Below are positions 1 through 64,000 of a DNA stretch of 64,000 nt, in pieces. The DNA lies in contig NC_014836.1 in assembly GCF_000177635.2 (NCBI RefSeq), positions 2,244,001 to 2,308,000 of the forward strand, written 5' to 3'. The DNA is from Desulfurispirillum indicum S5 (GTDB lineage Bacteria; Chrysiogenota; Chrysiogenetes; Chrysiogenales; Chrysiogenaceae). The position numbers were made by a program, and so were the translations under genes. The notes under the pieces were generated by a model, which made no database searches, had not been told where the DNA came from, and was given only the letters and a program-made list of their open reading frames with translations. Position 1 is the stretch's first letter; every line of letters starts with the position of its first letter.

Positions 1-543
1 CGCAACGACCTCATGGCCGAAGAAGCGCTGCTGGAGTACAGCCACGACGATCTGCGCGCGCGGGTCAGTGCCTACTACCCCCGCCTGGACGCCTTCGTGC
101 GCTACTCCATACCCGACTTCGAGGAGAGCTCCGAATCCATCGTCTACACAGGCCTGAACCTTTCCATCCCCATACTGGAAGGGGGCACCCGCATCGCTTC
201 CTACCGTGAGGCCAAATTTAACATCATTGAAAGCTCCCACCGCATCCTGCAGCGCAAAGAGAACGTGCGGCTGGATGTCAATCAGGAACTCAATACTATC
301 GACGTGCTGAAGTACAAGCTGGAAGAAGCTTCCAGTCGTATGGATTATGCCCGGGAAAATCTGCGCATGACCACCCTGCAGTTTGAGGTCGGCAAATCCA
401 CCAACCTGGATGTACTAGATGCCATGCTCAGCCTGAGCAACGCGGAACGCGCCCTGGCCGAAGCCCATTACGACATGATCAAGGCCCAGTACGGCCTGCT
501 CTTCCATGTCGGCACCCTGGACATATCCCTCTTCTCTCCATGA
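1..543 (+). CDS. TolC-family outer-membrane efflux protein, C-terminal part
   Basis: The reading frame is open from the first base of the window, so the gene starts upstream and only about 180 C-terminal residues are present. The helical, charged sequence with NLSIPILEGG, followed by a long coiled helix and QFEVGKSTNLDVLDA, is typical of the second repeat of TolC/OEP proteins, which form the outer-membrane channel of tripartite efflux or type I secretion systems. The stop codon overlaps the mutL start (ATGA), implying translational coupling. Its partner pump genes would lie upstream, outside this window. The family assignment is solid; the substrate is unknown. Confidence 0.85.
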   Translation, partial: RNDLMAEEALLEYSHDDLRARVSAYYPRLDAFVRYSIPDFEESSESIVYTGLNLSIPILEGGTRIASYREAKFNIIESSHRILQRKENVRLDVNQELNTIDVLKYKLEEASSRMDYARENLRMTTLQFEVGKSTNLDVLDAMLSLSNAERALAEAHYDMIKAQYGLLFHVGTLDISLFSP

Positions 544-2327
544 AGATCGGTGTACTCCCCGACACCGTCATCAACCAGATCGCGGCCGGAGAAGTGGTTG
601 AGCGGCCGGTCAACGTCGTCAAGGAGCTGGTGGAAAACGCCCTTGACGCTGACGCCAGGCGGGTGGAAATTGCCATTGAAGGTGGTGGCATCAAGCGCAT
701 CCGCATTACCGATGACGGCTGCGGCATGGCCAGACACGACCTCATGCTCTGTGTGGAGCGACACGCCACCAGCAAAATCCGCTCCTTTGACGACCTCACC
801 CAGCTTCACTCCATGGGCTTTCGCGGTGAAGCCCTGCCCAGCATCGCCTCTGTCAGCCGCATGCACATCACCTCCCGCCAGCCAGACGAGCTGACTGGCC
901 ACTGCCTGCACATTGAGGGCGGCAGAATGACGGAAGTCCGGGAAGAGGGAGCCAACCCCGGTACACGGGTCGAGATCGCCGACCTTTTCTACAATGTCCC
1001 GGCCCGCAAAAAATTTCTACGCACCCCCCAGACCGAGCAGAATCTCATCACATCTCTGGTGCAGTCATTTGCCCTGGCTCACCCCCAGACCGCCTTCAGC
1101 TACAGCGTCGATGGCCGCGCGCAGTTCCAGTTTCCACCCGCCACCATCGACGAACGCATCCGACAGGTATTCGGCCGCGAAAACGCCACCGCACTGCGCG
1201 AAGGCCGCTCGCAGCAGGACGACGGAACCGGGTTCCACCTGTACCTCTCGCGCCCCGACAACACCCGCAGCCGCCGCGACTCCCTCTACTTCTTTGTCAA
1301 TCGCCGCCACGTGAAGGATCGCCTGCTGGGAGCCTGGCTGCAGCGAGCGTACCGCCACCTCATACCCCAGGGACGCCATCCCTTCGGCGCCCTCTTTCTG
1401 AACATCGATCCCGCCCTGGTGGATGTCAATGTCCACCCCACCAAAACGGAAGTGCGTTTCTTCGATATAGGTGCTCTGGGCCGACTCTTTGAGCAGGCCA
1501 TCCGCCAGGTTCTCATTGAAGGCGAAACTCCCTTCCACAGCAGCCCGGAACCCCCGGCGCCCGCCGTGCCGCGGGGCTTTCCCAGCACCGGTGGATGGAG
1601 CAGCAGCGCCCCCCACCGAAACTTTGGTGGCCAGATCAGCGAACCAGCACCAGCGATACTCCCGCCGTCACACCTACCCGCTCGACACGGGCAACCCGCC
1701 TCACCCTACGGCGAGACGCCGCTGTGGGAATCCGCCGCGCCATCAACAGCCGATTTCCAGATCCTCGGACAGTTCCAGGACACCTTCATTGTCGGCATCA
1801 AAGACGAGGAGCTGATCCTGGTGGACCAGCACGCCGCCATGGAACGCATCAACTTTGAGGAAATTTCCGACCTCTACGCCGACAATCGGGTGGAACAGCA
1901 GCCCCTGCTCTTCCCGCACCCCATCGGACTGACGCCCCAGGAGCAACTGACCCTGAACACCCATATGCCCCAGCTGCAGGCCATGGGCTTCACCATTGAT
2001 ATCATCGATGACACTGCCTGCCTGGTGGAAGCACCCCTCGACCTCCCCCCCCAGCAGGCCATGGACACCATCCGGGAAATCTGCAGCAGGGCAGGCGAAG
2101 AGAAAGACGATCAGCCGGAATCAGCCCAGGAATCCTTCCGGCAGCTGGTCATGAAGACCATGGCCTGCCACCGCAGCGTCAAAGCCAACAAGACCCTCAA
2201 CCACCAGCAGATGGAAGAACTGCTGCAGCGACTTTTTCAGTGCCGCCAACCCTACACCTGCCCCCATGGCAGACCTACCCTGATATCCTACAGCAGAGAG
2301 CAATTGTGGAAACAGTTCCTCAGATAA
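540..2327 (+). CDS. mutL: DNA mismatch repair protein MutL
   Basis: 595 residues. The N-terminal GHKL ATPase motifs are visible: NQIAAGEVVERP and ELVENALDA, then DDGCGM, ATSKI and GFRGEAL. After a Pro-rich linker (about residues 325-410) the C-terminal dimerisation/endonuclease domain carries DQHAAMERINFEE, matching the DQHA(X)2E(X)4E metal motif, plus ACHRSVKANK and CPHGRP. This indicates a nicking MutL, as in bacteria lacking MutH, rather than the E. coli type. The start codon overlaps the upstream tolC-like stop, and miaA follows with overlap. A mutL-miaA order is common in bacteria. Confidence 0.97.
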   Translation: MKIGVLPDTVINQIAAGEVVERPVNVVKELVENALDADARRVEIAIEGGGIKRIRITDDGCGMARHDLMLCVERHATSKIRSFDDLTQLHSMGFRGEALPSIASVSRMHITSRQPDELTGHCLHIEGGRMTEVREEGANPGTRVEIADLFYNVPARKKFLRTPQTEQNLITSLVQSFALAHPQTAFSYSVDGRAQFQFPPATIDERIRQVFGRENATALREGRSQQDDGTGFHLYLSRPDNTRSRRDSLYFFVNRRHVKDRLLGAWLQRAYRHLIPQGRHPFGALFLNIDPALVDVNVHPTKTEVRFFDIGALGRLFEQAIRQVLIEGETPFHSSPEPPAPAVPRGFPSTGGWSSSAPHRNFGGQISEPAPAILPPSHLPARHGQPASPYGETPLWESAAPSTADFQILGQFQDTFIVGIKDEELILVDQHAAMERINFEEISDLYADNRVEQQPLLFPHPIGLTPQEQLTLNTHMPQLQAMGFTIDIIDDTACLVEAPLDLPPQQAMDTIREICSRAGEEKDDQPESAQESFRQLVMKTMACHRSVKANKTLNHQQMEELLQRLFQCRQPYTCPHGRPTLISYSREQLWKQFLR

Positions 2328-3244
2328 TCGTCATCGCTGGCCCCACCGCCGTCGGCAAAACCCAGGTGGCAACGGAAGTCTGCCGGCGCGTTGGTGGAGC
2401 CATCGTGGGCTGTGACAGTCGTCAGGTCTTCCGCCACCTCTCCATCGGAACCGCAAAACCCGATGCCACCGAACTTGACGGCACTGCTCACCACATGCTG
2501 GACGTGGCAGGCCCCGGCGAGACCTATCACGCCCACCGTTACGCCCGCGAAGCCGCCCAGATCATCAATCAGCTCCTGCACAATGGTGTGGTTCCGGTAC
2601 TCACGGTGGGAACCGGCCTGTTCTATGAAGCGCTGCAGTTTGAACTGATCTCCACCCCCACCATTGATCCCGTCTGCCGCAACCAGGCCACCGAAGCGGT
2701 ATCCCATGATCGCAACGCCATTCACGCCCTGGCCTGTACTCAGGACCCCGAGTACGCTCCCAAGCTCAAGGCCGGCGATACTCAGCGCCTGATACGCTGG
2801 TACGAAATCTACCTGCAGACGGGTCGCCCCATGAGCACCTTTTTCCGCGACATCACCCGGCAGCAGCCCCGCTACCCGGCCCTGAACTTTGTGCTGACCC
2901 GCGAACGCCGGGAGCTGTATGGACGCATCAATCAGCGGGTAGACACCATGCTGGAGCAAGGCTTGATCGAAGAGATCCGCGAAGCCATCAACCGCGGCTA
3001 CGACTTCAGGCAGATTCCCGTAGTTGGCTATACGGAGCTGCTGCCCTGCCTGGATGGTGAAGCCAGTCTGGAAAGCTGCATCGCAGAAGTGAAAAAAAAC
3101 AGCCGCCGCTACGCCAAGCGCCAGCTGACCTGGTTTCGCAACCGACTGCAGATGCGGGAAATCCACCTGAGCACCACTGGCATTGAACAGGGTATTGAAA
3201 TGATCGTCACCGCCTGGCAGACTTCCCGTGACACTTCCACATAA
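2306..3244 (+). CDS. miaA: tRNA dimethylallyltransferase MiaA
   Basis: MiaA transfers a dimethylallyl group to A37 of tRNAs reading U-starting codons. The P-loop GPTAVGKT is near the N-terminus, followed by the CDSRQVF and IGTAKP motifs, the DVAGPGETYHAHRYA segment and the TREARREL-like RERRELYGRIN region. An in-frame ATG at 2240 would add 22 residues lying wholly inside mutL. The GTG at 2306 puts the P-loop at about residue 9, as usual, so I prefer it (312 aa; 22-nt overlap with mutL). No strong ribosome-binding site decides between them; translational coupling is likely. Confidence 0.93.
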   Translation: METVPQIIVIAGPTAVGKTQVATEVCRRVGGAIVGCDSRQVFRHLSIGTAKPDATELDGTAHHMLDVAGPGETYHAHRYAREAAQIINQLLHNGVVPVLTVGTGLFYEALQFELISTPTIDPVCRNQATEAVSHDRNAIHALACTQDPEYAPKLKAGDTQRLIRWYEIYLQTGRPMSTFFRDITRQQPRYPALNFVLTRERRELYGRINQRVDTMLEQGLIEEIREAINRGYDFRQIPVVGYTELLPCLDGEASLESCIAEVKKNSRRYAKRQLTWFRNRLQMREIHLSTTGIEQGIEMIVTAWQTSRDTST

Positions 3245-3310
3245 CATACAGCGGTAGTCCCGAACACCAGGCCTTTTTTGTCCATGCACCACCTCACCCA
3301 AGGAGATCCC

Positions 3311-4015
3311 ATGTTCGTACAGCCCATGCCCATTGAAAATCAGCGCGACAAGGACCTCAAGGTCACCCCTCTCTCCACCTATCCCCATGCCGCCGGCCTG
3401 CACTCCGCCACCCTGGCCGTGGATGAATATGAAGAAGCAGCCAAATCCGTTCCCATTGTCTTCACGAAAGATCCCGCCAGCGGCACCATGACATCCCTGT
3501 GCCTGCTGGGCATTCAGCAGAGCCGCAACCTGTGTGTGGACGGTGAAGGAAACTGGCGCACCGGCATGTATATTCCCGCCTATGTGCGCTGTTACCCCTT
3601 TCTCTTCATGCAAAGCGGTGAGCAGGTGGTACCCGCCATTGACCACGCCTCGAGGGCTGTCAGCCGGGAGCATGGCCACCCGCTCTTCCTTGAAAACGGC
3701 GAAGCCAGCGATTTTCTGAAAGCGGTGCTGGGCATGCTCAAGGAGTACCACGAAGCCCAGAAGCGAACCCGACGCTTCATGAACCACATGGAAAGCCTCG
3801 ATCTGTTTGAAGAGATGCACGCCGACCTGAAAGTGGGCAACGAGACCTGCCGACTGTCCGGATTCAGCCGCATCAGTGAAGAAAAAATCGCCCGGCTACC
3901 CCAGGACGCCCAGGCCAACCTCATGGCCACCGGCCTCTTCCGCATGATCGCCGCTCACCTGAGCTCACTGCATAACCTGGAAACCTTCGCTCGCATACAG
4001 CAGTCACAGGCATAG
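3311..4015 (+). CDS. SapC family protein
   Basis: 234 residues. The sequence matches the SapC family by VPIVFTKDP, the LLGIQQSRNLCVDGEGNW segment and YIPAYVRCYPF, which are characteristic blocks. SapC was named from a Campylobacter S-layer-associated gene, but the molecular role of most members is unknown. There is no signal peptide. An earlier in-frame ATG exists at 3278, but the ATG at 3311 has a clear AAGGAG box 6 bases upstream and starts at the conserved region. It is monocistronic between miaA and a strong terminator. Confidence 0.8.
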   Translation: MFVQPMPIENQRDKDLKVTPLSTYPHAAGLHSATLAVDEYEEAAKSVPIVFTKDPASGTMTSLCLLGIQQSRNLCVDGEGNWRTGMYIPAYVRCYPFLFMQSGEQVVPAIDHASRAVSREHGHPLFLENGEASDFLKAVLGMLKEYHEAQKRTRRFMNHMESLDLFEEMHADLKVGNETCRLSGFSRISEEKIARLPQDAQANLMATGLFRMIAAHLSSLHNLETFARIQQSQA

Positions 4016-4155
4016 CAGATTGCTGAGAAACCTCATGTGCTGCTGACAGAAAGAGTATGGAAAACCGCGTCCCGCACAGCGAGAGCGAGCCAGGATGGCG
4101 AGCGCGGTCTGGGAGCTATGCGGAAAGCGGTTTCTGCCTGTGTACAACATACGCC

Positions 4156-4191
4156 AAAAGCCGGATCTGAATTATCAGATCCGGCTTTTTT
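4156..4191. terminator. Bidirectional intrinsic terminator
   Basis: A perfect 15-bp inverted repeat (AAAAGCCGGATCTGA, ATTA loop, then its complement) is flanked by A and T runs. It lies between the convergent sapC-like gene and the minus-strand operon ending at 4231, so it can serve both strands. Confidence 0.9.
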
Positions 4192-4206
4192 ACGCTTGCC
4201 ACAGCT

Positions 4207-4228
4207 TGAGGACTTTTCAGCAGCCTGC
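4207..4228 (+). repeat. SR small repeat, 3' tail only
   Basis: The sequence GACTTTTCAGCAGCCTGC equals the distal end of the SR elements seen complete at 12103-12238 and 56506-56627. The rest of the element is absent. It lies directly against the stop codon of the minus-strand barrel gene. Confidence 0.6.
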
Positions 4229-4230
4229 AC

Positions 4231-5591
4231 TCAGAACCGATAGTGTGCCGCCACACTGAACACGGTCTTGTCATAGTGCTGCAGGGGATGGTTGGAGTCG
4301 TTGTCGGTGTACTGCAGACGAATCTCCCCCAGGAGCCCCGGACGCAGTTCACGCTGCGCAGAAGCATAGAGGGCTATCTGGGTGTCGTCGCGCTTCACCA
4401 GGGTGCCAAGACTGTCCACGGGAACTCTTCCTTCGCTCCCATAAACCACTTCACGGTAGTGGGCACCCATGAGCCCTCGCCCCGACCACAGATCCACCCG
4501 CCGCTCATGCTCCAGGCGCACTTCCCACAGGCGCGATGAATATTCCTTTTCTTCGGCGTCATCAAAGGCCAGTCGCAGGCTGCCACTGATGCTGTCGCCA
4601 CCTTCGTGGTACTGCCAGCGCAGGGTCTCCTGCAGACTCAGATAGTCGCTGTCGCGTTCATTGTTCCGCTGATCCCGGCGCTCCACGACCAGGGCCGTAA
4701 GAGAACGCAGCTCAGGCGCTATGCTGTAGACGTAGGTGGGCTCGAGGCCCACTATGGTGGAAAGCTTTTCCGAGCCAAGTCGAATATCTTCGTACTTCAG
4801 AAGCACCTGGGTCATGGAACGCGCTCCCGTCGTCCAGAAGCCACCAAACAGGCGCGCGTAGCCAAGATCGCTGTCATCCTCGTCCAGATGTCCCCGATGG
4901 TAGTACTGGGCGCCACCGGTGACATACCAGGGCGCAACCGTTGCCAGCCGGTGATCGTACACCACGCCGGCCATCGCGAAAACACCCTGGTCGCTGCGGG
5001 ACTTCAGAGAGGAAAAATCCAGAATCTGATCCAGATCACTGCCCAGGGAAGAACTCAGGCCGAAGTTCACGTTGGAATCATGGAAGAGCCCTGCGGAAAG
5101 GCTGCCGCTGAGTCGCCCCGGCTGCTGCTTGCGGGAAACCTGTTCCAGCAGGTGTTCCACATTGCGCCGCACCGCCGGTGGTGGATCGTGACGCAGCACT
5201 TCCTCGAAGTGTCGCTGGGCATTCTCCGGTTGATTCAGCGCCAGATAGGTGCGCCCCGTCTCCAGGCGCACCCGATGGGCCAGGGGATTGCGTCCCAGCA
5301 GACGTTCATAGGCAAAAAGCGCATGGGCGTAACGCCCGGTGGCATAGGCTGCCCGGCCATAGTAGAAATTGACATCGTGGTTCAGGGGATACTGGTGCAT
5401 CAAGGCCGATGCCTGCTGCCAGGCTTTTTCCGCCTGATTCTCCTGCAGCAGTTGACGAATCTCCTCCATTGAGCGGGCAGGCTCCTGCTGCGAGACAGGC
5501 TGCGCCATGGCCACTGAGGCAAAGATACCCAGGGCACATACCAGAGACCTTCCCAACAACAGCAGCGATGGCAGAGCAGTGATCCGACGCA

Positions 5592-5595
<4 letters not shown>
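4231..5595 (-). CDS. TPR plus outer-membrane barrel protein, SLAM/DUF560-like translocon
   Basis: 454 residues. A signal peptide (hydrophobic core, cleavage near AMAQP) is followed by TPR-like helices (about residues 38-150; YYGRAAYATGRYAHALFAYERLL, GRTYLALNQPENAQRHFEEVL). A long alternating polar/hydrophobic segment (about 165-454) begins GLFHDSNVN and ends in a terminal Phe (HYRF), typical of an outer-membrane beta barrel. Periplasmic TPR plus C-terminal barrel, with a DSNVN-like entry, is the architecture of SLAM/DUF560 proteins, which move lipoproteins or soluble cargo across the outer membrane (type XI secretion). Its start overlaps the stop of the FecR-domain gene (ATGA). Family assignment is by architecture and motif and needs a profile search. 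A TPR-porin of other function is the alternative. Confidence 0.7.
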
Positions 5596-7108
<1,513 letters not shown>

Positions 7109-7112
<4 letters not shown>

Positions 7113-10100
7113 GAGAATCTCCCGCTCAACAGTACCGCATCAACCCGTTGATCGCGCCGCCACCGATAGCCAAGCGTCAGCAGGCCGAAGAGCAGAACCA
7201 TCAGACTCTGCTGCCAGTACACCAGGCCGTAGGCCAGGGCCACCACCGGGGAGAGCAGCAGGCGGGTCGCCAGCATCATCCCGGCACTGCCGTCAATAGC
7301 GCGCGCCACGGGTGGAGAGAGCCGGTAGTACTCCTGCACCAGCCAGCGACCGGCAGGGTGGGTCAGCAGAAAGCGATCCCGCATCTGACGCAGAATCTGC
7401 ACATCAAAATGGTGGGCCGAACCGTAAGCGGCGGTGGCGATAAAGCACTGGCTCTGACTGCTCTGCCCGTCGCCATCAACCACCAGAGCCCTGCCACTGC
7501 TGCCCGCACCCTCCGTGTCCGTCAGCACCACGGTCACCCCCGTCAGGCGCAGCATGTCTACCGAAGCGCCGGAGAGCTCGCTGAGGGGGTTGTTAAAGAG
7601 GTTCAGCCACTGCAGCGGTGGAGCCAGAGGTACCAGGGCGCTGGCATCGCTGATCTGGTTGCTGTCCAGGTGCAGGATGCTCAGGGTGGAAAGCGCGGCC
7701 AGGCCGTCAATATCCGTCAGCTGATTATTGCCGAGATTCAGGGTTTCCAGGGAGCTCAGGCCACTGAGATCTGCTGGCAGACTCACGATCTGGTTCCCCC
7801 ACAGATCCAGCACGCGCAGGTGACTCAACCCCACCAGGGGCGCCATGTCCGCAATGTCATTTTCGCTGGCATAGAGTTCCTGAAGATTGGTCAGTGTGCT
7901 CAAGGGGCTCAGGTCGTCAATGGCATTTCCGCTGATCTGCAGCACTTCCAGACCGCCACGGCCAGAGACGGGAGCAAGATCACTGATCTGATTATTCCCG
8001 AGGTAGAGCACCCGCAGCAGAGGCAGGCCCGTCAGAAAGTCCAGGTCTTCCAGATTGTTGCCGTCCAGGTAGAGTTCCTCCAGCCCCGAAGGCAATGAAG
8101 TGACGTCGGCAATCTCCCCGTGGCTGGCATAGAGGTTCTTCAGGTGCGTCATGCCGCCAATATCCAGAGCCGTCAGCCCGGTACCCCACACCGCCAGGGT
8201 CTCCAGGCCCGGCAGGGCTGCCAGGGCACTGAGATCGTCGACACTGCTGCCGCCAAGGCTCAACCACTGCAGCTGATTCAGATACGTGAGTGGCTGCAGA
8301 TCGCTGACATTCAGATTCCCGCGCAGATTCAGCTCCTGCAGGTTGACAAAGTGCTGCAGCCCGTTCAGATCACTGATCTCAACGCCAGTGAGGCTGAGGG
8401 TTCTGGTACTCAGCACATCGGCCATGGTGATATCGCTCTTGCCCAGGGCGCCACGCAGGGAGTTCAGCAGCGCAGTGTCCACACCCGAAGTGGGCAAGGG
8501 GTCGGAGAAAGCCGGAGTGGCGTAGAGGCGCAGGAAAGAATTACCTTCGCGACTCAGGGACATAAACACCATCTGACGGTTCGCGTTGGCTACCACAGAC
8601 AGGCCATCGACATCGACATACGATGTCGATGGAGTATAGGCCTGCCCCCCCAGCTTCAGCAACTGGCCCTGGTCGTAGGCATAAACGGAGAGCAGGGCGT
8701 ATTCGCGCTTCTGCGAATCACCATCATCATCAAAAAAGAACTCCTCCTGAGAGTGCATAGTGAAGAGACGATCGCCTGCAAGATCCAGAGACACCGAAGA
8801 CGCTCCAGCAGACAATTCCAGTGTGTCCCGAGCAATAATAGCGTCAGGATCACCCGTGTCGTAGAGGCGGACATAATAAGTGCTGCCCTCCATGCCATCG
8901 TAGATATCGTACATCACCACCAGCCAGCTGCTCCCGCCAAAGCGGACGGTAACCTGATTGTGGCTTCCCAGCTCTTCCGTGACCAGGAGATCCGGCTCAG
9001 CGGGATTGGAAACATCGTAGAGGAAAAAACGATTCCCCAGGCTGCCAATGGCAAGCAGGCTGCCATCAGCGGAAAAGCTCAGGGAATGGAGGTATTCGCC
9101 GGGGAATATGATGGTGCTGACCGGAGTAATCTGTGGACCAGAGCCCACCTCCAGCAGTTGAACCCTGCTGTCACTCCCCTGGCGGGTGATTACCGCCAGC
9201 AGATTGCCGGACAGCGCCAGGGTGCCGTCATTAAACCCACTGGAATCCAGTAACCACTCGTATGGCAGAACAGTTGGATCAGCGGCATCGAAGAGAAGGA
9301 GACGCACCTCTTCTTCAGAGGTACCGTAATTGGTATACCTGACGCTGGCCAGCAGCAGATCATCCACGAGTTCCAGGGAGCGCAGGGAAAAGGACTCGTA
9401 CTCACAGGAAGGATCTGCGCAGTCAAAGGTGTACACAGGTTCCAATGCACCGGGTTCAGCAACATCCTCCAGGTCCATGCGACCTATGCTCAGTGTGGTG
9501 ACTTCCGTTATTTCGTCAACCTCGTATTGCCCCATAAAGAGCGTCGTGTTCCAAAGGGCGACGGGAGTGTGACCGTCAAATTCTGACCGAAAGGTGTGGA
9601 CCCCGTACTCCCGGATGTCAGGCAGGGGAGGCACCACCATGAAGACGCCGGCACTCATGGCCCAGTTGTCTTCGGAATCATAGAGGAGGAGTTTCTGGGC
9701 CAACCCTTCCTGGTAATAATACGGAATTGGGGTGAAGCGATAGGAGCCGGTATTCGGGGGCTGGGGGTAAACCAGCTCACCAATCGAGAATCCCTCCAGG
9801 ATCTGGAGAGCGTCTTCTCCACCTGGATTTCCGGGATCATAGCCATGGGACGGATGGTCTTCCAGGTCGCGCAGGAGCTGATCTTCCCCCTGGCCCCAGT
9901 ATGCATCGGCAATCATATAGATCCAGATGTTCTCACCGGTCAGCCGGCTGGTGTCCCAGGTGATCTCGTAGGTGCTGCCCCACTGCAGCCGGCTCTCAGG
10001 GGTGGGGAATCCCACGGCCCCCGGATGGTACGTTTCGAGCCCTCCCAGGTTAAAGGCCGCCAGGGCTGTCTGGGCGTTCAACGTCAAAAAAAGGAAAAGC

Positions 10101-10144
10101 AGCAGCGCTTTTCCGGCAACAAATTCCCTGTACCTGTTCGGCAT
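7109..10144 (-). CDS. Large exported leucine-rich-repeat protein with CFI-box C-terminus
   Basis: 1011 residues from the ATG at 10144, which gives a signal peptide (GKALLLFLFLTLNAQTALA). An ATG at 10168 or further upstream is possible but unsupported. After a beta-rich N-terminal domain come LVIVD/propeller-like repeats (LFDAADPTVLPYEW, LYDVSNPAEPDLL). Residues about 595-860 are leucine-rich repeats of 20-23 residues with LxxLxxLxxNxIxDLxPL, as in bacterial internalin-like surface proteins. About residue 898 begins CFIATAAYGS, followed by LRQMRDRFLLTHPAGRWLVQEYYRLSP-like spacing and a hydrophobic tail. This is the CFI-box-CTERM type of C-terminal region, thought to act in surface attachment or sorting. 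It is the first gene of the operon and overlaps the FecR gene by ATGA. Confidence 0.85.
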
Positions 10145-10270
10145 GGCATACCCCCGCGATAGCGTCATAAGCTGCAGACAATGAAGGACATTGAAATCAT
10201 TGTATGCCCCAGGATGAATTATCACAAGGGGTTTTGTCACAAAATGCCATTTTAATGTCAGGTAAAGTCG

Positions 10271-11407
10271 TTACGGCAAAACGGGGATCAAGCGCAGCAC
10301 CTGTCCGGGATTGTGGTCGGTCAGCACCCAGATGCTTCCATCGGGAGCCTGGCGAATATCGCGAATGCGGCTCTGCCCTTCAAAAAACTGCTCCACCTCT
10401 TGCACCTGCCACTGGCCCATCTCGTCCTGACTGGTCTCCAGACGAGAAATCAGCTGGCCGCGCAGGGCACCGATAAAGAGCTGATTCTGCCAGTGGGGAA
10501 ACATGTCGCCAGCGTAGAAGAGCATGCCCGAAGGAGCGATGGAAGGCGTCCAGTGCCACAGGGGCGACTCCATACCGGGGAGCTCAGTGTGGGGGGTAAT
10601 GGTGGAGCCATCGTAGTCGATGCCGTGGGTGGCCTTGGGCCAGCCGTAGTTGGCGCCAGCGATGAGGCGATTCACCTCATCGCCGCCCCTGGGGCCGTGC
10701 TCCTGCATCCAGATTTCGCCACTGAGCGGATGCATGGCCATGCCCTGGGCGTTGCGGGTTCCCGTGGCATAAATCTCCGGTTTCATATCAGCTTCATCTG
10801 CAAAGGGATTGTCGGCGGGGATGCGGCCATCGTCGTGGAGGCGGATGATACTGCCAGCGTGATCACTGAAGTCCTGGGCCCGCTCCATCTGGCCACGATC
10901 GCCAATGCTGAGGTAGACATAGCCTGCGGCATCAAAGACAATGCGCCCACCAAAGTGACGTCCGCCACTGCTGCGGGGAAAAGCGGTGAAGAGCACCTGC
11001 ACTTCCGTCAGGCGACCATCCAGATAGCGGCCCCGTGCCATATTGGTGGTGAAGCCCGCCGAGGTACGATCCACATAGCTGAAATAGAGCCAGCGATTTT
11101 CGGCAAAGTCGGGGTGCAGGGCCAGATCCAGCAACCCACCCTGTCCGTTGGGGTCGATGCGGGGCAGACCACGCACCGGAATGGATTCCAGCCTGCCATC
11201 GCGGATAAGGCGCAGGCGTCCGGGACGTTCACTCACCAGCACTTCCCCATCGGGCAGAAAGACAATGGACCAGGGATGACTGAGACCGCCCACCACCTCC
11301 TCCACATGGAAGTGGTGAAGTTCGGAAGCATGGGATGATGAAGCTGCAAGGCCCTTCGTCGCTCCAAAAGCGAAAAAGACCAACAGTGAACCGAGAAATC
11401 GTATCAT
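10271..11407 (-). CDS. PQQ-dependent aldose sugar dehydrogenase family protein
   Basis: 378 residues with a signal peptide (LGSLLVFFAFGATKGLAAS), so periplasmic. The six-bladed soluble glucose-dehydrogenase fold is indicated by LSHPWSIVFLPDGEVLVSERPGRL, GGLLDLALHP, HFGGRIVFD, LSIGDRG, RNAQGMAMHP, EHGPRGGDEVN and GANYGWP. This matches the YliI/Asd group, which oxidises aldoses using PQQ and passes electrons onward. No PQQ biosynthesis genes are in the window, so the cofactor source and substrate are open. It is separated from the LRR operon by about 125 bases and appears to have its own transcription unit. Confidence 0.88.
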   Translation of the reverse strand: MIRFLGSLLVFFAFGATKGLAASSSHASELHHFHVEEVVGGLSHPWSIVFLPDGEVLVSERPGRLRLIRDGRLESIPVRGLPRIDPNGQGGLLDLALHPDFAENRWLYFSYVDRTSAGFTTNMARGRYLDGRLTEVQVLFTAFPRSSGGRHFGGRIVFDAAGYVYLSIGDRGQMERAQDFSDHAGSIIRLHDDGRIPADNPFADEADMKPEIYATGTRNAQGMAMHPLSGEIWMQEHGPRGGDEVNRLIAGANYGWPKATHGIDYDGSTITPHTELPGMESPLWHWTPSIAPSGMLFYAGDMFPHWQNQLFIGALRGQLISRLETSQDEMGQWQVQEVEQFFEGQSRIRDIRQAPDGSIWVLTDHNPGQVLRLIPVLP

Positions 11408-11519
11408 GAAGCCTCCCGAAATTATTCGCGTCCTTTTCGCACCACCTTACCACGGGACCGTGTAACAGAAAAGCCCCAGTGAGCGCCAAAACAGAATCGC
11501 GAATAATCGGGTCGAAGCG

Positions 11520-11927
11520 TTACAAACGCTCCAGTCGGCGCATATGCCAGGGAGAGAAGTAGCGCACATCACCCGGCGCGTGGGCAATCACCGAAGAGAC
11601 AATGAGAATGCCCGCCAGGAAATAAAAGGGCTCCGGGTACCAGGGGTGCAGGAACGCCAGCAGCGCCATCTTCACCATGACCACATACCAGCGCAGCTGC
11701 AGGAAATAGACACCATTGCTCCAGCCATCCAGGGCAATCATGGCGAAACCGGTCAGGATAAACATCTGATGCCACAGATACCAGGCCGACTGGGGAATGC
11801 CGAAGAGATAGGCCCCCACCACCACGGCCACCGCCCAGATGTGCAGGCTGCGCAGGGCGATTTTCACCCAGCGTTTGCCGGGAAAGGTGCGATCTGTCGT
11901 GGGGAAGAGAAGCGGTTTGAGCTGCAT
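11520..11927 (-). CDS. Small polytopic membrane protein of unknown function
   Basis: 135 residues with about four predicted membrane helices (LHIWAVAVVVGAYLFG, QMFILTGFAMIALDG, WYVVMVKMALLAFL, FYFLAGILIVSSVIA). The ATG at 11927 is preceded by AAGGA at good spacing; an upstream in-frame ATG at 11951 lacks this. The C-terminal HAPGDVRYFSPWHMRRLERL is cytoplasmic-looking. Similar small proteins are annotated only as hypothetical membrane proteins. I do not recognise a function. Confidence 0.7.
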   Translation of the reverse strand: MQLKPLLFPTTDRTFPGKRWVKIALRSLHIWAVAVVVGAYLFGIPQSAWYLWHQMFILTGFAMIALDGWSNGVYFLQLRWYVVMVKMALLAFLHPWYPEPFYFLAGILIVSSVIAHAPGDVRYFSPWHMRRLERL

Positions 11928-11996
11928 ATGCAATCCTTTTTCAGTAATCATTCTCTACTGAGATCTGATGTACCACTCTTGGGGGTATCAGGCAAT

Positions 11997-12022
11997 AAAA
12001 AACCCCCGGCTGGGCCGGGGGT
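11997..12022 (-). terminator. Intrinsic terminator (minus strand)
   Basis: On the minus strand ACCCCCGGC-CCA-GCCGGGGGT is followed by a run of T. It lies downstream of the fumarase gene on its strand, past the SR repeat. Confidence 0.8.
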
Positions 12023-12102
12023 GAAGCGTCTCTCCAAACGGTACCAGTCAGGCAGTGTTAAAGATGGATGCTTTAACGGCTTGCTGAAATACCTCAAAAC
12101 GC

Positions 12103-12238
12103 GCAGGCAATTGAAAAACCTTCAGGTGCAAGGCGCCAGCGGAGCGAGGAGCGAGGAGCGAGGAGCGAAGCGTACTCCCCGTACGTTGCAGCGACGAGCG
12201 ACTGCGGGCAACGCCGCAGATGGAGGTTTTTAGCAGCC
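12103..12238 (+). repeat. SR small repeat, complete copy
   Basis: 136 bp running from GCAGGCAATTGAAAAA to TTTTTAGCAGCC. The interior has CAGGTGCAAGGCGC, tandem GAGCGAG units, a GTAC-CCC-GTAC hairpin core and GCAACGCCGCAGATGG. The terminal stem AAAAACCTTCA pairs with TGGAGGTTTTT. The right end overlaps the last codons and stop of the fumarase gene. No coding potential is apparent. Confidence 0.9.
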
Positions 12239-13849
12239 AATCTGCTTGAAGAAGTCATTCCCCTTGTCATCCACCAGAATAAAGGCGGGGAAGTCCTCAA
12301 CTTCAATCTTCCAGACCGCTTCCATCCCCAGTTCGGGGAAGTCGATGCACTCGACCTTCTTGATATTCTCGTCGGCCAGCAGCGCGGCAGGGCCACCGAT
12401 GGAGCCCAGGTAGAAGCCACCGTGCTTTTTACAGGCGTCGGTGACCTGCTGGCTGCGGTTGCCCTTGGCGATCATCACCAGGGAACCACCATGGGACTGC
12501 AGCAGGTCCACATAGCTGTCCATGCGTCCGGCCGTGGTGGGGCCGAAGGAGCCCGATGGCATTCCCGGAGGTGTCTTGGCGGGGCCAGCGTAGTAGATGG
12601 GGTATTTTTTCAGGTACTCAGGCAGGGGTTTGCCCGCGTCCAGAATTTCCTTGAACTTGGAGTGGGCGATATCGCGGCCCACCACGATGGTTCCGTTCAG
12701 CAGCAGGGGAGTTGAGACGGGATGCTTGGTCAGTTCGGCCAGCACCGCTTCCATACCCTGATTCAGGTCGATTTTCACGCCGTGGCTGTGCTTGCCACGG
12801 AACTGCTGGGGAATCAGGCGTCCGGGGTCGCGATCCAGCTCCTCAATCCACAGGCCATCCTTGTTGATCTTGGCCTTGACGTTGCGGTCGGCGGAGCAGG
12901 AAACCGCCATGGCCACCGGGCAGGACGCACCGTGGCGGGGCAGGCGCACGACGCGCACATCGTGGGCGAAGTACTTGCCACCGAACTGGGCGCCGATTCC
13001 CAGCTTCTGGGCCGCCTGGAGCAGTTTGTCTTCCAGCTCCACATCGCGGAAAGCCTGGCCATGCTCATTGCCCGTGGTGGGCAGGTTGTCCAGATACTTG
13101 GCCGTGGCCAGTTTGACCGTCTTCAGGCAGGAGTCGGCGCTGGTGCCGCCAATGACAAAGGCGATATGGTAAGGGGGGCAGGCCGCCGTTCCCAGGGACT
13201 TCATCTTCTCCACCAGGAACTTCTCCAGCTTCTCGGGAGTCAACAGGGCCTTGGTCTCCTGATAGAGCATGGTCTTATTGGCGCTGCCGCCACCCTTGGT
13301 CATAAAGAGGAACTTGTATTCATCGCCGGAGCTGGCCATGATGTCGATCTGGGCAGGCAGGTTGGTGCCGGTGTTCTTCTCGTCGTACATGTTGAGAGCC
13401 ACCGTCTGGGAGTAGCGCAGGTTCTCTTCGGCATAGGTTTCGTAAATACCCTTGGAGAGGAGCTCCTCGTCATTGGCTCCCGTCCAGACCTGCTGGCCCT
13501 TTTTGGCCACAACCGTCGCGGTACCCGTGTCCTGGCAGGTGGGCAGCTGAAACTTGGCTGCCACTTCCGCGTTGCGCAGGAAGGCGATTGCCACACCCTT
13601 GTCATTCATGGAAGCTTCGGGATCGCTGAGAATTTTCGCCACTTGCTCGTTGTGTTCAACGCGCAGCAGGAAGGAAACATCACGAATTGCGTTTTTGGCC
13701 AGAACGGTCAGCCCCTCGGGAGCCACCTTCAGCACCGGTTTCCCATCGAATTCGGAAACGCTCACATACTTCTTGGAATCGGGGACGAGGTAGTACTTCG
13801 TGTTGTCTTTGCTGAGCGGAAAAGGCTCCTGATACACAAAATCGGGCAT
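12230..13849 (-). CDS. Class I fumarate hydratase (Fe-S, FumA/FumB type)
   Basis: 539 residues, full length for single-chain class I fumarases. It interconverts fumarate and malate in the citric acid cycle or its reductive branch. The three cluster cysteines are visible at 105 (CQDTGT), 224 (ACPPYH) and 318 (SCSAD), positions equal to those known for E. coli FumA. Other conserved blocks are [26 protein letters not shown] and TTAGRMDSY. An oxygen-labile 4Fe-4S enzyme fits an anaerobe. The last two codons and stop (GGC TGC TAA) lie inside the SR repeat, so the annotated C-terminus is partly repeat-derived. Confidence 0.95.
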
Positions 13850-13975
13850 AGCGTCACTCCTTTATGGTTTGCCGGAATTCACATTCCATGCATATTCTGC
13901 ACTTTTCTTCACATTGTATACGAAACTTTGTGGATATGTCGAGGAAGAAGACAGCGAAATAGCACAGCGTTTGTA

Positions 13976-14638
13976 TCACCAGGGAAGCGCATCTCCATTG
14001 CAGTGCCAGAAAGACCCCGTGTTCTGAAGATTGAGCTCTTCAATACGCTGATACAGGGCGCTGGCCGACTCCTCGGGGGTAATCAGCCCGCCGAAATTCA
14101 CCATGCGCGTCTTCACGAACCCCGGGTGCAGCTGGGCCACCGCAATGCCACGGGGCTTCAGGTCCATGGCCAGGGAGCGCCCGAAGGCATTGAACGCCGC
14201 TTTGGAAGCACGATAACCATAGCGTCCGCCCGAATCATTATCGGCAATGGAACCCATGCGACTTGTAATATTGGCAATTTTTCCGCCCTCGCCAAGGTTC
14301 GGCAGCAAAGCCTCCGTCACCCGCAAAGGCGCGTAGGCGTTGACCTCCATCTGCAGGCGGATGGAATCAAAATCCAGCTGGCCCAGCACCTCATCCTGCA
14401 GCAGTCCCGCGTTGTTGATCAACACGTCGATCCCCTGCCCCTTCAGCGCTGCCGCCAGACGCTGTACATCAGCCTCGCGGGTCACATCCACATGATCGAT
14501 AACCTGAAAGGCAACCGACGACAGCTCCGCCGAACCCTCCCGGCACACTCCCGTCACCTTCCAGCCCTTGGCAGCATAGAGCTTTGCCAGCTCCAGCCCG
14601 ATACCCCGATTGGCACCCGTAATGACAACATGCTTCAT
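13976..14638 (-). CDS. Short-chain dehydrogenase/reductase
   Basis: 220 residues from the ATG at 14638, which has GGAG upstream. The NAD(P)-binding TGANRGIGLELA is at the N-terminus, with NNAG in the middle and the catalytic Tyr/Lys in YRASKAAFN. The short length and the LHPGFVKTRM segment recall the CsgA/C-factor-like SDR group. The substrate cannot be inferred. It stands alone between fumarase and the DAP dehydrogenase gene. Confidence 0.88.
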   Translation of the reverse strand: MKHVVITGANRGIGLELAKLYAAKGWKVTGVCREGSAELSSVAFQVIDHVDVTREADVQRLAAALKGQGIDVLINNAGLLQDEVLGQLDFDSIRLQMEVNAYAPLRVTEALLPNLGEGGKIANITSRMGSIADNDSGGRYGYRASKAAFNAFGRSLAMDLKPRGIAVAQLHPGFVKTRMVNFGGLITPEESASALYQRIEELNLQNTGSFWHCNGDALPW

Positions 14639-14788
14639 GGTCTTGCTCCATATGTTGGTTGATTTCTGCACAGCATAGCACAAGGGAAAGTGATGGGAAA
14701 AATTCGCTGCAAATCAGCGGGGAACGGGGGGACTATTCCGTCAATAAACACGATCGACGAGAACAGGAGAGATAAAGACTCCCCCTCA

Positions 14789-14829
14789 CAAAAAAACAAC
14801 CCCCAACTGACATGCAGCAGTGGGGGTTG
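14789..14829 (-). terminator. Intrinsic terminator for the DAP dehydrogenase gene
   Basis: CAACCCCCA and TGGGGGTTG form a 9-bp stem with a 15-base loop, followed by a run of seven T on the minus strand. It sits 15 bases past the ddh stop codon. Confidence 0.85.
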
Positions 14830-14844
14830 ATCGGCAGCTGTAAA

Positions 14845-15831
14845 TTATAACAGCTCTTTACGCAGCTGCGCCGGACTCTTTGGTGAAAGAAGGCCGGGAG
14901 CAATATCAAATACGGTACGCGCGCCATACTCCTTCGCGCAATGAAGCCGATAGGCGGCACGGGCATAGGCAACCATGACGCTGGCGGTAAACTGGGGATT
15001 GCTGTCCAGTTTCAGGGAAAACTCCATGACCTGCTTCACCCCGCTGGCCGACTGGGCGCAATGTATGACAAAACCACCGTGGGGCATGGCTGAGTGGTCG
15101 CGCTGCAGCTCTTCCCGAGAGACAAAGTTCACTATGGTGTCATAGTCGGCAAAGTAGTCCGGCATGGTGACAATAGCCTGCTTGACCGCTTCCGCATCAG
15201 CCCCCTCTTCGAGCACCACAAAACACTCACGTACATGCTTGTCGCGGGTGGACAGCGCTGGTTGCTCACCATCGCGAACCCGTGCGATAGCTTTCTCTGA
15301 AGGAATGGTATACTGGACGCCAGCTTTAACACCGGGAACCCGGCGCACCGCATCGGAATGCCCTTGACTCAGCCCTTTGCCCCAGAAACTGTAGGTTTCC
15401 CCTTCGGGCAGAATGGCCTCGCCATACAGACGATTGATGGAAAACATACCCGGATCCCAGCCCACCGCGATGACAGCAGTACGCTCAGCTGAGCTGGCAG
15501 CCGCATCCACAGCCGCATAAAACTCCGGAATCTTGTTGTGGGTGTCATAGCTGTCCACAATATTAAACCTGGCAGCCAGCGCCGGGGACTGCCGGGGAAG
15601 ATCGTCCTTGGAACCACCACAGAGGATAAGCACATCAATGGCGTCGCGAAAATCATCGATGGAATCAAGGGAATAGACGGAGACCGCCTCACCCACAGGG
15701 GTTATACCTGAAGGCTCGCGGCGGGTGAAAATCCCCACCAGTTCCATATCCGGGCAGTGAGTCAGCGCAACTTCCACACCGCGCCCCAGATTGCCATGGC
15801 CCACTATGCCGATACGAATTTTTTCAGTCAT
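14845..15831 (-). CDS. ddh: meso-Diaminopimelate D-dehydrogenase
   Basis: 328 residues. It catalyses NADPH-dependent reductive amination of tetrahydrodipicolinate straight to meso-DAP, the one-step branch of lysine and peptidoglycan precursor synthesis. The N-terminal Rossmann motif GIVGHGNLGRGVE is followed by LILCGGSKDDLP, NIVDSYDTH, GWDPGMFSINR, SFWGKGLSQGHSDA and the C-terminal NPQFTASVMVAYARAAYRL, all characteristic of Ddh. The ATG at 15831 is preceded by AAAAGGAG and preferred over one 10 codons upstream. The gene is monocistronic with its own terminator. Confidence 0.94.
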   Translation of the reverse strand: MTEKIRIGIVGHGNLGRGVEVALTHCPDMELVGIFTRREPSGITPVGEAVSVYSLDSIDDFRDAIDVLILCGGSKDDLPRQSPALAARFNIVDSYDTHNKIPEFYAAVDAAASSAERTAVIAVGWDPGMFSINRLYGEAILPEGETYSFWGKGLSQGHSDAVRRVPGVKAGVQYTIPSEKAIARVRDGEQPALSTRDKHVRECFVVLEEGADAEAVKQAIVTMPDYFADYDTIVNFVSREELQRDHSAMPHGGFVIHCAQSASGVKQVMEFSLKLDSNPQFTASVMVAYARAAYRLHCAKEYGARTVFDIAPGLLSPKSPAQLRKELL

Positions 15832-15952
15832 CGAAGCTCCTTTTCTCAAATATGGGATCACGCAGAGTACCAGAAATTATCGGCAGGCTCACGCCTTTCC
15901 CTGGCATGGGAAAGAAAAAACACGCATGGGGGCAAAGCATACGAAGGCCCTC

Positions 15953-16369
15953 TCAGCCCTCTTCATCATGCGGGCCAACCCAGAAGAAGGGATTATGGGC
16001 CACTTCCCACAGGTAGCCATCCGGGTCGGCGAAGTACCCCGCATAGCCGCCCCAGGACGTCTTCCGACCGGGTTTCACCAATTGCGCACCGGCAGCCACC
16101 GCCTGTTCCAACAACTCGTCAACCGCTGACTCACTGTCCACATTATGGGCCATGGCAATACCGGCAAAGCCACTCCCTCCCGCAGAGACACCCGCATCTT
16201 CCGCCAGGGCTTCCCGACCATAAAGACCCAGCCAGCTGCCATTCAGGGTGAAGAATGCCACCTGCGGTGGAGATGGCATGCGCGGCAGTCCAAGACCCTG
16301 CTCATAAAACCGAATGGACTTCTCCAGATCCCTTGCCCCAAGTGTGAGCATACTGATACGTGGTTTCAT
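15953..16369 (-). CDS. VOC (glyoxalase/bleomycin-resistance) family protein
   Basis: 138 residues from the ATG at 16369. It has two beta-alpha-beta-beta-beta modules: ISMLTLGARDLEKSIRFYEQGLGL and WGGYAGYFADPDGYLWEVAHNPFF, the latter with the conserved metal-ligand Glu in DPDGYLWEVA. The family binds divalent metal and acts on small electrophiles or antibiotics; this member's substrate is unknown. A longer frame upstream runs into the SR repeat and is not used. Confidence 0.88.
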   Translation of the reverse strand: MKPRISMLTLGARDLEKSIRFYEQGLGLPRMPSPPQVAFFTLNGSWLGLYGREALAEDAGVSAGGSGFAGIAMAHNVDSESAVDELLEQAVAAGAQLVKPGRKTSWGGYAGYFADPDGYLWEVAHNPFFWVGPHDEEG

Positions 16370-16406
16370 CGGGAGTCCCCCTTTTGGCATTAATGCTATC
16401 TTTTTT

Positions 16407-16470
16407 GCAGGCTGCTGAAAAACCCTCACTCCGTGAGCGCCTTGCACCTGAGAATTTTTCAATTACCTGC
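16407..16470 (-). repeat. SR small repeat, short 64-bp form
   Basis: This copy retains both ends and little else. Read on the minus strand it runs from GCAGGTAATTGAAAAA through CAGGTGCAAGGCGC to GGGTTTTTCAGCAGCCTGC. AAAAATTCTCA pairs with TGAGGGTTTTT with two G-T pairs. The GTAC hairpin core is deleted. The left end supplies the stop codon of the DUF6194 gene. Confidence 0.85.
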
Positions 16471-16933
16471 TTGCTTTGAGGTATTTCTGCAAACTGCTCG
16501 TGAATTTTACAACTGCAGCGCGGTGAGCCCCTTCCAGCAGTGAAATCATACCCGCGAATGCCTCTTCAGTCGGGCACAGAATCTGCGCCCAGCCCATCCA
16601 GGCATACACCGGATGGGGCATAAGAACTCCAAGCTCAGTGAAATCGTGGCCCGTGTTGACAGTCCCGCCCTTTGCCGGACGCGCAGGCTTCTCGCCAAAC
16701 AGATTCCGGTAATCCTCGGGCGCAAGCCCGATGGCAAGCCTGAACACCCCATCGCGATTGAGGGCCGAGGCTTTGTCATTGTCGCCATCATGGTCTTTGA
16801 TGGTGCAGAAATACACCCCATTGGGCAATACTCCACCAGGGTTGTAAAACAGGGAAACCTCGCCCCAGCTCGCCTTGGGGATAACGCCCGGAAAGCGCGC
16901 AGTAATCTGTCGGACTATTTCATCGGGGGCCAT
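16463..16933 (-). CDS. DUF6194-like protein
   Basis: 156 residues. The pattern EVSLFYNP ... GVYFCTIKDHDGDND-ASALNRDGVFRLAIGL ... LFGEKPARP ... DFTELGVLMPHPVYAWMGWAQILCPTEEAF matches what I know of DUF6194 proteins, whose function is unknown. No signal peptide or membrane segment is seen. Its stop codon (AGG TAA) lies inside the left end of an SR repeat, so the original C-terminus may have been altered by the repeat. Confidence 0.75.
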   Translation of the reverse strand: MAPDEIVRQITARFPGVIPKASWGEVSLFYNPGGVLPNGVYFCTIKDHDGDNDKASALNRDGVFRLAIGLAPEDYRNLFGEKPARPAKGGTVNTGHDFTELGVLMPHPVYAWMGWAQILCPTEEAFAGMISLLEGAHRAAVVKFTSSLQKYLKASR

Positions 16934-17152
16934 GGGGACTCCTGAGTAGGGATATCGCGTCTAAAGAAAATTAACATACTAAACTTGTTTCAAGGCATAT
17001 AAAGCATGCTCAGCTCGTATTAATATTGATGATTAAAATCAATCGCGTTTCAATCAAAATTGACTTGAGAGTCCCAACCAAATTAAATTACTTATGCAGT
17101 ATATTATCAAGTTGAGTGAAATCTTTTCTTAAGTATTGACACAAGTAAAATT

Positions 17153-18130
17153 TCACTTTGCTGGGAAATCAACACCAGATATATGAAAGCTAACATTATC
17201 ACCTTTCACCATAATAAAGTCGGCTTCATTTGAAAAAGTTAGTTCGCGCTCCCTGGCACCTTTAATAGTTCCGTAGGCAGTCCTGAAGGCCATCCCTTCA
17301 GAAATGGCATATGAGTAGGTGGTCAATCCACTCTCATATAGACCATCCTTTCCTCTAGGATAGTTTGGATACAATGAATAGTTATACTTTGGTTTAAGAA
17401 GACTGACCATCGCCTTTTCAGCATCAATAACTAGTTTTTTTGAATCAAAATCAAAGTCAATATCGGCTTGTTCGATTTCATATTCCGACTTGAACACATT
17501 TATAAATAATGGTTCAACTTTAAATGGAAAAAGATAAATCTCATCACTAACTCGTGCTCCTGGGAATCGTTGAGGTTCACTTGCCAAGATTTGCATTCTT
17601 GCTTGGTGGCCTTTTGCAAATAGGCGATCATATGTATCTCCCTTCTTTGCTATCCCAACGTATAATAAGTCGTAAGTAGAAAGTTCGAGAAATAAATCTA
17701 AGCCTTTAATAAATAATTCCTTGCGACCTCTCCACATTAATATAGTATCTGGCCTAAAACATGCGATTGGCTGCTTCTCCCCATTGTTTCTCACGACTGA
17801 TATTATGAGGACAGATCCATCAGCTATAATCTCAATATCCAAATTGTCAAGACTTTCATTAAAGCTGGTCATCCGATCTAACAGAATCAAGCCTGTGTCT
17901 TTTTTGCCTCCTGCGACTTCTAATGAAAAACACAGAGTATTGCTCTTTGGTTCATGATAAAAATCGCAGAAAGAAGCTTGTGGACGTCCGCCAATTACAT
18001 AGAAGTCACTTTGCCGAATGATCTCCATATAAGTAATATTCCCGGTCACATTTGCAGCGAGACTATTAGGGATCGGAGTGCAAACTAAGCTAAGAGTAGC
18101 AAAGCAATTATGCGTTTTATCCTTTTGCAT
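17153..18130 (-). CDS. AT-rich orphan gene, possible GIY-YIG-like domain
   Basis: 325 residues from the ATG at 18130, which has GAGG upstream; a frame extending to 18265 would overlap the methyltransferase gene and is not preferred. The middle reads LLYVGIAKKGDTYDRLFAKGHQ, followed later by DAEKAMVSLLKPKYN. This resembles the YIG strand, the Arg/His helix and the distal Glu ... LKPxYN of GIY-YIG nucleases, but the match is partial and unverified. Base composition is much more AT-rich than the flanks, as is the 218-base spacer after it, suggesting recent transfer. Function is otherwise unrecognised; a restriction or defence role is only a guess. Confidence 0.6.
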   Translation of the reverse strand: MQKDKTHNCFATLSLVCTPIPNSLAANVTGNITYMEIIRQSDFYVIGGRPQASFCDFYHEPKSNTLCFSLEVAGGKKDTGLILLDRMTSFNESLDNLDIEIIADGSVLIISVVRNNGEKQPIACFRPDTILMWRGRKELFIKGLDLFLELSTYDLLYVGIAKKGDTYDRLFAKGHQARMQILASEPQRFPGARVSDEIYLFPFKVEPLFINVFKSEYEIEQADIDFDFDSKKLVIDAEKAMVSLLKPKYNYSLYPNYPRGKDGLYESGLTTYSYAISEGMAFRTAYGTIKGARERELTFSNEADFIMVKGDNVSFHISGVDFPAK

Positions 18131-18206
18131 AATGTTAGTCCTCGTGTGAGCAAAATAGCGCACTAAAATAATATATGAATTTCCCCAGCTACCGAAAGCG
18201 CCTCCA

Positions 18207-18953
18207 TTACCGCTCCATAAGAGCAAATACGCCCCAGCCGAGGTATTCGCGCGTGTACGCGACATGACGATTTGGTGCCGTGGTCAGTTGAGCCCGAACT
18301 TCTTTCGCGAAGTCGTCTTCGGGGTTTGCTTCAAGCCACCGACGCATGGTGAGCCACTTGGCTGCCTCGTACCGGTCCCAGCCTTCCTGGTCTGCCAAGA
18401 CCATTTCCACAAGGTCGTAGCCGAGTTCGTCGAAAGTCGCGACAAGCTCAGGAAGTGTGAGAAAGTCGGAGATGGCGGTGGCAAAGCACTCCTTCGCAAC
18501 CTCTTCCGTCGGCGGCAATTGCCGCCAGAAAGGCTCGCCGATAAGGATGATTCCGTGAGTGTAAAGGCTCTTTTTCAGGAGTTCTATGGTGCCGGCAACT
18601 CCCCCGCCAATCCAGGTAGCACCCACACAGGCTGCCACACCGCATTTTTCGTCGGTTACGTAACCGGCTGCGTCGCCATGGATGAATGCGACCTGATCGG
18701 CGACGCCAAGTTCTGTGGCGCGGAGTTTCGCCTGCTCACTGAACAGCTGGCTCATGTCGATGCCGACGCCGGTAATTCCGTAATCGCGTGCCCAGGTGCA
18801 CAGCATTTCGCCGGAGCCACTGCCAAGGTCGAGCACGCGCGTTCCCGGCTCCAGGCGCAGCACGGCGCCGAGTGTGGCGAACTTTTCCGGTGTGAAGGGG
18901 TTATGGATGCGATGGGCGCTTTCGCTGATGTTGAAAATTCGTGGGATATCCAT
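18207..18953 (-). CDS. Class I SAM-dependent methyltransferase
   Basis: 248 residues. Motif I VLDLGSGSGEMLCTWA and the following GIDMS acidic strand end define the SAM pocket; AAGYV-EKCGVAACVGATWIGGG and GIILIGEPFWR form the later strands. The target is unknown; the sequence resembles small-molecule methyltransferases of the UbiE/Tam type. GC content is normal for the window, unlike the AT-rich gene just downstream. Confidence 0.88.
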   Translation of the reverse strand: MDIPRIFNISESAHRIHNPFTPEKFATLGAVLRLEPGTRVLDLGSGSGEMLCTWARDYGITGVGIDMSQLFSEQAKLRATELGVADQVAFIHGDAAGYVTDEKCGVAACVGATWIGGGVAGTIELLKKSLYTHGIILIGEPFWRQLPPTEEVAKECFATAISDFLTLPELVATFDELGYDLVEMVLADQEGWDRYEAAKWLTMRRWLEANPEDDFAKEVRAQLTTAPNRHVAYTREYLGWGVFALMER

Positions 18954-19218
18954 TGAGAAAACCTCCTTACAGGCAAGGAAAATCTACCACTGTTTGACCT
19001 TCAGGTGAAGCGGCGCGCGAAAGAAAGAGCCGTCTGCGTACCTGTTGTACAATAACCAACGCTCACCGATACCCCACGGACAGATACAGCCGCTTGTCCA
19101 TTTGAGCCTATTCGCGGTGAAGGAACTCTTCCAATGGTCTTCCCTGGTGGGCGTTGCGTGAGAATTGGCTTTGTGCTTCTTGCGCGCGTTCGCGGAAAGG
19201 CTCTGAGGCGATTACCCT

Positions 19219-19464
19219 TCAAGCTGCCATATGGCGACGTCGATGCAGGCTGCCGCCCACCATCTGTCCGGCCACGGCGGCGGCGATGGTCAGGGGGATG
19301 TATCCCCAGCCCAGATCCCTGAGGACTCGCAGGTAGATGATGAGGGGAATTGAGGCGTGAATACAGACAAGCCAGCCGATGCTGAATTTTGCGTAATTCT
19401 GGCGCAGATAGCCGAGGGGAATGTTCAGGAGAAGGGTAAAGGTGCAAATCAGTAAAATGGCCAC
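19219..19464 (-). CDS. Small conserved membrane protein
   Basis: 81 residues from a GTG start with GGAG upstream. The pattern LLLNIPLGYLRQNYAKFSIGWLVCIHASIPLIIYLRVLRDLGWGYIPLTIAAAVAGQMVGG matches small conserved membrane proteins found across anaerobic proteobacteria, with two or three helices and a C-terminal G-Q-x-x-GG. The function is unknown. It stands alone between the methyltransferase gene and a large repeat. Confidence 0.7.
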   Translation of the reverse strand: MAILLICTFTLLLNIPLGYLRQNYAKFSIGWLVCIHASIPLIIYLRVLRDLGWGYIPLTIAAAVAGQMVGGSLHRRRHMAA

Positions 19465-19530
19465 GCTGGTCTCCGCTTGGGCTTGGAATATGTTACAGTG
19501 TATATCGGTTTCGAAATAAAATACAACATT

Positions 19531-20230
19531 CTGAAGTTTCGCACCTTGTCGCCCTGGGCTAATATATTATTTTCCTAATATTTACTGCGCGGAAACCGTA
19601 TTGATTTTGTATGTTTGACTTATCTGATATTCCTCTTTTCGTTTCCGGGTATTGTCCTTTTTGACCGCCCAAAAAGGACTCAAAAACGCGCCCCCCGAAC
19701 GCCCGTTTTTCCGGTTCGCCTGCTCGCCTGTTCTGGAGATCCGGCAGCAGGCTGCTTAAAGAGCCCCATCTGCTGTGTTGCCGGGCATCGCTCGTCACTG
19801 CGACGTACAGAGAGTACGCCTCGCTCCTCGCTTCGCCCGCGCCTTGCACCTGGGTCTCTTTGCATTGCCTGACCCCTGCTTCCCTGCAGTGCTGCCGGAC
19901 CACTCACTTCCTGTGAGTGTCCCGTTCGGGTCTTGCCTGCATAACGCGATGGACCCGCAGGGTTGTCGCCACGAGGGCGGCAACCGCAAACCAAAAGCCA
20001 CTGAGGGCGGTTGTTTGCGGTTCCCAGTTCCAGTCAGGCGGACGGCTGAAAAAAGACAGCATTGGGGCCGCTTCCCAGCCACTTTGTGCGAGTCCAAAGT
20101 GGCAAAAGAAACTCATAAACAAGGCGAGGATAATATCGCGACGCAATTTGTGCAGAACCATTTCCGCCATTCCAGCATGGCATCAGGATCAGCGCAGACA
20201 ATCTGCCGTTTCTGGGGTGCAAAAGTGAAG
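19531..20230 (-). mobile_element. LR large repeat, copy 1 (reverse orientation)
   Basis: 700 bp. Read on the minus strand it starts CTTCACTTTTGCACC and ends GGTGCGAAACTTCAG, near-inverted ends. In order it contains the AAACGGCAGATTG block, a CCACTTTGG/CAAAGTGG hairpin, the GGTTTGCGGTTGCCGCCCTC block, the CACTCAC-AGGAA-GTGAGTG hairpin, an embedded SR-like element and the GTCCTTTTTG-CAAAAAGGAC hairpin. No protein is coded; reading frames across it are not maintained between copies. Confidence 0.85.
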
Positions 20231-20345
20231 CACCTTGTTGCGCGACAGCCTCCGAACCGTGTGTGAACAAGATTGAATGACGCTGCAGCGCAGCTGGGCG
20301 TTTTTCTGTGAACCAAAAACTGATTGCCCGCAAAAGGAGAGCAGA

Positions 20346-21098
20346 ATGCCCCAGGTACTGAACCATCCTCTCATCGCCCAGCGCTACTTCTTCCCCACCA
20401 GGATTCCCTTCCCTGATCCCTTCTGGGTGGAGCGGGAGGGCGTTCGCCTCTCGTGCTATTTCCACCGTCCCCTGCCCGGTGCGCCTACGGTGGTGCACTT
20501 TCACGGCAATGGCGAGGTGGTCAGCGACTATCTGGGCGACTTCCTGCATATTCTGGAATCCCTGGGGGCCAATGTGTTTATCGCCGAATACCGGGGCTAC
20601 AGCATGTCCGATGGTTCGCCCCAGCTTGGCGAGATGCTGGACGATGTGGTGGCCATGGTCAATGCCATCGGCGAGCCTGCTGAAAAGCTTATCTTCTTCG
20701 GCCGCTCGGTGGGTTCCATCTTTGCCCTGGAGGCGGCGCACCGCTTCCCCACGGCGGCGGGTCTGATTCTGGAGAGCGGTATTGCCGATCCCCTGGAGCG
20801 CATTCTGCTGCGGGTCAGTCCTGGTGAAATGGGCACAACCATGGAAAAGCTGCAGCTGGAGGTTCGCCAGCGTCTTGACCACCGGGCCAAGATTGGCGGC
20901 TATGGTGGGCCGACGCTGATTCTGCATACGCGCCATGATGGGCTGGTGGATGTCAGTCATGGGGAGCGTTTGCATGAGTGGGCGGGGGGTAAAAAACAGC
21001 TGCGCGTTTTCGCCAATGGCAATCACAACGATATCATGCTGGTGAATGCTGCTGAGTACTTCGAGCTGGTGAGAAAATTCGTAAGCGAGGTGAGCTGA
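20346..21098 (+). CDS. Alpha/beta hydrolase
   Basis: 250 residues from the ATG at 20346, preceded by AAAAGGAG. The alpha/beta-hydrolase core is clear: HFHGNGE oxyanion strand, YRGYSMSDG, nucleophile elbow GRSVGS, the acid in HTRHDGLVD and the catalytic His in NGNHND. It resembles the BEM46/YfhR-like serine hydrolases; substrate unknown. Its TGA is directly back-to-back with the stop of the convergent kinase gene, leaving no spacer. Confidence 0.88.
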   Translation: MPQVLNHPLIAQRYFFPTRIPFPDPFWVEREGVRLSCYFHRPLPGAPTVVHFHGNGEVVSDYLGDFLHILESLGANVFIAEYRGYSMSDGSPQLGEMLDDVVAMVNAIGEPAEKLIFFGRSVGSIFALEAAHRFPTAAGLILESGIADPLERILLRVSPGEMGTTMEKLQLEVRQRLDHRAKIGGYGGPTLILHTRHDGLVDVSHGERLHEWAGGKKQLRVFANGNHNDIMLVNAAEYFELVRKFVSEVS

Positions 21099-22814
21099 TC
21101 AGGTCGTGCCATCCTCCGGGCACAGGGGAAGGCTGATATTCACGCGCACGCCACCGATGGTATTTTCCACGCTGATTGTGCCACCCATGTTCTCCTCAAT
21201 GGCGATTCTGGCAAAGTAGAGACCCAGGCCGCGTCCAGGAATCATATGGTGGTTGGAGATATAAGGCATGAACATCTGCTCCATGGCGTGGGCCGCCAGG
21301 GGCTCTCCGGTGTTGGTGATGCGGATACACATGAAAGCGGCGTCGGTAGTACTTTCAATCAGGATGCGGACAGGAGCGGAAGGCTTCCTGGCCCGATAGC
21401 GTTCTATGGCTTCGCGGGCGTTGGAGAGAATTGCCAGCAGAGCCTGGGTGAACTCGTACTCATACCCCCGGACCAGTGCCTGAGGGCGCTCCGCGTCGTA
21501 CTCCAGCTCAATGCGTTCGGCGCTGAACTGGCTGCCCACCAGTTTCAGGAGCTCATGAATACTGGTATTCGGGGAGAAGGCACCCACATCGTACCTGGGG
21601 CGCAGAAAGTGGTCAAAGCGGTCGATAACTTCCGACATCTCCTCGATCTTGCCAAGGGCTTCACCAACTCCCTGCCGCAGATACCGGGCGTCCATTTCAC
21701 CGTAATCCTGGGTATCGATCATATCCTGCAGGGCCAGGGAGAGGGCGGTCAGGGGCTGGCGCCAGTGGTGGGCGATGGCGGTGATGATATTGCTGGCGGT
21801 GGTGCTGCGCACCTGGCGCAGAAAGGTTTCGCTGCGACTGCGGTCGAGGGCGCTGGCGATCAGGTCGGCCAGAACCCGCAGCAGGGATACTTCGTCCTCC
21901 TGCCACTGGCGCAGGCTGCGCACGGAGTCAAACCCAAGAAAGCCCATCAGCCCGTGATTTCCCCACAGGGGAACAACCGCCAGTGAAAGCACCCCCTGGG
22001 GTTCGAGAATTTCCCGCTCCGCCTGCCAGTCCGGGCCAAGGGTGGCAACTTCGGGGATAAGAATATTCTCCCGCCGGGCAAGGGTACTGATCCAGGCGGG
22101 AAAGAGGGAGCAGGGCACCGACTGCAGATTCTCCCGCTCCGGCGAAATGCCAGCGGCGCACCATTCGTGGGTGTTATCCATGGTGGTCATGGCGTCATCA
22201 AAGAAGAATATATAGGAGCGATCCGCGCGACACAGCTCGCCAATACGGGACAGGGCGTCCTCGATGGTGCCATCGAGACGGGCAGGGGACGCGGCCATAA
22301 AACGTGCCGACAGGAGCATGATCTGACGGGCCAGCTCCTGGCGATACTGCAGGTCCCGTTCCGACTCCACCTGCAGCACCGCCCGTTCCAGAGAGGTGAC
22401 GATAGTCTGCAGCAAGGAGCGCTCTTCCGGCAGAAACGCTGCCTGGGCACCGGGCTCATCGGCGGCGACGATCACGCACACTTCAACGCGCCCGCGCAGG
22501 ACTCCGCGCACCCACAGAGGCGCCTGCAGGCAGGTGGCGGTGACATCAAAGTTTCCCGATTGAAAAATTTTTCCGTCAAACTGAATTGAGGCACTGGTCT
22601 GGTGGGGGTTTTGCCAGCTGGCGGGGATCAGCTCACAGGTGTGCTGAAAGAGGCGATCCAGATCAAGACTGCTATCGGCGATAAGCCGGGAGAGCGAGTG
22701 CAGGCACTCCAGTTCCTTGGTGCGTTCACGCAGCTGACGCAGGAGCTCCTCCGATGACCCCGCCGGAGCCTGGGGCGAGCCTTCGCCCCAGATTGGCAGC
22801 CCCTCGGCGCTCAT
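21099..22814 (-). CDS. Soluble GAF-domain sensor histidine kinase
   Basis: 571 residues with no membrane segment, so cytoplasmic. Two GAF-like regions (about residues 50-160 and 175-330; SYIFFFDDAMTTMDNTHEWCAAGISPE is typical of the second) precede the H-box AHHWRQPLTALSLALQDM. An ATPase domain follows, with NAREAI, GEPL and GRGLGLYFARIAIEENMGGTISVENTIGG. Kinases with the HxWRQPL box are common in delta/epsilonproteobacteria. Its start overlaps the trpB stop by ATGA, so both are made from one message. No response regulator is adjacent. Confidence 0.9.
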   Translation of the reverse strand: MSAEGLPIWGEGSPQAPAGSSEELLRQLRERTKELECLHSLSRLIADSSLDLDRLFQHTCELIPASWQNPHQTSASIQFDGKIFQSGNFDVTATCLQAPLWVRGVLRGRVEVCVIVAADEPGAQAAFLPEERSLLQTIVTSLERAVLQVESERDLQYRQELARQIMLLSARFMAASPARLDGTIEDALSRIGELCRADRSYIFFFDDAMTTMDNTHEWCAAGISPERENLQSVPCSLFPAWISTLARRENILIPEVATLGPDWQAEREILEPQGVLSLAVVPLWGNHGLMGFLGFDSVRSLRQWQEDEVSLLRVLADLIASALDRSRSETFLRQVRSTTASNIITAIAHHWRQPLTALSLALQDMIDTQDYGEMDARYLRQGVGEALGKIEEMSEVIDRFDHFLRPRYDVGAFSPNTSIHELLKLVGSQFSAERIELEYDAERPQALVRGYEYEFTQALLAILSNAREAIERYRARKPSAPVRILIESTTDAAFMCIRITNTGEPLAAHAMEQMFMPYISNHHMIPGRGLGLYFARIAIEENMGGTISVENTIGGVRVNISLPLCPEDGTT

Positions 22815-23980
22815 GGCTGAAGTTTCTCCTGCAAAATACCCATATCCTTGTCGCCACGGCCACTGAGAGTAACCACGATATGGCAGCCAGGGCCATGCTT
22901 GGCCGCAACCACAGGAATAGCCGCAATGGCGTGGCTGGATTCCAGGGCGGGCAGGATACCTTCGCAGCGGGCCAGCTCCATGCAGGCGGCCAGGGCCTGT
23001 TCGTCGGTGGCGTCGATATACTCCACCCGTCCACTGTCGGCCAGCCAGGCCAGTTCAGGGCCGACACCAGGATAGTCAAGACCGGCGGAGACGGAGTGGG
23101 TGTCACGGATATTGCCATTTTCGTCACACATGAAGTAGGAGAAAAACCCGTGCAGAATACCCTTGTTGCCCTCGCTGATGGGGGCCGCGTGCTGGCCACT
23201 GGCCAGGCCGTAACCGCCCGCCTCGACACCGTAGAGCCTGACATCGCGATCTTCATAGTAACCGCTGAAGGTACCAATGGCATTAGAGCCACCACCCACG
23301 CAGGCGATGACCGCATCGGGATGGCGCAGGTGCTGCTGGTAGAACTGGGAGCGGATTTCGCTGCCAATCACCGACTGGAAGGTCTGCACAATTTTTGGAT
23401 AGGGTGAGGGGCCCAGGGCCGAGCCGATGATGTAATAGGTGTCGTCAGCCGTGGCAATCCAGTTGCGAATGGCTTCGCTGGTGGCATCCTTGAGGGTTTT
23501 GGAGCCCGACTCCACCAGCTGGATCTGGGCGCCCAGCAGGCGCATGCGGAAGAGGTTGGCCTCCTGGCGTCTGGCGTCCACGCTGCCCATGAAGACCGTA
23601 CACTCCAGACCCAGCAGAGCCGCCGCCGTAGCCGTGGCGACGCCATGCTGACCGGCACCGGTTTCGGCAATGACCCGTTTTTTTCCCATACGCTTGGCCA
23701 GCAGCGCCTGGCCGATGGTGTTGTTGATCTTGTGGGCTCCCGTATGGGCCAGATCTTCGCGTTTCAGGTACACCTGGCAATCATATTTACGGCTGAGATT
23801 GGCGGCATGAAAGAGGGGTGTGGAGCGCCCCACATAATGGGTGAGGATATGCTGAAATTCCTGCAGAAACGCGGGGTCGCGCAGGGCTTCTCCAAAGGCT
23901 TCGGTGAGCTCGGCCAGCGGCCGATGCAACACTTCCGGGACATAGGCTCCACCGTAGGGGCCATAGGTATAGGTTCGCAT
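22811..23980 (-). CDS. trpB: Tryptophan synthase beta chain
   Basis: 389 residues, normal length for TrpB1. It condenses indole with serine using PLP. Visible motifs are the PLP lysine in HTGAHKINN, AETGAGQHGVATA, CVGGGSNAIG, HSVSAGLDYPGVGPE and LSGRGDKD. No trpA or other trp gene is adjacent. Instead the gene overlaps a sensor kinase gene by ATGA, an unusual pairing. trpA and the rest of the pathway should lie elsewhere. Confidence 0.96.
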   Translation of the reverse strand: MRTYTYGPYGGAYVPEVLHRPLAELTEAFGEALRDPAFLQEFQHILTHYVGRSTPLFHAANLSRKYDCQVYLKREDLAHTGAHKINNTIGQALLAKRMGKKRVIAETGAGQHGVATATAAALLGLECTVFMGSVDARRQEANLFRMRLLGAQIQLVESGSKTLKDATSEAIRNWIATADDTYYIIGSALGPSPYPKIVQTFQSVIGSEIRSQFYQQHLRHPDAVIACVGGGSNAIGTFSGYYEDRDVRLYGVEAGGYGLASGQHAAPISEGNKGILHGFFSYFMCDENGNIRDTHSVSAGLDYPGVGPELAWLADSGRVEYIDATDEQALAACMELARCEGILPALESSHAIAAIPVVAAKHGPGCHIVVTLSGRGDKDMGILQEKLQP

Positions 23981-24080
23981 AGCATACTCTCTTGCTGAAT
24001 TCGCCCTGGGGCACAGTAGTAGATCCGCTTATCATGCCATGAAATACCGGTGCTGACTATGGAAAATCCCCATGCCAACG

Positions 24081-24108
24081 AAAAAAGGGTGGGCCTTACG
24101 GCCCACCC
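24081..24108 (-). terminator. Intrinsic terminator for the octaheme cytochrome gene
   Basis: GGGTGGGCC-TTAC-GGCCCACCC forms a 9-bp stem; on the minus strand it is followed by six T. It lies 20 bases past the cytochrome stop. Confidence 0.88.
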
Positions 24109-24127
24109 GAAGCAAAACAGGTCATGG

Positions 24128-25540
24128 TCATTTATTCCGCGAGGTACCGCCGGTCATGGGATCAGAGCCGTATCCCAGCGCCTTCCAGTCCAGACGACCC
24201 TGAGGGCTGTGGCAATCGGCGCATTTCAGGGCCTGCTCCTTGGGAGCTACCTGGTGGCTGACGGAGATATACTCGATGGTCCTGGCGAAATCAAAGGAAC
24301 CACTGTATTCCATACCAGCCCCCTTGGCTCCTTCCACCAGAGCCTTCTGCCAGTCCAGGTGGCTCCAGTAACCCTGGAAGGTGTGCGGCGTCAGCAGGTA
24401 GAGGTGACGGGTGTCATAGGGTTGATTGCCCAGGTGCTCCTTGAAGGGATAGATCTTGGCCTTCTTGTCTTTGATGTCGCCCACAGGCTTGTTTATGGAG
24501 GTCATCTGCTTGGGATCGATTTTGTCACCCTTCATATAACGCTCTATCTGGCCGTTATACCACAGATAGGCGGGCATCACGTCCTTGCCCCACTCGAATG
24601 TCCCCTTGGTGGGATAGTAGGTTTCGCGATCGTGGTCGCCTTCCCATTCGGGATCTTTTTTCTTGCCGGAAGTGGACCAGTCCCACAGAACCTTGGAGTG
24701 CTGACCACGGGAGTGGGCAGGAATGTGACAGGTCTGGCAGGCGATGGCATCCAGGTGCTTGGCCATCAGGGGGTTGCTCTTGTGCACATCAGCGTGGCAG
24801 TCGCTGCAGCTGACCCGGCCCTCGTGGGTTGCCATCATGGTGGAGGCTCCCTTGACGCGGTGCTTGTCGGCGGTATGGCAGTCAACGCAAGTCATGTTGG
24901 CTGGGGCACTCATGTGAACGTCCAGGCTGCGATTCGCCGTGTACAGCGATGAATCCAAGCCGCCGTGCTTGACGGCATCTCCCCCACCGCCGTAGAAGTG
25001 GCAGGTGCCGCAGTTGATCATGGATGGCTTGCCCACGCTCTGGGCGGCCTTCAACAGTCCACCGCTTTCCACATAGGCTTTACTGACCGTACCAGCTCCA
25101 CCACTGCGCTTGGCACCGAAGTAGTCGCCTTCACTGGTATGACAGACAAGACAGTCGATATTGACGGGGTTGCTGTGGTCAAAACTGCTGTCTCTCCAGC
25201 CATAACCAGCATGGCATCCAGTACAGCTGGCCATATTCTGGGGATTGGTGCCACCTTCAACGGAAATACAGAAGTTGTTGATCATGTTACGCTTACCGTA
25301 TTCCTCTTTGGATGACTCCATTCCCTTGACATGATTTGGCTTCCCGGCCCACTTCCAGTGCGCGGTCTGCATAAAATCCCTGCCCTGCTGGGAGTGGCAC
25401 TCAAGACACTTTTTGGTGACCTCGGGGCCACTTTTGAACTCACCTTGAATAAACATGGAATGGTCAAGCCCCGCTGATGCGAAACCCGCCAGAGCCAGTG
25501 CGAAAAAGAAGACCGAAAAAACCGACAACACACGCTTCAT
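24128..25540 (-). CDS. Octaheme c-type cytochrome, tetrathionate reductase (OTR) family
   Basis: 470 residues with a Sec signal peptide (FFFALALAGFASAG). Eight CXXCH heme sites are present: residues 45-49, 106-110, 130-134, 177-181, 218-222, 245-249, 268-272 and one near 445 (CADCH). The spacing and the segments NNFCISVEGG, HWKWAGKPNH and HTFQGYWSHLDW fit the OTR family, whose Shewanella member reduces tetrathionate, nitrite and hydroxylamine in vitro. It would act in the periplasm in anaerobic respiration or detoxification. It is monocistronic, with GGAGAGAG as ribosome-binding site and a GC-rich hairpin (25566-25581) upstream of the start. The physiological substrate is uncertain. Confidence 0.88.
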   Translation of the reverse strand: MKRVLSVFSVFFFALALAGFASAGLDHSMFIQGEFKSGPEVTKKCLECHSQQGRDFMQTAHWKWAGKPNHVKGMESSKEEYGKRNMINNFCISVEGGTNPQNMASCTGCHAGYGWRDSSFDHSNPVNIDCLVCHTSEGDYFGAKRSGGAGTVSKAYVESGGLLKAAQSVGKPSMINCGTCHFYGGGGDAVKHGGLDSSLYTANRSLDVHMSAPANMTCVDCHTADKHRVKGASTMMATHEGRVSCSDCHADVHKSNPLMAKHLDAIACQTCHIPAHSRGQHSKVLWDWSTSGKKKDPEWEGDHDRETYYPTKGTFEWGKDVMPAYLWYNGQIERYMKGDKIDPKQMTSINKPVGDIKDKKAKIYPFKEHLGNQPYDTRHLYLLTPHTFQGYWSHLDWQKALVEGAKGAGMEYSGSFDFARTIEYISVSHQVAPKEQALKCADCHSPQGRLDWKALGYGSDPMTGGTSRNK

Positions 25541-25787
25541 ACACTCTCTCCAGATTATAAAGAATACCCCCTTGGCGGGGGCTCAGACGCACTGTTTTCG
25601 TGAGACATTTCACGAACATTTTCATGACATTATAGCCATTCATTGAAATGCATCAATTCTTTTTTCGCCATACGCGAATATTTCTGGAGCGCTGACGGTA
25701 TGCGAAAATACCCGAATCGGACCAGCAGGTGGAAAAGTCACTGGCGCACGGCGCCAACGATACAGGTTGAACGGGAGCCCGCCATGA

Positions 25788-27479
25788 TCAGATTCTGCGC
25801 AGCTCGATACCGTACTTTTTGATGCGATAGTTGAGCTGGCGCACGGTCATGCCCAGCAAGCGGGCGGCCTTGGCCTGTACCCAGCCGGCTTCCTCCAGGG
25901 CCTGAAGCACCCGCTCATATTCATTGGCGGAAATCGCCGCCTGGGGCGGCGCCACCTGGCGGGGCAGATCCATGGCTGGCGGGACAGCAGGGGCGGACGC
26001 TCCTGCTGCTCCTCCAACGGGCGGAGCCGGCTGGTTAAATTCCTCGTTGAGGACTGACTCGATGATATGGGAGTAGCACACTTCGCCACGCATGCAGGAA
26101 ACGTCGGTGGGTTGAATGGAGTTGCCTTCGGCGGACAGGGCGGCGCGCTCGATACAGTTTTCCAGCTCCCGGATATTGCCGGGGTAGTTGCAGCGAGCAA
26201 GGGCGCTCATGGCGGCGGGGCTGATATCCAGCTTGCGGCCGTACTCCTTGTTCAGCCGCTGCAGGATATGATTGGCCAGCAGGGGAATGTCCTCCTTGCG
26301 CTTGCGCAGGGAGGGCAGAAAGATGGTCACCACGTTGAGGCGATAGTAAAGGTCCAGGCGGAAGCGACCGGCCTTCACCTCATCTTCAAGATTCTTGTTG
26401 GTGGCGGCAATGATGCGCACATCCACCGCGATGGTGCTGGTACCCCCCAGGCGCTCCACTTCCCGCTCCTGAATAATGCGCAGCAGCTTGCTCTGGGCCG
26501 CCAGGGGAATGTCGCCGATCTCGTCCAGGAAGATGGTGCCGCCATCGGCCAGCTCAAACTTGCCCTTCTTCTGGCCCGACGCGCCGGTAAAAGCGCCCTT
26601 CTCATAACCGAACATTTCGCTCTCCACCAGGTCGTGGGGAATAGCGGCACAGTTGACGGCAATAAAGGGCTTGGTGGCCCGGTCACTGTTAAAGTGGATG
26701 GTCTTGGCCACCACCTCCTTACCCGTGCCGCTTTCGCCCCGAATCAGGACAGTGGAACGGGCCCTGGCGACCATGTTGATCTTCTCGAAAACCCGCTTCA
26801 TGGGTTTGCTCTGCCCCACCAGCCCCTGGAAGGAGAACTTGCTGACCACTTCGTTCTGCAGGCGGCTCTTCTCCTCCTGCAGTTTCTGACGTTCGTCCTC
26901 GATGGTCCTGATCTTCTCCAGAAAGGAGGCCAGCAGCGAGGATATCATCTTCAGCAGGTTGAATTCGCTGGAGTAGCTGTAGATATCCCCAACGTTGCGA
27001 TCCACGGCCAGCACGCCGTAAATGCGGGACTTTTCGCCCACGATGGGTACCGCCAGGAAGCTGAGTTTTTCATCTTTCAGGTCGCGTCCGGCGCGATTGA
27101 GGAAGGTGGGCTCCTCGCTGATATCGGGAATCAGAATGGGCATGCCCAGCTTGAACACCTTGCCCACAATGCCCTCGCCGGAACGGTAGCGCAGCTTTTC
27201 CAGCTCCTGCTGGGAAATACCCATGGAAACCGCCACCGAAAGCTGGTCGATGGCATCATCATAGAGCAGCACCATGCCTCGCTTCATGTTAAAGGCATTG
27301 GCCAGCACCGCCAGCACGTTTTTCAGCGCGTTGTTGCGGAAGTAGGATGAGGAGAGCACCCGGCTGATTTCATAAATCGTGTCGAGAGAGAGCTTATAGT
27401 AACTAATGCGATTATTCATGGGGGCACTTCGCTGGAGTAATCTTGATACTGGTGGATCTATAACATTGGTGGCTGGCAT
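25788..27479 (-). CDS. nifA: Nitrogen-fixation transcriptional activator NifA
   Basis: 563 residues. An N-terminal GAF domain (about 30-190) precedes the sigma-54 AAA+ domain with Walker A GESGTGKE, the sigma-contact loop GAFTGA and Walker [14 protein letters not shown]-terminal Fis-type helix-turn-helix follows ([24 protein letters not shown]). Cys430 and Cys442 (x11 spacing) plus a linker pair Cys462/Cys468 resemble the metal/redox cysteines of oxygen-sensitive NifA proteins, although the linker spacing is x5 rather than x4. The ATG at 27479 has GGGAGG upstream; an internal ATG at 27419 lacks one. It is the last gene of the nifB-mop-nifA unit. Confidence 0.9.
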
Positions 27480-27563
27480 ACCATACCTCCCACAGGGTTA
27501 TGCCATATTGCGGCAGCATAAAGACAGCAGCTCCTGGCACTAGGTTCAGCAAAGCCGACGCTC

Positions 27564-27851
27564 TTACAACAGACGCGGCTGGGGCAAATGGAATTCCATA
27601 TTGTGGCGGCCCTGTCCGTAGAGGCGGAAGAAGTCCTGAACATCCCGGAACAGCGTGATATCCTTGCCCTCGATCATGCAGAAGACCTCGCGGTTCAGCT
27701 CAACTCCGGCCGTCAGCACTTCTGAAGTGGGCATCAACACACTGAAAATGCGTTTGCCGGAGCGGATGGTGACACTGGCCATTCCATGTCCACGGTCCAG
27801 GTCTTCCACCACACCTTTGATAATCTTGCCTTCCATCATACGTCCGCTCAT
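27564..27851 (-). CDS. Small Mop/TOBE-like molybdate-binding protein
   Basis: 95 residues. The core (KIIKGVVEDLDRGHGMASVTIRSG, then a variable strand, GVELNREVFCMIEGKDITLF) follows the Mop/TOBE pattern of molbindins and ModE/ModC tails, which bind molybdate as oligomers. Location between nifB and nifA suggests storage or sensing of molybdate for the nitrogenase cofactor. The start overlaps the nifB stop (ATGA). The call rests on pattern and context, not on an alignment I could run. Confidence 0.65.
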   Translation of the reverse strand: MSGRMMEGKIIKGVVEDLDRGHGMASVTIRSGKRIFSVLMPTSEVLTAGVELNREVFCMIEGKDITLFRDVQDFFRLYGQGRHNMEFHLPQPRLL

Positions 27852-28774
27852 TGTCCTACCTCCTGAAAGTTCAGTTCCAGATCCTGACCCAGCAGGCCCA
27901 CCGCGTCAGCACGGCACTGCTTGCAGTGTTTCATGACCCGGGAGAAACTGCCCATGACCGCCGTGCCCGCTTCGCGAGCCTGATCCAACTCCGCTGTGTC
28001 CGGCTCCCGCAGGCCGATCTCGCCGAAATACGTCCCATGCTCCGGCTTGCAGATCAGGGGCACGATATTGTGGATAAAGACACCCAGCTCGCGGATCTTT
28101 TTCGATACCTCCAGAATATGAGTGCCGTTGATTTCGGGAATGAGCACCGTATTCACCTTCACAATGCCCTCCAGCTCCACCGTGCGACCAATGCCTTCCA
28201 GTTGCCGCTCCAGCAGCAGGGAAGCGCCTTCTTCGCCGTAATACCGTTTGCCGTCCAGCGCCACCCATTTGTAGATGGAAGCACTGATAGCGGGATCAAT
28301 CGCGTTCATGGTCACCGTCAGATGCTCCACCCCGAGGCGCACCAGATCAGCAGCGTAGCGCGGCAGCATCAGCCCGTTCGTGCTCAGGCACAGTTTCAGG
28401 TTGGGATCGTGCTCACGAATCAGTTCGAAGGTACGCAGGGTGGCATCGGGATTGGCCAGGCCATCACCGGGACCGGCAATACCCACCACACTCAGAGTCG
28501 GCAACTTCTCCTGGACCAGCTTCACCCTCTCCAGTGCCTGCTGCGGGGTTATCACTCGGCTGGTCACGCCGGGGCGTGACTCATTGGAGCAATCGTATTT
28601 ACGATTACAGTAGTTGCACTGCACATTGCAGGCAGGAGCAACGGGCAGATGAATACGGGCATACTTTCCATGGGCTTTGGCACAAAAGCAGGGATGGTTG
28701 GCTATGCGTTTTTTTATATCAGCCATCCGCTGCTGCTCTTTGGCATGGCGCTGTTCACATTGTCCGTTTGGCAT
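27848..28774 (-). CDS. nifB: Nitrogenase cofactor biosynthesis radical SAM protein NifB
   Basis: 308 residues from the ATG at 28774, preceded by CTGGAGG. The radical-SAM motif CNVQCNYCNRKYDC (Cx3Cx2C) lies near the N-terminus, preceded by the HPCFCAKAHGKYARIHLPVAP block typical of NifB, with GIAGPGDGLANP and a C-terminal HCKQCRADAVG. NifB makes the 8Fe-9S-C NifB-co core. This form lacks the C-terminal NifX-like domain, as in many anaerobes. It heads a nifB-mop-nifA operon with a good sigma-54 promoter at 28833-28848. Confidence 0.95.
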   Translation of the reverse strand: MPNGQCEQRHAKEQQRMADIKKRIANHPCFCAKAHGKYARIHLPVAPACNVQCNYCNRKYDCSNESRPGVTSRVITPQQALERVKLVQEKLPTLSVVGIAGPGDGLANPDATLRTFELIREHDPNLKLCLSTNGLMLPRYAADLVRLGVEHLTVTMNAIDPAISASIYKWVALDGKRYYGEEGASLLLERQLEGIGRTVELEGIVKVNTVLIPEINGTHILEVSKKIRELGVFIHNIVPLICKPEHGTYFGEIGLREPDTAELDQAREAGTAVMGSFSRVMKHCKQCRADAVGLLGQDLELNFQEVGQ

Positions 28775-28832
28775 GGTGTCCTCCAGGAGAGTCATTCCCC
28801 CTGACACACTGCCGGGAGGTGTCCCGCAAGAG

Positions 28833-28848
28833 AGCAATCCCGGTGCCA
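28833..28848 (-). promoter_or_regulatory. Sigma-54 promoter for nifB
   Basis: On the minus strand the sequence is TGGCACCGGGATTGCT, an exact match to the -24/-12 consensus TGGCAC-N5-TTGCW, about 58 bases before the nifB start codon. NifA activates such promoters. Confidence 0.88.
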
Positions 28849-28923
28849 TTCAGTTTTCCCCTTATTTTATAATCACATGGAGCACTATCCCCCAGGGGGA
28901 CAAAGCTGACAATTCCTGACAAT

Positions 28924-28939
28924 TGTCACAAAAATGACA
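28924..28939. promoter_or_regulatory. NifA-type upstream activator sequence
   Basis: TGT-N10-ACA, the classical NifA binding pattern, lies 75 bases upstream of the nifB -24 element and 45 bases upstream of the nifV-side element. It partly overlaps a perfect 12-bp palindrome TGACAATTGTCA at 28917-28928. One site may serve both directions. Confidence 0.7.
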
Positions 28940-28983
28940 CAAGCTGACGATCCGCAATGGGCTTCAGCAGGAGAAACGCGATT

Positions 28984-28999
28984 TGGCATCGGGATTGAA
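28984..28999 (+). promoter_or_regulatory. Probable sigma-54 promoter for nifV
   Basis: TGGCATCGGGATTGAA resembles the nifB promoter with the same N5 spacer, but the -12 dinucleotide is GA instead of GC, so it may be weak. It lies 68 bases before the nifV start. Confidence 0.5.
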
Positions 29000-29066
29000 T
29001 AATCACCTTTACAGTACTCTCATGCGGTAAAGCCCGGCCTCACACAAGGCCTGCAAGGAGAACCCT

Positions 29067-30200
29067 ATGCACATCCACATAGACGACACCACCCTGCGCG
29101 ATGGCGCTCAGACTCCGGGGGTCTGTTTCAGCCACCATGAAAAGCTGGCCATTGCCCGCAAACTGGATGCCCTGGGGGTGGAAGAGATTGAAGCGGGAAT
29201 TCCTGTTATGGATGCGCAGGAGCGTCGAACCTTCAGCGCCATCATGGAACTGGGGCTCAAGGCCCGTATTCTGGCCTGGAACCGCGCCCTGGTTTCTGAC
29301 ATAGAGGCCTCGCTGGCTGCCGGAGCGCGGGCAGTGGAAATTTCTCTGCCCCTTTCGGACATCCAGATTCAGGGCAAGCTGAAAAAGAGCCGCGCCTGGG
29401 TGCTGGATCAGCTCAAGCGTGTGCTGGAGTACTGCGTAAAGCACGACCTCTATGTGTCAGTTGGCGGTGAAGACGCTTCACGGGCCGATATGGACTTTCT
29501 GGTGGAGTACGCGCAGGTCATCCGAAACTACGGCGGTCACCGCCTGCGCTTTTGCGATACCGTCGGCGTGCTGGACCCCTTCAGCACCTACGAAAAGATC
29601 TGCACCCTCATCGAGCGCAGCGGCATCGATGTGGAAATCCACACCCACAACGATTTCGGCATGGCCACCGCCAATGCCCTGGCCGCCGTGCGGGCTGGCG
29701 CCCGTTATATCAACACCACCGTCATGGGCCTTGGAGAGCGGGCGGGCAATGCCCCCCTGGAAGAAGTCATCATGGCCCTCAAGCACGTGTGGAAACAGCC
29801 CTGCCCCTACGACACCCGCCAGTTGCGCCCCCTTTCGGAGCTGGTGAGCCAGGCGGCACGGCGGACTATTGAGCCCTACCGGCCCGTCATCGGTCAGTTC
29901 ATGTTCACCCACGAGTCGGGCATCCATACCGATGGCGTCCTGAAAAATCCCGCCAACTACGAAGCCTTCACCCCTGAAGAAGTGGGCCTGAAACGCCGTC
30001 TTGTGGTAGGCAGCCACAGTGGCAGCTCCGTGCTGCATCACAAGCTGGAACTGCTGGGCCTGACCAGCACACCGGAGACCATCAGCCGCATGATGCCCCG
30101 TGTCAAATCCGAAGCCCTGCGCCGCAAGCGCAATCTTACCAATCGGGAACTTCGGCACATTTATCAGGACTGTTCCACGGGTTCATCTCTTTGCAACTGA
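29067..30200 (+). CDS. nifV: Homocitrate synthase NifV
   Basis: 377 residues. It condenses acetyl-CoA and 2-oxoglutarate to homocitrate, the organic ligand of FeMo-co. DDTTLRDGAQTPGV is the N-terminal metal-binding motif of the DRE-TIM family; EIHTHNDFGMATAN carries the HxH metal ligands; GLGERAGNAPLEEV and FTHESGIHTDGV are typical of the homocitrate/isopropylmalate group. The shortened C-terminus without a LeuA regulatory domain and the divergent nifB neighbour favour NifV over LeuA. The start has AAGGAG at 6-base spacing. Confidence 0.92.
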   Translation: MHIHIDDTTLRDGAQTPGVCFSHHEKLAIARKLDALGVEEIEAGIPVMDAQERRTFSAIMELGLKARILAWNRALVSDIEASLAAGARAVEISLPLSDIQIQGKLKKSRAWVLDQLKRVLEYCVKHDLYVSVGGEDASRADMDFLVEYAQVIRNYGGHRLRFCDTVGVLDPFSTYEKICTLIERSGIDVEIHTHNDFGMATANALAAVRAGARYINTTVMGLGERAGNAPLEEVIMALKHVWKQPCPYDTRQLRPLSELVSQAARRTIEPYRPVIGQFMFTHESGIHTDGVLKNPANYEAFTPEEVGLKRRLVVGSHSGSSVLHHKLELLGLTSTPETISRMMPRVKSEALRRKRNLTNRELRHIYQDCSTGSSLCN

Positions 30201-30334
30201 CGCAATATGGTATATTGATTCATTCATCGCCCAAAATGGAACTGCTGTGTTATATTCTCAGCACCCATTGCCGCCCCGGGGCGATGACACCCATGTGGAC
30301 AAGCACTTCCACACCAAAGGTGAGAATCGGTACC

Positions 30335-30808
30335 ATGAATGCCAACTTCATCAATCCATTTGTAGCGTCCACCATCAGCGTGTTGGCATCCATCATCAAG
30401 GTGCCGCCAAAGCGCGATAAAATATTTCTCAAGGAGGGTGTTCAGCCCACCTACGACATCACGGCCATCATCGGCGTCAATGGCGATGTGCACGGAACCG
30501 TTGCCATCAGCTTCCCCCGTGAGGTGGCCCTCAGATTTGTCAGTTCCTTCACCGGCGAAGAAAAGTCTACCATCAACGAAGAGGTACTGGACGCCCTGGG
30601 GGAATTCGCCAATATTGTCAGCGGTGGTGCCAAGCGCGAGCTCAGCACCACTGGCGTACGCTTCAAGATATCCATCCCCAGTGTGATCACCGGGCGCGAT
30701 CACAAACTCACGCCACCACGCAACACCCAGTGCATTGTCCTGCCCTTTGAGGTGGAGGGTATCGGGAAATTCGTGGTGGAAGTCAGCCTGCGTGAAACTG
30801 TACAGTAA
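30335..30808 (+). CDS. cheX: CheX-family chemotaxis phosphatase
   Basis: 157 residues from the ATG at 30335 (AAGGTGAG upstream). The family hallmarks are NGDVHGTVAISFP and the catalytic helix LGEFANIVSGGAK containing the Glu-x2-Asn pair that dephosphorylates CheY-P. The C-terminal LPFEVEGIGKFVVEVSL is also typical. It follows nifV by 134 bases and is probably transcribed separately; other chemotaxis genes lie at 44-47 kb. Confidence 0.88.
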   Translation: MNANFINPFVASTISVLASIIKVPPKRDKIFLKEGVQPTYDITAIIGVNGDVHGTVAISFPREVALRFVSSFTGEEKSTINEEVLDALGEFANIVSGGAKRELSTTGVRFKISIPSVITGRDHKLTPPRNTQCIVLPFEVEGIGKFVVEVSLRETVQ

Positions 30809-30820
30809 CGAGCACACCGC

Positions 30821-31297
30821 TTACCCGGAACCCTGGATAATCGCTGCCAGCGTTCCCCCCGTCAGCCTCAGCAGGTCAGCGGGTGCCAGCTCAATCTCCA
30901 GCCCACGTCGCCCGGCGCTGACAAACACCGTGGAAAATTCCTGGGCCGAGCTGTCGAGAACCAGCTTCAGGCGTTTTTTCTGCCCCAGGGGGCTCACGCC
31001 ACCCAGCACATAGCCAGTCACCCGTTCCACATCGTGCGCGGCCGCCATTTCCGCTCCTTTGACGCCCAGGGCACGGGCCATCATCTTCATGCTCAGCCTG
31101 GAGTCCACCGGAAGCACCGCGACCCCAAAGCCTCCTCCATCCAGCTGGACCACCAGCGTCTTGAAAACCCGCTCTCCGGAAACACCCAGCTTTTGCGCGG
31201 CCTCGGCACCGTAGGAAGCATGGGAGGGGTCGTGGGTATACTCGTGCATCACAAACTCAATGCCAGCTTTTCTGGCAGACAGAACTGCGGGTGTCAT
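30821..31297 (-). CDS. ybaK: YbaK/EbsC-type Cys-tRNA(Pro) deacylase
   Basis: 158 residues from the ATG at 31297, which follows GAGGAGG. It hydrolyses Cys mischarged on tRNA(Pro). The YbaK pattern is visible: HEYTHDP, YGAEAAQKLGVSGERVFKTLVVQL, VLPVDSRLSMKMMARALGVK and YVLGGVSPLGQKK. The gene is convergent with cheX, with a 12-base gap, and follows the yidD-like gene on the same strand by 33 bases. Confidence 0.9.
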   Translation of the reverse strand: MTPAVLSARKAGIEFVMHEYTHDPSHASYGAEAAQKLGVSGERVFKTLVVQLDGGGFGVAVLPVDSRLSMKMMARALGVKGAEMAAAHDVERVTGYVLGGVSPLGQKKRLKLVLDSSAQEFSTVFVSAGRRGLEIELAPADLLRLTGGTLAAIIQGSG

Positions 31298-31330
31298 ATG
31301 CTCCTCCTCGAGCAGGCCGCTGAAAGGCAC

Positions 31331-31723
31331 CTACCACCAGACATTGGCCTCCAGTGGGTCATAGATATACTGACGGCCATTTTCATAGATGCGATGGGGA
31401 TTTGTGGAGGGGTCAATCTCGCGGATCAGTCGATCCGCCGTCAGGAACATCCCCAGCCAGAACCCCTGCTGTTCAAAGGCCTGAATGGCATAGCGACTGG
31501 ATACGGGGTAACTCTTGCTGCGGTCCGTATCCACCCGTGAAGCCGTACGCTGGTAGAGGCGGATGAGACTGACCCCCATGGCGCTGCCAAAGGAATCTGA
31601 AACCTCCGGGCGCTGCACTCCCGATGGCCGTGGTTCATCCCAGGGTTCATTCATCCGCGCAGTCGCCTGAGCGGTGGCCATTATCAGAACAAGGCTCAAT
31701 GTGCTCAGCAAGCGTCTTGTCAT
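31331..31723 (-). CDS. Exported YidD-like protein lacking the family cysteines
   Basis: 130 residues from the ATG at 31723 (GGAG upstream), with a signal peptide (LLSTLSLVLIMATAQATA). The segment SLIRLYQRTASRVDTDRSKSYPVSSRYAIQAFEQQGFWLGMFLTADRLIREID has the YidD spacing: LIRxYQ, the Pro-x-S-S-x-Y-A helix start, G-x-x-x-G and RLIR. The usual three cysteines (RCxF-PTCS, RC) are replaced by Ser, Val and Glu. Ordinary YidD is a small peripheral inner-membrane protein aiding YidC insertion; a periplasmic version with a cleaved signal is different. The family link is by pattern; function unknown. Confidence 0.65.
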   Translation of the reverse strand: MTRRLLSTLSLVLIMATAQATARMNEPWDEPRPSGVQRPEVSDSFGSAMGVSLIRLYQRTASRVDTDRSKSYPVSSRYAIQAFEQQGFWLGMFLTADRLIREIDPSTNPHRIYENGRQYIYDPLEANVWW

Positions 31724-31776
31724 GCAGTACTCCATCCCTTTCACTCTCTCGAAGCCTTTACGTAAAGGAAGTATAA

Positions 31777-32563
31777 CTCAACTTTCGCGCCCCCGAAACG
31801 GCAGATTGCCGGCACCGACCCGGATACCATGCTGGAATGGCGGAAATAGTTCTGCACAGACTGAGTCTTTGACATTCCGATTCCATTACTCAGGAATTTT
31901 CCTTGCCACTTTTGACTCGCCAAAAGTGGCGCAAAAGCGACCCCCAGTGCTGTCCTTCTCAGCCGTCCGCTTGCCTGGAACTGGGGACCGCAAACAACCG
32001 CCCTCCGTGGCTTTTGGTTTGCGGTTGCCGCCCTCGTGGCGGCAACCCTGCGGGTCTACCGCGTTCCAGTCAGCACGTCCTGGCTGGGCCAGCACACGGG
32101 GGAGAGGCAGAAGCAGACAGTTCCCCCCTGAGCCCGTCCGGTGAGTGCGACGCCTGGCTGGCAAGACCCGAACGGGACACTCACAGGAAGTGAGTGGTCC
32201 GGCAGCACTGCAAGGATGCAGGGGTCAGGCGACGCAAAGAGGCCCAGGTGCAAGGCGCCGGCAAAGCGAGGAGGGAGGCGTGCTCCCCGTACGTCGCAGT
32301 GACGAGTGATGCCCGGCAACGCCGCAGATGGGCCTCTTTGAGCAGCCTGCTGCCGGATCTCCAGAACAGGCGAGCAGGCGAACCGGAAAAACGGGCGTTC
32401 GGGGGGCGCGTTTTTGAGTCCTTTTTGCGCGGTCAAAAAGGATAATATCCGGAAGCGAAAAAAGATACCAGATGAGCCAAGCATGCAAAGTCAATACGGT
32501 TCTTGCATGATAAACATCAGAATAATGACGCTTAAACCAAGACGACAAGATGCGAAACTTCAG
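31777..32563 (+). mobile_element. LR large repeat, copy 2 (most complete)
   Basis: 787 bp from CTCAACTTTCGCGCC to GATGCGAAACTTCAG, which are imperfect inverted ends. Internal hairpins are GCCACTTTTG-N6-CAAAAGTGGC (31911-31936), CACTCAC-AGGAA-GTGAGTG, the SR-like core with CAAAGAGGCCCA (32235-32246) pairing TGGGCCTCTTTG (32329-32340), and TCCTTTTTG-N6-CAAAAAGGA (about 32418-32441). No transposase or conserved reading frame is present. Orientation is set by this copy. Confidence 0.9.
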
Positions 32564-32680
32564 ATGTACATCAGCACTTCGGTATTCATATTGTGGAAAC
32601 ACAAAACCCGTGTTACAAATTAACCATACCTTTTCTTATGTGTCACAAGGAAGAATCAACATACCTTACGGTGGGAGAAC

Positions 32681-34792
32681 ATGCAGATACGCGGGTTATA
32701 TTTCCATACCCTGCTACCTTTCTTCTGCGCACTGCTGCTTTATGGCGGTGTCTTTTCTGTCAACGCCCACAGCGCCGTGCATCTTTCCGATGACGAGCGC
32801 GATTTCCTGGCTCAGCGCCAGGAGGTCGTCTTTGTCAGCCAGACCAACTACCCCCCCTTCGAATTCAGCGACGACTACGGCACCCGCAATGGGATGATGA
32901 TCGAACTGGCACGCTGGATCAGTGCAGAAATGGGTTTTCACGCACGCTTTCTGGATATGGAGTTTCTTGAAGCCCAACAGGCGGTGCTGTCGGGTGAGGC
33001 CGATGTGCTGACCAGTTTTTTTTACAGTGCGCTGCGCGATGAGACCTTTGACTTCACCCAGACCATCTTCGAGGTTCCCGCTTCCATTTTCATCGCCGCC
33101 GACCGTCCAGATATACGCGGGCTGCGAGATCTGCACGGTAAACGCATTGCCATGCAGCGCGGCGATTACGCCGCCGAGTTCCTGCAGCAGCAGAATATTG
33201 ACTTCGAGATCGTGCCGACGGGCAGTTTTGCCGAGGCGGCGGAAGCCGTGATTCGAGGCAGGGCAGACGCCGTCATCGGCGATGAACAGATCGTACTCTA
33301 CCACCTCTACCGCCACAATCTCTACGACCGCATGAAGATTGTGGGTGAGCCGCTCTACATCGGCCTCAACAGCATGGCCGTCAAAAATGGCAACGCCATG
33401 CTGCAATCGATACTCAATAAAGGCATTGACCATGCTTTCTCCAGCGGCATGCTGGACAGGCTGAATCAGAAGTGGCTCGGCACCAGTATTCCAGGGCGCA
33501 GCATCAACTGGATTGAGCTGTGGCCCTACGCTCTGGCCCTCCTTGGCGGCATTGCCCTGGTGGTACTCTGGAACGTTCAGCTGCAGCGGGTGGTGGCCAG
33601 CCAGACAGCACAGCTGCGTCGCAACGAGCAGCACCTGACAGCAACCATTGACGAACTGCGCGAAAGCCAGGCCCATAACCAGGCTCTGCTTGCCGCCATG
33701 CCCGACATGATCTTTACTCTGGACGAACAGGGGGTGTTTCTGGATTTTCACGCCACTGACCTGGCCGGACCACAGCTTATGCCATCCCGGCAATTCCTGG
33801 GTCGGCCTGTCACGGAAATTCTGCCGCCAGAGGCTGCCCGCCAGACCATGGAGGCCATTGCCGGTATCGGCAATGGCGAGCGGCTGCATCTTTTCCATTA
33901 CCAGCTGAAAATCAGCGGTCAGCTCTCTTTCTTTGAATGCCGGCTCGTTCCCTGCGAACCCGGCCACTTTCTGGCACTGGTGCGCGACATCACCGAGAGC
34001 AAAAGGGCGAAGGATGAGCTGGAGCAGGTTCTCCGGCGCCAAGAGGACCAGATTGCCGAAGCGGTGCAGACGGTGCGCCAGCAGGAGCGCATGCTCTTTG
34101 AACAGAGCCGCCGCCACTCGCTGCTGAATCTGATGGTCAATCTGGCCCACCAGTGGCGCCAGCCCCTCTATATAGCTTCCCTCACCCTTGATGAGATAGA
34201 GATTCTCTTCCAGGAAGGTGAGCTGACCGCAGAAATTCTGACAGAGCGCATTCGGGCGGGCCAGCAGGAGATCTTCCGCCTTTCGGAGACCATTTCGCAG
34301 TTTACCGAGCTTTACCAGTCCAATGACATCGAGCGCAGCGCCTTCGCGCTGTCGAGCCTGTGCGACCAGGCTGCGCATTTTCTTTCCAGTGAAGGCTCCC
34401 GTAAGCTGCAGATACACAATCAGATCGACCCAGCCCTGATCGTCACCGTCAATCGCAATGACCTCATTGAAATCTTCGTGGAACTCCTGCGCAATGCCGT
34501 CTCCACTATGGGTGAACGCAATATCCGGGACGGTGCCATAACCATCGCAGCCACCGTTGATGGGCAGAACGTGCAAGTATGCCTGGAAGACACCCTGGGG
34601 GGTATTGACCAGCAGATCCTGCCCCAGCTCTTCGATCCCTATGTCACCACCTCATTCCGATCACGGGACAAGGGCATGGGGCTCTATGTGGTCCGCCGTA
34701 TCGTGGAAGACTCCTACAACGGCGAAATCAGCGCCGAAAACACCGAAAACGGCGCGCGTTTCCGAATTATCCTGCGCGGGGTGCGCCAGTAG
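32681..34792 (+). CDS. Membrane sensor histidine kinase with solute-binding and PAS domains
   Basis: 703 residues. A signal/anchor at 10-28 exports a bacterial solute-binding (SBP_bac_3) domain at about 45-268 (EVVFVSQTNYPPFEF, GEADVLTSFFYSALRDETFDFTQ, GKRIAMQRGDYAAEFL). A helix at about 278-298 crosses the membrane, followed by a PAS domain (about 330-440). The H-box AHQWRQPL has His490. The ATPase region has NDLIEIFVELLRNAV and GMGLYVVRRIVEDSYNG. It likely senses a periplasmic amino-acid-like ligand. No response regulator is adjacent. Confidence 0.9.
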   Translation: MQIRGLYFHTLLPFFCALLLYGGVFSVNAHSAVHLSDDERDFLAQRQEVVFVSQTNYPPFEFSDDYGTRNGMMIELARWISAEMGFHARFLDMEFLEAQQAVLSGEADVLTSFFYSALRDETFDFTQTIFEVPASIFIAADRPDIRGLRDLHGKRIAMQRGDYAAEFLQQQNIDFEIVPTGSFAEAAEAVIRGRADAVIGDEQIVLYHLYRHNLYDRMKIVGEPLYIGLNSMAVKNGNAMLQSILNKGIDHAFSSGMLDRLNQKWLGTSIPGRSINWIELWPYALALLGGIALVVLWNVQLQRVVASQTAQLRRNEQHLTATIDELRESQAHNQALLAAMPDMIFTLDEQGVFLDFHATDLAGPQLMPSRQFLGRPVTEILPPEAARQTMEAIAGIGNGERLHLFHYQLKISGQLSFFECRLVPCEPGHFLALVRDITESKRAKDELEQVLRRQEDQIAEAVQTVRQQERMLFEQSRRHSLLNLMVNLAHQWRQPLYIASLTLDEIEILFQEGELTAEILTERIRAGQQEIFRLSETISQFTELYQSNDIERSAFALSSLCDQAAHFLSSEGSRKLQIHNQIDPALIVTVNRNDLIEIFVELLRNAVSTMGERNIRDGAITIAATVDGQNVQVCLEDTLGGIDQQILPQLFDPYVTTSFRSRDKGMGLYVVRRIVEDSYNGEISAENTENGARFRIILRGVRQ

Positions 34793-34965
34793 GAATGTTT
34801 CACCCGCGCGCTGCTGTGCGGATACGTCCTTCTCTTCGCGCCACTGGCCAGAAAATCCCCGAACACACCTCCCCCTTTCAGGGAAAATCTGCTATCATGC
34901 TTGATTGCGTCAATTCACATGGTCATCAATTTTTTTGGCAGCAAATATATTTTTCGAGGTACGCC

Positions 34966-35256
34966 ATGATAGTATTTATGGGAAAAGACAAAGCTGACTC
35001 GGCCCACATCCGCCAACGCAACCGCCAGGCCCACGTGGAACGCCTGAAAAAATTCCATGAGGAAGGACTGATCGCCTTTGGTGGTCCCCTGAAGGACGAC
35101 AGCAACGAAAACATGATCGGCAGCCTGATCCTCTTCCATACCGACTCACTGGATATGGTGAAGGAGATCATGGAAGACGACCCCTATACCCGCGAAGGAC
35201 TCTTTGAAAGCACGCAGATCCACCGCGTCGACAAAGTGCTCACCTCCCCTTTATGA
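34966..35256 (+). CDS. YciI family protein
   Basis: 96 residues from the ATG at 34966 (CGAGGT upstream); longer in-frame extensions have no support. The YciI pattern is present: HVERLKKFHEEGLIAFGGPL, NMIGSLILF, DPYTREGLFESTQIH. Members are small dimeric ferredoxin-like proteins, some with dehalogenase-like active sites. Here the biochemical role is unknown. The stop overlaps the rlmI start (ATGA). Confidence 0.85.
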   Translation: MIVFMGKDKADSAHIRQRNRQAHVERLKKFHEEGLIAFGGPLKDDSNENMIGSLILFHTDSLDMVKEIMEDDPYTREGLFESTQIHRVDKVLTSPL

Positions 35257-36422
35257 AACGCGTCTGGATCAAGCCCAAGGCACGCAAGCACATTGTAGGC
35301 GGCCACCCCTGGGTGTTCAGTGGTGCCATTGCCCGCACGGAAGAGCCCCTGGATGCCAGCGATACGGTGGCGGTCTACGAGGGCGAAGCCTTTCTTGGCT
35401 GCGGCCTCTACAATCCCGACAGCCAGATTCGCATCCGCATGTTTTCCCGCCTTGAACGCGAGTGCGACGGCGCTTACCTCGAACAGGTGCTGCGCGAGGC
35501 TCAGTCAAGGCGTCTGGAACTGCTGAACCCCGCTCAGACCAACTGCTATCGCCTGCTGAACTCCGAAGGTGACGGTGTACCCGGCCTGGTGGTGGATATC
35601 TACGACAGCGTGGCGGTGCTGCAGATCACAACTGCGGCCATGGACGCCCGACGCACCCAGATCGTGGAACAGCTGCGCCTGGTTCTGGAGCCAATTGCCA
35701 TTATCGAGCGCAGCGATGGCAGCGTCCGCCAGATGGAGGGCCTGGCCCCTTCCAGCGGCGTCCTGTGGGGTACCCTGCCGGAAAGCCTGCAGGTGCGTGA
35801 AAACGGCATCACCTATGTGGTGCAGCCCCTGGAGGGACAGAAAACCGGATTTTACCTTGACCAGCGCGATAACCGCCTGCTGCTGCGCCACCTCAGCCAG
35901 GGGCGCGAGGTGCTCAACTGCTTCTGCTACACGGGGGGGTTCTCCCTCAATGCCCTGAGAGGCGAAGCCAGCCTGGTCAAAAGCGTCGACGTCAGCGCCA
36001 CCGCCCTGCACCTGCTCAGTACCAATATACGACTGAACCAGATGGACGACTCGTCCCATATCATGGTCAAGGAAGATGTCTTCGACTTCCTGCGCAGCGA
36101 TCAGGAGCAGTATGACACCATCATTCTCGACCCGCCCCCTTTCGTGAAACGCGCGGACAAGATCGCCCAGGCTGAAGCCGCCTACAAGGACATCAACCTG
36201 CTGGCCATGAGGAAACTCCGCCCCGGCGGGCATCTGCTGAGCTTCTCCTGCAGTGGTCACATGGATATTCAGCGCTTCGAGGAAGTGCTGCGCTGGGCCG
36301 CCATGGACAGCGGCAAGACGGTACGAGTTCTGCAGCGGCTCGGCGCTGGCATGGATCATCCCCGAATCCTGGGCCACCGCGAAGGGGAGTACCTCAAGGG
36401 ATTTCTGCTGCAGGTTCAGTAG
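35253..36422 (+). CDS. rlmI: 23S rRNA (cytosine-C5) methyltransferase, RlmI family
   Basis: 389 residues. The N-terminal PUA domain (KPKARKHIVGGHPWVFSGAI) is followed by an EEHEE domain with NCYRLLNSEGDGVPGLVVDIY and the C-terminal Rossmann methyltransferase. The latter has GQKTGFYLDQRDNR, VLNCFCYTGGFSLNAL, SVDVSATAL and LDPPPFVK. This matches RlmI/RlmK-like enzymes that methylate 23S rRNA C1962. The catalytic Cys is expected in the late FSCSG motif, which is present. Confidence 0.9.
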   Translation: MKRVWIKPKARKHIVGGHPWVFSGAIARTEEPLDASDTVAVYEGEAFLGCGLYNPDSQIRIRMFSRLERECDGAYLEQVLREAQSRRLELLNPAQTNCYRLLNSEGDGVPGLVVDIYDSVAVLQITTAAMDARRTQIVEQLRLVLEPIAIIERSDGSVRQMEGLAPSSGVLWGTLPESLQVRENGITYVVQPLEGQKTGFYLDQRDNRLLLRHLSQGREVLNCFCYTGGFSLNALRGEASLVKSVDVSATALHLLSTNIRLNQMDDSSHIMVKEDVFDFLRSDQEQYDTIILDPPPFVKRADKIAQAEAAYKDINLLAMRKLRPGGHLLSFSCSGHMDIQRFEEVLRWAAMDSGKTVRVLQRLGAGMDHPRILGHREGEYLKGFLLQVQ

Positions 36423-36563
36423 AAATTCTTTTTCTCTTTACAATTCCATATTCACTCGTGCTCCGGAAAAGCGTATGCTGCCCACGCATGCTGCCGCTGA
36501 CTCCAGGGCACGCCAGCACGTCGGGCGATACCGCACGCGCTACCGTCACACAAGGGTACCCAC

Positions 36564-37640
36564 ATGAAACTCAATTATGACAAGCACAATGGCGAAATAG
36601 AAACGCTCATCGAAGGGCTGATCGCCATGACAGGCTGCCAGAAAAACACCGAGATCATTCGCGAAATGATTCTCAGCGCCCTGAAAGCCGCCGGCGATAA
36701 CATGGGGCGAGGTGATCTGAAGATTATCAACAATACCATCAAGGAGATGCGCTACTCCTTCAATCTCTTCGCCAGGTACACCGACAAGCGCAAGGTCACC
36801 GTCTTCGGTTCAGCACGCATCAAGGACAATGAGCCCGCTTACGAACTGGCGCGGGAGTTCTCCCGCAAGATATCCCAGTGGGATTACATGGTCATCACCG
36901 GTGCCGGTGGAGGCATCATGCAGGCGGGCAATGAGGGCGCGGGAACCGACAACTCCTTCGGCGTCGGCATCGACCTGCCCTTTGAACAATCGGCCAACCA
37001 GTGGATTCACAACGACATCAAGCTCATCAACTTTAAGTATTTTTTCACCCGCAAGGTGAATTTTCTCAAGGAAGCCAGTGCCGTGGTGCTCTTCCCCGGC
37101 GGCTTCGGTACCCACGATGAGGCCTTTGAAACCCTGACCCTGGTGCAGACGGGCAAGTCCAATATCATTCCGGTCATCTTCATCGACCCCACCGGCAACA
37201 ACCTGTGGCGCGGCCTGGAAGAGTACATGCGCGTGCACCTCTACCGCACCGGGCTGATCAGCGAAGACGACATGCACCTGTACACCATCATGAACAGCAT
37301 CGATGACGCCATCAGCGAAATACTCCACTTCTACAAGCGCTTTCACTCCTACCGCTACGTACGCGATCACCTGGTTATCCGCATGAACTCGCCCCTGACG
37401 GCAGAGCAGCTGGATTTCCTGAACCACGATTTCAAGGATATCCTCGTCTCGGGCACCATTGAAGCCACCGGACCGCTCCCCGAAGAACAGGAAGAAGCCG
37501 GAACCCTGCACCTGCCGCGGCTGAAACTGCACTTTGACCGCCGCAGCCTCGGCCGGCTGCGACTGCTGATCGACATGCTCAATGGCTTTGAGATTCGGGA
37601 GGATCAGGCCCTGGAAACGCAGGAAGGACCATCCATATGA
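36564..37640 (+). CDS. LOG family (TIGR00730-type) Rossmann protein
   Basis: 358 residues. The core has VTVFGSAR, ITGAGGGIMQAGNEGAG and VLFPGGFGTHDEAFE, the paired GGGxGIM and PGGxGTxxE motifs of LOG/lysine-decarboxylase-like nucleotide hydrolases that split nucleoside monophosphates at the N-glycosidic bond. N- and C-terminal extensions make it longer than plain LOG, closer to PpnN-like proteins. The stop overlaps the next gene's start by four bases, so it is coupled to the phosphatase. Confidence 0.85.
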   Translation: MKLNYDKHNGEIETLIEGLIAMTGCQKNTEIIREMILSALKAAGDNMGRGDLKIINNTIKEMRYSFNLFARYTDKRKVTVFGSARIKDNEPAYELAREFSRKISQWDYMVITGAGGGIMQAGNEGAGTDNSFGVGIDLPFEQSANQWIHNDIKLINFKYFFTRKVNFLKEASAVVLFPGGFGTHDEAFETLTLVQTGKSNIIPVIFIDPTGNNLWRGLEEYMRVHLYRTGLISEDDMHLYTIMNSIDDAISEILHFYKRFHSYRYVRDHLVIRMNSPLTAEQLDFLNHDFKDILVSGTIEATGPLPEEQEEAGTLHLPRLKLHFDRRSLGRLRLLIDMLNGFEIREDQALETQEGPSI

Positions 37641-38443
37641 ACACTCCGACCATGAACATCCAGACCATCGACCTGGTCTGGCAGGCGGGCACCATCATCC
37701 GCAACTTCATCAGCAAGCCGAAGGACATCCACTTCAAGGGCGAAATCGACCTGGTCACCTCCGCCGACCTGGCCGTGGAGGAGTACCTGAAGCGTGGACT
37801 GGCGGAACTCTTTCCCGACTACACCATTGTGGCGGAAGAGAGCGCCGATATCTCCTCGGGCAAAGCCCCTGCCAGGGCCATCTACATCGACCCCATCGAC
37901 GGCACCACCAACTTCGCCCACGATTTCCCCTTCGTGGCCATCTCCGTGGGGGCCTTCCGCGATGGCCAGCCGGAATGGGGCATTGTCTACAACCCCTATA
38001 ACGATGAACTCTACCACGCCGCCAGCGGTCAGGGCGCCTATCTCAATGGCAGTGCCATCGGCGTCAGCTCCACTGAAGTCTTCCGCCAGAGCCTGCTGGC
38101 CACCGGCTTTCCCTACAGCGTGGTGGAGTCCCCGCAACGCCGCCGTCTGCTGTTGGATGTGCTGGACCGTGTCCTGCAGGGCACCCAGGGAGTGCGCCGC
38201 TGCGGCAGCGCGGCCCTGGATCTGTGCTTTGTGGCCAGAGGTGTGCTGGATGGCTTCTATGAGTGGGGCCTGAAACCCTGGGATATTGCCGCCGGCATCG
38301 TCATCCTGCAGGAAGCGGGTGGCCGGGTCAGCGACACCGCCGGCCGCGATCACGACCTCTTCACCGATGGTATCATCGCCACCAACGGACATATTCACGA
38401 AGCGCTGCACCAGTGCATCGCCTCTGCCACAAGGACTCCATAA
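37637..38443 (+). CDS. Inositol-1-monophosphatase family protein (SuhB-like)
   Basis: 268 residues. The metal-binding motifs are complete: VAEES, DPIDGTTNFAHDFPF, and the C-terminal LKPWDIAAGIVILQEAGG. These Mg-dependent enzymes hydrolyse inositol phosphates or related sugar/nucleotide phosphates; E. coli SuhB also acts in antitermination. An ATGA overlap with the LOG gene and a TAATG junction with the next gene indicate a coupled operon. Confidence 0.92.
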   Translation: MNTPTMNIQTIDLVWQAGTIIRNFISKPKDIHFKGEIDLVTSADLAVEEYLKRGLAELFPDYTIVAEESADISSGKAPARAIYIDPIDGTTNFAHDFPFVAISVGAFRDGQPEWGIVYNPYNDELYHAASGQGAYLNGSAIGVSSTEVFRQSLLATGFPYSVVESPQRRRLLLDVLDRVLQGTQGVRRCGSAALDLCFVARGVLDGFYEWGLKPWDIAAGIVILQEAGGRVSDTAGRDHDLFTDGIIATNGHIHEALHQCIASATRTP

Positions 38444-38928
38444 TGGCCATTTTCAGTAAAAACGCCTCCCTGTTTTTTTTCCAGAAGGTCAATGACCTCA
38501 TTTTCAAGCTCATGGTTCCCCTGGTGGTCATCGCCCTGATACTGGGTTTCGCCAATATCTTCATCGACATCTCCAGCCTCTTCACCCGCGACATCACCGT
38601 AGCCCAGGCGTTTCCCGTGGTGGTTACCAACATCCTGTCCATGTTCATCGTCATCGAACTGTTCAAGAGCATTGTGGAATACTTTGAAATCAAACGCCTC
38701 AAGCTGACCACAATCATGGATGTCGCCATCGTCTTCATGCTGCGGGAAATCATGATCGCCGTCTACGCCCACAAGCTCAGCGCCACCGAGATCGGCCTGC
38801 TGGCCCTGACCCTGCTGGTCATCGGCATCACCCGCACCCTGACGATCGTCTTCACCCCTTACAGCGAAAATGGCGCGACGGAGAGGCTGCGCCGTAAATT
38901 CGGACTGGACAAGGAAGAAGCCCCCTAA
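38443..38928 (+). CDS. PsiE-like membrane protein
   Basis: 161 residues with four predicted membrane helices (LMVPLVVIALILGFANIFI, FPVVVTNILSMFIVIELF, TTIMDVAIVFMLREIMIAV, GLLALTLLVIGITRTLTIV). The spacing and the REIMI segment match the phosphate-starvation-inducible PsiE family, whose role is not established. It starts within the stop codon of the upstream phosphatase gene (TAATG). Confidence 0.8.
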   Translation: MAIFSKNASLFFFQKVNDLIFKLMVPLVVIALILGFANIFIDISSLFTRDITVAQAFPVVVTNILSMFIVIELFKSIVEYFEIKRLKLTTIMDVAIVFMLREIMIAVYAHKLSATEIGLLALTLLVIGITRTLTIVFTPYSENGATERLRRKFGLDKEEAP

Positions 38929-38965
38929 CTCCCCCTCGCCTTCGTTTCACCGGCAAGGAGTCGCC

Positions 38966-39415
38966 ATGTCCCTGGATCTGCACCACCTCAGCCCCATAGC
39001 CGCCATCGATCTCTTTGTGGAGCACTATAACCGTGCCATTGGCAGTGGTGAACGCCACCCCATGGAAATCATCCACGGCTATGGCTCCAGTGGCGAAGGG
39101 GGCGTGATCCGCCGACACCTGCACCGCCTGCTGGCAGCCCACCCTGAACACCTCACCTTTGAGCCCGCCCCCGGAGGCAACCCCGGCGCCACCATCGTCC
39201 TTCCCCGCAAACCACTCCCTTCAACGACCAGCCTGCTGGCCAGCGAAATACTGGAATACTGCCAGAACCCGAAGACCAAAGAGAAAATAGCGGGAAAATT
39301 TCGCCAGCACGGCGACGCGAAAGTGATTGCCGCCATCAGCAGCCTGCAGAAGGAAGGGGCGTTGAAAATGATTCAGAAGGGAAAGCACAAATGCTTTGTG
39401 GAGCGCAAGGAATAA
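38966..39415 (+). CDS. Smr-domain protein
   Basis: 149 residues from the ATG at 38966 with AAGGAG upstream. The N-terminal LDLHHLSPIAAIDLFVEHYNRA and MEIIHGYGSSGEGGVIRRHLHRLL are the LDLHG-like and HGxG motifs of Smr endonuclease domains. The C-terminal 70 residues (ASEILEYCQNPKTKEKIAGKF, AAISSLQKEGALKMI) look like a small winged-helix. It would cut or bind nucleic acid. It closes the LOG-phosphatase-PsiE operon and is directly followed by repeats. Confidence 0.82.
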   Translation: MSLDLHHLSPIAAIDLFVEHYNRAIGSGERHPMEIIHGYGSSGEGGVIRRHLHRLLAAHPEHLTFEPAPGGNPGATIVLPRKPLPSTTSLLASEILEYCQNPKTKEKIAGKFRQHGDAKVIAAISSLQKEGALKMIQKGKHKCFVERKE

Positions 39416-39444
39416 ACCGCAACGCTCAGTCTGCCACCATGTCT

Positions 39445-39908
39445 GTGAGAAGTGAGGCGTACTTCCTGTACGTCGCAGCAACGAGCACTTGTGAGCAACG
39501 CCGCAGATGAGGGCTTTTCAGCAGCCTGACAGTCGGCGTGTCCTGGTTGGGAAAGAACACGGGGGAAAGACAGAAGCAGGCTGTTCCCCCCTGAGCCCGT
39601 CCGGTGAGTGCGACGCCTGGCTGGCAAGACCCGAAGGGACACTCACAGGAAGTGAGTGGTCCGGCAGCACTGCAGGGATGCAGGGGTCAGGCAACGCAAA
39701 GAGGCCCAGGTGCAAGGCGCGGGCAAAGCGAGGAGCGAGGCGTACTCCCTGTACGTCGCAGTGACGAGCGATGCCCGGCAACGCAGCAGATGGGCCTCTT
39801 TGAGCAGCCTGCTGCCGGATCTCCAGAACAGGCGAGCAGGCGAGCCGCAAAAACGGGCGTTCGGGGGGCGGTTTTTTTGGTCCTTTTTTGGCCGCACCAA
39901 AAAAGGAC
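39445..39908 (+). mobile_element. LR large repeat, copy 3 (5'-truncated SR-LR chimera)
   Basis: The left 86 bases are an SR element (GTGAGGCGTAC ... GGGCTTTTCAGCAGCCTG) fused at ACAGTCGGCG to the middle of an LR element. The LR part keeps the CACTCAC/GTGAGTG hairpin, an internal SR-like core with perfect CAAAGAGGCCCA/TGGGCCTCTTTG stem and the terminal hairpin GTCCTTTTTTGG/CCAAAAAAGGAC. It ends there, lacking the usual right end. The same fusion junction occurs in copy 5. Confidence 0.85.
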
Positions 39909-39990
39909 AGGAGAAATTGAAGCAATTTACTCACATCAAATAACCGTTATTTAACGCTTTACATCCAAAGCAAAGGATGAAAAACGTACG

Positions 39991-41172
39991 TTACAGCCCC
40001 TGGCCCGCTGGTACATGTGCAGAAACCGGGCAGTTCAGGCCCGCGTTCTGCCCGGCCACATCGCAGCAGGGCTGGCAATCGTGTTCATCTCCATCTTCAA
40101 TGGGGAAGATAAAGACATCGTCGGGATCAAGGCTGACGCAGAGCTTGGTGCCGTCTGGGTGGGGGAAGCGCCCGCTGATACGGGCGTGAACGTGCATAGG
40201 ACAGGAAGGGGCGCAGTATTCCAGGCGCAGGTGCACCAGTGTGCTGCCCACGAGCATGCGCGAGGCGGTCACTTCGCCGATGACCCCGTGGATATCGCAC
40301 TGGGCGATGTCCAGTCGCAGGGAGTCCGGGCGAAAGAGGACATCCACAACGGTATTGTCCTGAATGTGCTGAGCATCCAAAGCCCCGAAGGGTGTCGCGA
40401 CCTTCCCCTGGCACACCACTCCTTCGATACGGTTCACATCGCTGAAAAACGTTGCCACAAAGGCGTTGACAGGGCGGTAGAAGAGGTTCACGGGGCCATC
40501 CACCTGGACGATGACTCCCTTGTTCATCAGGGCGATGCGATCACCCATGAACATGGCTTCCTCGGGGTCGTGGGTGACCATGACCGTGGCGACGCCACTG
40601 TGTTTCAGCACGTGCAGGGTCTCATCGCGCACCTGGGAACGCAACCGCGTATCCAGACTGGAAAAGGGTTCATCCAGCAGCACGATACTGGGACGTGGTG
40701 CCAGGGCGCGGGCCAGGGCAACCCGCTGCTGCTGCCCGCCGGAAAGCTGATGCGGGTAAGACTTCGCGTAGGCGCTCATGCCAACGCGCTTCAACGCTTC
40801 CATGGCCCGGTTGTTGCGCTCCTCCCGCGACCTGATACTCACCAGGCCAAAGGCGGTGTTCTCCAGGACGCTGAGGTGGGGGAAGAGAGCAAAATCCTGA
40901 AAGAGAAAGCCGATGCCACGCTTTTCCGGTGGGGTATGGGCGCTGGAACTGGCAACCGTAGAACCGGCAATGCTGATGGTCCCCTGCTGCAGCACCTCCA
41001 GCCCCGCAATAAGGCGCAGCAGGGTAGTTTTGCCGCAGCCCGAAGGGCCAAGCAGGCAGATGACCTCACCGGCGGCCACCTGCAGGTCAACCCCTTTCAG
41101 TACTTTCAGATCACCATAGGCGTGGTTTACACCGCGTATATCGAGAACCTGAGCTTCACTTTTCTGGCTCAT
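39991..41172 (-). CDS. fbpC: Iron(III) ABC transporter ATP-binding protein
   Basis: 393 residues. Walker A GPSGCGKTT, signature LSGGQQQRVALARAL, Walker B IVLLDEPFSSLD and the switch His in VTHDPEEA are all present. A C-terminal TOBE-like domain follows, as in FbpC/CysA-type importers. It overlaps the permease gene by ATGA, and the substrate-binding gene lies upstream in the same direction. The Cys-rich tail (CQPCCDVAGQNAGLNC) is unusual. Confidence 0.92.
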   Translation of the reverse strand: MSQKSEAQVLDIRGVNHAYGDLKVLKGVDLQVAAGEVICLLGPSGCGKTTLLRLIAGLEVLQQGTISIAGSTVASSSAHTPPEKRGIGFLFQDFALFPHLSVLENTAFGLVSIRSREERNNRAMEALKRVGMSAYAKSYPHQLSGGQQQRVALARALAPRPSIVLLDEPFSSLDTRLRSQVRDETLHVLKHSGVATVMVTHDPEEAMFMGDRIALMNKGVIVQVDGPVNLFYRPVNAFVATFFSDVNRIEGVVCQGKVATPFGALDAQHIQDNTVVDVLFRPDSLRLDIAQCDIHGVIGEVTASRMLVGSTLVHLRLEYCAPSCPMHVHARISGRFPHPDGTKLCVSLDPDDVFIFPIEDGDEHDCQPCCDVAGQNAGLNCPVSAHVPAGQGL

Positions 41173-42824
41173 GTGCGTTTTCCTCCTGGACGGGAGCGGG
41201 CTATGGCCACGCTGATCAGTATTACGGGAATTATCCCCACGGCCACAATGGCCAGAGAAGAGCTGGATGATTCGATGAGAAAACCATCATTGGCCATTTC
41301 ATAGGAGCGTATGGCTAAAGTCTCCAGGCCGAAGGGGCGCATCATGAAGGTGGCGGGCAGCTCTTTCATGACGTCCACAAAGACGAGAATGGCCGCGGTG
41401 AGAAGGCTGCCACGCATGATGGGCGTATGGATCCTGCGCAGCGTCTGCCCGGCTGTGTGGCCAAGGGTGCGGGAGGCGCCATCCATGCTGTAGGTGATCT
41501 TGCCCAGGCTGGCTTCAATGGTATTGAGGGAGACCGCCAGAAAGCGCACCACATAGGCGAAGATCAGGGCGGTCCAGGTGCCGGTCAGCAGCAGTCCGGT
41601 GGAAATGCCGAACCACTGGCGCATAAAGCTGTCGAGGGTGTTATCAAAAAACGCGAAGGGGATCATGACGCCCAGGGCAATCACCGCGCCGGGAACGGCA
41701 TATCCCATGCTGGCCAGGCGCACGGCAAAGCCCATGGACTTCCCAGGCTGCAGTCGCTGGCCATATGCCAGCAGCACGGCAACCCCAACGGCAAAGAGCG
41801 AGGCAATGCCCGCCAGGGCAAAACTGTTCCTGGCCATGACCACATAGCGGCTATCCACAAATCCCCAGGAAATCACGGTCCAGTAGGCCATGGCTCCCAC
41901 GGGCAGCAGAAATCCGAAAAAAACGGGGAGAAAGCAGAGAATACAGGCCGCCGCAGCTTTGAAGCCGCTGAGCTGATAGCGACTGATGCTGCGATAGGAG
42001 CCGGCATTGTTGGTGGTCTTTCCTTTGCCACGGGACCAGCGCTCCAGGGCGATGAGCACGAAGATGAACACCATGAGCATGGCACCCAGCTGCGCTGCGG
42101 CTGCCACTTCCCACATACCGAGCCAGGTGCGGTAGATACCAGTGGTAAAGGTATCGACGGCGAAAAAATCCACCGTGCCAAAGTCGTTGAGGGTTTCCAT
42201 CAGCACCAATGCCAGGCCACCGGCAATGCCGGGGCGGGCCATGGGCAGCGCCACCTGGAAAAAACTGCTCCAGGAGCTGCGTCCAAGGGTACGACTGGCC
42301 TCCAGTACACTGATGGACTGTTCCAGAAAGGAGGCGCGGGAGAGCATGTATACGTAGGGATAGAATACGAGGGTCATCATGATGATGGCACCGGGCAGGG
42401 AGCGTATTTCGGGAAACCAGTATTCAGCGGCGCTGCGCCAGCCGAAAGTTTCCCGCAGCAGGGTCTGCACCGGCCCGGCAAAATCCAGCAGCCCGGTGTA
42501 GGTAAAGGCGATGACATAGGCCGGAACTGCCAGGGGCATCAGTAAAGCCCACTCAAAGAAGCGACGGCCGGGAAAACTGGTCATGGTCACCAGCCACGCG
42601 CAGGCAACGCCGATCAGCAGGGTTCCTGAGCCGACTCCCACCATCAGCCACAGAGAATTGGCGATATAGCGGGGCAGTACGGTGGCGGCCAGGTGGCTCC
42701 ACAGTTCGCTGTTAGGCACAAAAATATACCCCAGCACCACCAGAACCGGTGTTGCCACAAGCAGGGCAACGATCCAGGTGGCCAGGGCCCAGGGAGAAAA
42801 AAAGCGACGACGTTGCATATTCAT
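41169..42824 (-). CDS. fbpB: Iron(III) ABC transporter permease
   Basis: 551 residues with about 12 membrane helices in two halves, each with a binding-protein-dependent EAA loop (EASRTLGRSSWSSFFQVALPMARPGI and DGASRTLGHTAGQTLRRIHTPIMRGS). Such fused two-domain permeases are typical of FbpB/SfuB iron transporters. The start is 143 bases after the fbpA stop, and the stop overlaps the fbpC start. Confidence 0.92.
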   Translation of the reverse strand: MNMQRRRFFSPWALATWIVALLVATPVLVVLGYIFVPNSELWSHLAATVLPRYIANSLWLMVGVGSGTLLIGVACAWLVTMTSFPGRRFFEWALLMPLAVPAYVIAFTYTGLLDFAGPVQTLLRETFGWRSAAEYWFPEIRSLPGAIIMMTLVFYPYVYMLSRASFLEQSISVLEASRTLGRSSWSSFFQVALPMARPGIAGGLALVLMETLNDFGTVDFFAVDTFTTGIYRTWLGMWEVAAAAQLGAMLMVFIFVLIALERWSRGKGKTTNNAGSYRSISRYQLSGFKAAAACILCFLPVFFGFLLPVGAMAYWTVISWGFVDSRYVVMARNSFALAGIASLFAVGVAVLLAYGQRLQPGKSMGFAVRLASMGYAVPGAVIALGVMIPFAFFDNTLDSFMRQWFGISTGLLLTGTWTALIFAYVVRFLAVSLNTIEASLGKITYSMDGASRTLGHTAGQTLRRIHTPIMRGSLLTAAILVFVDVMKELPATFMMRPFGLETLAIRSYEMANDGFLIESSSSSLAIVAVGIIPVILISVAIARSRPGGKRT

Positions 42825-42967
42825 GGGAAGCTCATTCCAGATAACCCGTAATTGCGGTGCATCTCCCCGTGAAGTGTACGGGAGAAATGATAATCCGCTG
42901 ACAGGGCAATACCCAGCCAGCGGAAAACCACAAAACTATACAGGGAAAGGTGGAAAATTACCAGAAA

Positions 42968-43978
42968 TTAACGCCAGCCCACCCGATCCATAATGCGCAC
43001 GGCCTCGGCCTGGTATTTCTCCAGTTCGGAGAGGTTCAGGGTATCGGCCTTGAACTCGCCGAAGCTCTGAATGGGACCGGAGAGGACAGCGCTGGGATTG
43101 ACGGGATATTCGTTATTGTGTTCGGCGTAGATGGTCTGGGCCTTTTCACTGGCGAGGAACTCGATCAGTTTGATGGCGGCACCCACATTGCGCGAGCTCT
43201 TGGTCACTCCGGCACCGCTGAGGTTCATATGGGCACCGCGATCATCCTGATTGGGCCAAAGCATCGCCACCTTTGCCACCACATCCTTATCAGCCGCTGC
43301 GTCAGAGGCAATCAGACGACCGAAGTAATAGGTATTGGCAATGCCCACATCACACTGTCCGGCGGCAACGGCACGAATCTGGGCAGTGTCGTTGTCCTGG
43401 GGCTGACGGGCAAAGTTGTTTACCAGTCCGCGAGCCCACTCTTCCGCTTTGGCGGCTCCGTGGTGCGCAATCATGGCTGCCATGAGGGACTGGTTGTAGA
43501 CATTGGACGAGCTGCGCACACAGATGCGCTTGCCCAGTTTCGGGTCAGCCAGCGCCTCGTAGCTGGATATCTGTGCGGGATCAATGCGATCGGGGGCGTA
43601 GTAAATCACCCGGGAACGGGCCGAGAGTCCGTACCACTGGCCATCGGCATCGCGATAGTGGGCAGGGATGCTGACATCGAGAATGTCCGACTCTATGGAG
43701 CGCAGCACGCCGGCTTGCTTGGCAGCCACCAGATTGCCGGCATCCACCGTAATCAATACGTCAGCCGGACTGTTGGCACCCTCACGCACCAGGCGCTCCA
43801 GCAGGCCGCCGGCCGCTCCGGTCAGCAGACGGTAGTCGATGCCGGTTTCCCGTTTAAACTCCTCCAGCAGGGGTTCCATCAGATGAGTCTGACGATAGGA
43901 GTAGACGTTGACCACCTGGGACCAGGCAACCGCCGTACAGACCAGAGCCAGCAGAACAGAATACAGTATTTTCTTCAT
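42968..43978 (-). CDS. fbpA: Periplasmic iron(III)-binding protein
   Basis: 336 residues with a signal peptide (SVLLALVCTAVAWSQ). VVNVYSYRQTHLMEPLLEEFKRETGI opens the periplasmic-binding fold; ANTYYFGRL carries the adjacent tyrosines that bind ferric iron in FbpA/FutA proteins, and KLIEFLASEKAQ and NNEYPVNP are conserved. It is first in an fbpA-fbpB-fbpC order. I found no convincing Fur box, so iron regulation is not shown. Confidence 0.92.
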   Translation of the reverse strand: MKKILYSVLLALVCTAVAWSQVVNVYSYRQTHLMEPLLEEFKRETGIDYRLLTGAAGGLLERLVREGANSPADVLITVDAGNLVAAKQAGVLRSIESDILDVSIPAHYRDADGQWYGLSARSRVIYYAPDRIDPAQISSYEALADPKLGKRICVRSSSNVYNQSLMAAMIAHHGAAKAEEWARGLVNNFARQPQDNDTAQIRAVAAGQCDVGIANTYYFGRLIASDAAADKDVVAKVAMLWPNQDDRGAHMNLSGAGVTKSSRNVGAAIKLIEFLASEKAQTIYAEHNNEYPVNPSAVLSGPIQSFGEFKADTLNLSELEKYQAEAVRIMDRVGWR

Positions 43979-44269
43979 GATACACCTCCAGAGCGCTAAA
44001 TTGTTAACCGGAAAACAGATCGCCGCAAAAACGCGGCCTTATTTCAGCGCGCTAAGTTACTTTACATATTAAAACATGTCAAGCGATTCCGAACGAGACA
44101 CGATGCACCAAATTTCGCGGTTCCGCGGAGCAATTCCACATATCTCCACAGTCCGCCCCACCACCGGGTGCCGATCATAAAAAACATTTACAGTATGACG
44201 CTTTTCGCTTATAAAATATAGTTTCCGCAGGACATGAGTCTGCCACACCATCCTTTTTTCGGAGTCGCC

Positions 44270-45946
44270 ATGCTTGACATATTCAGAACGATCAAAGGCA
44301 AACTCTTTCTTTTCCTGGTTTGTGCCGCCATGGGAACATTCATCCTGATCGGCATCTCCCTGAGCACCCTCCATGGAACCCTCAAAGAGACCCGCGAGGT
44401 GACCATCAAGCAACTGGCTGAGGTGGGGCACGGCGTCCTGGCCCACTACCACCGCCAGGCCACCGAAAACAAGATGAGTATGGACGAAGCGAAAGCCGCC
44501 GCTCTCACGGCAATAAAATCCCTGCGCTACGAGGGGCAGGAGTACTACTGGATTAATGACATGCAGCCGCGCATGATCATGCACCCCATAAACCCCCGCC
44601 TGGACGGCCAGGATCTGAGCTCCTTTGAGGATCCCACCGGCAACCGCCTCTTCATGGAATTTGTCCGCACCGTGCGCGAAAACGGACGGGGTCACGTCAA
44701 TTATCTCTGGCCCAAACCCGGCCATGACACCCCCGTGGAAAAAACTTCCTATGTCATCGGTTTCGAGCCCTGGGGCTGGATCATCGGCACCGGTGTCTAT
44801 AACGACGACATCCAGTCCGCCTTCTGGTCAGAGGTCGGACGCATGACCATATTCGTAGCCGCCCTGGTGATCGTCTTCTTTATCCCCATGGTCCTGCTGC
44901 TGCGCGCCATCATGGGCTCCGCCAACCGTATTGCCGCAGTGTCCATGGAACTCTCCCAGGGCGAAGGCGACCTGACCCGCCGTCTGCCCATCCAGGGGCG
45001 CGACGAACTCACCGAGGTCAGTCGCTTCATCAACGCCTTCCTGGAAAAGACTCAGCAGACGGTCATTAACGTGCGCAACTCCGTGGAAGGTGTCGCTTCC
45101 GCCAGCGAGCAACTCAGCAGCACATCCTCCCAGATGTCATCCAGCATGGGGCAGCAATCAGAAACCATTACTCAGATTGCCTCGGCCATACACGAGATGT
45201 CCCACACCGTCGGCGAAGTCTCCCGTAACATGGGTGACGTGGAAAATAATGCCAACATGGCCCTTGACGCCGCCAAGGCGGGTGGGGAAATTGTCCAGCA
45301 GTCCACCAGCGAAATGGAGGGCATCGCCCGCGAAGTAGATGAAACCGCATCCTTCGCCCAATCCCTGGAAGAGAAGAGCAAGCGGGTTGAGGAAGTGATT
45401 CAGGTCATCAATGATATCGCCGATCAGACCAACCTGCTGGCCCTCAATGCTGCCATTGAAGCTGCCCGCGCCGGCGACGCAGGACGGGGATTTGCCGTGG
45501 TCGCCGACGAAGTTCGCAAGCTGGCGGAACGCAGCACCAACTCCACCCAGGAGATCATCGAGATCGTCAAAACCATTCAGTCGGGCGTTAATCAGGTCAC
45601 CAGATCCATGGGAACCGTCAACGACCGCGTTCAGCACGGCGCGTCTCTCTCCCGTCAGGCTGACGAAGCATTCACCACCGTACTGCAGGGCATGGAAAAC
45701 CTGCAGCAGCTTATAGAACAGAACGTGGCCGCTGTTGAACAGATGGCCAAGACTTCCGAGCAGATCACCGAGGATGTTCAGTCCATATCAACAACCTCGG
45801 AAGAGACCGCGAAGGCCTCGGAAGAGGTGGCATTCGCGTCCCGGGACCTGGCCAGACTCTCAGCAGACGTACAGCATCATCTAGATGCCTTTAAAGTGGA
45901 TGATGATTCCCGAAAACACAGCATGAAATTAATACCAAGGGGTTGA
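44270..45946 (+). CDS. Methyl-accepting chemotaxis protein with a single Cache domain
   Basis: 558 residues from the ATG at 44270 (GGAG upstream). A membrane helix at about 10-30 precedes a periplasmic sCache domain (about 35-185; [36 protein letters not shown] and [12 protein letters not shown]). A second helix, a HAMP-like linker and the signalling domain follow, with hairpin tip [42 protein letters not shown]. The ligand is probably a small carboxylate, by analogy only. cheV starts 2 bases after the stop. Confidence 0.93.
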
Positions 45947-45948
45947 AC

Positions 45949-46935
45949 ATGAGCAGCCTGAGCCAAGAAAAACAAGCCATTCTCCTGGAAAGCGGCACCA
46001 ACGAACTGGAGATCATTGAGTTTCAGCTACGCAAGCAGATGCCTGATGGTCAGGAAAAAATCGCCCACTACGGCATCAATGTCGCCAAAGTGCGCGAAAT
46101 CATCAAGGTACCTGAGACCACCGAGTACCCCAACGCGCACCCCAGCGTTGTCGGCATCTTCAACCTGCGCGACCGCCTCATTCCCCTGGTGGATCTGGCC
46201 CACTGGCTGAAAATTCCCGTTCACGACGACCTGCAGAGCAAACGGGTCATCGTCACCGAGTTCAACAAGATGTTCAACGGCTTCCTGGTAGACTCTGTCA
46301 GCCGCATCTACCGCATTTCCTGGGAAAACGTGGAATCACCCAGCCAGTTCCTGGAAAGCCGCGAGAGCGACTGTGTCGTTGCCGTGGTTCGCATGGAGAA
46401 CCGCCTCATCATGATTCTGGACTTCGAGAAGATCATTGCCGACATCAACCCCGAACAGAGCATGGAACGCTACGACGTTTCCCTGGACAAGCGGATTCTC
46501 CAGGATGAAGCCATGGTTTCGCGCCGCCAGGCCAAGACCCTGCTGGTTGTCGACGACTCCGCCTTTATCCGCAAGCTGATTGAAACCACCCTGCGCACCG
46601 CTGGCTATAATGTACTGGCCGCCCAGGATGGCGCAGAGGCCTACGATATTCTCATGGAATTTGAACAGACTGCCAAATCCGAACACCAGCCCATATCCGA
46701 ACTGGTCAGCCTGCTCATCAGTGACGTGGAAATGCCGCGCATGGACGGCATGCACCTGGTCAAGCGCCTGCGTGAACGCGATGCCTACGCGGATCTGCCT
46801 ATTCTGATGTTCTCCTCCATCATGAGTGAAGAAAACCGCCGCAAGGCCCTGGCCATCGGCGCCAACGACACCATCACCAAGCCGGAAATCGGCCGCCTGG
46901 TTGAGCTGGCCGACAAGTTTATCTTCGGCCACTGA
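45949..46935 (+). CDS. cheV: Chemotaxis coupling protein CheV (CheW-REC fusion)
   Basis: 328 residues. The N-terminal CheW domain (about 20-175; YGINVAKVREIIKVPETTEYPNAHPSVVGIFNLRDRLIPLVDL) is followed by a receiver domain (about 195-325; LLVVDDSAFIRKLIE, phospho-Asp in LLISDVEMPRMDG, the conserved Lys in DTITKPEI). The ATG at 45949 is chosen because AAGGGG lies 6 bases upstream; a TTG two codons earlier is less likely. It forms a pair with the upstream transducer gene. Confidence 0.93.
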   Translation: MSSLSQEKQAILLESGTNELEIIEFQLRKQMPDGQEKIAHYGINVAKVREIIKVPETTEYPNAHPSVVGIFNLRDRLIPLVDLAHWLKIPVHDDLQSKRVIVTEFNKMFNGFLVDSVSRIYRISWENVESPSQFLESRESDCVVAVVRMENRLIMILDFEKIIADINPEQSMERYDVSLDKRILQDEAMVSRRQAKTLLVVDDSAFIRKLIETTLRTAGYNVLAAQDGAEAYDILMEFEQTAKSEHQPISELVSLLISDVEMPRMDGMHLVKRLRERDAYADLPILMFSSIMSEENRRKALAIGANDTITKPEIGRLVELADKFIFGH

Positions 46936-46955
46936 AGCCCTTTTCCCGAACGTAC

Positions 46956-46989
46956 AAAAGCCCGGTGGAAATTCCACCGGGCTTTTTTT
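46956..46989. terminator. Bidirectional intrinsic terminator
   Basis: AAAAGCCCGGTGGAA and TTCCACCGGGCTTTT form a 14-15-bp stem with T runs on both strands, between the convergent cheV and rpsI genes. Confidence 0.92.
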
Positions 46990-47013
46990 GTGCAGGATAC
47001 AGCGAAAAGCGTA

Positions 47014-47403
47014 TCAGCGCTTGGAGAACTGGTGTCCCCGACGGGCCTTGTGGCGACCGTACTTCTTGCGCTCGACAATACGCGCGTCGCGGGTAAGAAA
47101 GCCACCGCGCTTGAGATCAGAGCGCAGGTCCTTGGTAATTTTGGAGAGGGCTCTGGCAATGCCAAGGCGCAGGGCGCCGGCCTGACCAGACAGTCCACCA
47201 CCGCTTACGGTGGCGTACAGGTCAAACTTCTCCAGGTTCTTCGTGAGGCTGAGGGGCTGCTTTGCCACCATTTTGACCGTTTCGCGAGCAAAATACTCTT
47301 CAAAAGGGCGATGGTTGACGATCATCTTGCCATTTCCCGGTGTAAGCCATACACGGGCAATGGAGGCTTTTCTTCTTCCTGTAGCGTAGTATCGTTCCGA
47401 CAT
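47014..47403 (-). CDS. rpsI: 30S ribosomal protein S9
   Basis: 129 residues, full length. [51 protein letters not shown] and the basic tail [17 protein letters not shown] are diagnostic; the C-terminal Lys-Arg contacts the P-site tRNA. It follows rplM by 15 bases in the usual rplM-rpsI operon. Confidence 0.98.
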
Positions 47404-47418
47404 GTATGCTCCCTCGGC

Positions 47419-47844
47419 TTAAAAATTCAATGGTTGGGGATTGGCACCGGCATGGGGATGCTCAGGACCGGCGTATACACGCAGCTGCTTGATCATCTTG
47501 TCAGCCAGTTTGTTTTTCGGCAGCATGCCCTTTACGGCTTTGGTGATTACCTCTTCGGGCTTGCGGGCCAGCAGGTCCTTGTAGGCCTCTGCCTTCAGAC
47601 CACCGGTATACCAGGTGTGGTGGTAGTAGACCTTCTGCTCGGCCTTGCGCCCGGAAACTTCAATTTTGTCAGCGTTGACCACAACAACATAGTCACCGTC
47701 ATTCATGTGGGGAGTAAAGGTAACTTTATGCTTGCCGCGCAGAATACGCGCAATTTCAGTACTCAGGCGACCAAGGCTCTTGCCTTCGGCATCAACCAGG
47801 TACCACTTTTTCTCGATATCTCCCTTGGAAACATAGGTCTTCAT
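47419..47844 (-). CDS. rplM: 50S ribosomal protein L13
   Basis: 141 residues, full length. KKWYLVDAEGKSLGRLSTEIARILRGKHK, GDYVVVVNADKI, YYHHTWYTGGLK and AVKGMLPKNKL are typical L13 blocks. It is first of the rplM-rpsI operon. The 143 bases upstream contain GC-rich stretches that could form a leader structure, but I see no defined L13 leader motif. Confidence 0.98.
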   Translation of the reverse strand: MKTYVSKGDIEKKWYLVDAEGKSLGRLSTEIARILRGKHKVTFTPHMNDGDYVVVVNADKIEVSGRKAEQKVYYHHTWYTGGLKAEAYKDLLARKPEEVITKAVKGMLPKNKLADKMIKQLRVYAGPEHPHAGANPQPLNF

Positions 47845-47987
47845 CGCAACCTCTTCTTATGATGGGCAATAATTTACCGTACATCTGAACTGTGCCAGTA
47901 AACGGGGGGAAAACCGGCCCAGATCGGACTCTTCTCTGGTCCCACCTGTGTAAAACCGAAAAACTATATCCTCAAGTCAATGCAATG

Positions 47988-48845
47988 TCAAGGGGTTGAA
48001 CGCGTATTTTGATTTCCATTGCCCAGTTGAAGCAGCAGGGGTGGAAGCTGATCCAGGATTTCCACAGAACGCACGCTCACCTGCTGGCGTGGGCGGTTAC
48101 TCATATCCACGCGCACCTTGCCAATCGCCTCAACCACATCCATGCCAAAGAGCACCTGACCGAATACGGTATGCTTGCCCGTCAGCCAGGGAGTCCCATC
48201 CAGGGTGATAAAAAACTGCGAACCATTGGTACCCGGTCCGGAGTTTGCCATGGCAAGGGCGCCCTTTACCAGCGGACGCGAAGGCAGATTCTCACTATAT
48301 TCGTAACCAAGGTTCACATAGGCGTCTTTGAGACTCATGGAGAAGAGGGTCCTTTCCACTTCCTCGCGGCGCGCGTCAAGTTCTTCCTGGGAGCTGATGC
48401 CCAAAGCGAAGATCAGGGGAAGAACCACCAGCTGCTGGAACTCTTCCTGGGAATTGACCCCCAGGGAGGGATGGGGCAGGTAACCGCCCTGCACCACTTT
48501 TTCCTTGTCGAGCCCCAGGGCACGGGCATTGATTTCATCGGCGAAAGAATAGCCGGGGCCGCCGGTTCCGGTACCCGTGGGATCACCTCCCTGAATCATA
48601 AAGCCATCGATGACGCGATGAAAAATCGTGTTTTCGTAAAAACCGGTTCTGGCCAGCTCCATAAAATTCTGGACCGTGCGGGGAGCGGCGGCGGGAAACA
48701 GTTCAATATAGATATCGCCCATGGTGGTGTGAATATGCGCAATGGGGTTCTCGGGATTCTCGCGGACTGGCAGCACCTGCCCCTGGGCAGCCCACGCGGG
48801 CAGTGCCAGCAACAGCAACAGAACAACCTGAATCATTCTCAGCAT
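47988..48845 (-). CDS. Periplasmic peptidyl-prolyl isomerase (cyclophilin type)
   Basis: 285 residues from the ATG at 48845 (GGAG upstream) with a signal peptide ([15 protein letters not shown]). Cyclophilin motifs are [36 protein letters not shown] and, after an unusually long insertion of about 80 residues, [19 protein letters not shown] and [15 protein letters not shown]. It would assist folding of exported proteins. The insertion (rich in Glu/Arg/Leu, helical) is seen in some exported cyclophilins. Confidence 0.92.
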
Positions 48846-48944
48846 GATACATCTCCATATTTTTGAGTTAAACTCCTGCGCAGCCATGAACAGGCTGCAA
48901 AAGCCCTTCGCCCGTTACCAGCATGGCTTCGGCAAAGGCAAGGG

Positions 48945-51900
48945 TCAGCGATCGTCGTGGGTGCCTTTTTCCACGATGCGACTCAGGCCCGTCTCCAGCT
49001 GCTCAATCCAGCCCAGTACGCGACCCTCATCCATGTCACGTGGCTTGTGGCGCTCAATGCTGGCCGCCACCTCAGCCCACTGACGCTGGCCGATATTCAG
49101 CAGCGCCCCTTTGATGGTGTGGGCTGCCGTGGATATCCGGTCCTTGTCCTGCTCCCGGCAAGCTTCTTTCAACGCAGCGAGCTGCGTCGTAAAAGAGCGC
49201 ACCGTAATGGCCAGCAGGTTATCGATTTTCTCCTCAGGAATCAAATAGGTTTCCATCAGGTGGCGCTTGACCTGCTCCATATTGATGGCAGTGGCGCCAT
49301 GGGGAATGGACATGCTGCTTTCACTGCGAGCATGCCAGCCCTCCGGCTGTCCGGATTCGGCTGACTGCCGACATTCTTCGGGAGCAAAGCGCCAGAGGAT
49401 ATCGACAATCTCCCGCGCCTGGAAAGGCTTGGTCAGATACTCATCCATTCCTGCGGCCAGCCCCTTTTCCCGTTCACCGGTTATCGCATGGGCCGTCAGG
49501 GCGATAACGGGAGTATAGGTTCCCGCTACAGCACTGCACAGGGGAACGCTCACATCACCATACTCTTCCACCGGCATGCCGATGCCCTTTTCGCAGGAGC
49601 GCAGAATCTTTACCGCTGTCAGGCCATCCATGACCGGCATCTGTATATCCATAAAGACAAGGTCAAATTTTTCCTGGGTCATGCGCCTGAGGCCTTCGGA
49701 GCCATTTTCCGCCTCAACCACGCGGTGGCCCTGCTGGCGCAGTATGGTCACCGCCAGCTCACGGTTAATGGGATTGTCCTCCACCACCAGCAGATTCAGC
49801 GGCAGCAGCAGTTGGCCATCCAGGGCTCGTGAGGCCGATGCTGCTGATCTGCGCCCCGGCTTGCCCTGCTTGTCCAGGCAGGTGTTGACCGCCTGCAGCA
49901 GCTGCCGGTAACGAATGGGCTTGGGCAGGTGAAAACACATGCCACAATTGTCCATGCGTACCAGATCATCGCTGTCCATGGATGAAGGCAGCAGGAGAAT
50001 GGGGAGATTGCGATGCCCTTTATGCTGATGCAGCTCCCTGGCCAGATCCACCCCACGAATGCCGGGCATGAAATGATCCAGAATGAGCATATCAAAGGGT
50101 CGCCCCTCATCCATGGCCTGTTGCAGCTTCTGACGCGCGTCATCACCATCGATGGCTTCGACGACCCCCAGCTGGCGACGTTCCAGTATCTCCACCAGGA
50201 TGCGGCGATTGATCTCGCTGTCGTCGGCAACCAGAATACGCGTCCTGGCCGCCTGCTCGGCAGAGATATCAAAGGGAATATCGGGCAGCCTGTCGCCTTT
50301 GCGGAAGGGGATGACAAAGTGGAAGGTGCTGCCTTCTCCCATATGACTTTCCACCCAGATGCGCCCATTCATCAGGTGCACCAGCTTCCGGGTAATGGCC
50401 AGCCCCAGCCCGGTGCCACCAAATTTGCGTCTATCCGAGGCCTCCACCTGGGAGAAGCTTTCGAAAATACTGTCGATCTTATTGGCGGGAATACCAATTC
50501 CCGTGTCAATGACCCGGAAATGCAGATGCGCCTCACTATCAGATTCCCCCTGCACCTCCACATCCAGCAGCACGTGGCCGGTATCGGTAAATTTCACCGC
50601 GTTGCCCAGCAGGTTATTGAGAATCTGCTGCAGCCGGGTGGGATCGCCCACCAGGTAGTGCGACAGGCGATGGTCGATGTGGTTCATCAGCTCAATGCCC
50701 TTGCTGTAGGCGCTGTAGGCAATGGACTGCATGACGTTTTCCACGGTCTCAACAGGATCGAAACTGGTCTGCTCAAGCCGGATTTCGCCAGCCTCCACCT
50801 TCGAGAAGTCCAGCACGTCGTTGATAATCACCAGCAATGACTTCGCCGAATTGTGGGCGATAGTGAGGTAGCGCCGCTGGGTTGTGGAAAGTTCGGTCTG
50901 CAGCGCCAGTTCCGTCATACCCAGTATCCCGTTCATGGGGGTGCGGATTTCGTGGCTCATGTTGGCCAGGAAAATACTCTTGGCGCGGCTGGCCTCTTCG
51001 GCCACATTCTTGGCCTCGCGCAGCGCGTCCTCCATGGCCTTGCGCTCGGTCATATCCTCTTCCACGGTCACGTAGTGGGTCACATGCCCATGGGTGTCCT
51101 TGATGGGAGTCACTGACATGGATGTCCAGTAACTCTCGCCGTTTTTCTTGCGACTCTCCATCTCGCCACGCCAGGTCTGACCAGCGCTGATCACGCTCCA
51201 GATCTCCGACTCCACACTGGGACTGGGGAAGCGTGGCGACTTGCCGATAACCTCTTCGCGGTCATATCCCGTCTGGGCAAAAAACGCCTGATTGGCGTAC
51301 TCGATGATGCCCCGATGGTTGGTAATCAGAATCATGCTGTCCGTCTGCACGAATGCCTCTGTCAGCAGGCGAATGCGCTCCTGATCATCTTTTTGCTGGC
51401 TGATATCGCGAAAGACCATGACATGGCCGCCACTGATACCCGCACCATCCTGCAGGGGTGTCGTAATATAGGAGACATAGCGCCGCTGCCCACCATCGGA
51501 GATCACCAGCGCTTCGCACTCGGTTCCCATGCTCTCGTCGCTCACGGCGTCAGCCACACAGAAAATCTCCTGGGGCACCTCCCACGGAGAGGATGCGTGA
51601 AAGAAAAAGGCATCGGGGGTTCTGCCCAGCAACTCCTGCTCCGTCGCATGCAGAAGCAGAGTCGCCGCGCGGTTGCAGTAGGTGATACGACGACTGCCAT
51701 CTATCATCAGCAACCCCTCCACCATACTGTCAGTCGTGCCCTTCAGCAGCCCCCCGACACGCGCCAGCTCATCACGCTGCTGTCGCAGGGTGTAGAGGGA
51801 GCGCACCCGGCTGAAATTGGCCAGCACCACCGTAAACGCGATCAGCGTAAAGAGGAACACCAGCAGGTAATAGTTGTGGTAGTACTCCATAACGTAGACA

Positions 51901-52730
51901 TCGTCTTCATAGTGGAAGAGAAAGTCCGGAGATTGCGCCAGATGAACTGGCAAAAAGGTATAGGTATAGCGTTTCTGCCCAAAGCGAACACTGGTGGCAA
52001 AAGGTCGCTGGTTGCCCATCTGCCTCTCAATACTGCGCAGAAAATCCCGCATTTTCCGTTTTCCCGTAATCGCGCTTGCCTCGGGGGGCAGCGTCTGACA
52101 CAGAGCCGTCTCCGACACCTCATGCACCTCGGCCAGAGGCGGAGTAAAGGCAAAAGAACCGCGATAGAAACTCTCCATCCCCCGTGAAACGCTCTCCAGG
52201 GGGAGCTCCAGCATAATCGCTGGCGCAGAAGCGTCCCGGGCGCCGAAAAAGATCAGCAGTGCACCCGGCACAGCCCTCACCTCACCAGCCGAATCGTCCC
52301 CCACCATCACCTGAAACGGCCCTGAAGACCGTAAACGGAACGAATACAGTGGCTGGCGGCTGGCATCCACAAAGTGAAGCGCCGAAAAGCCCTCGGCACG
52401 CAGCTGTTTCAGGCGAGAATCAAGCAGAGTGGCCAATGCATCGCCCTGCTGCGCTGTGCGCTCATCCGCAAGGAGACGCTGCAGTTTTTCATCGGTGCCC
52501 ATGGAGAGAACCATGGCACTGCCAAGCTGCTGAAAATGCTGATATACCGCCAGATAGCTCTGATGCAGGTGTTCACTCTTCAAGCGCAGATAATCATTCA
52601 CGCGGGTTTCGCGAAAATGCGTGGTGGAAAGCAGAATCAGAATAACAAGCGCCGCGAACACCGCCAGGTGCTGCAGCGCCACCCAGACCTGCTGTTTCAG
52701 AGGCATGGAAGAGCGTGGAAAAACATCCAT
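48945..52730 (-). CDS. Hybrid sensor kinase with two PAS, two receiver and one HPt domain (BarA-like)
   Basis: 1261 residues. Membrane helices at about 18-36 and 286-306 enclose a periplasmic sensor of about 250 residues. Two PAS domains follow (about 325-445 and 455-565), then HisKA with His593 in MSHEIRTPMNG and the ATPase domain (NAVKFT, DTGIGI, GGTGLGLAI). Two receivers carry acceptor Asp885 and Asp1028, and the C-terminal HPt domain has His1204 in AAHTIKGALL. This is the layout of phosphorelay kinases such as BarA/TorS. The partner regulator and signal are not in the window. Confidence 0.93.
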   Translation of the reverse strand: MDVFPRSSMPLKQQVWVALQHLAVFAALVILILLSTTHFRETRVNDYLRLKSEHLHQSYLAVYQHFQQLGSAMVLSMGTDEKLQRLLADERTAQQGDALATLLDSRLKQLRAEGFSALHFVDASRQPLYSFRLRSSGPFQVMVGDDSAGEVRAVPGALLIFFGARDASAPAIMLELPLESVSRGMESFYRGSFAFTPPLAEVHEVSETALCQTLPPEASAITGKRKMRDFLRSIERQMGNQRPFATSVRFGQKRYTYTFLPVHLAQSPDFLFHYEDDVYVMEYYHNYYLLVFLFTLIAFTVVLANFSRVRSLYTLRQQRDELARVGGLLKGTTDSMVEGLLMIDGSRRITYCNRAATLLLHATEQELLGRTPDAFFFHASSPWEVPQEIFCVADAVSDESMGTECEALVISDGGQRRYVSYITTPLQDGAGISGGHVMVFRDISQQKDDQERIRLLTEAFVQTDSMILITNHRGIIEYANQAFFAQTGYDREEVIGKSPRFPSPSVESEIWSVISAGQTWRGEMESRKKNGESYWTSMSVTPIKDTHGHVTHYVTVEEDMTERKAMEDALREAKNVAEEASRAKSIFLANMSHEIRTPMNGILGMTELALQTELSTTQRRYLTIAHNSAKSLLVIINDVLDFSKVEAGEIRLEQTSFDPVETVENVMQSIAYSAYSKGIELMNHIDHRLSHYLVGDPTRLQQILNNLLGNAVKFTDTGHVLLDVEVQGESDSEAHLHFRVIDTGIGIPANKIDSIFESFSQVEASDRRKFGGTGLGLAITRKLVHLMNGRIWVESHMGEGSTFHFVIPFRKGDRLPDIPFDISAEQAARTRILVADDSEINRRILVEILERRQLGVVEAIDGDDARQKLQQAMDEGRPFDMLILDHFMPGIRGVDLARELHQHKGHRNLPILLLPSSMDSDDLVRMDNCGMCFHLPKPIRYRQLLQAVNTCLDKQGKPGRRSAASASRALDGQLLLPLNLLVVEDNPINRELAVTILRQQGHRVVEAENGSEGLRRMTQEKFDLVFMDIQMPVMDGLTAVKILRSCEKGIGMPVEEYGDVSVPLCSAVAGTYTPVIALTAHAITGEREKGLAAGMDEYLTKPFQAREIVDILWRFAPEECRQSAESGQPEGWHARSESSMSIPHGATAINMEQVKRHLMETYLIPEEKIDNLLAITVRSFTTQLAALKEACREQDKDRISTAAHTIKGALLNIGQRQWAEVAASIERHKPRDMDEGRVLGWIEQLETGLSRIVEKGTHDDR

Positions 52731-53102
52731 AATGTACCGAATACCCTGACTTTCACTGTATCCCGTTGTGTAATGTCAAAAATGATAGGTTTTACCCATT
52801 GCAACAACCAAAATAATACATTCTACGGAAAGCCTTGAAAGCGAGTCAATGGAAAAGGCCAGTTTGTCTCGGATATGTCTCAGAAATCACAGAACCTGCC
52901 GCCAAAGGCAGCAGGCACTCCCGGTTTTTCCTTTCGCCTCGGCACGTGAAAGGAAAGAATCCCCGCAGCCAGAAAATCAGCGCCAAAGGCCTGCGGGATT
53001 CCATCCTGCGCCGGCGTGGATATCTTGCCCCTGACATTATTCCATGGTACAAGTAAGGGTTGAAAAAAATGACAACACACCTCAACCGCACAAAGGAAAC
53101 AT
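52731..53102. other. Non-coding spacer with hairpins
   Basis: 372 bases between the divergent hybrid kinase and lipoprotein genes. It probably holds both promoters. A long imperfect inverted repeat is visible (CCCGCAG near 52963 with CTGCGGG near 52991), as is a CTGCCG/GGCAGCAG stem. Short frames across it have no start signal or recognisable product. Confidence 0.5.
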
Positions 53103-53729
53103 ATGCTACGCCAGCTGCGCACCGGAGCCATTGCCGGCCTCCTCACGGTCACATTCATCATGGCGGGCTGCACTGCCACCTCGGGCAGCAGCCGCTCTTC
53201 AGCCACGGGCAGCGGCACCCACGACCGCACCCCCACCCAGACAGCCACCGCGCCCATTATTGTCAGCGACACCTTCCTGCGGGATATCCCTGTTCCCGCC
53301 GACTACCGCCTGGCGGAGGACCAGACCTACCTTTTCGAAACCAAAAACGGCATGATCCTCGCCGGACGCACCTACGACGGGCGCATCGCCTCTGAATCCG
53401 TCGTGGCCATTTACCGCCGGGAAATGCCCCGCAACGGCTGGACCCTGGACTCAACCTCCATCTCGGCTAACCAGATAAACAAGCTTTACTACAAGGATGG
53501 CGCCATGGCGCTGATCACCATTACCACCAGATTCGGTGGCTCATCGGTGAGCATACGCTACTCGTCGCTGAACCCCAGGAGCAGCAACGCGGCCACACCA
53601 CCACGCCCCCCCGCCCGCAGTGCGGAACCCGCATCCCCGACACCCCGCAGTGGTGGCCAGAGCAGCGCCAGTGACGAGAAGCTGCCAGAAACAAAGGGCA
53701 TAATCTACATTGATGACCTCAACCCGTAG
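53103..53729 (+). CDS. Lipoprotein of unknown function
   Basis: 208 residues. A lipoprotein signal peptide ends in the lipobox FIMAGC (Cys22), followed by a Ser/Thr/Gly-rich tether. A compact domain (about 55-155) reads IPVPADYRLAEDQTYLFETKNGMILAGRTYDGRIASESVVAIYRREMPRNGW-like in pattern; similar small lipoproteins with a PxPxDY start occur in anaerobic proteobacteria. The C-terminal third is Pro/Ser-rich. The start has AAAGGAA upstream. Confidence 0.82.
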   Translation: MLRQLRTGAIAGLLTVTFIMAGCTATSGSSRSSATGSGTHDRTPTQTATAPIIVSDTFLRDIPVPADYRLAEDQTYLFETKNGMILAGRTYDGRIASESVVAIYRREMPRNGWTLDSTSISANQINKLYYKDGAMALITITTRFGGSSVSIRYSSLNPRSSNAATPPRPPARSAEPASPTPRSGGQSSASDEKLPETKGIIYIDDLNP

Positions 53730-53770
53730 ACACGGGAACGACCTTATAAACCTCAGGATACGGTAACACT

Positions 53771-54526
53771 ATGTACACAATTGCTATCATGATCATCTGT
53801 TGGCTTGCCATCGGAGCCGGATTGAACTTTTTCATGCCCCTGTGGCTGGCCTCTATTCTCTCCATAGTCATCACCGCCATCATCATGTATTTCCTCGGCA
53901 AGAAATTCATGACCTTCCTTACAAAGCCCTTTGAAGAGTCGCAAAAAGCCCTGCAGAAAGGCAACTACGCCCGCGCCATCCGCATTCTTGAGGACGGCAA
54001 ACGCCTCAAGAACTGGCAGCTCCATCTGGACAAGCAGATGAACAGCCAGATCGGCGTCATCTACTACCTGCAGAAGGAATATGAAAAGGCCAAGGAGTAC
54101 CTCAACAAGGGCATTCCCCGCCACTGGATCGGCGTGGCCATGCTGGCGGTCATCTACTTCCGGGAAAAAAACTACACTGCCATGAAGAACGTCTTCAACA
54201 GAGCCGTGAAGAGCAACCCCAAGCACCCCATCATCTGGGCCGTCTATGCCTGGTGCCTCGTGGAAATCGGCGAACGGGAAGCGGCTATCGAAATCCTGAG
54301 CAAAGGCAATAAGAAGAACCCCACATCGGAGGCGCTGGAACAGAACCTCGCCGCCCTGCAGAACGGCAGAAAGATGAAGATGAAAGCCTTTGGCGAAAAC
54401 TGGTACCAGTTCATGCTGGAGCTGCCCACCGGCCCCGCCATGACCCGCCACCAGAAGGGCTTCCAGGGCAGACCCTCAGCCGCTCAGCTGCGCGCCGCCC
54501 AGCGCATGGTAAAGCGGGAAAACTGA
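53771..54526 (+). CDS. Membrane-anchored TPR protein
   Basis: 251 residues. Two N-terminal membrane helices (AIMIICWLAIGAGLNFF and LASILSIVITAIIMYFLG) precede three to four TPR-like motifs (ALQKGNYARAIRILEDG, QIGVIYYLQKEYEKAKEYLNKGI, AVYAWCLVEIGEREAAIEILSKG). A basic C-terminal tail of about 60 residues follows. It may scaffold a membrane complex; no specific function is recognised. It lies 41 bases after the lipoprotein gene and ends at a strong terminator. Confidence 0.8.
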   Translation: MYTIAIMIICWLAIGAGLNFFMPLWLASILSIVITAIIMYFLGKKFMTFLTKPFEESQKALQKGNYARAIRILEDGKRLKNWQLHLDKQMNSQIGVIYYLQKEYEKAKEYLNKGIPRHWIGVAMLAVIYFREKNYTAMKNVFNRAVKSNPKHPIIWAVYAWCLVEIGEREAAIEILSKGNKKNPTSEALEQNLAALQNGRKMKMKAFGENWYQFMLELPTGPAMTRHQKGFQGRPSAAQLRAAQRMVKREN

Positions 54527-54557
54527 GCATCCTGCCCACCTCTTTGCACAAACCCCG

Positions 54558-54587
54558 CAAGCCACAAGGGAGATCCCTTGTGGCTTG
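54558..54587 (+). terminator. Intrinsic terminator
   Basis: CAAGCCACAAGGG-AGAT-CCCTTGTGGCTTG forms a perfect 13-bp stem followed by TTT, 31 bases after the TPR gene and 42 bases before the ABC-F start. Confidence 0.85.
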
Positions 54588-54629
54588 TTTCCGTAGCACG
54601 AAAACTCAACCTGCGAAAGAGAAGAAACC

Positions 54630-56492
54630 ATGCTTGAAATACAGGAACTGGAAAAGTTTCTGGGCAACCGCGACCTCTTCCACCAGTGCAATGTGCGCAT
54701 TCACCCCGGCGACAAAGCCTTCCTGGTGGGTATCAACGGCTCCGGCAAGACCACCCTCCTCAAAATCATCACCGGCCAGACACTGCCCGATAGCGGCTCC
54801 GTCCGCGCAGGAGGCAGCATCGGCTACCTTGACCAGCGCCTGGAAAACTTCGGCCCAACCGTCTACGCCACCGTGCAGAACGCCTTCGCCTGGCTGCTGG
54901 AAAAGGAAGAGGAACTGACCGCGCTGCAGGAGCGCATCTCCCGTCCGGAAGTCTATAATGATGAAGCACTGATGATCCGGCTGCTGGAGCAGATGGATCA
55001 GCTGCAGCACACCTTTAACACCTACGGCGGCTACCGCGTCGACGCCGTCACCCGCAGCGTCCTCCACGGCATGGGATTTGGCAACGACGACTTCCAGCGC
55101 GATCCCCAGACCCTCTCGGGCGGACAGAAGAACCGCCTGGCCCTGGCCCGCCTCATCGCCCAGTCACCGGACATCATGATTCTGGACGAGCCCACCAACC
55201 ACCTGGACATCCGCAACATCCAGTGGCTGGAACAGTTCCTGCGCCAGTACCCTAAAACCCTGCTCATCGTCTCCCACGACCGCAAACTCATGGAAAACAT
55301 CGCCACCCGCATTGTGGAGCTGGACGGCGGCAACCTCTACAGCTACAGCGGCAGCTACCAGCACTACCTGGAGCAGCGGGAAGTGCGCTACAAGGATATC
55401 CAGCGCAATCAGCAGGCCTATGAAGAGAAAGTGCGCAAGGAAGAGGAGCTGATCCGCCGACTCAAGTCCTGGCGCAACCACACCCAGGCCCAAAGCCGCC
55501 AGAAGCAGCTGGAACGCCTGCAAAACGCCCACGATGACGTGGAAATCGACCAGAAAAAGAGCTTCAGCACCCGCTTCACCCCGGAATACCTCCCCAGTGC
55601 CCAGACCGTGCTCAAAGCCAGCCACATTACCAAAACCTACGGCACCACCCCCATCCTGCGCGGCATCGACCTGGAGGTGGACAACGGCGAACGCATCGGC
55701 ATCATCGGGCCAAATGGCAGTGGCAAATCCACCCTGCTGCGCATCCTGGCCGGAGCCGAAGAAGCCGACAGCGCCACCATTCACCTGGGCAACCTGGTGC
55801 GCATCAGCTACTTCTCCCAGGAACACCGCGAACTCAACCCCCAGCTCAACCTCATTCAGCAGCTGCGGGAGATCCGCCCCCTGGCCACCGACCAGGAGCT
55901 GCGCACCCTGCTGGCCAAATACCAGTTCCGGGGCGAAGAGCACTTCAAGCACGTGGGCGTCCTCAGCGGCGGCGAACTCTCACGCCTGAGCTTTGCCTGC
56001 CTGGAAATGGACTGCGGCAACCTGCTCATCCTGGACGAGCCCACCAACCACATGGACATAGAAGGCATCGAAGCCGTCATTGAAGGCATACGCGAATTCC
56101 CCGGCACCGTGCTGGCCGTCTCCCACGATCGCTATTTTCTGGAAAACGTCTGCACCCGCCTCTTTATCATCAATCAGGGCAAGCTGGAGATATTCCGGGG
56201 AAGCTACCAGGAGTACCAGGACCACCTGAAAGGCTCACCCACCGACAGTACACCAGCAACCACACCCAGCGAAGAGCCCGGCCGCAAAACCAAAAAAGTG
56301 GATCGCTACAAAGTCGCCAGTGTGGAAGAGGAAATCGCGGAGCTGGAAGAGCGCATAGCCCGGCTGGAAGAGAAAATTGAAAACTGCGCCAGCGACTTCC
56401 AGCGCCTCGGCACCCTTTCCGAAGAACGGGAAAGCGCCAAAGCAGCCCTGGAAGAGAAGATGGCCCAGTGGGAGTCCCTGCACCAGGTATAG
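54630..56492 (+). CDS. ABC-F family ATPase (Uup-like)
   Basis: 620 residues with no membrane segment. Two ABC domains are present: GINGSGKTTL / LSGGQKNRLALARL / ILDEPTNHLD, and GPNGSGKSTL / LSGGELSRLSFACL / ILDEPTNHMD. A charged linker lies between them (EEKVRKEEELIRRLKSWRNHTQAQSR) and a C-terminal coiled coil (EEEIAELEERIARLEEKIE) follows. The C-terminal coil is typical of Uup, which acts on ribosomes and replication intermediates. An SR repeat follows directly. Confidence 0.9.
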   Translation: MLEIQELEKFLGNRDLFHQCNVRIHPGDKAFLVGINGSGKTTLLKIITGQTLPDSGSVRAGGSIGYLDQRLENFGPTVYATVQNAFAWLLEKEEELTALQERISRPEVYNDEALMIRLLEQMDQLQHTFNTYGGYRVDAVTRSVLHGMGFGNDDFQRDPQTLSGGQKNRLALARLIAQSPDIMILDEPTNHLDIRNIQWLEQFLRQYPKTLLIVSHDRKLMENIATRIVELDGGNLYSYSGSYQHYLEQREVRYKDIQRNQQAYEEKVRKEEELIRRLKSWRNHTQAQSRQKQLERLQNAHDDVEIDQKKSFSTRFTPEYLPSAQTVLKASHITKTYGTTPILRGIDLEVDNGERIGIIGPNGSGKSTLLRILAGAEEADSATIHLGNLVRISYFSQEHRELNPQLNLIQQLREIRPLATDQELRTLLAKYQFRGEEHFKHVGVLSGGELSRLSFACLEMDCGNLLILDEPTNHMDIEGIEAVIEGIREFPGTVLAVSHDRYFLENVCTRLFIINQGKLEIFRGSYQEYQDHLKGSPTDSTPATTPSEEPGRKTKKVDRYKVASVEEEIAELEERIARLEEKIENCASDFQRLGTLSEERESAKAALEEKMAQWESLHQV

Positions 56493-56505
56493 GAGCCGCC
56501 AACGC

Positions 56506-56627
56506 GCAGGCAATTGAAAAATGCCCAGGTGCAAGGCGCAAGCAAAGGAGTGAGGCGTACTTCCTGTACGTCGCAACGACGAGCACTGGTGAGCAACGCC
56601 GCAGATGAGGGTTTTTCAGCAGCCTGC
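56506..56627 (+). repeat. SR small repeat, complete copy
   Basis: 122 bp running from GCAGGCAATTGAAAAA to GGGTTTTTCAGCAGCCTGC. The GTACTTCCTGTAC hairpin core and GCAACGCCGCAGATGAGG are present. Nine of eleven positions of the terminal stem pair. The right end abuts the cobS ribosome-binding site (AAAAGGAG). Confidence 0.9.
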
Positions 56628-56641
56628 AAAAGGAGAAAAGG

Positions 56642-57358
56642 ATGAAGGGTTTCCTCAGTGCCCTTGGTTTTCTGACAATCATACGTATCCCGGGAAGCTC
56701 CTTTGATGGATCAGCGTCGGTGCGCTCATTCGGCTGGGTGGGACTGCTGATTGGCTGTGGCCTGGCACTGGTACACTGGCTGGCTCCGGCATCAATCGCC
56801 CCCCTGCTGATGGTGCTCTACCTGGTGGTGATCACCGGGGCGCTGCACCTGGATGGCCTGGCCGACAGCGCCGATGCCCTCTTCTCCCATCGCGACCGCC
56901 AACGCAAACTGGAAATCATGCGGGATGTGCATGTGGGCACCATGGGAGTGGTAGCAGTTGTGCTGGTGCTGGGAGGAAAGCTCTACGCCTTCATGCACCT
57001 GGAGAACCTGTGGATTCTGGTTGCAGTACCCGTACTGGCGCGCCTGTCCATGGTAGTTGCCATGCACCTGCTGCCCTATGCCCGCGGGGAAGGACTGGCA
57101 AGCTCATTTTACGGAAAACGGACACCCTGGCTGCTGGTGCAGTTCCTGGCCCTGTCTGTCCTCCTGGGGGCAGGGTATCAGATCACCCTGGCACTCCTGG
57201 CAGTATTCGTGGTGTTTGTGGCGCTGGTACTCTGGTGGTACCGCCGCATGATCGGTGGATTCACCGGAGATATGCTGGGAGCCCTGTGTGAAACATGCGA
57301 GCTGGTGCTTTTTGTGGCAGCCGTGGTGATCCTGTCGGGACAGGGGACACCCCTGTGA
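56642..57358 (+). CDS. cobS: Adenosylcobinamide-GDP ribazoletransferase CobS
   Basis: 238 residues with five or six membrane helices. It joins adenosylcobinamide-GDP and alpha-ribazole in the last steps of cobalamin assembly. LGFLTIIRIP, HLDGLADSADALFSHRDRQRKLEIMRDVHVGTMGV and the late GGFTGDMLGA motif are diagnostic for CobS. The other nucleotide-loop genes cobU and cbiR lie 2 kb downstream on the opposite strand, separated by an LR repeat and an IS element. Confidence 0.95.
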   Translation: MKGFLSALGFLTIIRIPGSSFDGSASVRSFGWVGLLIGCGLALVHWLAPASIAPLLMVLYLVVITGALHLDGLADSADALFSHRDRQRKLEIMRDVHVGTMGVVAVVLVLGGKLYAFMHLENLWILVAVPVLARLSMVVAMHLLPYARGEGLASSFYGKRTPWLLVQFLALSVLLGAGYQITLALLAVFVVFVALVLWWYRRMIGGFTGDMLGALCETCELVLFVAAVVILSGQGTPL

Positions 57359-57536
57359 TACGGGCGCAAGGTACTCGCTGAACGCTGGAAGCACGTGGCT
57401 TATGTTCGCGCCTGAAACAGCATTGTCGGCGTCGACACTGATGCCATATTGGAATGGCCGAAATGGTTCTGCACAGACTGCATGCTTGGCATTACGCCCC
57501 ATTGGCCAGGAGTTTTCCTTGCCACTTTTGAATCGC

Positions 57537-57544
57537 CAAAAGTG
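57537..57544 (+). repeat. Target-site duplication, left copy
   Basis: CAAAAGTG directly precedes the IS. The identical 8 bases follow it at 58852-58859, consistent with ISL3-family transposition. Confidence 0.85.
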
Positions 57545-58851
57545 GGTTCATCCGGTTAAAGCGTACTTTGAATTATGGAGGGCCTTTATTCTGAGCTCGA
57601 AGAATTCCATATCTCTGTATCCATAGGCTTGCCTTTTGAGGGTATCAATTTTGTTGTTGATCCCCTCAAGTGGTCCTGTTGATATGGGGTGATCATACCA
57701 GTTCAGGATTCCCTCTCGGTGCTTCTCCAGCGTTTTGGCCATTTTCTTCAATCCTTTGATAGCTGATGCTTGAGCCCTGTTGATCCAGTCATCGAGGAAT
57801 ACCGTGGCAGTTACCTTGTCAGTTTGTTGCCATATCTGGCGGAGATCTTCTTTCATGTAATAGGCAACCGCCAATGGTCGATTGGCCTGCAGGGCAAGTT
57901 CAAGGCGTTCATGATCACTGGTTTGCTCGCCAATGCTCTGCGGATTTTTGAGAAGCATCCAGCGAGTGCCTTTGAGAATGCTCTTGTCATGCTGACTTGT
58001 GAGCTCATGGTACAGCTCGCGGCGAATATCGGTAAGGCGTTCATTCATAAGCTTGACGACATGGAAACGATCAAACACCAACGCAGCAGATGGAAGGTGT
58101 TCGAGCACTGCCGACCGGTAAGCCGGACTCATGTCAGCAGCAACGGCTTTGATAGATGACTTGCGACGACCAAGGCGTTTCCAGAAACCATCAAGCGCTT
58201 CTGCCTGTTTGCCTGCTCCAACGTATACGACCCTGGCTGAACCAAGGTCAATGACGAGAGTAATGAAGCCATGTTTGCGTCCTGTGTATTTCTCATCAAT
58301 GGCGATATACTCAAGCCCAGCAAGTGAAGGGCTACTGTAGTGATGATGCAGATACTGCTTGAAAATGGACTTGACCAGGTCCCAGCCTATACCAAGAAGC
58401 CGTGCTACATCAATGAGGGTCATAGCTTGGGCAAGGGAGACCACATACCGAGCAAATGCATGGGTGTAGGAACACCGTGGAGAGGCTATTTTCAGACTCA
58501 CCCGCCTGACACTACCGCACTGAAGGCACTGGATGCGTGGAACGTGGACGTGCAACCAAGTGGACTTGATCCCCAAAGGCAAACCTCGTAACCGACGAAT
58601 GCTACTGCCGCGTAATATGACAGAACGGCCAAGGCACGCAGGGCAGCGAATCAGCTTTTTACGGGGCCGGACATGGAAATTGATGGTATTGCCGCAATAC
58701 TCTGTGCGGATGTAATCGTAGCCAGCAAGGCCGTAGGCATGGTAAAGAACACTGGTGAGCATGGTGCTTCTCCCGGAATTATTTGGTTGTAATCCCGATA
58801 AGTGGCACCATGCTCACTTTTTTGTCAATGTATCCTCAATACGGAAGAGCC
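57545..58851 (-). mobile_element. ISL3-family insertion sequence, complete
   Basis: 1307 bp bounded by imperfect terminal inverted repeats (GGTTCATCCGG left; GGCTCTTCCGT read inward from the right) and an 8-bp duplication CAAAAGTG. It carries one transposase gene on the minus strand with an uninterrupted frame. Length, GGYTC ends and 8-bp duplication fit ISL3. Intact ends and frame suggest recent arrival. Confidence 0.9.
57548..58762 (-). CDS. ISL3-family transposase
   Basis: 404 residues. The N-terminal zinc-binding cysteines (CPAC ... QCLQC) and helix-turn-helix (LIDVARLLGIGWDLVKSIFKQYL) precede the DDE catalytic domain: first Asp in YIAIDEKYTG, second in AVAADMSPAY, Glu in STGPLEGINNKIDTLKRQAYGY. 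All three catalytic residues are present. The stop codon lies in the left terminal inverted repeat. Confidence 0.93.
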   Translation of the reverse strand: MLTSVLYHAYGLAGYDYIRTEYCGNTINFHVRPRKKLIRCPACLGRSVILRGSSIRRLRGLPLGIKSTWLHVHVPRIQCLQCGSVRRVSLKIASPRCSYTHAFARYVVSLAQAMTLIDVARLLGIGWDLVKSIFKQYLHHHYSSPSLAGLEYIAIDEKYTGRKHGFITLVIDLGSARVVYVGAGKQAEALDGFWKRLGRRKSSIKAVAADMSPAYRSAVLEHLPSAALVFDRFHVVKLMNERLTDIRRELYHELTSQHDKSILKGTRWMLLKNPQSIGEQTSDHERLELALQANRPLAVAYYMKEDLRQIWQQTDKVTATVFLDDWINRAQASAIKGLKKMAKTLEKHREGILNWYDHPISTGPLEGINNKIDTLKRQAYGYRDMEFFELRIKALHNSKYALTG

Positions 58852-58859
58852 CAAAAGTG
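58852..58859 (+). repeat. Target-site duplication, right copy
   Basis: CAAAAGTG, identical to 57537-57544. Removing the IS and one copy restores the LR hairpin arm found in copy 2. Confidence 0.85.
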
Positions 58860-59440
58860 GCTGGGAAGCGACCCCCAGTGCTGTCCTTTTCAGCCGTTCG
58901 CTTGCCTGGAACTGGGGACCGCAAACAACCGCCCTCCATGGCTTTTGGTTTGCGGTTGCCGCCCTCGTGGCGGCAACCCTGCGGGTCCATAGCGTTCCAG
59001 TCTTCGCGTCCTGGCTGGGACAGCACACGGGGGAGAGGCAGAAGCAGGCCGTTCCCCCCTGAGCCCGTCCGGTGAGTGCGACGCCTGGCTGGCAAGACCC
59101 GAAGGGACACTCACAGGAAGTGAGTGGTCCGGCAGCACTGCAGGGAGGCAGTGTCTGCCGGATCTCCAGAACAGGCGAGCTAACGATCCGGAAAAACGGG
59201 CGTTCGGGGGGCGCGTTTTTCGTTCTTTTTGCGCGGTCAAAAAGGACAGTATCCGGAGACAAAAAATGGAATACCAGATAAGTCAAGCATTCAAAATCAA
59301 TACGGCTTCCCGAGATAAACGGCAGTATAATAACAGCTTAACCCAAGGCAACAAGGTGCGAAAGTTGAGTAATTATTTAACATTTTACGCCGCGCGCAGG
59401 ACGACACAGAATCAACAGCCGGCAAGCGCTCAGCGCTTCC

Positions 59441-59956
59441 CTATTTCACCCCCATGGCAATGCCGCTGACCATAAAGAGTACCTGGTCTGCCGCTTCGGC
59501 GACCCGGCGATTGACGCGTGCCAGCAGCGCGCAGTAGCGGCGGGTGGTGGCATCGGCGGGGATCACTCCCAGATTGACTTCGTTGGTGACGATCACCAGG
59601 TCAGTCTGCAGCCTGCCAAGTTCTTCCAGCAGATCTGCCAGCCGCGCTTCGCCATTTTCCTCACGAAAAATAATATTGCTGACCCACAGGGTCAGGCAGT
59701 CGATGATGATCAGCGTTGCCCCATCCACTCTGGCCTGACGACAGGCTGCTGCCAGGTCAAGGGGCTCCTCGATGGTAAAGTATGTTTCGTCGCGCTCCGC
59801 CTGATGGCGCAGGATTTTGGCATCCATCTCGCCATCCAGGTTGCGCGGTGCCGTGGCAATATACGCCTTGCGGGCAGCAGGAGCCGCCAGGGCGAGGGCA
59901 TGGGATGTCTTGCCACTGCCCACGCCGCCGCTAATCAGGGTTATGGTTCTGCTCAC
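59441..59956 (-). CDS. cobU: Adenosylcobinamide kinase / guanylyltransferase
   Basis: 171 residues. It phosphorylates adenosylcobinamide and adds GMP, producing the CobS substrate. ISGGVGSGKTSHA is the P-loop, APRNLDGEMDAKILRHQAERD contains the guanylylation His, and DCLTLWVSN and TNEVNLGVIPADATTRRYCALLARVNRRVAEAADQV are diagnostic. The start lies 26 bases inside the end of cbiR, so the two are translationally coupled. Confidence 0.95.
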   Translation of the reverse strand: MSRTITLISGGVGSGKTSHALALAAPAARKAYIATAPRNLDGEMDAKILRHQAERDETYFTIEEPLDLAAACRQARVDGATLIIIDCLTLWVSNIIFREENGEARLADLLEELGRLQTDLVIVTNEVNLGVIPADATTRRYCALLARVNRRVAEAADQVLFMVSGIAMGVK

Positions 59957-60620
59957 AGAAATTCCTTAAGTGTTGCAGTGAGTTTACAAAAGGCTCCATG
60001 CCAAAGACTTCCACACTGATGACCCGCCGGTGGCGGCGCGCGAAGTCCACCACCGTCGCCAGCACCGCCTCATCCAGGTGGCGCAGCTCCCGGTGGTCAC
60101 GATCCCCGTCCACACCGTGCAGGTGAAAGTGGCTGACCTTGTGGCCCCAACGCTCCAGAAAGCCCCCCACCGAAGTGCCAAAGAGCACCGCGTGCCCCAC
60201 ATCCAGGCAGTAACACAGGTGATCATCGTGCTCCAGCTGCCGGAAAACCTCCAGATCGCCATTGACATTCTCCACGCTGACCCGCCCCGGAAAGCGCGAC
60301 GCAAAATCACGCACCCCGGCCAGAAATTCCGGGCCAGCGGCGGGATGCAGCGTGTAGGTCGTCGGGCTCAGAACCTCCAGCATATCAGCCATGGCGTGCA
60401 TGCGCCGCCAGGCCGCCGGGCTGTCCAGCTCAAGATCCATGGGCAGGTGAATGTGATAGTCGACGGGCAGACGGCGCAGCACCTCGATCTCCCAGGGATC
60501 AATCAGCTCACCGTGCTCACAGTACAACAGCTCCACCTCGTCCACCATCCCCGCAAGATGCAAGGCATTACAGCAGCGGCCCGTGGGATAGACAAAAGAA
60601 GGAGTAGCCAGACGAAACAT
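59931..60620 (-). CDS. cbiR: CbiR-like cobamide-remodelling phosphodiesterase
   Basis: 229 residues from the ATG at 60620 (GGGGAGG upstream). The sequence fits an AP-endonuclease-2-type TIM barrel: FRLATPSFVYP, LAGMVDEVELLYCEH, DYHIHLPMDLE, TLHPAAGP, VSVENVNGDL, CYCLDVGHAVLFG, VSHFHLHGVDGDRDHRELRHLD and VISVEVFGMEPF. This matches CbiR, which cleaves exogenous cobamides so they can be rebuilt with another lower ligand. Coupling to cobU, next to cobS, supports a salvage and remodelling role. Family identity is recognised by motif and context. Confidence 0.8.
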   Translation of the reverse strand: MFRLATPSFVYPTGRCCNALHLAGMVDEVELLYCEHGELIDPWEIEVLRRLPVDYHIHLPMDLELDSPAAWRRMHAMADMLEVLSPTTYTLHPAAGPEFLAGVRDFASRFPGRVSVENVNGDLEVFRQLEHDDHLCYCLDVGHAVLFGTSVGGFLERWGHKVSHFHLHGVDGDRDHRELRHLDEAVLATVVDFARRHRRVISVEVFGMEPFVNSLQHLRNFCEQNHNPD

Positions 60621-60662
60621 GATCCTCCCCGGAATGCAGTTATGAAGACAAGTCCCACGCAA

Positions 60663-61252
60663 GCAAGGTGAGAAGTGAGGCGTATTTCCTGTACGTCGCA
60701 ATGACGAGCACTTGTGAGCAACGCCGCAGATGAGGGCTTTTCAGCAGCCTGACAGTCGGCGCGTCCTGACTGGGCCAGCACACGGGGGAAAGACAGAAGC
60801 AGGCCGTTCCCCCCTGAGCCCGTCCGGTAAGTGCGACGCCTGGCTGGCAAGACCCGAACGGGACACTCACAGGAAGTGAGTGGTCCGGCAGCACTGCAGG
60901 GAGGCAGGGGTCAGGCAACGCAAAGAGGCCCAGGTGCAAGGCGCGGGCAAAGCGAGGAGGGAGGCGTACTCCCTGTACGTCGCAGTGACGAGCGATGACC
61001 GGCAACGCAGCAGATGGGCCTCTTTGAGCAGCCTGCTGCCGGATCTCCAGAACAGGCGAGCAATGAGCCGGAAGTACGGGCGTTCGGGGGGCGCGTTTTT
61101 GTGTCCTTTTTGCGCGGTCAAAAAGGACAATACCCGGAAAACGAAAAGTGGAATACCAGATAAGTCAAGCATTCAAAATCAATACGGTTTCCGCGAGATA
61201 AACGCCAGTAGAATAACAGCTTAACTCAAGACAACAAGGTGCGAAAGTTGAG
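60663..61252 (+). mobile_element. LR large repeat, copy 5 (5'-truncated SR-LR chimera)
   Basis: The left part is an SR element ending CTTTTCAGCAGCCTG, fused at ACAGTCGGCG to the LR middle exactly as in copy 3. The rest is complete: CACTCAC/GTGAGTG hairpin, internal SR-like core with perfect CAAAGAGGCCCA/TGGGCCTCTTTG stem, GTCCTTTTTG/CAAAAAGGAC hairpin, and right end GGTGCGAAAGTTGAG. The right end directly abuts the leuB stop codon. Confidence 0.88.
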
Positions 61253-62735
<1,483 letters not shown>

Positions 62736-62739
62736 TTGC

Positions 62740-62836
62740 TGCGCTCACTGAGCGCGGAATGAAGCGTACTTTCCGTACGTTGCAGTGACGCGCGACTGCG
62801 GGCAACGCAGCAGATGAGGGTTTTTCAGCAGCTTGC
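62740..62836 (+). repeat. SR small repeat, 5'-shortened copy
   Basis: It keeps the GTACTTTCCGTAC hairpin core, GGGCAACGCAGCAGATGAGGG and TTTTTCAGCAGCTTGCC. The left terminal stem is absent. The right end touches the heptanucleotide array one base later. Confidence 0.8.
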
Positions 62837-62837
62837 C

Positions 62838-62998
62838 TACTCTCTACTCTCTACTCTCTACTCTCTACTCTCTACTCTCTACTCTCTACTCTCTACTCTC
62901 TACTCTCTACTCTCTACTCTCTACTCTCTACTCTCTACTCTCTACTCTCTACTCTCTACTCTCTACTCTCTACTCTCTACTCTCTACTCTCTACTCTC
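62838..62998 (+). repeat. Perfect tandem heptanucleotide repeat, 23 copies of TACTCTC
   Basis: 161 bases made of exactly 23 uninterrupted TACTCTC units. It lies between an SR element and the lipoprotein gene starting 250 bases downstream. The unit is not a multiple of three. A frame without stops runs through it, but only because the heptamer lacks stop codons in this direction. Confidence 0.97.
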
Positions 62999-63247
62999 CC
63001 CGCATTATGCCCGTGCCAACCGCAAACTTCAACCAAAGATCGTATACGATTACCAACACCACCGCCAAGAGCTTTCACTGGCTGAAACTCCCTTGAAACG
63101 CGGTTTCACGTCGCCAGAGGGCCCATTACATTTCCTTAACCCGCAAATTGTGACTTTCATGTTGAATTCCCTACTCTCAAAGCGTACATTCGAAGCCATG
63201 GCAATAACGTCATTATATTTTCACACAAAACAAATGGAGGAGAGTCA

Positions 63248-64000
63248 TGGACACCCAGGTTTCATTGAAAAAATGGATACTTACCTGTTTTTCCGTGCTG
63301 GCAGTAGCACTGTTCATGGTTGGCTGCGGGGGAAGCAGTAGCAGTAGTGGCGGTGGAGGAGGCGGAACACCAACGGTAGAAGCTGTTCCTCAGGTTCAAT
63401 TGAGCGGTCTGGTGACCAAGCAAACAGTAGGCGGATCGAGCCTTTCTCCGGCGGCACTTGACGCACCTATCCTGCTGATTGCCGTCGATCAGGATGGGAA
63501 TACGTCTACAGCCATAGTCACAACAGGTGACTACTCCATAATGGTGTCAAAGGACAAGCCCAACAGCCTGATGATTCTTGATCTTGGCACCATGAGCTTC
63601 CTCGGTGCCCTGCTTTCAGGAGAAGGGCTGGGCTCTTTTACCTTGAGCGCAAACACCGATGAAGTTGAGTTTGAAGTTGATGACGCTGGCACTGTGAGCG
63701 TAGCAACAGCCTCTCAAGATCGATTAACAGTAGCAGCAGCCCCTGAAAAACTCCAGGACGCTTTTGATCCCGCCACCGGCATTGACACCAACAAACTTCA
63801 GGCTGACCCCACCAAAGTTCAGCATATTGCCTTTACTGACTTCCTGCCAAGGGCTGGTACCTGGACAACGGGGTACGACGAATGGAAGGAGTCAGGTACA
63901 GAGGTATGGGAAGGCGTCACCGTCACGTACTCTTACGCAGGAGTTGAACGTAATTTCAGCCTTGTCTACAGAAATGAAAGTAATAACCTCCGTCAGGTAA
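63248..64000 (+). CDS. Gly/Ser-tethered lipoprotein, N-terminal part (continues past window)
   Basis: The frame is open for 251 codons to the window end. The start has GGAGG 7 bases upstream. A signal peptide (CFSVLAVALFMVGC) ends in a lipobox with Cys23, followed by a Gly/Ser linker. After it come a beta-rich region (VQLSGLVTKQTVGGSSLSPAALDAP-like pattern, LLIAVDQDGNTSTAIVTTGDYSIMV) resembling carboxypeptidase-regulatory-like folds, then DFLPRAGTWTTGYDEWKESG. Function is unknown; secretion to the cell surface or periplasm is likely. The upstream heptanucleotide array could influence its expression. Confidence 0.85.

Follow-up and report, generated by a model that had tools for sequence, protein, structure and literature searches.

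REP elements are palindromic, multicopy sequences mobilised by RAYT/Y1 transposases. The small RNAs of the CsrB/RsmZ type bind CsrA by means of GGA held in hairpin loops, such GGA-bearing loops being the targets of CsrA. Correia, ERIC and RUP are the elements with which the LR element of this work is compared. The consulted part of PMC3733652 gives the size of REP elements as 20–40 bp, and the sections of PMC2996986 at hand describe, for Geobacter genomes, families of multicopy palindromic intergenic sequences with many copies between genes.

We have studied two nested repeats, LR and SR, in Desulfurispirillum indicum S5. The window, which is the whole stretch of DNA that was analysed, comprises 64,000 nucleotides (NC_014836.1, positions 2,244,001 to 2,308,000), and the genome forms one contig of 2,928,377 bases. 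As far as the consulted part of PMC10969869 goes, the LR element resembles Correia, ERIC and RUP in being short, in having no recognised protein, in its inverted ends and direct target duplication, and in its dozens of dispersed copies. It differs from them in that its core is an inverted dimer of strongly covarying structured modules, a second repeat sits at fixed inner sites, and no autonomous partner was found near the extra ends. SR shares with REP elements the palindromic character and the many copies, but it is longer and the genome lacks Y1_Tnp. When compared by description with the Geobacter multicopy palindromes (PMC2996986, in the sections consulted), SR is similar in being palindromic and has matches in Geobacter argillaceus. 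The LR module, in turn, is like the CsrB/RsmZ-type RNAs in presenting GGA in hairpin loops on variable, compensating stems, in a genome that has one CsrA; it is unlike them in having no Rfam match in the region and in being dispersed as a transposable repeat.

Within the partial coverage of our literature searches on nested MITEs, CsrA in connection with repeats and Geobacter multicopy sequences, the LR element is not described, and a search with two short repeat fragments, also of partial coverage, returned unrelated results only. In the part consulted of the D. indicum genome paper (PMC3368425), transposon terms are absent from the text and the word "repeat" occurs once, in the references. 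Nested miniature elements are to be expected; here there are 64 scorable loci, in both states, within one genome, which makes the age of the insertion, the outgroup state and the exchange between copies measurable.

The LR Element

LR forms the core of a MITE-like, non-autonomous transposable element, which measures ~660 bp when empty and ~790 bp when filled with SR; this longer unit lay beyond the view of an earlier note on this window. On the left, the similarity among most full copies extends ~285 nt past the left arm, and on the right it stops where the right arm stops. The element ends are imperfect inverted repeats, CTSAASTTTCGCA...TGCGAAASTTSAG. The terminal 13-mer CTSAASTTTCGCA has 67 exact occurrences in the genome, in both orientations, and controls gave 0. 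An exact 6-bp target duplication is present at 19 of 35 pairs of terminal inverted repeat (TIR) ends, among which pair 2266817–2269835 (3 kb), probably spurious, was kept; a duplication of 7 bp occurs at three of the 35 and one of 5 or 8 bp at none, with 0/2000 in the random pairing control. Perfect 6-bp duplications flank full-length copies of both forms, filled and empty. The cores of copies 4 and 5 are crossed by two open reading frames of ≥120 aa, neither of which has a Pfam match (E 0.1), and no transposase ORF stood out in the ORF lists around the extra TIRs. The element is probably served by a transposase acting in trans.

In the window, copy 4 occupies 57405–59369 on the + strand. Its left end is degenerate, with a left TIR that is not recognised, and its right terminal inverted repeat TGCGAAAGTTGAG lies at 59357–59369 (+). 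The left arm of this copy (LRL, 58985–59152, +) and its right arm (LRR, 59154–59375, +) were used as queries. Further to the left, also outside the view of the earlier note, an ISL3-family IS interrupts the left hairpin of the copy (57545–58851, − strand; Pfam DDE_Tnp_ISL3, 3.7e-74). The transposase ORF of this IS spans 57548–58762 (−), and the IS is bordered by the 8-bp repeat CAAAAGTG at 57537–57544 and 58852–58859. Another LR copy, near genome position 2515600, is interrupted by what is likely a second copy of this IS.

In the left heads of full-length copies, to the left of the TTGCCACTTTT hairpin, there is a recurrent TTGACATT...TATGAG/TATACGAG motif that by eye resembles a sigma-70 promoter facing the core. 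This candidate promoter was not listed by the scan of L020.

Filled and Empty Junctions

Copy 4 reads GGCAG (59147–59151), TGT (59152–59154) and CTGCCGG (59155–59161), and this is the empty form of SR site 1. The earlier note had placed the feature at 59140–59175, a span that encloses the empty junction, and was right that only TGT separates the two half-arms here (59147–59161). It was also right that copies 2, 3 and 5 hold SR; copy 1 is filled too, between the same two half-arms. The SR of the filled window copies is 128 nt long and lies between GCAG and CTGCC. Copy 1 is found at 19531–19940 on the − strand (SR at 19748–19875) and copy 2 at 32061–32563 (+; SR at 32222–32349). Copy 3 (39447–39910, +) is filled at both sites, with its site-1 SR at 39684–39811. 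Copy 5, on the + strand throughout, has an SR at site 2 (60663–60751) abutting the left arm (60753–60907), a second SR at site 1 (60908–61035) and a right arm at 61036–61253, with the right TIR ending at 61252.

A pattern for the empty junction (30 positions, 27 of them specified, up to three mismatches allowed) matched 35 places in the genome versus 0 for the reversed control. A census was also made by Blast of the left arm, the right arm and SR on candidate stretches of the genome. It gave 37 LRL-LRR chains, two of which are deletions (1094569 and 2358160), leaving 35 intact empty junctions, the same number as in the whole-genome pattern search. Besides these, there are 29 LRL-SR-LRR loci, one among them the tandem LRL-SR-LRL-SR-LRR, together with six SR-LRR loci without left arm, seven of SR alone, three of LRL alone and one LRL-SR fragment; the DNA searches scored 40 of 99 and 40 of 141 first-look candidates, and diverged copies may be missing from these counts. 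Empty copies are the majority and copy 4 is an ordinary one of them; the 35 intact empty junctions exclude, within this genome, that it is a unique deletion.

The left junction of site 1 is GCAG-GGGT-CAGGC in 28 of 30 cases, the exceptions being one GCAG-CGGT and one GCAG-TGGT, and the right junction is GCCTG-CTG in 35 of 35. Filled copies do not retain the TGT seen in the empty form. No direct repeat was found around SR in LR, the left flank being mostly GGGT and the right one CTGC, and none at site 2 either. Within LR, SR was seen at these two points only; for site 2, the junction CCTG-A-CAG was counted 12 times, one of these being the internal joint of the tandem locus. Near-identical junctions without target duplication are the outcome of the genome-wide comparison of filled and empty copies that the earlier note had proposed. 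Its suggestion that SR is a separable cassette, inserting in or lost from LR, holds as far as separability goes: the family occurs outside LR and in other phyla, two LR sites are used, and 35 intact empty junctions stand against 29 filled ones. The self-moving part of the suggestion is not supported. Since these are near-identical, show no duplication and have lost TGT in the filled form, one ancestral insertion spread by recombination fits better than many, and repeated precise insertion or excision of SR is not supported by the site-1 junctions.

The two forms might also differ by recurrent loss of SR, the empty copies being deletion products of filled ones. Such loss does occur, at loci 2358160 and 2515413, where GGGGTCAGGC is kept while the rest of SR and ~30 nt of the right arm are gone, which is what deletion at a short CAGGC repeat would produce. 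These deletions are scarred, however, whereas the 35 intact empty junctions carry TGT, CGT or CTT and no SR remnant. Moreover, the module copies in the outgroup genome G001 are empty (5/5), and so are all six of the diverged copies that make up the oldest LR subfamily, a clade with good support; from this it follows that empty is the older state. Loss as the general origin of the empty form is strongly disfavoured, and we regard it as quite improbable.

The account that we prefer, with a probability of about 0.72 for the whole of it, is that the site-1 SR entered once and then spread by LR transposition and by exchange between copies. At site 1, on the 3' side of a GGA hairpin of the right module, one SR would have come in and taken the place of TGT; another would have entered site 2, close to the left module. 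Both kinds of element, filled and empty, would then have multiplied by transposition, while recombination or gene conversion among dispersed copies would have reassorted SR state and SR sequence relative to the flanks. A single origin of the site-1 SR is probable, and gene conversion is the probable agent of the reassortment. If the two SRs of a doubly filled element recombined, loci such as the six SR-LRR ones and the tandem would be expected to result.

SR State and Its Flanks

A flank tree was built for 64 loci (29 filled, 35 empty) with the junction and SR removed. SR state changes 23 times on this tree versus a mean of 21.4 for shuffled labels, a count that is soft because linkage within the arms is weak past ~100 nt and the tree is therefore poorly resolved (stars on 9 of 61 inner branches, which force four changes or more). 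In favour of two clonal subfamilies, one filled and one empty, amplified separately without exchange, both forms have full-length copies with perfect 6-bp duplications. The filled rows, however, form no clade, one-change trees make up 0% of the bootstrap, and supported pairs mix states, such as empty 1642947 with filled 2863985 (100/89). Within the resolution of the tree this reading is rejected, and we find it hardly credible.

None of 136 polymorphic sites with sufficient data, including those 4–5 nt away, is associated with SR state at p<0.05, and the lowest p for such an association in the wider site list is 0.057. Within the arms, associated site pairs amount to 16% at 26–50 nt and to 11–16% over 26–100 nt. 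A break of linkage exactly at the SR site was considered and is not claimed, the 75 cross pairs at ≤100 nt (0 at p<0.05) being few and non-independent. The distance between SRs shows no positive correlation with that between flanks (Spearman −0.13 on the left and 0.03 on the right, 406 pairs). Copy 5 and locus 2177650 differ at 0/128 positions in SR, at 18/153 on the left and at 8/89 on the right; for copy 3 and locus 440368 the corresponding values are 0/128, 14/152 and 24/93, so that identical SRs lie in flanks differing by up to 26%. In the 41 nt that directly precede SR, locus 2177650 has the younger-family base at 8 of 8 distinguishing sites; further out, older and younger bases are mixed, and the pattern looks like a converted tract. 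Diversity in the site-1 SR is 3.8%, versus 5.5% and 7.2% in the neighbouring 60 nt of filled copies.

Some of these observations would also suit the main rival explanation, that SR is an actively mobile, site-specific cassette which, in the manner of hairpin-targeting elements, enters one and the same hairpin of LR again and again. A mobile SR could account for a state that is unlinked to the flanks even at 4–5 nt, for an SR less diverse than the sequence adjoining it, for identical SRs in divergent flanks, and for the occupation of two LR sites plus loci outside LR. It is harder to reconcile with junctions that are near-identical though the filled form lost the target TGT, with the absence of target duplication, with only two insertion points in LR and with a genome in which the Y1_Tnp (PF01797) transposase is missing, and we consider it unlikely. 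Single entry followed by exchange, the account that we favour, makes its own demand, as zero linkage at 4–5 nt would require that conversion tracts were very short or that conversion took place many times. With SR state unlinked a few nucleotides away, we think that ectopic gene conversion can be read from these dispersed repeats, in a phylum that has received little study.

SR as a Separate Family

SR is an independent hairpin family, unrelated to LR. Its outer stems, read by eye, vary jointly between copies. One SR of the window lies outside any LR (56507–56626, +). Among 99 genomes searched, SR matches were found in four (D. indicum, G002, G080 and G092) and not in G001. At least eight matches are present in G002, where 8 of 41 candidates were scored, next to LR traces that are only weak. 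The occurrence of LR modules without detected SR in G001, a sister genus, and of SR with weak LR traces in G002, another, indicates that the two families are separable. A degenerate SR pattern matched at least 120 stretches of the genome collection, mostly on deltaproteobacterial contigs, and the matches listed include Geobacter argillaceus and Rokuibacteriota. The plasmid collection gave no match to SR, and Y1_Tnp (PF01797) had 0 matches in the D. indicum genome, with the control set positive in 5 of 14. SR seems worth describing as a family.

Two further observations concern SR and similar repeats. SR is very widespread in Deltaproteobacteria, often with several copies per genome. In the window, a tandem array of the 7-nt unit CTACTCT (62837–63000) stands immediately behind an SR-like repeat.

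The Structured Module

The consensus computed with RNAalifold from 31 cores (22 empty and 9 filled with SR removed, leaving out five copies with unlocated SR ends and those with truncated left arms) contains compensatory changes between paralogues. The covariance model R1, which covers the 145 nt at the right of the core, finds the module in 3 of 193 genomes: D. indicum, G001 with five copies and, weakly, G002. On 43 chosen loci, R1 gave 26 matches on the opposite strand in the left half of the core, which means that the core is an inverted pair of modules. In copy 4, the right module lies at 59060–59203 (+; R1 match of 173.7 bits) and the left one, inverted with respect to it, at 58880–59025 (−; 49.7 bits on the minus strand). 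Two-sided compensatory change occurs in 34 of 48 module pairs, 93.9% of cells pair (67 distinct rows), and the covariation score is 0.523 versus 0.182 for shuffles and ≤0.101 for slid structures, in an alignment of 67 rows that was fitted to the model and is thereby biased toward the structure.

Two hairpins of the right module of copy 4 have GGA in the loop, CACTCAC-AGGAA-GTGAGTG (59108–59126, +) and CACTGC-AGGGAG-GCAGTG (59136–59153, +), the 3' side of the latter being the position of SR in filled copies. An outward hairpin on the 3' side, ...CTTTTTGCGCGGTCAAAAAGG... (59222–59247, +), has outer pairs that covary among copies. GGA is present in both loops in 35 of 35 right modules and in 5 of 5 modules of G001; left modules have it in the main loop in 25 of 26 and in the other loop in 0 of 26, and the G002 modules in one of two for each loop. 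The folds of copies 4 and 5 have the same scaffold with or without SR (z of −6.2 and −7.3). In the filled fold SR is an extra side branch, and the stem of the inner GGA hairpin goes from 6 pairs when empty to 4 when filled.

Rfam, searched with the region at E values as high as 5, returned nothing relevant, and the LR core had no match in the collections of plasmids and phages. Strongly covarying and with its GGA loops conserved, the module is in our view a candidate for a new structured RNA or DNA family carried on a transposable element. The genome has one CsrA (89.7 bits), and the GGA hairpins suggest a putative CsrA-binding decoy, by analogy with the known small RNAs. Taken further, LR might be a transposable decoy with a dimeric CsrA-binding RNA module as cargo, whose copies would titrate or locally recruit CsrA and in which SR would tune one GGA hairpin; this wider proposal is rather doubtful.

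Two departures from the common LR organisation were also seen. At genome positions 39279 and 2177650, where the cores are diverged, a short hairpin CAGCTACT...AGTAGCTG replaces the left module at the point of the site-2 SR. The LR copy at genome positions 2809660–2810047 is missing its left end and has a flanking repeat of ~39 nt rather than 6 bp.
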